Part shown: piece after piece, positions 1-23,411 of the stretch | Numbering within the stretch: the first letter of the stretch is position 1 | How the letters are laid out: every line of letters begins with the position of its first letter | IMG/VR virus record: IMGVR_UViG_3300037119_001821 | Coordinates: 1 to 23,411 of that record | Length of the DNA: 23,411 bases | DNA from: a virus | Direction: 5' to 3' (one strand) | Notes under the pieces: model-generated | The model's database searches: none | Told to the model about the DNA's origin: nothing | The model's input: the letters and a program-made list of their open reading frames with translations, nothing else | Program-made: the position numbers and the translations under genes

Positions 1-490
1 GGTCGCTGTCGACCCGTCCGGTGGTTCGGACCCTGAGAATGATGAGCAGGGCATCGTGGTAGCCGGTAAGGGGGTAGACGGCCGCGGATACGTGCTAGCT
101 GATCGCTCCTGCAAACTGAGCCCTGACGGTTGGGCCCGGCGGGCCGTGCAAGCCTACCTCGACTTCAAGGCCGATCGTATCGTGTATGAAAAGAACTTCG
201 GCGGCGACATGGTTGAGGCTACGATCAAGACGGCGGCGCGGGCGATGGGAGTCACGGTACCCACCAAGGCGGTTACGGCCAGCCGGGGCAAGCAGCTCCG
301 CGCGCAGCCTATAGCGGCGCTCTATGAGCAGGGGCGTGTCACGCATTGCGAGGTGTTCGCAGACCTGGAGTCGCAAATGTGTGAGTGGACGCCGGAGAGC
401 GGCACTAGCCCGGACCGGCTCGATGCGCTGGTGTTCGCGCTATCGGACTTCATGGTGACGAATGCGCCGAAGTGGGGGGTTGCAGCCTGA
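1..490 (+). CDS. terL: Terminase large subunit, C-terminal nuclease part (5' partial)
   Basis: The reading frame is open from base 2 and its start lies outside the window, so only about 162 C-terminal residues are present. It begins with VAVDPSGG, which matches the first catalytic Asp strand of the RNase H-like nuclease of phage terminases. A central YEKNFGGD strand and a C-terminal SPDRLDALVFAL segment, with its conserved Asp, fit the rest of the metal-binding site. The family packages DNA into proheads: an N-terminal ATPase (not seen here) drives translocation and this domain cuts concatemers. The stop overlaps the ATG of the portal gene, the usual terminase-portal order. A GTG at 56 is in frame but is not the true start, because conserved sequence lies upstream of it. 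Confidence 0.9.
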   Translation, partial: VAVDPSGGSDPENDEQGIVVAGKGVDGRGYVLADRSCKLSPDGWARRAVQAYLDFKADRIVYEKNFGGDMVEATIKTAARAMGVTVPTKAVTASRGKQLRAQPIAALYEQGRVTHCEVFADLESQMCEWTPESGTSPDRLDALVFALSDFMVTNAPKWGVAA

Positions 491-2112
491 TGGCCTCACG
501 TTGTTTCCGCTGCGGCGCCCGCTCATCTAACGCCTACTGTGACGTGTGTACCTCCGGTCTGAAGACTGTCTTAGGGCCGCCGTCTCAGGCGCTCGTTGCC
601 CGGATCATTACCGATAGCCAGGCGGTTGAGGCCAAAGCCGCCGGCGACATGACCTTCGGCCGCGGCGGCACCCGATGGTCGGCCGGCATCGGCAGCACCG
701 AGTACGACTACCGGGCCAGCGTCGGAGACAGTCGTGGGAACGCTGCCGTTATGGCATGCGTGCGCTGGGCCTGCCGCACCTTTCCCGAGGCGCCCACCGT
801 AGTTGAAACCAAGGCCGCGAAAGGTTGGGCGCAGTCTGACGAGCACCCGCTGCTCTCACTCCTAGCCAGGCCAAACCAGTACTATTCGGGCCTGCATCTT
901 TGGTCCGCGACCCTAGCCGACTGGATGCTGACCGGCAATGCCTACTGGGTGAAGCGTAGGACGGGCCAGGGCCGCCCGGTTGAGCTGTGGTGGATTCCAT
1001 CATCGATGTTGGAGCCGGCGTGGCCTGACAATGACCCGACCGTGTTTATCGGCTGGTACGACTACACGGTTGAGGGACAGGTAACGAAGTTCCCGGTAGA
1101 AGATGTGGTTCACTACCGTGATGGGTTCGACCCGGCGAACATCCGCAAGGGGCTATCCGGGATAGCCGCCCTACTCCGCGAGATTGCGACGGATAACGAG
1201 GCGGCGAACTGGACCGCCTCGATGCTGCGCAACGTGGGCGTGCCGTCCGTGGTGCTCAGTCCGGACGGGGATTACGAGGTTGACGGAGACGTAGCCGAGG
1301 AATCACGCGACCGGTGGGTAGCGCGAACCACGGGCGACCGGCGCGGTGGGCCGATCTTCATGAGTGGACGGACAAAGGTCTCGGTTCTCTCGTTTAGTCC
1401 CGAGCAGATGCAGATGCGGGACCAGCGACGGATTCCTGAGGAGCGGGTCTCGGCCATCTTCGGAACGCCGGCTGTGGTGGTGGGGCTCGGGGCAGGGCTC
1501 GACCGGAGCACGTTCGCGAACATGGCAGAGGCGCGCGAGGCGGCTTACGAGTCCATGCTGATTCCGACCCAGCGCCTGTTTGCGGCCGATATGAATACCC
1601 AGCTTCTGCCCGACTTTGGCGACCCGGCTCGATTGCGCATTGGCTTTGACCTGGGCCAGGTTCGGGTACTGCAGGCTGATCAGAACGCGCTCCATGAGCG
1701 GGCTAGAGGTGACTTGGCGGGCGGCCTGGTGACGCTCAACGAAGGCCGAGAAATGATCTCACTGGAGCCGTTGCCGGGTAAGGATGGCGAGGTCTACTTT
1801 ATCCCGACCGGGGTGACCGTGACGCCGGCCAACGATCTATTGCCGCCGGAGCCTGAGGCTGTGCCGGCAGCGTTGGCGCCAGGGCAGCCGGCAGATGATG
1901 GAGACGAGGAAGAGCCGCCGCCGGATGATGAACCAGCCAAGGCGCTAGTGCTCAAGGATGGCACGGTGCTCGCTGTCCCTGATGGCGATGTCGAGATCGG
2001 ACCGGATGATGCGCGGATGGCGCTGGCGCTTTGGGACGAGATTTATCCGCAGTACAGAGGGCTACTCAACGCGGATTTGACAGGAGTCAACGGGCGCAAC
2101 GGGCATGGCTAG
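490..2112 (+). CDS. HK97-type portal protein with N-terminal zinc ribbon
   Basis: The protein is about 540 aa and fits the HK97-like portal family, which forms the dodecameric ring at the head vertex through which DNA enters and to which connector proteins attach. Portal-like features include NAAVMACVRWACRTFPEAP near residue 80, the GNAYW segment, and the FGTPAVVVGLG region before the long clip/stem helices. The C-terminus is acidic and proline-rich. I chose the ATG at 490, which overlaps the terminase stop as TGATG; a GTG at 472 is in frame but less likely. Unusually, residues 5-20 hold two CxxC pairs (C5/C8 and C17/C20), a small zinc ribbon ahead of the portal fold. Confidence 0.93.
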   Translation: MASRCFRCGARSSNAYCDVCTSGLKTVLGPPSQALVARIITDSQAVEAKAAGDMTFGRGGTRWSAGIGSTEYDYRASVGDSRGNAAVMACVRWACRTFPEAPTVVETKAAKGWAQSDEHPLLSLLARPNQYYSGLHLWSATLADWMLTGNAYWVKRRTGQGRPVELWWIPSSMLEPAWPDNDPTVFIGWYDYTVEGQVTKFPVEDVVHYRDGFDPANIRKGLSGIAALLREIATDNEAANWTASMLRNVGVPSVVLSPDGDYEVDGDVAEESRDRWVARTTGDRRGGPIFMSGRTKVSVLSFSPEQMQMRDQRRIPEERVSAIFGTPAVVVGLGAGLDRSTFANMAEAREAAYESMLIPTQRLFAADMNTQLLPDFGDPARLRIGFDLGQVRVLQADQNALHERARGDLAGGLVTLNEGREMISLEPLPGKDGEVYFIPTGVTVTPANDLLPPEPEAVPAALAPGQPADDGDEEEPPPDDEPAKALVLKDGTVLAVPDGDVEIGPDDARMALALWDEIYPQYRGLLNADLTGVNGRNGHG

Positions 2113-2371
2113 CGCGGTGGTCAAGCGGTCGGATGTCTCCGAGTTCTTGCTACTTCAGGCGTGTGAATGGTTTCACGACGGCACGGTTGAGTGGACTCCT
2201 GATGAGACCTTGGTCGAGTGGTACCCCTCCAAAGTGATCCTGGCGCGGATGGAACAGCTCCAAGATCAAGGACTGCTTGAGGTCGGCGTTAGCCTGAGAA
2301 CAGCGTGGCTGAGCGACAAGGGCAAGAAGCGCCTAGAGGAGTTGTCGAGAGGCCCAAATGGCGTCGCTTAG
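2105..2371 (+). CDS. Small winged-helix-like protein of unknown role
   Basis: The product is 88 aa and overlaps both the portal end and the minor capsid start. Residues about 45-80 (VILARMEQLQDQGLLEVGVS, then an aromatic/basic turn and SDKGKKRLEEL) read like the recognition helix and wing of a winged helix-turn-helix: a helix ending in GLL/GLI, then a beta-hairpin, then DKGKKRLEEL. The function is unknown. It could be a DNA-binding regulator or a packaging accessory protein. It is not a typical small terminase, which would lie upstream of the large subunit. The gene is supported by its tight overlap with both neighbours and its codon use. The family call is only pattern recognition. Confidence 0.7.
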   Translation: MASAVVKRSDVSEFLLLQACEWFHDGTVEWTPDETLVEWYPSKVILARMEQLQDQGLLEVGVSLRTAWLSDKGKKRLEELSRGPNGVA

Positions 2372-3002
2372 ATGGTCTTATGATCGCAACGCGCACCGGT
2401 ACCGCGACGGCAACACGGGCCGCTTCCTCACGAACCAGACCATCATCGATCTCCGCGATGGCCTACTCGACTCTCGCGTCAGCGCTACGAAGTCGCTCTC
2501 CGAGGCCCTCGCAGATGGCCGGATCGATCTGCCCGGCTGGCAATCTGGCATGCGCGCGGTGAGTAAGGATACGGCCGTCGCTGAGTACCTCTTCGGCCGC
2601 GGCGGTATCAATGCCATGACGCAGGCAGACTATGGCCGGGTAGGAGCGTTGGTTAAAGAGCAGTACCAGTTCCTGCAGGGATTCGCTCAAGACATCTCAG
2701 ACGGCAAGCTGAGCGAGAAGCAGATCGAGGCGCGTGCCGCCATGTACGCCCATGCTGGCGTGACGGCGCATAGCGTGGGGCAGGAGGCGGCTTACGGTGG
2801 GCGCTTGAACTTGCCGGCGCATCCTGGAAGTGCAGAATGCTTGACGAGATGTCGATGCCACTGGTCAATTCAGGAAGGGCCGGAAGCCTGGGTCTGCACA
2901 TGGGTTAGGACTAGTGGAGAATCGTGCGCGACCTGTATCAGTCGAGCGTCGACCTGGAATCCGTTTGTCCAGTCCAAAGTCAACCTGCGGGTGGTGGCGT
3001 AG
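2358..3002 (+). CDS. Minor capsid / head morphogenesis-like protein
   Basis: The product is 214 aa and starts inside the end of the preceding gene. The N-terminal half is helical. The middle carries an HSVGQEAAYGG turn and an LPAHPGSAECLTRCRCHWSI segment, a Cys-rich tail that follows the LPAxPG...C.C.W pattern seen in phage minor head proteins placed after the portal. Two more Cys (C-A-T-C) and a terminal STWNPF complete a possible metal-binding module. Family members are thought to sit near the portal and take part in head assembly. At 214 residues it is short for the Mu F-like family, so it is a compact form. No frameshift or break is visible. Confidence 0.72.
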   Translation: MASLRWSYDRNAHRYRDGNTGRFLTNQTIIDLRDGLLDSRVSATKSLSEALADGRIDLPGWQSGMRAVSKDTAVAEYLFGRGGINAMTQADYGRVGALVKEQYQFLQGFAQDISDGKLSEKQIEARAAMYAHAGVTAHSVGQEAAYGGRLNLPAHPGSAECLTRCRCHWSIQEGPEAWVCTWVRTSGESCATCISRASTWNPFVQSKVNLRVVA

Positions 3003-3329
3003 ATGGATGCAATTGATCATCTGCAAGAGCTGCGAGAGCTAAACGAACGGATCATCTGCACGGCGACATTCTATGTCCAGTGTCGGGAGTGCCAGCATCG
3101 GAACAAGGTTAATCTTGTTGTGCCGGTGAACCCTCAACTCTATCTTGAGGATCATGTGATGCGCGAATCGTTGCTGAATGCCCGGTTCTCTCCGTCTACG
3201 TGCAAAGCGTTCGCTGAAGACTTAGGTTGTCCAGCCTGCTCGGCACATGATTTCGAGGTTGGCGAGGTGACCCGTCTTCCTGCTTACCTCGATGGAGATC
3301 CGATGCGCTTGCCGGTGGACTTGGAGTGA
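3003..3329 (+). CDS. Hypothetical Cys-containing protein
   Basis: The 108-aa product starts at an ATG directly after the stop of the minor capsid gene. I do not recognise the family. Visible features are CRECQH near residue 27 and GCPAC near residue 76, two CxxC pairs about 45 residues apart that could together bind one zinc. The N-terminus is helical (LQELRELNERI). It is the first of four short ORFs filling the space between the minor capsid gene and the HNH gene. The overlapping stop/start with the next gene supports co-translation. No function can be assigned. Confidence 0.65.
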   Translation: MDAIDHLQELRELNERIICTATFYVQCRECQHRNKVNLVVPVNPQLYLEDHVMRESLLNARFSPSTCKAFAEDLGCPACSAHDFEVGEVTRLPAYLDGDPMRLPVDLE

Positions 3330-3640
3330 TGCACGATCCAGACTGCGGTTGGATCAAGGCTATCCGCCGCGCGAGAGAACGGATTGCGTACCGATATCGG
3401 CACGAGCCGAAGCGGCCGACGTGTGTAGGAGGCAATGTTTCGTATCACCGCGATTGTTATCACGCTGACGAGTGCTGCGGCGAGCGTGTACTGTCGCGGC
3501 CGCTGCTTTCGTGGAGACTTTGGCATCGCACGGGAATAGATGATGGTCCCCTTCGGCACATCGACCCTTACCGCCGCTGGCAAGCCGGTATCGCGACAGG
3601 ACTGTTCGGGCCGAGCTCGGCTGAGGAGCTGGCGCGGTGA
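3329..3640 (+). CDS. Hypothetical small basic protein
   Basis: The product is 103 aa. The ATG overlaps the upstream stop as TGATG; a GTG one codon earlier is possible but adds nothing. The protein is Arg- and His-rich, with an HRDCYHADECC cluster near the middle that may bind metal, and ends in PSSAEELAR. Its own end overlaps the GTG of the following ORF. I recognise no family. Coding status rests on the chain of overlapping stop/start pairs and continuity of the operon. A 171-aa reverse-strand ORF across the same bases looks like a shadow, since it has no Shine-Dalgarno and runs against the operon. Confidence 0.55.
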   Translation: MHDPDCGWIKAIRRARERIAYRYRHEPKRPTCVGGNVSYHRDCYHADECCGERVLSRPLLSWRLWHRTGIDDGPLRHIDPYRRWQAGIATGLFGPSSAEELAR

Positions 3641-3816
3641 CCGAACGCCCGTGGTCCACTATGCCCGTCACGGGCGCGCAGCACGATGCCTGGATGGCTG
3701 AGGAGCGGCAGCAAGTGCAGTATCCGTCGTGGGTGTTGACCGAGTGCCAGTGCGGCGAGTACGACCGCATCCATAAGCACGAATGCCGGTCATTGATGCT
3801 GGATATTGAGCGGTGA
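3637..3816 (+). CDS. 59-aa Cys-containing small protein
   Basis: This short gene begins with a GTG that overlaps the previous stop (GTGA) and ends in another GTGA overlap with the next gene. The product is acidic and Trp-rich in its first half. It ends with CQCGEYDRIHKHEC, a Cys/His cluster (C37, C39, C50 plus histidines) that could hold one zinc ion. The family is unknown. The call rests on the double four-base overlap, which is typical of translational coupling, and on the Cys/His pattern it shares with its neighbours. Confidence 0.5.
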   Translation: MTERPWSTMPVTGAQHDAWMAEERQQVQYPSWVLTECQCGEYDRIHKHECRSLMLDIER

Positions 3817-3986
3817 CCGACTTCAGTTGCCGCCACTGCAAGCGCGGGCGCTTCATCGGCCGGGGTGAGGGGCACGGGCGGTTCTGGCTCCAGTGCAAGG
3901 CGTGCAGTAAGTGGCAGTGGGTCAAGTTCGATACCGAGGCGCGACCGCCAAGGGTCGCGCTTGCGGAGTTACTTCCGATAGGCTAG
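3813..3986 (+). CDS. Com-like zinc-finger small protein
   Basis: This 57-aa product starts at a GTG overlapping the previous stop. It has the layout of the Com family: a short N-terminus, SCRHCKRGRFIGRG with C6 and C9, about 18 residues, then QCKAC with C28 and C31, and a short tail. Com of phage Mu is a zinc-finger RNA-binding activator of translation of the DNA-modification gene mom. Com-like proteins also occur where no mom gene is near, and no mom-like gene is visible here. It is the last gene before the antisense HNH endonuclease. Family assignment is by motif and spacing only. Confidence 0.55.
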   Translation: MTDFSCRHCKRGRFIGRGEGHGRFWLQCKACSKWQWVKFDTEARPPRVALAELLPIG

Positions 3987-3989
3987 ACT
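3961..3989 (+). promoter_or_regulatory. Possible sigma70-type promoter before a hairpin
   Basis: TTGCGG at 3961-3966 and TAGACT at 3984-3989 are separated by exactly 17 bp. Each hexamer matches the bacterial consensus only partly, and the pair overlaps the end of the Com-like gene. If active, transcription would start near 3996 and run into the hairpin at 4016-4065, giving a short RNA. Weak evidence. Confidence 0.2.
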
Positions 3990-4015
3990 GCTAGCAATCG
4001 AACACATGGGCTCCT

Positions 4016-4075
4016 GATGCCCTTTCGGCCCAATGTCCTCCTGATGGACGGGTCGGGAGGGCATCTTTGCTTTCT
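4016..4075 (+). terminator. Long hairpin with T-rich tail, left of the HNH gene
   Basis: GATGCCCT (4016-4023) pairs perfectly with AGGGCATC (4058-4065). The stem continues through two T-G wobbles and CGGCCC/GGGTCG (4026-4031 with 4050-4055). After a 3-nt bulge, GTCC/GGAC (4035-4038 with 4046-4049) closes a 7-nt loop. TTTGCTTTCT follows directly on the + strand. This could be a rho-independent terminator shielding the antisense HNH gene, or the body of a small RNA. The T tract is interrupted, so efficiency is uncertain. The 105 bases between the Com-like gene and the HNH stop hold nothing else I can identify. Confidence 0.5.
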
Positions 4076-4090
4076 CCGAGCCGTGCCAGC

Positions 4091-4840
4091 CTAACTGAAG
4101 AATCCTGTTTTCTGCTCGATGTGCAGCGCCCGGTGGCACTCCTCATGGAGCGTCAAGCCGTTGCTGACCTCGAAGCGAAGTTCCGGACGGCGCGACCACA
4201 GTTCGATGTGGTGGGCATGCAGATCGCCGCCCCGCCTGCTGCAACTCTGACAAGTCCAGTTGTCTCGGGTGAAGACGGCGGTACGCCAGGCTTTGTACTG
4301 CCAGCCGGATCGGTCCTGCATCTCGCTGCGTTGAGAAATGCCCCGGCAAGCATCGGAGCAGTACAATCCGTGCCCATCTCGAATGGTGTACGGCTTGACG
4401 TAGAACACCGCCGAGCAGATTCGACAGGTGCGGTCTTCGCCGGTTCTCGGGGTCGGCGCTCGGCGCGACCGCCATTCTCGGTAGTCTCGCTGTTGCCAAT
4501 AGCAGGTCGCTGTGCAGTACGCACTTTGACCGCGTTTCAGGTTGGCGGCGCTGACGTAGAATGCCACTCCACAACCACGGCAGGTTCGTTCCTCGCCGCG
4601 AAGTTGTGCGATGCCTTGGCAGTCCCTAGAGCAATATCGTCCGCCGCCCTTTGTGATGAAGCTGGCGCGAACGGTGAACGCTTTTTGGCATTGGGCGCAG
4701 ATACAAGCAACCCGGTTCGCCTGCCAACGGTTCCGTGCCGAACAGCCTCGCGAACAGAAGGTTCCCTTGCCTTTGCGAACCTGACGAGCAAGAGGAACAA
4801 AGAGCGCGCCGCACTCGGCACAGGTACACTGTGTGGGCAT
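4091..4840 (-). CDS. HNH endonuclease with four tandem zinc knuckles (free-standing homing type)
   Basis: The product is 249 aa on the strand opposite to the operon. The C-terminal domain is a standard HNH nuclease: WRTAVFTRDNWTCQSC (C197, C200), HAHH (H210, H211), a conserved N227, and EECHRALH (C235, H236, H240). Ahead of it lie four knuckles with identical spacing CX2CX18CX3C: C7/C10/C29/C33, C48/C51/C70/C74, C87/C90/C109/C113 and C139/C142/C161/C165. They probably bind DNA or stabilise the protein through zinc. The ATG at 4840 is preceded by GAGGAG (4849-4854 on this strand) at good spacing. Free-standing HNH genes in phage structural clusters usually act as homing endonucleases that cleave a nearby site in related phages. 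Opposite orientation and flanking hairpins fit an inserted element. Confidence 0.88.
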   Translation of the reverse strand: MPTQCTCAECGALFVPLARQVRKGKGTFCSRGCSARNRWQANRVACICAQCQKAFTVRASFITKGGGRYCSRDCQGIAQLRGEERTCRGCGVAFYVSAANLKRGQSAYCTATCYWQQRDYREWRSRRAPTPRTGEDRTCRICSAVFYVKPYTIRDGHGLYCSDACRGISQRSEMQDRSGWQYKAWRTAVFTRDNWTCQSCSRRGGDLHAHHIELWSRRPELRFEVSNGLTLHEECHRALHIEQKTGFFS

Positions 4841-4862
4841 CGAGCTAACTCCTCGGTGTCGT

Positions 4863-4897
4863 GCTCCCGGCCGTCTTCAGCGGCGCGGGAGCTTTCT
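4863..4897 (+). terminator. Hairpin with TTTCT tail, right of the HNH gene
   Basis: GCTCCCG (4863-4869) pairs with CGGGAGC (4886-4892). GCCG (4870-4873) pairs with CGGC (4881-4884) around a 7-nt loop, with one bulged G, and TTTCT follows. Read on + it resembles a rho-independent terminator just before the protease gene. Read on the other strand it lies in the 5' leader of the HNH mRNA, just upstream of its Shine-Dalgarno, and could dampen translation. Which role applies cannot be told from sequence. Confidence 0.45.
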
Positions 4898-4931
4898 GTT
4901 GCTCTGATTATAGCCCATTCGGGGGTGGCTT

Positions 4932-5696
4932 ATGCCGGAAACTAAGCACTTTTCTACGAAGGCGAGCATCACTGAGTCGGGAGATGGTCAGGGTATTATT
5001 GAAGCTGCTTTTTCAGTCTTCGATGTGACTGATAGTGATGGAGATGTGGTGCTCAGGTCCGCCTTTAAAGAAGGCCAAGAAGTACCAATGGTGTGGTCCC
5101 ATAATTGGGACATGCCTATCGGGAAAGGGACCGTACATGTTACTCCGAAGCAGGCAGTGTTTAAAGGTAATCTATGGTTAGACACTGAAGACGGATTACA
5201 AGCATTCCGTAAAATGCGCAACGCGGGTACGTTGCAAGAATTTTCGTGGGGATTCCAAATCCTTGATGCAGAACCGGGCGTCAAAGATGGGCAGCAAGTC
5301 AGATTTATTAAGGATGCTACCCTATTTGAGGTTTCTCCGGTGCTTGTAGGATCGAATAGAGCCACGAGATTACTGTCGCTCAAGGCCGCTGAGCCGGCCG
5401 ACGCCGTTGACGACCCCCACCCGCCTGAACCTGACGAGCCTGAGACGCTCATGGATCGGCTTGAAAGCGCTGCTGCTGGTGTCGAAGCGCTGATCAAGTT
5501 GGCCGAGGACGATGGCCTCGTAGATGAAGAAACCCGGATGGCGTTCAAAGGCGTGACGGTCCGACTTGGTTGGGCTCGTTCCGCTATCGAAGCCGTACTT
5601 ACGCGTACCGACCCGATTCACAGGATAGAGCCGCTAAACCAGTACCGGCGGTTCCAAGAACTGACGGCCCGCCACGGGCTGTCTACAACCCCATAA
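4932..5696 (+). CDS. HK97-type prohead protease
   Basis: The product is 254 aa and fits the U35/HK97 prohead protease family, which cleaves scaffold and capsid N-termini inside the prohead. Residues 52-66 contain MVWSHNWDMPIGKG with the conserved catalytic His57. LQEFSWGFQI supplies Ser105, and LFEVSPVLVG around residue 133 is the last conserved strand. The C-terminal third (from about residue 150) is acidic and proline-rich, then helical, and may serve as a scaffold-like extension. Codon use changes sharply near base 5380: by hand count 4981-5340 is about 47% GC, while 5401-5460 is 67%. The catalytic domain therefore seems to have a different recent origin from the C-terminal part. The gene sits immediately upstream of the capsid gene, as usual. 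Confidence 0.92.
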   Translation: MPETKHFSTKASITESGDGQGIIEAAFSVFDVTDSDGDVVLRSAFKEGQEVPMVWSHNWDMPIGKGTVHVTPKQAVFKGNLWLDTEDGLQAFRKMRNAGTLQEFSWGFQILDAEPGVKDGQQVRFIKDATLFEVSPVLVGSNRATRLLSLKAAEPADAVDDPHPPEPDEPETLMDRLESAAAGVEALIKLAEDDGLVDEETRMAFKGVTVRLGWARSAIEAVLTRTDPIHRIEPLNQYRRFQELTARHGLSTTP

Positions 5697-5706
5697 GGAG
5701 GGGTAG

Positions 5707-6969
5707 ATGGCTTCATTGGTAGAGCGTCGCGAGGAACTGATCGAGAAGAGCGAGTATCTGCATCGGATTTTCCAAGAAGCCGGCGGCCAGGATGTGATGG
5801 ACCTGGATAAGGTCAAGCTCATTGATGGCGACACGCATTACAAGGCCGGAGAAATCAAGCGCCTGAATGACGAACTGACCGCGATCGGGATCGATGTCGA
5901 TCGTCTCAGCTTACTTCAGCAGATTGGCAAGAACAACGAGCACACGCTGGAAAAAGCTGGCGCGCCGGCCGGCGGTGGCTTCCCGTTCCCGGGTGGCAGC
6001 TCAGCTCCGAGAAGCGGCCACACGAGCATTCAGCAGAGCCTGAAAAAATACATCTCTGAGCAGAAGCAGTACCGCGAGTTCCGTGACGGCCGCGCCCGCT
6101 CGGTCAGCATGGAGATGCCGATCGCTGACTTCAAGACGCTCATCACGCTGACCACGATCAATGCCCAGGCGGATCGGCGCGAGCCGATTGACATGGCGCT
6201 TGAGGACCGTACCATCGCGGACCTCTGCCTTCAGGGCTCGGTCGACGGGAACACGGTCGAGTACTACGAAGAGACCACGTTTACCAACGCGGCCGCGACC
6301 GTGGCTGAGGGCGGCACGAAGCAGGAATCGGCGCTGGCCTGGACGCTACGGACCGAGAGCGTCCGAAAAATCGCACACTGGATTCCGGCCACGGCTGAGG
6401 CGCTGGCTGATGTCAGCTTCCTGGAGTCTCAGATCCGAGGACGGCTGGCGTTCGGTGTCCGGCGGATCGAAGAGGCGCAGATTTACGGCGGCGATGGTAG
6501 CGCTCCGAACCTTCGGGGGATCCTGAATCGATCAGGTATCCAGACTCAGGCGAAGGGCGCCGACCCGACCCCTGACGCCATTTACAAGGCAATGCAGAAG
6601 GTCAGGGGTGCTTCTGGTGCCGGCTTTGCAGAGCCGACTGCGGTAGTCCTGCACCCGAACGATTGGACCGATATCAAGCTGCTCCGGACGGCGGACGGTA
6701 TCTACATCTGGGGTAACCCGAGTGATGAGGGTCCGGACCGCATCTGGGGCAAGACCGTTCGTCAGACCACGGCCGCGACCGAGGGTACTGGGTTGGTTGG
6801 CGCGTTCCGTCCCTACGCTGAGGTTCTGAGGCGCGAGGGGATCACGATCACCCTGAGCACCGAGCACAGCACGTACTTCATTGAGAACAAGGTGGCGATC
6901 CTGGCGGAGTCTCGACTTGCGTTGGCTGTTTATAGGCCCTCCGCGTTCGCAACCGTGACGGGCATCTAG
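5707..6969 (+). CDS. HK97-fold major capsid protein
   Basis: The product is 420 aa, a usual length for precursors of the HK97-fold family that builds the icosahedral shell. Residues 1-105 are charged and helical (EERREELIEKSEYLH-like character), fitting a delta/scaffold domain removed by the upstream protease. The mature part follows, with an E-loop/P-domain region around the FKTLITLTTINAQ and LCLQGSVDGNTVEYYEETTF segments. RIEEAQIYGGDGSAPNLRGILN and the late AVLHPNDWTDIKLLRTADGIYIWGNP region (quoted loosely) follow, both hallmarks of the family. The ATG is preceded by a strong AAGGAGGGG. It is expected to be the most abundant product of the operon. Confidence 0.95.
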   Translation: MASLVERREELIEKSEYLHRIFQEAGGQDVMDLDKVKLIDGDTHYKAGEIKRLNDELTAIGIDVDRLSLLQQIGKNNEHTLEKAGAPAGGGFPFPGGSSAPRSGHTSIQQSLKKYISEQKQYREFRDGRARSVSMEMPIADFKTLITLTTINAQADRREPIDMALEDRTIADLCLQGSVDGNTVEYYEETTFTNAAATVAEGGTKQESALAWTLRTESVRKIAHWIPATAEALADVSFLESQIRGRLAFGVRRIEEAQIYGGDGSAPNLRGILNRSGIQTQAKGADPTPDAIYKAMQKVRGASGAGFAEPTAVVLHPNDWTDIKLLRTADGIYIWGNPSDEGPDRIWGKTVRQTTAATEGTGLVGAFRPYAEVLRREGITITLSTEHSTYFIENKVAILAESRLALAVYRPSAFATVTGI

Positions 6970-6970
6970 G

Positions 6971-7300
6971 ATGCCTGTTTCCTACGACGGCGGTGTCACG
7001 ACCCTCCAGGCTGCCGCTGTCGCGACTGCTGATGGTGTGGCGCTGGACGTCAAGGGGGCTGAACGGCTGACCGTGCAGGTCTCCGGGACGTTCTCGGGGA
7101 CCGTCGCTTTCGAGGGGACGCTTGATGACACCACCTGGTTCGCGGTCGGTCTCAAGACCGCCGCGGACGGCGCGGCGGTGACCACCGTGACAGCGGCCGG
7201 CGTCTGGAAGCGAACTCCGGACCTGGCGCTCAGCCTGTTTCGGGCGCGGGTCAGTGTGTACGCCTCGGGCGATATCACCGTCGTGGCGATGAAGGAGTAA
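6971..7300 (+). CDS. Hypothetical beta-rich protein, possible head decoration protein
   Basis: The 109-aa product begins one base after the capsid stop. The sequence alternates hydrophobic and polar residues (LTVQVSGTFSGTVAFEGTLD) as in a beta-sandwich. It contains a DDTTWFAVG turn seen in small phage structural proteins, and has no charged helices. Position right behind the major capsid gene is where decoration or cement proteins are often encoded. I do not recognise a specific family, so the decoration role is inferred from position and predicted fold. Confidence 0.6.
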   Translation: MPVSYDGGVTTLQAAAVATADGVALDVKGAERLTVQVSGTFSGTVAFEGTLDDTTWFAVGLKTAADGAAVTTVTAAGVWKRTPDLALSLFRARVSVYASGDITVVAMKE

Positions 7301-7305
7301 ACGAC

Positions 7306-7821
7306 ATGCCCGTTATTGAAGGCGTGCAGGCTCGGGGAATCTCGGGCGCTGGTGTGCCATCAGCAGGGACGAACGCGGTACAGACGCTGACCATCGGCGG
7401 CACCCCGACTGCCGGGTCGTTCCAGCTTATTCACGAGGGGTTCGTTTCCGCTGCGATCACTTGGTCGGCGGTCAACGCTACCTTGCTGGCGGCGATGAAC
7501 GCGGCGATGGATGCAATGCCGAGCCTGGGTACGGCTGGCTGCGTTGCGACGGCCGGCACTCTGACCGCGGGTATCGGCACGGTCACCCTGACTTTTGGTG
7601 CGACCCGTGCGAAACAGCCAGTTGGGATCTTCACGTTCATTAATGCCCTGACCGGCACATCTCCGACCCTGGCCGTAGCGAACACCACGCCGGGCGTCTT
7701 AGCGGTTGGGCGGGGTATGGGTATCGGCCAGGTCTACATCGACACTACGGCCGGGAAGGCGTATATCAACACGGGCACTTCACTTGTTCCAGTTTGGACA
7801 GTTGTTGGTGCACAAACGTAA
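7306..7821 (+). CDS. Structural protein with a tail-tube-like accessory beta domain
   Basis: The product is 171 aa, from an ATG shortly after AAGGAG in the end of the previous gene. Residues 25-130 follow the pattern VQTLTIGGTPTAGSF...AITWSAVNATLLAAMNAAM...TVTLTFGATRA...LTGTSPTLAVANTTPG. The same layout is found inside the tail tube protein at 16790-17109, so the operon carries two copies of this module. The last 30 residues (GQVYIDTTAGKAYINTGTS) look like the end motif of phage fibre or head-associated proteins. It is probably exposed on the virion head; the exact role is unknown. Confidence 0.65.
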   Translation: MPVIEGVQARGISGAGVPSAGTNAVQTLTIGGTPTAGSFQLIHEGFVSAAITWSAVNATLLAAMNAAMDAMPSLGTAGCVATAGTLTAGIGTVTLTFGATRAKQPVGIFTFINALTGTSPTLAVANTTPGVLAVGRGMGIGQVYIDTTAGKAYINTGTSLVPVWTVVGAQT

Positions 7822-7823
7822 CA

Positions 7824-8150
7824 ATGTCTGATCCGATCTGCTCGATCTGTGGCGGCTATCCGCAGCTCTTGCACACTGGCCCCGGCATCACGATTGATCG
7901 CAGTGGAGGAGGTAGCGGCGTGAATAGCGAGACGCGAGTGTATGCAACGGTCGCCAAGGATCGCCTGGTTGAAGAGGGCGACCCCGAGGCTGCTTTCCTC
8001 GTGGCGACCCCGGGCAGCGAGGTGCCGGCCGAGTATGTCCATCTCTACCAGGAGTATCGGAAGGCAAAGGATGCGCCGGTCTCGGCTGAAGCCAAGGCGG
8101 TAGAGGCGCCACCTGAAAACAAGGCGCGGGCTCAGGCTGAGAAGAAGTAG
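7824..8150 (+). CDS. Small protein between head and connector genes (start ambiguous)
   Basis: From the ATG at 7824 the product is 108 aa and starts with a CSICGG zinc-type pair. From the GTG at 7920 it is 76 aa. The ATG keeps the 2-base gap typical of this operon but has no visible Shine-Dalgarno. The GTG has GGAGGAGG seven bases upstream. The core reads RVYATVAKDRLVEEGDPEAAF...YVHLYQEYRKAKD, followed by an Ala/Lys/Glu-rich helical tail. The latter resembles the small lysine-rich tail-ended proteins phages often encode between capsid and connector genes. The family and function are unknown. Confidence 0.6.
   Translation: MSDPICSICGGYPQLLHTGPGITIDRSGGGSGVNSETRVYATVAKDRLVEEGDPEAAFLVATPGSEVPAEYVHLYQEYRKAKDAPVSAEAKAVEAPPENKARAQAEKK
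7905..7912 (+). promoter_or_regulatory. Strong internal Shine-Dalgarno deciding an alternative GTG start
   Basis: GGAGGAGG lies exactly seven bases before an in-frame GTG at 7920 inside the gene that also has an ATG at 7824. It may make 7920 the main start, or produce two forms of the protein. It also encodes Gly-rich residues, so chance is possible. Confidence 0.45.
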
Positions 8151-8153
8151 GGT

Positions 8154-8756
8154 ATCGCCGTCACTGCCAAGGGCTACACCTCCGCCACCAAGGTAGCTCT
8201 CCTGCTCAGCACGGAGGGTGAGTCGGCGTTGACCATCAGCCAGATTGACCGCATGAACGGCGCGCTCGAGGCGGCTGAGCAGTGGATCGATGGGTACACC
8301 GGGCGAGCCTGGCTGACCGGGAGCCCGGTCGTGGGCGAGCGGCATGCTATCGAGCAAGCCAAGGTCTGGCTGAAACAAAAGCCAATCACGGCGGTGAGTG
8401 CGGTCCGGATGGGGGGGCTCTTCGAGACGGCGACACTCTTGACGGTTACCACCGATTACGTCGTTGATGCTGCGCGCGGCCTGATCACCTTCCGTACTCA
8501 GACACGGAGTGATGCTCAGGCATCGGTCGACTACACGGTGGCGCAGACGGTCCCGGCGGACGTGACCGAGGCGGCCGGATTGATCGTAGCTGGGTGGCTG
8601 GGGTCGGCGAGTCTTGCGACTGGTGCGGCCGGCACGTTCAAGTCGATCACCACGGATGGCCAGCAGCTCGTCTACCGCGACCCGTCGACGATATCCACGG
8701 TCTACGTGACAGTGGAGCCGCTACTGCGCCGCCACTGCCGGCCGGTTCTGGTTTGA
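8154..8756 (+). CDS. Head-tail adaptor, HK97 gp6-like
   Basis: The protein resembles the gp6-like head-tail connector family, which forms a ring under the portal. It has a helical N-terminal part ISQIDRMNGALEAAEQWID followed by GYTGRAW, a classic motif of this family, then a beta segment with VTTDYVVDAARGLITF. The start is a problem. The frame is open from 8151, just after an in-frame TAG, and residues upstream of the TTG at 8229 (GYTSATKVALLLS) look like part of the domain. The only suitably placed codon is ATC at 8154, directly before GCC. TTG 8229, with GGAGGGTGAG upstream, is the conservative alternative and gives 175 aa. Confidence 0.75.
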   Translation: MAVTAKGYTSATKVALLLSTEGESALTISQIDRMNGALEAAEQWIDGYTGRAWLTGSPVVGERHAIEQAKVWLKQKPITAVSAVRMGGLFETATLLTVTTDYVVDAARGLITFRTQTRSDAQASVDYTVAQTVPADVTEAAGLIVAGWLGSASLATGAAGTFKSITTDGQQLVYRDPSTISTVYVTVEPLLRRHCRPVLV

Positions 8757-8803
8757 TGACTGACCCCTACGCCCTGCCCGCGGCTGCCGCGGCCGAGTTC
8801 TAA
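8756..8803 (+). CDS. Possible 15-aa mini-ORF
   Basis: An ATG overlapping the adaptor stop (TGATG) opens a 15-codon frame ending AAAAAEF just before the AAGGAG of the next gene. It may only keep ribosomes moving between genes, or be the remnant of a deleted gene. Nothing supports a functional product. Confidence 0.2.
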   Translation: MTDPYALPAAAAAEF

Positions 8804-8815
8804 AGGAGCCAACCC

Positions 8816-9436
8816 GTGCGTTTTTCGGACACGGCCGTTCAGCGCAAATTGAACGCCCTTGATGAATCGGGGGGCGCCGGCGTTGGAGCGACGCACGGCA
8901 GCTTGCACAGCGCTTATTCCTCCACCGGCACGAACGAGTTGACCGGTGGCTCGCCGGCATATGCCCGCAAGGCGGCCACCTGGGCGGCTGCATCGGGTCG
9001 GTCAAAGGCTACCTCTTCCTCGCTGGTCTTCGACGTGGCGGCCGGCTCGACCGTCCGCTGGGTTGGCATCTGGGACGCCGTGAGCGCCGGCAACTTCCTC
9101 GGCATGACACCGAACGGAGGAGGTATCCCCGAAGCGTTTGCGGTACCCGACGCGACCAACGACATTCTGGAGGCGCCAAGCCACGGATTCAGCAACGCCA
9201 ACATGGTCGTGGTCTGGACGGTACCAGGAGTATCGCTTCCCACTGGTCTAGCTGAGGGCACGGTCTACCACGTCCGGGATGTGACGACCGACGATCTGAA
9301 GCTCGCGGCAACTGTCGGTGGGGCAGCCATCGACATCACGGCGGTCGGCGCCGGGTTCCTCCAGAAGATTGTTGAAGAGACGTACGGGTCCCAAGGCACA
9401 CATACGGTCACGACGCTCACCATGTCTGAAGATTAG
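8816..9436 (+). CDS. Beta-rich phage structural protein, tail-fibre/decoration type
   Basis: The product is 206 aa and starts at GTG after AAGGAG. The pattern HGSLHSAYSSTGTNELTGGSPAYARKAATWAAASGRS, with the following VFDVAAGSTVRWVGIWDA, is a recurrent module in phage structural proteins with an LTGGSPAYARK core (quoted in parts). Residues 105-190 add a second beta domain typified by HGFSNANMVVV and GTVYHVRDVTTDDLKLAAT, which resembles repeats in fibre-like virion proteins. It opens the accessory block inserted in the connector region. Virion surface location is inferred; the exact position on head or tail is not visible. Confidence 0.6.
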   Translation: MRFSDTAVQRKLNALDESGGAGVGATHGSLHSAYSSTGTNELTGGSPAYARKAATWAAASGRSKATSSSLVFDVAAGSTVRWVGIWDAVSAGNFLGMTPNGGGIPEAFAVPDATNDILEAPSHGFSNANMVVVWTVPGVSLPTGLAEGTVYHVRDVTTDDLKLAATVGGAAIDITAVGAGFLQKIVEETYGSQGTHTVTTLTMSED

Positions 9437-9450
9437 TCCAAGGAGTCTTT

Positions 9451-10629
9451 GTGTTTCGCTTTTCTCGTCACCTGATTGTCATTGCAGTGATCGCATTGAG
9501 TGTTTGGATTGGCCACGGCTTTCTTCCCCCCGACCATTCGCACAACCCGGCCGATTACCTCACGGTGGTCGGCGACCATATGGCACAGCATGCCTCGGTA
9601 GCTGAGGCTGCACCTCTCGCGGCTCAGCATGAGGGCGTGGAAGTCTGTACCGATCACGACAAGACGGTATGGCACCCGCTCGTCAAGCGGGACGCGGCCG
9701 GGGCCATTACCTGCACCTACACCCACGAGCACCACGACGACCCGTCGACCGCTGACGACATCTTCGGCCCGGTCGGCTCCTGGTACGGCGGCACGCAGAG
9801 CATTTCGTACCCCTGGCAGACCTCAGGCGCCGCTGGGCTGGAGAACGACGCCAAGCACGAGGGCTACAAGTGGTATGTCGCGAAGGACATCAATCTGCCC
9901 TGTGCCCCCCATCAGTACAACGGCTGCATCATCGGTTACCGAGCTCAGGTCCACGCGATGGGTTCTGCCTCTGACGCGATCGTGCGGTTCCACAGTTTCA
10001 ACGAAGAAGTCCTGGTTGAGATGAACGGCCAGCGGGGCATCTTCCGCCTCGGCGGCCATATGGACACCGGGCACCTGGCAATGTCGGTTAATGGCGGGGG
10101 AGGTCTCCACGTCTGTCCGGCATTGCCGGATAACCCGCCCACCTTCAACTGCAACTCGGGACCGTTCCGAGAGACGGGCAGCGCGAACGTCCCGGCACCC
10201 TATAAGAACCACAACCAGTATTTCACGCCCTGGTATGCAGCCCCGTTAGGGCCGCAACTGGAGATGTGGGGACCAGTCGACTACACCAACCCGTCGAACC
10301 AGTTGTTCTACGGCCCCGGCGGGCAGCCGATGAACAATTCCCGTGGGCGCATTGGCGACATGAACGTTATAACGACGTACAGCTACCTGAACCCGTACCG
10401 AGACGCCAGCGGGAAGGTCACGTTTTCCGGATACACCAACCGCGCCCGACAGTTAGCCCCGGGCTGCACCGCGATCGGGAGCGACTGCTTCCCGGTCAAG
10501 TACGAGGCTGTCCCCAATGGCAGCTTTATGAAGACCGCTGAGCGGAATAGCGCCGGGCAGATTCTTCCGCCCAAGGAGTTTGATGTCTTCGGGCCAAACG
10601 GGAAGAGCATGATCCGGTTCCCGAACTGA
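9451..10629 (+). CDS. Exported His-rich protein of unknown function
   Basis: The product is 392 aa, from a GTG preceded by AAGGAG. Residues 7-22 form a hydrophobic segment after basic residues (signal peptide or membrane anchor), with no clear cleavage motif. The segment after it is rich in His: DHSHN, CTDHDKTVWH (C66) and TCTYTHEHHDD (C88), suggesting metal binding. The remainder contains several further Cys and beta-type sequence with GHMDTGHLA and GYTNRARQ stretches. Soluble virion proteins do not carry export signals, so this may be a lysogeny-expressed or late-expressed surface protein, or a gene acquired from a bacterial host. I recognise no enzyme family and assign no function. Confidence 0.6.
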   Translation: MFRFSRHLIVIAVIALSVWIGHGFLPPDHSHNPADYLTVVGDHMAQHASVAEAAPLAAQHEGVEVCTDHDKTVWHPLVKRDAAGAITCTYTHEHHDDPSTADDIFGPVGSWYGGTQSISYPWQTSGAAGLENDAKHEGYKWYVAKDINLPCAPHQYNGCIIGYRAQVHAMGSASDAIVRFHSFNEEVLVEMNGQRGIFRLGGHMDTGHLAMSVNGGGGLHVCPALPDNPPTFNCNSGPFRETGSANVPAPYKNHNQYFTPWYAAPLGPQLEMWGPVDYTNPSNQLFYGPGGQPMNNSRGRIGDMNVITTYSYLNPYRDASGKVTFSGYTNRARQLAPGCTAIGSDCFPVKYEAVPNGSFMKTAERNSAGQILPPKEFDVFGPNGKSMIRFPN

Positions 10630-10639
10630 TTGACGACTG

Positions 10640-11170
10640 ATGGACTGGCCGAGCACCCCGAACCTGCCTGACCCGCTGGTGACCATCTCGCCCCTTGCGG
10701 TTTGCTCGCTCGCTGGCCAGGCTGCCGGGTCGTTTACCATCGGTGCGGTTGCTTATCCTGGCGCGAACACGGCGTTTTTTGTCCCCTTTCGACTCTCCCG
10801 AGCAGTGCTGTTTAAACTGCTCTTCGCCTGGAATGGGGCGGCGGTTTCCGGGAATATCGACGTGGGGATTTATTCCAGGGACGGAACACGGCTGGTTTCG
10901 AGCGGCTCGACTGCTCAGGCTGGCACGAGCGTGATCCAGACGTTTGATGTCACGGACACCCTGATTGGCCCTGGTGTCTTCTACCTGGCGATAGCCATGG
11001 ACAACGGCACCGGCCAAATTACCCGGTTTGTCCCTGGACTTGCGGTTGGGCGTCTACTCGGCATGGCGCAGATGGCAACGGCCTTTCCTCTCCCGGCTAC
11101 CGCGACCCTCGCCGTGTTCACCACGAATTTCGCGCCGATTATCGGGGCTACCACCAGGACGGTTGTCTGA
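10640..11170 (+). CDS. Tandem paralogue 1, beta-rich structural protein
   Basis: The product is 176 aa from an ATG 10 bases after the previous stop. It is clearly homologous to the next gene along its whole length: YPGANTAFFVPF versus YPAANTAYFYPF, SGNIDVGIYSRDGTRLVSSG versus SGNLDIGLYAEDGTRLVSTG, and GPGVFYLAIAMDN versus GPGVFYLALAMDN. The predicted fold is a beta-sandwich, as in capsid decoration or fibre-head proteins. The family is unknown to me. The stop overlaps the start of the paralogue. The role is inferred from setting only: probably a surface component of the virion. Confidence 0.6.
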   Translation: MDWPSTPNLPDPLVTISPLAVCSLAGQAAGSFTIGAVAYPGANTAFFVPFRLSRAVLFKLLFAWNGAAVSGNIDVGIYSRDGTRLVSSGSTAQAGTSVIQTFDVTDTLIGPGVFYLAIAMDNGTGQITRFVPGLAVGRLLGMAQMATAFPLPATATLAVFTTNFAPIIGATTRTVV

Positions 11171-11724
11171 TGAGTGATTGGTCAGCCAACATACTCAACC
11201 CGTTGGAATTTGTGACCCCCTGGTCACTGGAAAGCATCGGGATTGGGCTGACGTTCATTGGCAGCCTTGGGCGGTTCAGCAATGTGGCCAGCGCGGTCTA
11301 TCCGGCGGCCAATACCGCCTACTTCTATCCGTTCTCGATCGCTGCGCCCAGTTTGATCACGAAGCTCGCCACGTCCAATGGGACGACCGCCTCGGGCAAT
11401 CTGGATATCGGGTTGTACGCGGAGGACGGGACCAGACTTGTTTCGACCGGGTCAACGGCCCAAGCTGGCACGAGTACGTTGCAGGTCGTTGACATCACGG
11501 ATGTCCTACTCGGCCCAGGCGTGTTTTACCTGGCACTGGCGATGGACAATACAACCGGGACAATTTTCCGCTGCGCTCCTGGCGGTGGAGTCACCCAATA
11601 TATGCAGTTGCTCGGCATCGCGCAGATGGCTTCAGCCTTCCCTCTGCCGGATACCGCGACGTTTGCGGCTATGGCCGCGGATACCATACTCGGGGTTGGT
11701 GCAGCGATGAGGGTACTGGTGTGA
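11170..11724 (+). CDS. Tandem paralogue 2, beta-rich structural protein
   Basis: The product is 184 aa and starts on the last base of the previous stop. It is the duplicate of the preceding protein; identity is highest in the middle (DGTRLVSTGSTAQAGTS is nearly the same in both) and lower at the N-terminus, which carries a longer WSLESIGIGLTF region. Conserved LGIAQMASAFPLP near the C-terminus is also shared. Retention of both copies suggests separate roles or a hetero-oligomer. The stop overlaps the GTG of the following gene. Confidence 0.6.
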   Translation: MSDWSANILNPLEFVTPWSLESIGIGLTFIGSLGRFSNVASAVYPAANTAYFYPFSIAAPSLITKLATSNGTTASGNLDIGLYAEDGTRLVSTGSTAQAGTSTLQVVDITDVLLGPGVFYLALAMDNTTGTIFRCAPGGGVTQYMQLLGIAQMASAFPLPDTATFAAMAADTILGVGAAMRVLV

Positions 11725-11984
11725 CACTTCGAGTAAACGCGGTGCTGACGTTTGCCTCGTATGAGGTGCAGGACGACGGCATCATCTTTCGATTTACCTG
11801 TGCCGATCCTGGTCCAGGTATGGAGTCCGATTACTACGTGAAGCTGACGGATGCTGAACTGGCCGCGACCACCACCACGCCCCAACTCCGGACGGCGCTC
11901 ACGAACAAGCTGACGCGGAAGATTCGCGCGAACGGGATCGCCTCGCGGCTCGATGCGTTCATCGGGAACACCATAACGGTCTAG
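11721..11984 (+). CDS. Hypothetical 87-aa protein
   Basis: The GTG start overlaps the stop of paralogue 2 (GTGTGA). The product has a beta-type first half (VLTFASYEVQDDGIIFRFTC, then DYYVKLTDAELA) and a helical second half (LRTALTNKLTRKIR). I recognise no family. The small size and position suggest a minor virion or assembly protein. The gene end is followed closely by TAGGAGG, which serves the next gene. Confidence 0.5.
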   Translation: MTLRVNAVLTFASYEVQDDGIIFRFTCADPGPGMESDYYVKLTDAELAATTTTPQLRTALTNKLTRKIRANGIASRLDAFIGNTITV

Positions 11985-11992
11985 GAGGTACG

Positions 11993-12346
11993 ATGGCTCT
12001 CCCCGCGCTCCTAGCAAGCGGCACGCTGAGCACCACGGTTGACACGACTGAGCGGAGCATCACGACAACCACGGCGGTTGGCACCGTGCGGCTTGAGGTG
12101 GATCTGAACGCCATGGCCGCCGGCGACGTGGTGGAGCTGCGCGCGAAAAAGAAGCTGCTGACCGGTGGTACCCAGCGCGGCTATGCGCCTGGCATTTTCT
12201 ACGGCGCTCAGCCGGCTGACGACCTGGTGGCCCGGAGTCAGGACATTCCGAACACGAACACGGACACCGCTTCGGTCGAGTTCACGATTATTCATCGGTT
12301 TGGAACGTCGCGCTCGCTCCCATGGTGTTTGTACCAGTGGAGTTAG
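11993..12346 (+). CDS. 117-aa beta structural protein with replaced 3' end
   Basis: The ATG follows a strong TAGGAGG. The protein has the layout of a common phage structural module: MALPALLASGTLSTTVDTTE, a TTTAVGTVRLEVDLNAMAAGD strand pair (two parts), VELRAKKKLLTGGT, and an ending GTSRSLPWCLYQWS. It is complete in reading frame. However, codons 109-117 and the stop (12317-12346) have a second, differently coded copy at 13073-13102, just behind the downstream homing endonuclease. The present gene end was therefore probably supplied by the endonuclease insertion, leaving the original end stranded. Cys in place of the family-typical Ala (PWC versus PWA) may mark the foreign end. Function is unknown; probably on the virion surface. 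Confidence 0.65.
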   Translation: MALPALLASGTLSTTVDTTERSITTTTAVGTVRLEVDLNAMAAGDVVELRAKKKLLTGGTQRGYAPGIFYGAQPADDLVARSQDIPNTNTDTASVEFTIIHRFGTSRSLPWCLYQWS

Positions 12347-12352
12347 TACCCA

Positions 12353-12361
12353 TGATATACT
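12353..12361 (+). promoter_or_regulatory. Possible extended -10 promoter for a leaderless homing endonuclease mRNA
   Basis: TGATATACT contains TGn followed by TATACT, five of six matches to TATAAT, and lies six bases before the endonuclease ATG. That is the spacing at which transcription would begin on the ATG itself. The ATG has no Shine-Dalgarno, which fits a leaderless transcript. No good -35 at normal distance was seen. Confidence 0.35.
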
Positions 12362-12367
12362 TGGATC

Positions 12368-13072
12368 ATGGATTGGTCATACATAGCGGGGTACTTCGAC
12401 GGCGAGGGTTGCGTCTGGATTGGGCGTACCGGCCCGAAGCGATCGTTCAGGGTAACGATGACGTGGGCGAATTCGCATCGCGAGAGTTTGGAAGCGATGC
12501 GGTTGTTCATGGACTGTGGATATCTGAAAGCTCATGGTCACAAGGACAGGGTTCCTCGTTACAAGCAGATGTACAACCTCGTGATCTCTCGGCGAGCAGA
12601 TATGCTCCGGGTCGCGAACGCTATGCTGCCGTATGCGATCGTCAAGCGCGACAAACTTCTCAGTCTTCTCGAAACGCTTGCACAGATGCGGGATGCGTCT
12701 CCGGGCCGCGGCAATCTAGCCGCGGCTGGGGCAGAGGAAATCCGCCGCTTGTACTGGGAAGAGCAGATGGCCGATTGGGATATCGGTCTGCGCTTTGGTG
12801 TAACCCGGGAAGCTGTAAAGCAGTACATGCGCCGGCATGGAATCCCTCGGCGTGTGAGGAAAGCAGCAATGCGTATGGCGGCGTCCAAACGACCGCCGCT
12901 CGATCCAATCGTACAGGCCGAGCGCAATGCCAAGATCAGCGCAGCGAAGAAAGCACACTGGCAGGATCCAGAATACCGGGGGTTGGCACTTGTCAGGATT
13001 CGAGCTGCTCAGCCGAAGCGACTTGCAGACATGCGGGCAAAACGCGCATTGGAGCAAACCATCCCCGACTGA
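12368..13072 (+). CDS. LAGLIDADG homing endonuclease with HTH and NUMOD-like tail
   Basis: The product is 234 aa. Residues 5-14 (YIAGYFDGEG) are a clear LAGLIDADG motif with the catalytic acidic residue. A single such domain occupies about residues 1-108, so the enzyme would act as a homodimer. Residues 123-162 (EEIRRLYWEEQMADWDIG, then FGVTREAVKQYMRRHGIPRR) are a helix-turn-helix of the sort that adds DNA binding. KISAAKKAHWQDPEYR near 189-204 matches the NUMOD3-type helix typical of homing enzymes. The gene follows the 117-aa gene by 21 bases, too little for an intron, and is flanked by two versions of that gene's 3' end. It is a free-standing homing gene inserted in a virion gene. Confidence 0.9.
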   Translation: MDWSYIAGYFDGEGCVWIGRTGPKRSFRVTMTWANSHRESLEAMRLFMDCGYLKAHGHKDRVPRYKQMYNLVISRRADMLRVANAMLPYAIVKRDKLLSLLETLAQMRDASPGRGNLAAAGAEEIRRLYWEEQMADWDIGLRFGVTREAVKQYMRRHGIPRRVRKAAMRMAASKRPPLDPIVQAERNAKISAAKKAHWQDPEYRGLALVRIRAAQPKRLADMRAKRALEQTIPD

Positions 13073-13102
13073 CTCCCTTGGGCACTTTATCAATGGACGT
13101 AG
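13073..13102 (+). pseudogene. Stranded original 3' end of the 117-aa structural gene
   Basis: Immediately after the endonuclease stop, 30 bases encode LPWALYQWT plus TAG. The intact gene ends LPWCLYQWS plus TAG (12317-12346). The peptides match at seven of nine positions, with conservative changes at the other two, yet only 20 of 30 bases agree and Pro, Leu, Tyr and Gln all use different codons. This is the signature of a gene end recoded by the inserted element, with the old end left behind. It has no start and is not expected to be translated. Confidence 0.8.
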
Positions 13103-13113
13103 GACTCTAGGCT

Positions 13114-13854
13114 ATGCCGGCATCAAGGCGGCGCAGCGGCGTTCACTTCTACGGCACCCAGGCGGGTGGCGGTCCCGCCACGTCCGGGACCGCGCAGATG
13201 GGGTCATTCGGGCGATTCTCCGTCGCTGCCACCAAAGCCTCCGCCAACGCCGCGTCGCTCCGTGGAACAGCCGACCTAGCGTCAGCGACGGTCAAGGGAG
13301 GGCTTGCCACCTCGGCACTCAGGGCGCTCGGAAAGTTGGTGAGTCAGGCTGCCAAGGCATCGAGCGCGGTGGCTGGTGAGCGGAGCACGGGTCTCCTGGC
13401 AGCCGTGGCGACGACCGAGCGGGCCGCCACGGCAATCCTCAGAGCGCTGGGCAAGCTCTCGGCGACCTCTGGTGCGTTGCCGCCGGCCACATCTGGCGTT
13501 GCGGCCCTATCATCCCGCGCCTGGATCATGGCAAGCTCTGTCAAGGGCGGTCTCAGTACGGCTGCTCTAGCGGCCATGGCACGCCTCGCAGGGGCTGGTG
13601 CCAAGGGCGGGACGGCTCAGGGCCGCTTGTCAGCAGCGTCTCGGTCCAGCAGCACGGCCCGGCATGATGCGACCGCCATAGCTGCCTTCCGGGCGTACCC
13701 GAGGCTCTCCGTGGTGGGGGTGACGGGGCGGTCCGGAACCGTGAACTTCTATTCTCGCGGCCGTGGCGCCACGATCATTGGGGTGGAGTTTCAGCACGGC
13801 AGCCTGGTGCTCACTGACCGCCTGGTCGGCGGCCTGACCGTGTCGGATCGGTAG
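13114..13854 (+). CDS. Ala-rich repeat protein, possible fibre or whisker component
   Basis: The product is 246 aa and very rich in Ala, Ser and Gly. A degenerate unit recurs about every 41 residues: ATVKGGLATSALRALGKL (58-75), TTERAATAILRALGKL (100-115), SSVKGGLSTAALAAMARL (141-158), STARHDATAIAAFRAYPRL (180-198), and a weaker first copy around 23-36 (TSGTAQMGSFGRFSV). The N-terminus (SGVHFYGTQ) and C-terminus (GTVNFYSRGRG, then VEFQHGSLVLTDRL) are beta-type caps. The repeats could form a stalk or helical bundle. I know no family match. The start is 11 bases after the stranded gene end; the Shine-Dalgarno is weak. Confidence 0.6.
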   Translation: MPASRRRSGVHFYGTQAGGGPATSGTAQMGSFGRFSVAATKASANAASLRGTADLASATVKGGLATSALRALGKLVSQAAKASSAVAGERSTGLLAAVATTERAATAILRALGKLSATSGALPPATSGVAALSSRAWIMASSVKGGLSTAALAAMARLAGAGAKGGTAQGRLSAASRSSSTARHDATAIAAFRAYPRLSVVGVTGRSGTVNFYSRGRGATIIGVEFQHGSLVLTDRLVGGLTVSDR

Positions 13855-13856
13855 CC

Positions 13857-14150
13857 ATGAACATTTACGACCGCGGGGACCTGGTCGAGTTGAAGGGCAT
13901 CTTCCGAAACGATGCCGAGGTAGAGACCGACCCAACCACGATCACGTTCAAGATCCAGCCGGACGGCGGGGTGGCCACGACCTACGTTTACGGAACGAAC
14001 GCGCAGCTCGTTCGGGTCAGCGCCGGCGTGTACACCGTAAATTGGATTGCCGACTCGGATGGCGTGCATCAGTACCGATTTATTGGCACCGGCGCGATTC
14101 AACAGGAGCAGGGGGGGCAGTTCTACGGCCGCCCAAGGAACGTCGTGTGA
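13857..14150 (+). CDS. Small Ig-like phage structural protein
   Basis: The 97-aa product reads as a beta-sandwich with the recurrent pattern GDLVELKGIFRN, DPTTITFKIQPDG, TTYVYGTNAQLVRVSAGVYT and YRFIGTGAIQQEQGGQFY. This pattern is frequent in siphophages between the head-tail adaptor and the tail genes, and homologues are usually annotated as hypothetical structural proteins. Placement directly before the head closure gene fits a connector or decoration role. The ATG is two bases after the previous stop. Confidence 0.68.
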   Translation: MNIYDRGDLVELKGIFRNDAEVETDPTTITFKIQPDGGVATTYVYGTNAQLVRVSAGVYTVNWIADSDGVHQYRFIGTGAIQQEQGGQFYGRPRNVV

Positions 14151-14172
14151 CAACCTACCGGAGAGAAACCTA

Positions 14173-14547
14173 GTGCACATCACCGCTGGCGAAGCAGCCA
14201 CACTCCGGCGGGACATCGAGTCGACCTGGGCCGAGACGGCCACGGTGTACGTGCGTGCCGAATCCGGTCCGACCAAAGGTCAGTACACCGAGATTGTCAA
14301 GACTGGCTTGCGGTGCACCCTGACGATGCTGAACGCTCGGGTGAATGCATCCAGCATGCTGGATCGGGCCGAGCTAGCGACGCTGCGTGAGCTCAAGTGG
14401 GACTACTCCTACACCATGCCGGACAACGCCCAGGTGGAGATCGGTGGGCGCCGTTGGAACTTTCGCCGCGACACCATCATCCTGCGGAATGTCCGACCTG
14501 GTAGTGAGCCCTTCTACTGGATGGCTGACGTGGTGAGGGTCCCCTGA
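14173..14547 (+). CDS. Head closure (head-tail stopper)-like protein
   Basis: The GTG at 14173 has GGAGAG about seven bases upstream, and the product is 124 aa. It has an N-terminal helical part followed by beta strands (TAGEAATLRRDIESTWAETA, then VEIGGRRWNFRRDTIILR near the end). This arrangement and position match the small head closure / stopper proteins that plug the connector in siphophages. Sequence evidence for the specific family is weak; gene order does most of the work. The longer reading frame from 14047 overlaps the previous gene and is unlikely. Confidence 0.55.
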   Translation: MHITAGEAATLRRDIESTWAETATVYVRAESGPTKGQYTEIVKTGLRCTLTMLNARVNASSMLDRAELATLRELKWDYSYTMPDNAQVEIGGRRWNFRRDTIILRNVRPGSEPFYWMADVVRVP

Positions 14548-14846
14548 TGCACGACAGTAGCTGCCTTACCCGAGAGAAACTTGAGCCTCTGCCTCTGCCG
14601 GTAGTCATTCCGTTCTTCAGTTCACTCGCCGAAAAGTACACCGCCGGCCATCCGGAGATCGACTCCCAATTCTCTGGATTCTGGAGCGACGGAGAGCAGG
14701 AACTCAATGTTCACTCGCTAGGGAATGTCCGCCGCGGTGGCAACCAGTACCGGCGTTGGTGGACGTTCGATGCCGAGTGCACCGGGTCAGATGGGGAGAG
14801 ATTGCCGATCCGGCAGGTTCGTGTTTCCGTAGCGAGGATACCCTAG
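14547..14846 (+). CDS. Hypothetical 99-aa connector-region protein
   Basis: The ATG overlaps the upstream stop, and the stop overlaps the GTG of the next gene, so translation is probably coupled at both ends. The product has a proline-rich start (LEPLPLPVVIPFF) and an aromatic RRGGNQYRRWWTFDAE core. I do not recognise it. Its position between the head closure and gp10-like genes suggests a tail-completion or connector role, but it could be an accessory gene. Confidence 0.5.
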   Translation: MHDSSCLTREKLEPLPLPVVIPFFSSLAEKYTAGHPEIDSQFSGFWSDGEQELNVHSLGNVRRGGNQYRRWWTFDAECTGSDGERLPIRQVRVSVARIP

Positions 14847-15253
14847 TGGCCGCTATCTCCGTTGGCGTCCGGATCACGGGCTTGACCGAAGCCAGGGCGC
14901 TGCTTGGCAGGGTAGGCGAGGGAGCCTCGACCTGGCAGCGGACGCGGGTTGGCGCCGGGTCTGATGTGCCATACGCCTACTGGATCGAGGAAGGCCGCTA
15001 TTTCGGGGGGCGCCCCGGCAGAACAACGCCGATCCACTACCTGGCGCGAGCGCTAGCCGACGTTCTGCCCACGATTGGCCCGAGGATCGTCGCCGCGCTG
15101 CCGAAAGGTGGAGCTGCTATCTCGGCTGAGGCGACCAAGATTAGCCAGGACATCGTAGCTCGGGCCCAGGGATACGTTACGGTCCGCTCCGGGCGTCTCC
15201 GCGGCTCTATCCGTCCGAACCGTGGTCAGGGATTGCGGAGCGTGGGACGATGA
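14846..15253 (+). CDS. HK97 gp10-like tail completion protein
   Basis: From the GTG overlapping the previous stop the product is 135 aa. It carries features of the HK97 gp10 family: an N-terminal beta start (SVGVRITGLTEARALLG), DVPYAYWIEEG with an aromatic/acidic motif, and VRSGRLRGSI near the end, which corresponds to the conserved TGxLRxSI motif of the family. These proteins act at the head-tail interface. Placed before the tail terminator-like gene, it is in the canonical position. The reading frame extends back to 14756, but the GTG is preferred. Confidence 0.72.
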   Translation: MAAISVGVRITGLTEARALLGRVGEGASTWQRTRVGAGSDVPYAYWIEEGRYFGGRPGRTTPIHYLARALADVLPTIGPRIVAALPKGGAAISAEATKISQDIVARAQGYVTVRSGRLRGSIRPNRGQGLRSVGR

Positions 15254-15684
15254 CCTTCGACCCGGGCGCCTTCCTCAATGCCGTCGTCGCGCTCCTGCCA
15301 ACCGCCGAGGGCGTGCAAGAAGCGAGCAAGGGCATCCCCGAGAACTTCGGCTCTCAGGTGGCGACCTACGCCGCGCTCGGGTCGATTACGCCGCTCGATG
15401 AAGCATCGGGGTATCTGTTGCTCTTTCAGATCCAGGTGGTGGCCGGGTTCGCCTACGCGGTGCAGCTTGCGGAGGCGACCGCCGAGGATACGCTCGTCGC
15501 TTTCGTTGAGGACTTCACGCGCAAGTTCTACGCCGACCGCACGCTCGGCGGCGCGATCGAGAACGGACAACTCGATTTCTCACTCAATAATGTCACGGAC
15601 TATCGGCCTGTAGTTGGCGTGGAGTTTCGCCATTACATCATCACGATTCACGGGGACCAACGCGAGACGATAAGGAGCGTATGA
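15250..15684 (+). CDS. Tail terminator-like protein
   Basis: The product is 144 aa, with its ATG overlapping the upstream stop. The sequence has a helical stretch (AEDTLVAFVEDFTRKFYADR) followed by beta strands ending in YRPVVGVEFRHYIITI, like tail terminator or tail completion proteins that cap the tail tube and join it to the head. Length and gene order (gp10-like, terminator, tube) are canonical. Direct family recognition is weak. AAGGAG in its last codons serves the next gene. Confidence 0.55.
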   Translation: MTFDPGAFLNAVVALLPTAEGVQEASKGIPENFGSQVATYAALGSITPLDEASGYLLLFQIQVVAGFAYAVQLAEATAEDTLVAFVEDFTRKFYADRTLGGAIENGQLDFSLNNVTDYRPVVGVEFRHYIITIHGDQRETIRSV

Positions 15685-15685
15685 C

Positions 15686-15940
15686 ATGCCAACAGCTACG
15701 GACATCCGCTACTACTGGGTTGGCGGTGACCCGGCGGATGGACACATTAACGGGATTCCTGCTCGGGACCTGATGAACCGAGACTACGAAGCACTTGATG
15801 AAGAGCAGCGTAAGGCGGTGCAGGAATCTCCGCTCTATCAGAGTGCGCGTTCGCGGGCCAGGACACAACCCGCTGAGCACGAGGCTCCTACTCACCGTCG
15901 TGACGAAGACAAGCCGCCAGAGAGCGCGGCCAAGAGCTAG
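15686..15940 (+). CDS. Hypothetical small hydrophilic protein before the tail tube
   Basis: The 84-aa product starts at an ATG one base after the previous stop, with AAGGAG upstream. The first half contains YYWVGGDPADGHINGIPARD and LDEEQRKAVQESPLYQ; the second half is charged and disordered-looking (Arg, Glu and Pro). It resembles in size and tail composition the small protein at 7824-8150 and might be a cap or minor tail component. Unknown function. Confidence 0.5.
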   Translation: MPTATDIRYYWVGGDPADGHINGIPARDLMNRDYEALDEEQRKAVQESPLYQSARSRARTQPAEHEAPTHRRDEDKPPESAAKS

Positions 15941-15955
15941 CAGGAGGTTCCTACT

Positions 15956-17293
15956 GTGCCGGGTGAAATTTGGCGAGGCGAAGTAAGGGTTGCTAAAGAG
16001 GTAACCGCTGGCTTAGCTGTATCCCCTGCGACGCGCAAGCTCTACCTCATGAACCCGGTCTTGACCCCGGCGCTTGAGGTCACGGCCAACGAGTTCATGA
16101 CGGGGACGCGTGACAACGTCCGGTCAATCTCGCTCGGCTCAGAGGAAGTCAGCGGCGGCGGGGAGTTCCCACTCTCGGCCGATGAGATCATCGAGCCGTT
16201 GCTGATCGGCGTGAACGGCGGCGTAACCCCAACAACCCCGACCGGGGCCACGAACGGGCGCCTTTGGACCTTCAAGCCTGGGACCACGCTCGATTCGATG
16301 ACGATGGAATGGTTCGACGGAGTGAGGACCTGGCAGGGCGCCGGTGTCCAGGTGAACAGCCTGACCATCGCCGGGAACGTGCGCTCGCGAAACACGGTCA
16401 CGATGGACCTCTTCGCGCAGCGGCTAGTTTCGACTGGCGGCCTGTCGGGTTCACCAACCGACCGTACCCCCTCGGTGATCCAGGGGTTTGAAACCCGGGC
16501 CTACGTCGACGCGGCCGGGGTTCCGCCAGGATCAAGCCTGATCCCTGGCCAGTTGGTGAACTGGAGCGTTGCGCTAAATAACCAGCTCGGACGCGAGTAC
16601 ACGGCCGACAACACCCGGAACGCCAACAACATTAATATTGGCGCCCTGCAGATCGAGGGTGCAACGTTCCTGATGCGGGGCATCCCGGCGTCAGTAGCGA
16701 CCGAGTTTGCGAACTGGCGGGCTGGCACGCTGCGAACCATCCGCCTGGAATTCGGCAACAACGACGCGATCACGGGGGAAACCCCGGTCAACGAGGTCCA
16801 GACCGTCACGCTGACCGGGACGCCGGCGGGCGGGTCTTTTGTCGCATCCCTGTTGGGTGCAGTCACCGCACCAATCGCATTCAACGCGACCGCGGCGGCC
16901 GTTGCATCAGCGTTCAATACGGCACTAACGACGGCTATCCCGTGGATCACCGGCACTCCGCTGGTTGGCACGGCCGGTCCGCTCCCCGCGTCGGTCACAC
17001 TGACGTGGTCTGGTACATCGGTAGCTGGTCTCGATGGTCCACTACCGCTGTTGGTTACCAACTCGTTGACCGGCGGCACGTCTCCAACTGCCGTGTTTGC
17101 CACAACCACACAGGGCTATCTCGGCAAGCGCAAGATCATGCTTGACCTACCGGGCGCCTGGACCGCGGCCAACCTGGGCCAGACCAATGAAGGCGCGCGA
17201 GCGGTCGAGTTCACGGCCCGGTACGTCTATGACCCGGTGCTGGCCGCGGGTTTACAGCTTCTGGTTCTGAACAGTCGCACGGCGGCCTGGTAA
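15956..17293 (+). CDS. Major tail tube protein with inserted beta domain
   Basis: The GTG is preceded by CAGGAGG, and the product is 445 aa. The N-terminal part (ATRKLYLMNPVLTPALEVT and following), with a strand-rich core up to about residue 277, and the C-terminal part (KIMLDLPGAW, then EGARAVEFTARYVYDPV) fit siphophage tail tube proteins that stack as hexamer rings. Between them, residues 278-385 form an extra module (EVQTVTLTGTPAGGSF and following) homologous in layout to the protein at 7306-7821. It sits in a loop of the tube and would project from the tail surface. Position directly before the tail assembly chaperones supports the call. Confidence 0.8.
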   Translation: MPGEIWRGEVRVAKEVTAGLAVSPATRKLYLMNPVLTPALEVTANEFMTGTRDNVRSISLGSEEVSGGGEFPLSADEIIEPLLIGVNGGVTPTTPTGATNGRLWTFKPGTTLDSMTMEWFDGVRTWQGAGVQVNSLTIAGNVRSRNTVTMDLFAQRLVSTGGLSGSPTDRTPSVIQGFETRAYVDAAGVPPGSSLIPGQLVNWSVALNNQLGREYTADNTRNANNINIGALQIEGATFLMRGIPASVATEFANWRAGTLRTIRLEFGNNDAITGETPVNEVQTVTLTGTPAGGSFVASLLGAVTAPIAFNATAAAVASAFNTALTTAIPWITGTPLVGTAGPLPASVTLTWSGTSVAGLDGPLPLLVTNSLTGGTSPTAVFATTTQGYLGKRKIMLDLPGAWTAANLGQTNEGARAVEFTARYVYDPVLAAGLQLLVLNSRTAAW

Positions 17294-17311
17294 AGAGGAG
17301 ATCGAGACATC

Positions 17312-17719
17312 GTGATTGATGAGACCTATGAACGCCGGGTAGAGCATGCGCCGCCGAGCTATGAGAACGGCCGGCACGTCAACGGCCCGCGCATCCCACG
17401 GCGCGCGGCCTGGTTCACCCTGCCGGATGAGTACGGCGAGACTGAGCCGCCGATGCAAGCGAAGCTTTGGGTGTCTTACCCGCACCGGCTGATGGACGAT
17501 ATCCGATCGGGTGATCCGGAGCTCCAGTTGCCCGCGCTCCGGAAGATCGTCCTCGAGCACAACGGCTGGATCGATGAGGATGGCCAGCCGCTCCCGATCG
17601 CGGACTCGGATGAGTTCTGGGAGCGCATCCCCGACGTGTTGCTGAGCGTGCTCATCGCCATCGTGGGCAACGAGATAGCAAAAACTGTGGCTTCGGTGAC
17701 GCGGAAGCAGAGGCGGTAA
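17312..17719 (+). CDS. Tail assembly chaperone, short form (gpG-like)
   Basis: The GTG-started product is 135 aa, with an acidic, helical body ending EIAKTVASVTRKQRR. Position between the tail tube and tape measure genes is diagnostic of the G/GT chaperone pair, which coats the tape measure protein and recruits tube subunits before being lost. A second reading frame overlaps its end and continues in the -1 frame, as in phage lambda gpG-T. The end of the short form is basic, while the extension is the family-like T domain. Confidence 0.75.
   Translation: MIDETYERRVEHAPPSYENGRHVNGPRIPRRAAWFTLPDEYGETEPPMQAKLWVSYPHRLMDDIRSGDPELQLPALRKIVLEHNGWIDEDGQPLPIADSDEFWERIPDVLLSVLIAIVGNEIAKTVASVTRKQRR
17677..17686 (+). 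promoter_or_regulatory. Probable -1 ribosomal frameshift site
   Basis: In the zero frame GCA AAA ACT crosses a run of five A (17680-17684). Slipping one base back lets the Lys tRNA re-pair with AAA and continue with AAC (17683-17685) in the frame of the downstream T-type ORF. It is not the perfect XXXYYYZ heptamer, so the exact slip point is inferred from the A run and the frame overlap. Confidence 0.55.
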
Positions 17720-17898
17720 GAGTCTGGCTCCGGGCATCGGATAAGTCCGGCTTGGACGTGCCGCGGAAGTATTACCGCCACTTGATCGCCCGCCGGCTCG
17801 GGCGGCTGCCGTGGGAGCTTGACGACGTGCCCCAGTTTGAGATTGAGCACGAGCTGCAAATGCTGAGCCTAGAGGACGAAGTGCAGGGGGCGGGATAG
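17683..17898 (+). CDS. Tail assembly chaperone extension (gpT-like), made by -1 frameshift
   Basis: The -1 frame after the A run encodes 71 residues with no good own start: it reads AVRVWLRASDKSGLDVPRKY and ends with PWELDDVPQFEIEHELQML, a pattern typical of T-type domains of tail assembly chaperones. The joined product, join(17312..17683,17683..17898), would be 195 aa. In the family the minor frameshifted form binds the tape measure protein and the ratio of forms matters for assembly. The same frame is open upstream, so the two frames overlap through the slip site. Confidence 0.75.
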   Translation, partial: NCGFGDAEAEAVRVWLRASDKSGLDVPRKYYRHLIARRLGRLPWELDDVPQFEIEHELQMLSLEDEVQGAG

Positions 17899-17915
17899 GG
17901 TGAGCCGTGGTTGAG

Positions 17916-18278
17916 CTAGGCGCACAACGCCATGTCTGGATCGGGAATAGGCAGCATCCGCCCGGCTACATGCATCCTGTTCAGAACGTCCAGCATGGTT
18001 GTGTTGAAGCAATCGACGCCACGGCCTGCGTAGAGGCTCGCTGTTTTAGCGCAGACATCGTAGAGCGCTTCATACAGCCCCGTTCCGTTACCGCCGTCGT
18101 AGAAGCTCACCACCATGTCTCTGGTGAACACGCTAGAGCCGGCTGCGCAGCGCTTGGAGAGTGGCTCAAACGAGACGGACTCAGCCGCCGTAGGAGCTGG
18201 TTGGATGAGAGCCACGATCAGCGCGAGGGCGGCGAGGAAACGGCAACGCTTCAGAGCGCTGGTATGATGGGTATGCAC
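17916..18278 (-). CDS. Antisense exported small protein (moron-like)
   Basis: The product is 120 aa, encoded opposite to the operon between the tail chaperones and the tape measure gene. The GTG start is preceded by AGGAGG at nine bases, better than most genes here. Residues 1-12 are basic; 14-28 are hydrophobic (FLAALALIVALIQ), followed by APTAAES, a typical signal peptidase I site near residue 32. The mature part, about 88 residues, contains four Cys (44, 76, 90, 119), compatible with two disulphides. Exported proteins have no place in virion assembly. This looks like an independently expressed cargo gene acting at the host surface, but no family is recognised. Confidence 0.7.
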   Translation of the reverse strand: MHTHHTSALKRCRFLAALALIVALIQPAPTAAESVSFEPLSKRCAAGSSVFTRDMVVSFYDGGNGTGLYEALYDVCAKTASLYAGRGVDCFNTTMLDVLNRMHVAGRMLPIPDPDMALCA

Positions 18279-18301
18279 TGGGATCAGCCTCCTAGTGTCG
18301 T

Positions 18302-18331
18302 GGGGCGGCGTGTGTATAGCACGGCCGCCCC
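18302..18331. other. GC-rich palindrome in a divergent gene gap
   Basis: GGGGCGGC (18302-18309) pairs with GCCGCCCC (18324-18331). GTG/CAC (18310-18312 with 18320-18322) extends the stem around a 7-nt loop with one bulged G. It lies between the divergent antisense exported gene and the tape measure start. There is no T tract on either side, so a terminator is unlikely in the simple form. It could be an operator or an mRNA structure. The 85-base gap holds nothing else except the tape measure Shine-Dalgarno. Confidence 0.5.
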
Positions 18332-18349
18332 GTCATTGTACCCGGCGAT

Positions 18350-18358
18350 GGGAGGTGA
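18350..18358 (+). promoter_or_regulatory. Perfect Shine-Dalgarno placing the tape measure start at ATC
   Basis: GGGAGGTGA contains GGAGGTGA, fully complementary to the 16S 3' end. From GGAGG to ATC at 18364 is eight bases, the ideal spacing. No ATG, GTG or TTG in frame lies at a usable distance: GTG 18355 and ATT 18358 are inside the Shine-Dalgarno itself, and the first downstream ATG is at 18481. Confidence 0.7.
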
Positions 18359-18363
18359 TTTCC

Positions 18364-21300
18364 ATCGCTAACCTCTCGATCGCCGCGGACCTTATCGGGA
18401 AAGACCTACTTTCCCCGGCGGTGCACTCTGCCCTCGGGTCGCTCAATTCCTTCGAGGCGGCTGGGAATCGGGCCAACACGATGCTCGGCGGCCTGGCTGG
18501 CAACATCGCCAAAGCCGGAGCGGCCATGGGCGCCCTCGCTTTCGGCGGGGTGGTCACTGGCATTGGGGCCGCCACGACGGCCGCCATGGGTTTCGAGAAG
18601 ACCATGAGCGGCATTGCCGCGGTCTCCGGGCTCGACCAGACCGGCGCGCAGTTCAAGGCGCTCAGTGATCTCGCGCTCAAGCTCGGCGCCGATACCTCAT
18701 TCTCGGCGTCCGAGGCCGCCAAGGGCATGGAGGAAATGGTCAAGGCGGGTGTTTCACTTGAGGATGTTATGGCCGGTGCGGCGGCGGCAACGCTTGACCT
18801 AGCAGCCGCCGGCGGGGTGGAAGTCGCCGAAGCAGCGACGATCGCCAGTAATGCCATGAATACCTTCAGCAAGTCCGGCGCGGACATGGCCCACATCGCA
18901 GACCTGCTCGCCGGAGCTGCCAATGCCTCCGCTATCAGTGTGCACGATCTGGGCTTCTCACTTTCGGCTGTCGGCGCGGTCGCGGCTACGGTCGGTCTGA
19001 CCATCGAAGACACGACGACGGCGATCGCGGTGCTCGGGCAGGCCGGGCTCAAAGGTAGCGATGCCGGCACCAGCCTCAAGACGATGCTGATGGGGCTTCA
19101 GCCGACGACAAAGGCGCAGACGGCCGCCTTCAAAGAACTGGGCATCGTGACGAAGGACGGGTCGAATCAGTTCTTCGACGCTGCCGGCCACGCCAAGTCG
19201 ATGGCCGATATTGCCGGCATTCTCCAGAAGGCCACGATGGGCCTGACCGACGCGCAGAAGCTCCAGAAACTGGAGATGATGTTCGGCACCGATGCTATCC
19301 GTGCTGCGGCCATCATGGCGAAGGCAGGCTCGGCAGGGTTCGATGCGATGGCCGATTCGATGAGCAAGGTGACGGCTCAGACGGTTGCCGCCGAGCGGTT
19401 GAACAATCTGGCCGGGTCACTGGAAAAGCTTAAGGGCTCGCTAGAGACGGCGGCTATTTCGCTCGGTGCGCATTTCACGCCGGGGCTCAAGACGTTGGCG
19501 GACCGGGCAACGGAAGCGGTCAACGCGGCGCTGCCGATGATCAATACCTATGGTGACCAGATCGTCGCCGCGTTCGATGCCGCGGCAGTGAGTCTCGGCA
19601 GCCTCGGGGAACAGTTCTCGGCGTGGCTCATCCTGGCAAAGGATGTTCTGACGATCGGGGTACCTGATGCGCTGGCCGAACTGCGGACCCGGTTCGCCGA
19701 TGTCGAAACCTTCATAGTCGATCACTGGCAGGCAGCCTTGGTTGGGGCATTCGGCGCGGTGGGGCTAGCGATGGTGGCGAGCGCCGGTATGGGTATCGCG
19801 GCCTGGCTGCCGGTTGTCGTGCCCATCGCCGCGGTAGGCGTGGCTATCGCAGCGCTCTACGAAGCCTGGCAGGACAACCTAGGTGGGATTCAGGAGCAGA
19901 CCCAAGACTTCTACGACGACACGATCCGGCCGACGTTCAATAACCTGGTCGACTGGTTCAAGGACCGCATTCCGAGCGCCATGAAGTGGCTGGTCGAGAC
20001 GGGCTGGCCGGCCATCGTGGCTGCCGGTCAAAAGTTCGTGAACTTCCTGACTGGACCGGCGGCTACTGCCTTTGGACAGCTCCGAGACTGGTTCGGTACG
20101 ACCCTGCCACCGCTTTTCGATTGGCTGACGCAAACGGCCTGGCCAAACCTTCAAACCGCGGGCCAGCAGGTTGCCGACTTCCTGACCGGGCCTGCCGCAA
20201 CCGCCTTTGAGAACCTTCGCGCCTGGCTGGCCGATACCCTCCCGCCGATCTTTAGCACGTTCACCAATGAGACTATCCCCGCCATGAGCACTGCGCTTGA
20301 CACACTTTCTCGTTGGGTTCAGAACGCATGGGATTGGCTTGTGAAGCTCGGTGACGAGGTTGCGGAAAAGCAGGTTTATGAGGATCTCTGGGCAGCTTGG
20401 AACAACCTTAAGGACATCGCCGGCATCCTGGCTAAGGGGATAGTCGACATTCTCAACCCGGCAAGTAGCCTGAATACGATCATGGGTGGCGAGGGCGGGC
20501 TAAAAGACAGCACGACCACGACCGCTGACAACATCAAGATCCTGAGCAAGGCAATTGCAGACTTCACGGGCTTTGTGAAGGATGTACTTGATCCGCTGGG
20601 CAAGATGGTCGAGGGACTCTTCATCCTCAAGGCATTGGCAGCGGGCGGACTTGGTAATCCGTTCTTTGACCTACCGAAGTGGCTGAAAGAGCAGGGCATT
20701 GAGCTGCCCGACTGGATTGGTATCAAGGGCGCTCCGAGATACCCAGGGTCCCCGCAAACCGGCGGCATTCTGAATCCGACGCCGGGTGCTCCGCCGGTCA
20801 CGGCGTCGCCGGCACTCGGGCCGATCCTTGGACCGCCAGTACCCGCGCCGGCAGTTGTTCCTCCAAAGATGGGTGGCTCGTTTGGCGGAGTCACGGGTGT
20901 CGACGTAACTGGCTACTGGCAGCAACAAGCCGCCGCGGCGGCGAAGGCTGCCGGGCTTGATCAGTTCCTGTTTCTGTCTCAGATTCAGCAGGAGTCGGGC
21001 TTCGCGCCAGACGTGATCTCTGGTGCGCGTAGGTCATCCGCCGGGGCTATGGGCATCGCGCAGATTATGCCCGGCACGGCCAAAGCGTGGGGCGTCGACC
21101 CTCTTGATCCAGTCGCCGCCCTGGCTGCTGCCGCGACGAACATGAAGAAGTACATCGACGACTATATGAAGGAGACGGGCGGCGACCCGACCACAAGCAC
21201 AAAGATGGCACTCGCGGCCTACAACGCGGGGCCGGGGAACGTTGCCAGGTACGGCCTATCCGGTGTGATGGACCCTAGTTTTGCCAAAGGCCAGACCAAG

Positions 21301-22335
21301 GATTACATCGAGCTCATCCTCGGCCGCTTACTGCCGGGATCGGTCGAACAGGTCAACGCGCTCAACGCTTCCCTACAGCAGGTTCCGGCGGCGACCGCTG
21401 GTGCCGCCAACGGCATGACGACGATGGTTGACACCGCTATGGTGCCGATGGGCGTCACAGCAGTGGAGACCGGTACCCAGGTCGGTACCGGCATGATGGG
21501 CAGCATTAACGACGGGCTGACCAATCAGACGCCGCTCGTGATCAGCACCGCCGCGGACATCAATGACCAACTCACCGGAGCGATCACACCCACGAACAAC
21601 GTGACCAACGAGATTGGCGTCGGCACCGTGACCGGTATTGCGGACGGTCTGACCGAGACAACTGGTGTTGTGGTCGGCGTTGCCGCCGACGTCAACGGCC
21701 AGATTGTCGGTGCGATCACCCCAGCTCCGGAGGTGACCACCGCTATTGGCTACGACGTCACCAACACCATGGGTGCCGGGGTTACCAATGGTGCCCCGGT
21801 CGTGGTGGGCGCGGCAACACTGGTCAACGGTCAGGTGATTAGCGCCCTGGTGCCAGCGGTGCAAGGGGCTACCGATATCGGCGAGGCAATCCCCAGCGGG
21901 ATGGCCCAGGGCATCAAGGACGGGACGGAGGATGTTGTCGCCGCGATCGACAGGATGATGAAGAAGGCGGAGGCAGCCTATGCCCTTGGCGACGCCGGGG
22001 CCTTCGAGGATGCCTTCAATGTGAATATGCCGCCGCTGATCGGCCGCGCCTCTGGTGGTCCGGTTCATCCCAGGACACCGTACCTTATCGGTGAGGAAGG
22101 CCCAGAAGTATTGTGGATGGGGTCCAGCGGCGGGTACATCTCCCCCAACTCCACGCTGCGCGGCGGTGGGTCCGGTGGTGGCATCGACTACGCTCGCCTG
22201 GCTAAGGAGCTTGCCGCGGTGCTGGCGAGCAGTGGCGCCGGGCGCACGATCAACGTCTACCCAGCCCAGGCGATGTTGACCGAAGAGGGCTTGGAGCGGA
22301 CGCTGTACCGCGAGGAGCTGAGGACCCGATGGTAG
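18364..22335 (+). CDS. Tail tape measure protein with lytic transglycosylase domain
   Basis: This is the longest gene, about 1323 aa from the ATC at 18364 (a GTG at 18295 would add 23 unlikely residues). Residues about 80-300 match the TP901-type tape measure domain (LGADTSFSASEAAKGMEEMV). A hydrophobic stretch near 458-500 could span the host membrane during DNA entry. Then follow three roughly 45-aa Trp/Pro repeats and an SLT domain around 850-960 with QQESGF (catalytic Glu877), GAMGIAQIMPGTA and AAYNAGPGNV; it would cut peptidoglycan. About 44-aa Gly/Thr repeats and a YLIGEEGPE motif near 1240 end the protein. The protein sets tail length: roughly 0.15 nm per residue suggests a tail near 200 nm. 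Confidence 0.94.
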   Translation: MANLSIAADLIGKDLLSPAVHSALGSLNSFEAAGNRANTMLGGLAGNIAKAGAAMGALAFGGVVTGIGAATTAAMGFEKTMSGIAAVSGLDQTGAQFKALSDLALKLGADTSFSASEAAKGMEEMVKAGVSLEDVMAGAAAATLDLAAAGGVEVAEAATIASNAMNTFSKSGADMAHIADLLAGAANASAISVHDLGFSLSAVGAVAATVGLTIEDTTTAIAVLGQAGLKGSDAGTSLKTMLMGLQPTTKAQTAAFKELGIVTKDGSNQFFDAAGHAKSMADIAGILQKATMGLTDAQKLQKLEMMFGTDAIRAAAIMAKAGSAGFDAMADSMSKVTAQTVAAERLNNLAGSLEKLKGSLETAAISLGAHFTPGLKTLADRATEAVNAALPMINTYGDQIVAAFDAAAVSLGSLGEQFSAWLILAKDVLTIGVPDALAELRTRFADVETFIVDHWQAALVGAFGAVGLAMVASAGMGIAAWLPVVVPIAAVGVAIAALYEAWQDNLGGIQEQTQDFYDDTIRPTFNNLVDWFKDRIPSAMKWLVETGWPAIVAAGQKFVNFLTGPAATAFGQLRDWFGTTLPPLFDWLTQTAWPNLQTAGQQVADFLTGPAATAFENLRAWLADTLPPIFSTFTNETIPAMSTALDTLSRWVQNAWDWLVKLGDEVAEKQVYEDLWAAWNNLKDIAGILAKGIVDILNPASSLNTIMGGEGGLKDSTTTTADNIKILSKAIADFTGFVKDVLDPLGKMVEGLFILKALAAGGLGNPFFDLPKWLKEQGIELPDWIGIKGAPRYPGSPQTGGILNPTPGAPPVTASPALGPILGPPVPAPAVVPPKMGGSFGGVTGVDVTGYWQQQAAAAAKAAGLDQFLFLSQIQQESGFAPDVISGARRSSAGAMGIAQIMPGTAKAWGVDPLDPVAALAAAATNMKKYIDDYMKETGGDPTTSTKMALAAYNAGPGNVARYGLSGVMDPSFAKGQTKDYIELILGRLLPGSVEQVNALNASLQQVPAATAGAANGMTTMVDTAMVPMGVTAVETGTQVGTGMMGSINDGLTNQTPLVISTAADINDQLTGAITPTNNVTNEIGVGTVTGIADGLTETTGVVVGVAADVNGQIVGAITPAPEVTTAIGYDVTNTMGAGVTNGAPVVVGAATLVNGQVISALVPAVQGATDIGEAIPSGMAQGIKDGTEDVVAAIDRMMKKAEAAYALGDAGAFEDAFNVNMPPLIGRASGGPVHPRTPYLIGEEGPEVLWMGSSGGYISPNSTLRGGGSGGGIDYARLAKELAAVLASSGAGRTINVYPAQAMLTEEGLERTLYREELRTRW
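19875..20280 (+). repeat. About 45-aa Trp/Pro repeats in the tape measure gene
   Basis: Two close copies share WP...AGQ, FLTGPAATAF, LR.W and TLPP.F at a spacing of 135 bp (Trp codons at 20005 and 20140). A more diverged copy (NLVDWFKDRIPSAMKWLVE) precedes them. Such repeats change tail length in multiples of the unit in tape measure genes. Confidence 0.7.
21505..21930 (+). repeat. About 44-aa Gly/Thr/Val repeats in the tape measure gene
   Basis: Units begin INDGLTNQTPLVISTAADIN, IADGLTETTGVVVGVAADVN and GVTNGAPVVVGAATLVN, each followed by a GAITP-like turn. A last partial unit ends GMAQGIKDG. The unit is about 132 bp. These are distinct from the Trp/Pro repeats upstream and follow the transglycosylase domain. 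Confidence 0.7.
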
Positions 22336-22342
22336 TCGCTCC

Positions 22343-23411
22343 ATGACGACTGTGCAGTTTGCGGTTGCAGCTAATGGCGACGACGTGTATGTGCGTGGGA
22401 CCAACACGTTCTACCCGCCCACCACGATCACCGCGGATCCTGCCGACCCCCCAGACCGCTCCTACTTTTACGTCGAGCGAGGAAAGTTTGGCGCCGACTA
22501 TTTTGTCGACGTCGCGGCATTGCGTTTCGAAACCAGTTCGCTGCCAGAAAACGCGACGATCACTCAAGCCGTACTGCGGTTTCGGGTCACCGCCCGGGTC
22601 AACGCCGACGGCCGGTCGATCACTGCTGACTGGTATTCGAGCGCGAACTGGCCGATCGGGACTGGCACCTATACCGCGACGGCCGGGACTGATGCCCACG
22701 CCGGCACCTCGATCAGCAGCCTGACCGCCGGAGCGGATAACGATCTGGTCCTGCTGAATCCGGCTGCCAACATCAACCTGAGCGGCTACACCGGCCTGCG
22801 CCTGCACATTTCTGGCGGCATCCCGACCGGTGACAACAGCGTGGCGATTGTTGCCTTCGAAAACACGACATTCGTTGAGCCGCGGCTGATCGTCACCTAC
22901 ACGGTGCCAACGATTCTGGCTGAGGTCTTCACCTGGCTCGACCCGGACAGCAACCAAACACCGCTGAGCGGAAACGACAATATCAACGTCCTCATGGGCG
23001 CCCGGGGCATGGGGATGATGCCGCGTGGGTTCATTGCCGATGAAGTGCCCGAACAGGCCGGCGCTCGTCTCCGGACGGTTAAGACCTTCCCTCGGGAGGT
23101 CGACTTACCACTGTTGATTGCTGACGCCACCTCGCTGGCACTCCAGACCCGGCTAGAGGCGTTGAATCTGGCGATGGACCCAGGCCGCGGTGACGGGCGG
23201 CTCCGCAAGACGGGCCTTGATGGGAGTAGTCGGGACCTCGTCTGCCGGTACAGCAGCGGGCTCCAACGCGAGGACGACTGGGGCCACTACGGGATCACCT
23301 GGCGTAAGCTGATGGTCACGTTGTTGGCCCACGATCCCTACTGGTACGGCTCGAATCCGATCACCGCAACCTACCGGGTTAACGATACCCCAGCCCTGTT
23401 CTTCCCGATCC
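22343..23411 (+). CDS. Distal tail protein fused to an N-terminal beta-sandwich domain (3' partial)
   Basis: The frame from the ATG at 22343, seven bases after the tape measure stop, stays open to the window end (356 codons). From about residue 190 it has distal-tail features: VLMGARGMGMMPRGF, FPREVDLPLLI, LDGSSRDLVCRYSSGLQRED (with GxxWRK after it) and AHDPYWY. These proteins form the hub ring linking tube and baseplate. The first 190 residues are an extra domain: ALRFETSSLPENATITQAVL, DGRSITADWYSS, LLNPAANINLSGYTGLRLHI and EPRLIVTYT follow the DNRLRE/CBM-like beta-sandwich pattern of secreted bacterial proteins. It may bind host surface glycans. The missing 3' part is beyond the window. Confidence 0.82.
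   Translation, partial: MTTVQFAVAANGDDVYVRGTNTFYPPTTITADPADPPDRSYFYVERGKFGADYFVDVAALRFETSSLPENATITQAVLRFRVTARVNADGRSITADWYSSANWPIGTGTYTATAGTDAHAGTSISSLTAGADNDLVLLNPAANINLSGYTGLRLHISGGIPTGDNSVAIVAFENTTFVEPRLIVTYTVPTILAEVFTWLDPDSNQTPLSGNDNINVLMGARGMGMMPRGFIADEVPEQAGARLRTVKTFPREVDLPLLIADATSLALQTRLEALNLAMDPGRGDGRLRKTGLDGSSRDLVCRYSSGLQREDDWGHYGITWRKLMVTLLAHDPYWYGSNPITATYRVNDTPALFFPI

Follow-up and report, generated by a model that had tools for sequence, protein, structure and literature searches.

The window analysed here is the whole of a 23,411-bp virus record in IMG/VR (IMGVR_UViG_3300037119_001821, positions 1 to 23,411) and contains the structural region of a tailed phage, with portal, protease, capsid and tape-measure-like genes. 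Within it, the 3′ end of a small gene, here called X, is present twice, once as the end of X itself and once directly behind a gene for a predicted LAGLIDADG endonuclease (Table 1). The next gene starts 11 bp past the downstream copy, and sequence search gave no relative of its product. A 262-aa open reading frame in another frame (12322-13110) was set aside as a chance product of high GC content.

Table 1. Features at the X/endonuclease junction, in window positions.
Feature	Coordinates	Strand	Description
Gene X	11993..12346	+	117 aa, interrupted host gene; ORF with TAGGAGGT ribosome-binding site
Upstream (in-use) copy of X 3′ end	12317..12346	+	LPWCLYQWS-stop; family end motif
Spacer, 21 bp	12347..12367	+	Between X stop and endonuclease gene
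LAGLIDADG homing endonuclease gene (predicted), single-motif	12368..13072	+	234 aa; IAGYFDGEG motif intact
Downstream copy of X 3′ end	13073..13102	+	LPWALYQWT-stop; without start codon, stops separate copy from X
Next structural-region gene	13114..13854	+	246 aa, repetitive, Ala/Gly/Ser/Thr-rich, begins MPASR

The region from 8816 to 13854 forms a module of ~5 kb made up of the 9451 protein, the 10640 and 11170 genes, X, the endonuclease and the repetitive 246-aa gene. It is flanked by connector-type genes at 8229 and 14110, and these two are adjacent in relatives L027, L029 and L030. The genes at 10640-11170 and 11170-11724 are paralogues in tandem that share 47% identity, and pairs of this kind also adjoin X relatives in L001, L010 and L013. 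Elsewhere in the window, the small gene that follows the capsid gene (7306-7821) shares a domain at ~40% identity with the C-terminal part of 15956-17293, which encodes a 445-aa tail-tube-like protein. A second homing-type gene, of the HNH class, with many CxxC motifs and a weak IscB-like HNH match, lies on the opposite (minus) strand at 4091-4840, between the genes at 3329 and 4932, and among the capsid relatives is present only in L022. A duplicated gene end was looked for around this second homing gene and none was found.

The upstream copy of the X end reads CTCCCATGGTGTTTGTACCAGTGGAGTTAG and the downstream copy CTCCCTTGGGCACTTTATCAATGGACGTAG, the first base of the latter directly following the endonuclease stop. 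Between the two ends, 7 of 9 residues and 20 of 30 bases agree; Pro, the second Leu, Tyr and Gln are each encoded by different codons in the two copies. An earlier reading of this DNA from its letters alone (hereafter the sequence-only reading) had reported both ends at these positions, with gaps of 21 and zero bases to the endonuclease gene and with the same matches and recoding; all of this was reproduced. None of 200,000 shuffled versions of the downstream stretch reached the BLOSUM score of the pair (51; best shuffle 29), and the second-best place for the X end in the six frames of the window scored 21; chance resemblance of the two ends is excluded. The insert is 756 bp long, of which 51 bp are not endonuclease. 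This length is divisible by 3 and keeps X, the endonuclease gene and the downstream copy in a single frame, interrupted by stops. When the empty site was joined and searched for a palindrome, none was significant.

Thirteen IMG/VR contigs were found to encode a relative of X, at most 47% identical to it. Alignment of their 3′ ends, which the sequence-only reading had proposed, placed the natural gene end at a shared motif, GTxRxx[P]Wxx, with which all 13 close at the same place as X, and both repeated segments are therefore 3′ ends of X. X is complete at 117 aa with the family-type end, the upstream copy closing the host reading frame. Among the DNA stretches examined, a nuclease gene after X was absent from all 13 relatives, as were both copies of the end without the endonuclease, an arrangement that the sequence-only reading had named as evidence against an insertion. 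Relatives of X were absent from INPHARED (as were relatives of the 11170 gene and of the L001 protein) and from two scans of 84,980 prokaryote genomes. A pattern scan of IMG/VR for PWxLYQW(S/T)-stop gave no match, and there was therefore no donor or close uninserted relative to compare.

AlphaFold predicts a beta-sandwich for X (pLDDT 85), in which residues 108-116 form the last strand. The repeated peptide corresponds to residues 109-117 and thus to that strand, so that truncation of X would be expected from an insertion that brought no substitute end. Structure searches with the model gave weak matches only, one of them to a phage cement protein (E 0.013). The label of virion gene given to X by the sequence-only reading is thus plausible from its position and from the beta-sandwich model, but was not proved by these weak structure matches.

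The protein encoded between the two ends looks like an apparently intact LAGLIDADG protein, in keeping with its first assignment, on which Pfam, PHROG and the structural model agree. It matched Pfam LAGLIDADG_3 (E=1.7e-4, missing the curated cut-off by 0.2 bits) and PHROG 5046 (E=6e-12), and its model (pLDDT 84) has the I-CreI/I-CvuI fold (E about 1e-7) with the alpha-beta-beta-alpha-beta-beta core of the class. In an alignment of 41 sequences, A7, G8, D11, G12, E13 and G14 of the IAGYFDGEG motif were invariant, and the motif acid is kept. Residues 121-179 matched PHROGs 7545 and 8446, which are HNH homing families. The helical, HTH-like tail of ~120 aa (12728-13070) is common to HNH homing endonucleases, a domain swap between nuclease classes.

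A hairpin at 12351-12372 (CCATGAT, 8 nt, ATCATGG), formed by the spacer and the first bases of the gene, contains the endonuclease start codon. Its significance is modest (z about -2.2; equal folding in 7 of 200 shuffles). The hairpin over the start codon would hold endonuclease expression low, as described for T4 homing genes (PMC2988022). The same bases are also a 22-bp interrupted palindrome of the length of an I-CreI-type target, so that either a translational brake or an operator is possible.

The uninserted arrangement is seen in a distant relative, contig L010, which is the nearest syntenic one. Two genes of the 10640/11170 type precede its X, and 10 bp past the X stop, with no insertion, comes a gene for a repeat protein whose sequence begins VPAGS. 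The spacing after the X end is alike (10 bp in L010 versus 11 bp after the downstream copy in the window), and the 13114 gene holds the place that the repeat-protein gene has in L010 directly after X. The L010 gene (1177-3006), in place of the repetitive 246-aa gene of the window, encodes a 609-aa protein of repeated Pro/Arg-rich units, and a 435-aa repeat protein with GQATETDTAQ units is encoded nearby in L013. The L010 junction aligned to the downstream copy with a score of 24 and to the upstream copy with a score of 5; for the part after the stop, the downstream score was reached by 18 of 500 shuffles and the upstream score by 361 of 500. The nearest X relatives (41-47% identical) are about equally like both copies, with base matches to the two of 16/30 each for L010 and 15 versus 17 for L001. 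The sequence-only reading had expected an uninserted relative to resemble the downstream copy and to run straight into the next gene; the straight run was found in L010, but the greater likeness of its gene end to the downstream copy was not. Which copy is native rests on position, because no close uninserted relative was found (none above 47% identity), and from position we infer that the upstream end replaced the downstream one. Capsid relatives were unusable as uninserted controls, as the whole 8816-13854 module is missing from them.

Taken together, the locus is probably the product of a free-standing homing gene that inserted in the 3′ end of X, replaced that end and displaced the old one. 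The donor DNA would have consisted of the last X codons of another phage plus the endonuclease gene. A break near the end of an uninserted X, made by the nuclease or by chance, would have been repaired by copying the donor from inside X through the endonuclease stop, with the left side guided by X homology and the right side rejoined at the CTCCC common to both copies or by end-joining. The upstream copy would thus have come along with the endonuclease gene. The hybrid X would now close with the donor version of its last beta strand and still be functional, and the recipient's own last nine codons would have moved ~750 bp downstream, where they would be an untranslated relic adjoining the start codon region of the next gene. 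As one base in three differs between two ends that encode a near-identical peptide, the occupied allele probably does not carry a match to the nuclease target; immunity is thus suggested by the 10 base differences, and homing activity is presumed. We give about an even chance to the more general proposition that mobile endonuclease genes of phages bring along a recoded version of the last strand of their target, by which the target is kept working and made uncuttable.

Two X genes could once have stood in tandem; the endonuclease gene would then have entered the body of the second or taken its place, leaving only the last nine codons. This origin has a parallel in the neighbouring genes, which are tandem paralogues with counterparts in related modules, and for that reason it keeps a small share of the probability; the divergence between the ends (10 of 30 bases) would suit paralogues as well as a foreign donor. 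It would, however, require an in-frame deletion ending exactly at the endonuclease stop codon, and no second or tandem X was found at any locus examined, the 13 of the family included. We regard it as rather unlikely.

The roles of the two ends could also be reversed: the upstream end would be native, and the endonuclease gene and downstream end would have been imported together, for instance through recombination with a phage in which the insertion was already present. The upstream copy has the better codon fit to the phage: it stands at 17% among 9-codon windows and the downstream copy in the lowest 2.6%, which would argue slightly against the downstream copy as native and is opposite to expectation. 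The difference is, however, based on 7 informative codons, and a fit as poor as that of the downstream copy occurs in 3 of 25 ordinary gene ends of the window. An imported untranslated end would serve no function, and the downstream copy lies at the normal distance from the next gene, as the X end does in L010; a reversal of roles is accordingly judged unlikely.

An assembly chimera of two related phages, joined at the X end, has in its favour that the junction is known from one metagenome contig, the identical sister contig L022 stopping at about window position 9320, short of the X region. Such a chimera would leave unexplained both the intact endonuclease gene between the ends and the tight spacings of 21 bp and 0 bp, and because the anatomy is so tight we consider an assembly error very unlikely. 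Removal of the 756 bp from RNA or protein as an intron or intein, joining X to the downstream copy, would agree with an insert that is a multiple of 3 and with flanks that match at the join but can practically be dismissed, as the sequence-only reading had done, given that X is already complete upstream, that in-frame stops stand at 12344, 12353 and 13070, that the 51 bp outside the ORF leave no room (no Rfam intron match and no ribozyme core were found), that pairing of the two boundaries is not unusual (z -0.2), and that no intein end motifs were seen.

Phage homing endonucleases usually lie between genes, reside in introns or inteins, or split genes in two. The insertion of a free-standing homing gene together with a substitute gene end, favoured here, would give such a gene another harmless way into coding sequence, with a self-contained cargo of nine codons, and would be gene-end replacement by homing outside mitochondria. 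The system is very compact (9 codons, 756 bp), and self-immunity by recoding is directly testable in it; the 3′ ends of phage genes beside such homing genes may be foreign. In a screen of 79 related LAGLIDADG loci (window counted), the end of the upstream gene was repeated right after the nuclease stop in one, the window itself; a higher-scoring repeat in L008 was rejected as off-frame, of low complexity and away from any gene end. A search of the open-access literature with few terms found no phage case of a substitute gene end.

Among phage systems, the closest comparison is with the free-standing homing genes of T4-like phages, as described in a review (PMC2988022), such as SegF at soc/56, SegG at 32/59 and MobE at nrdB/nrdA. 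As in the window, a free-standing nuclease gene lies beside its target gene with no intron, and some start sites lie in RNA hairpins or overlap the upstream gene; a further feature of these genes is spread with co-conversion of flanking sequence. In contrast to the window, their nucleases are of the GIY-YIG or HNH class, and the homing genes are intergenic or divide a gene into two functional parts (Aeh1 nrdA-mobE, T4 gene 60-mobA); a term search of the review gave no mention of a duplicated gene end (PMC2988022). The homodimeric LAGLIDADG endonucleases I-CreI and I-CvuI resemble the protein of the window in predicted fold and in having a single motif, but are encoded in group I introns and are without the helical tail of ~120 aa.

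Substitute C-terminal ends with mobile ORFs have been described for Allomyces macrogynus atp6 and for atp6, atp9, cox2 and nad3 of Glomus sp., with further mitochondrial cases in Rhizopus atp9 and Mortierella cox2 (PMC3630166), and related C-terminal duplications in Endoconidiophora (PMC6279837). In Glomus atp9, an inserted C-terminal end of 51 bp is followed by the mobile ORF and the native end comes right after the last base of that ORF; in Glomus, native ends are nearer to uninserted relatives than inserted ends are (PMC3630166). The likeness to Allomyces atp6 proposed in the sequence-only reading holds for the anatomy, which matches the Allomyces/Glomus pattern (PMC3630166) in that the 3′ end of the host gene stands on both sides of the nuclease ORF. 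There as here, a LAGLIDADG (or, in mitochondria, GIY-YIG) ORF lies in the 3′ part of a gene, a completing end lies upstream and a second end downstream, and the protein is conserved and the DNA diverged. DNA identity between the two ends is 63.5% in Glomus atp6 and 67% in the window, and in Glomus atp9, as in the window, the downstream end abuts the ORF. The window differs in its phage setting, in the length of the end (9 codons versus 17 in Glomus atp9), and in that X is a minor gene, whereas the mitochondrial hosts are essential respiratory genes. Substitute-end insertion is already known from fungal mitochondria, and the phage would be a new setting for it.
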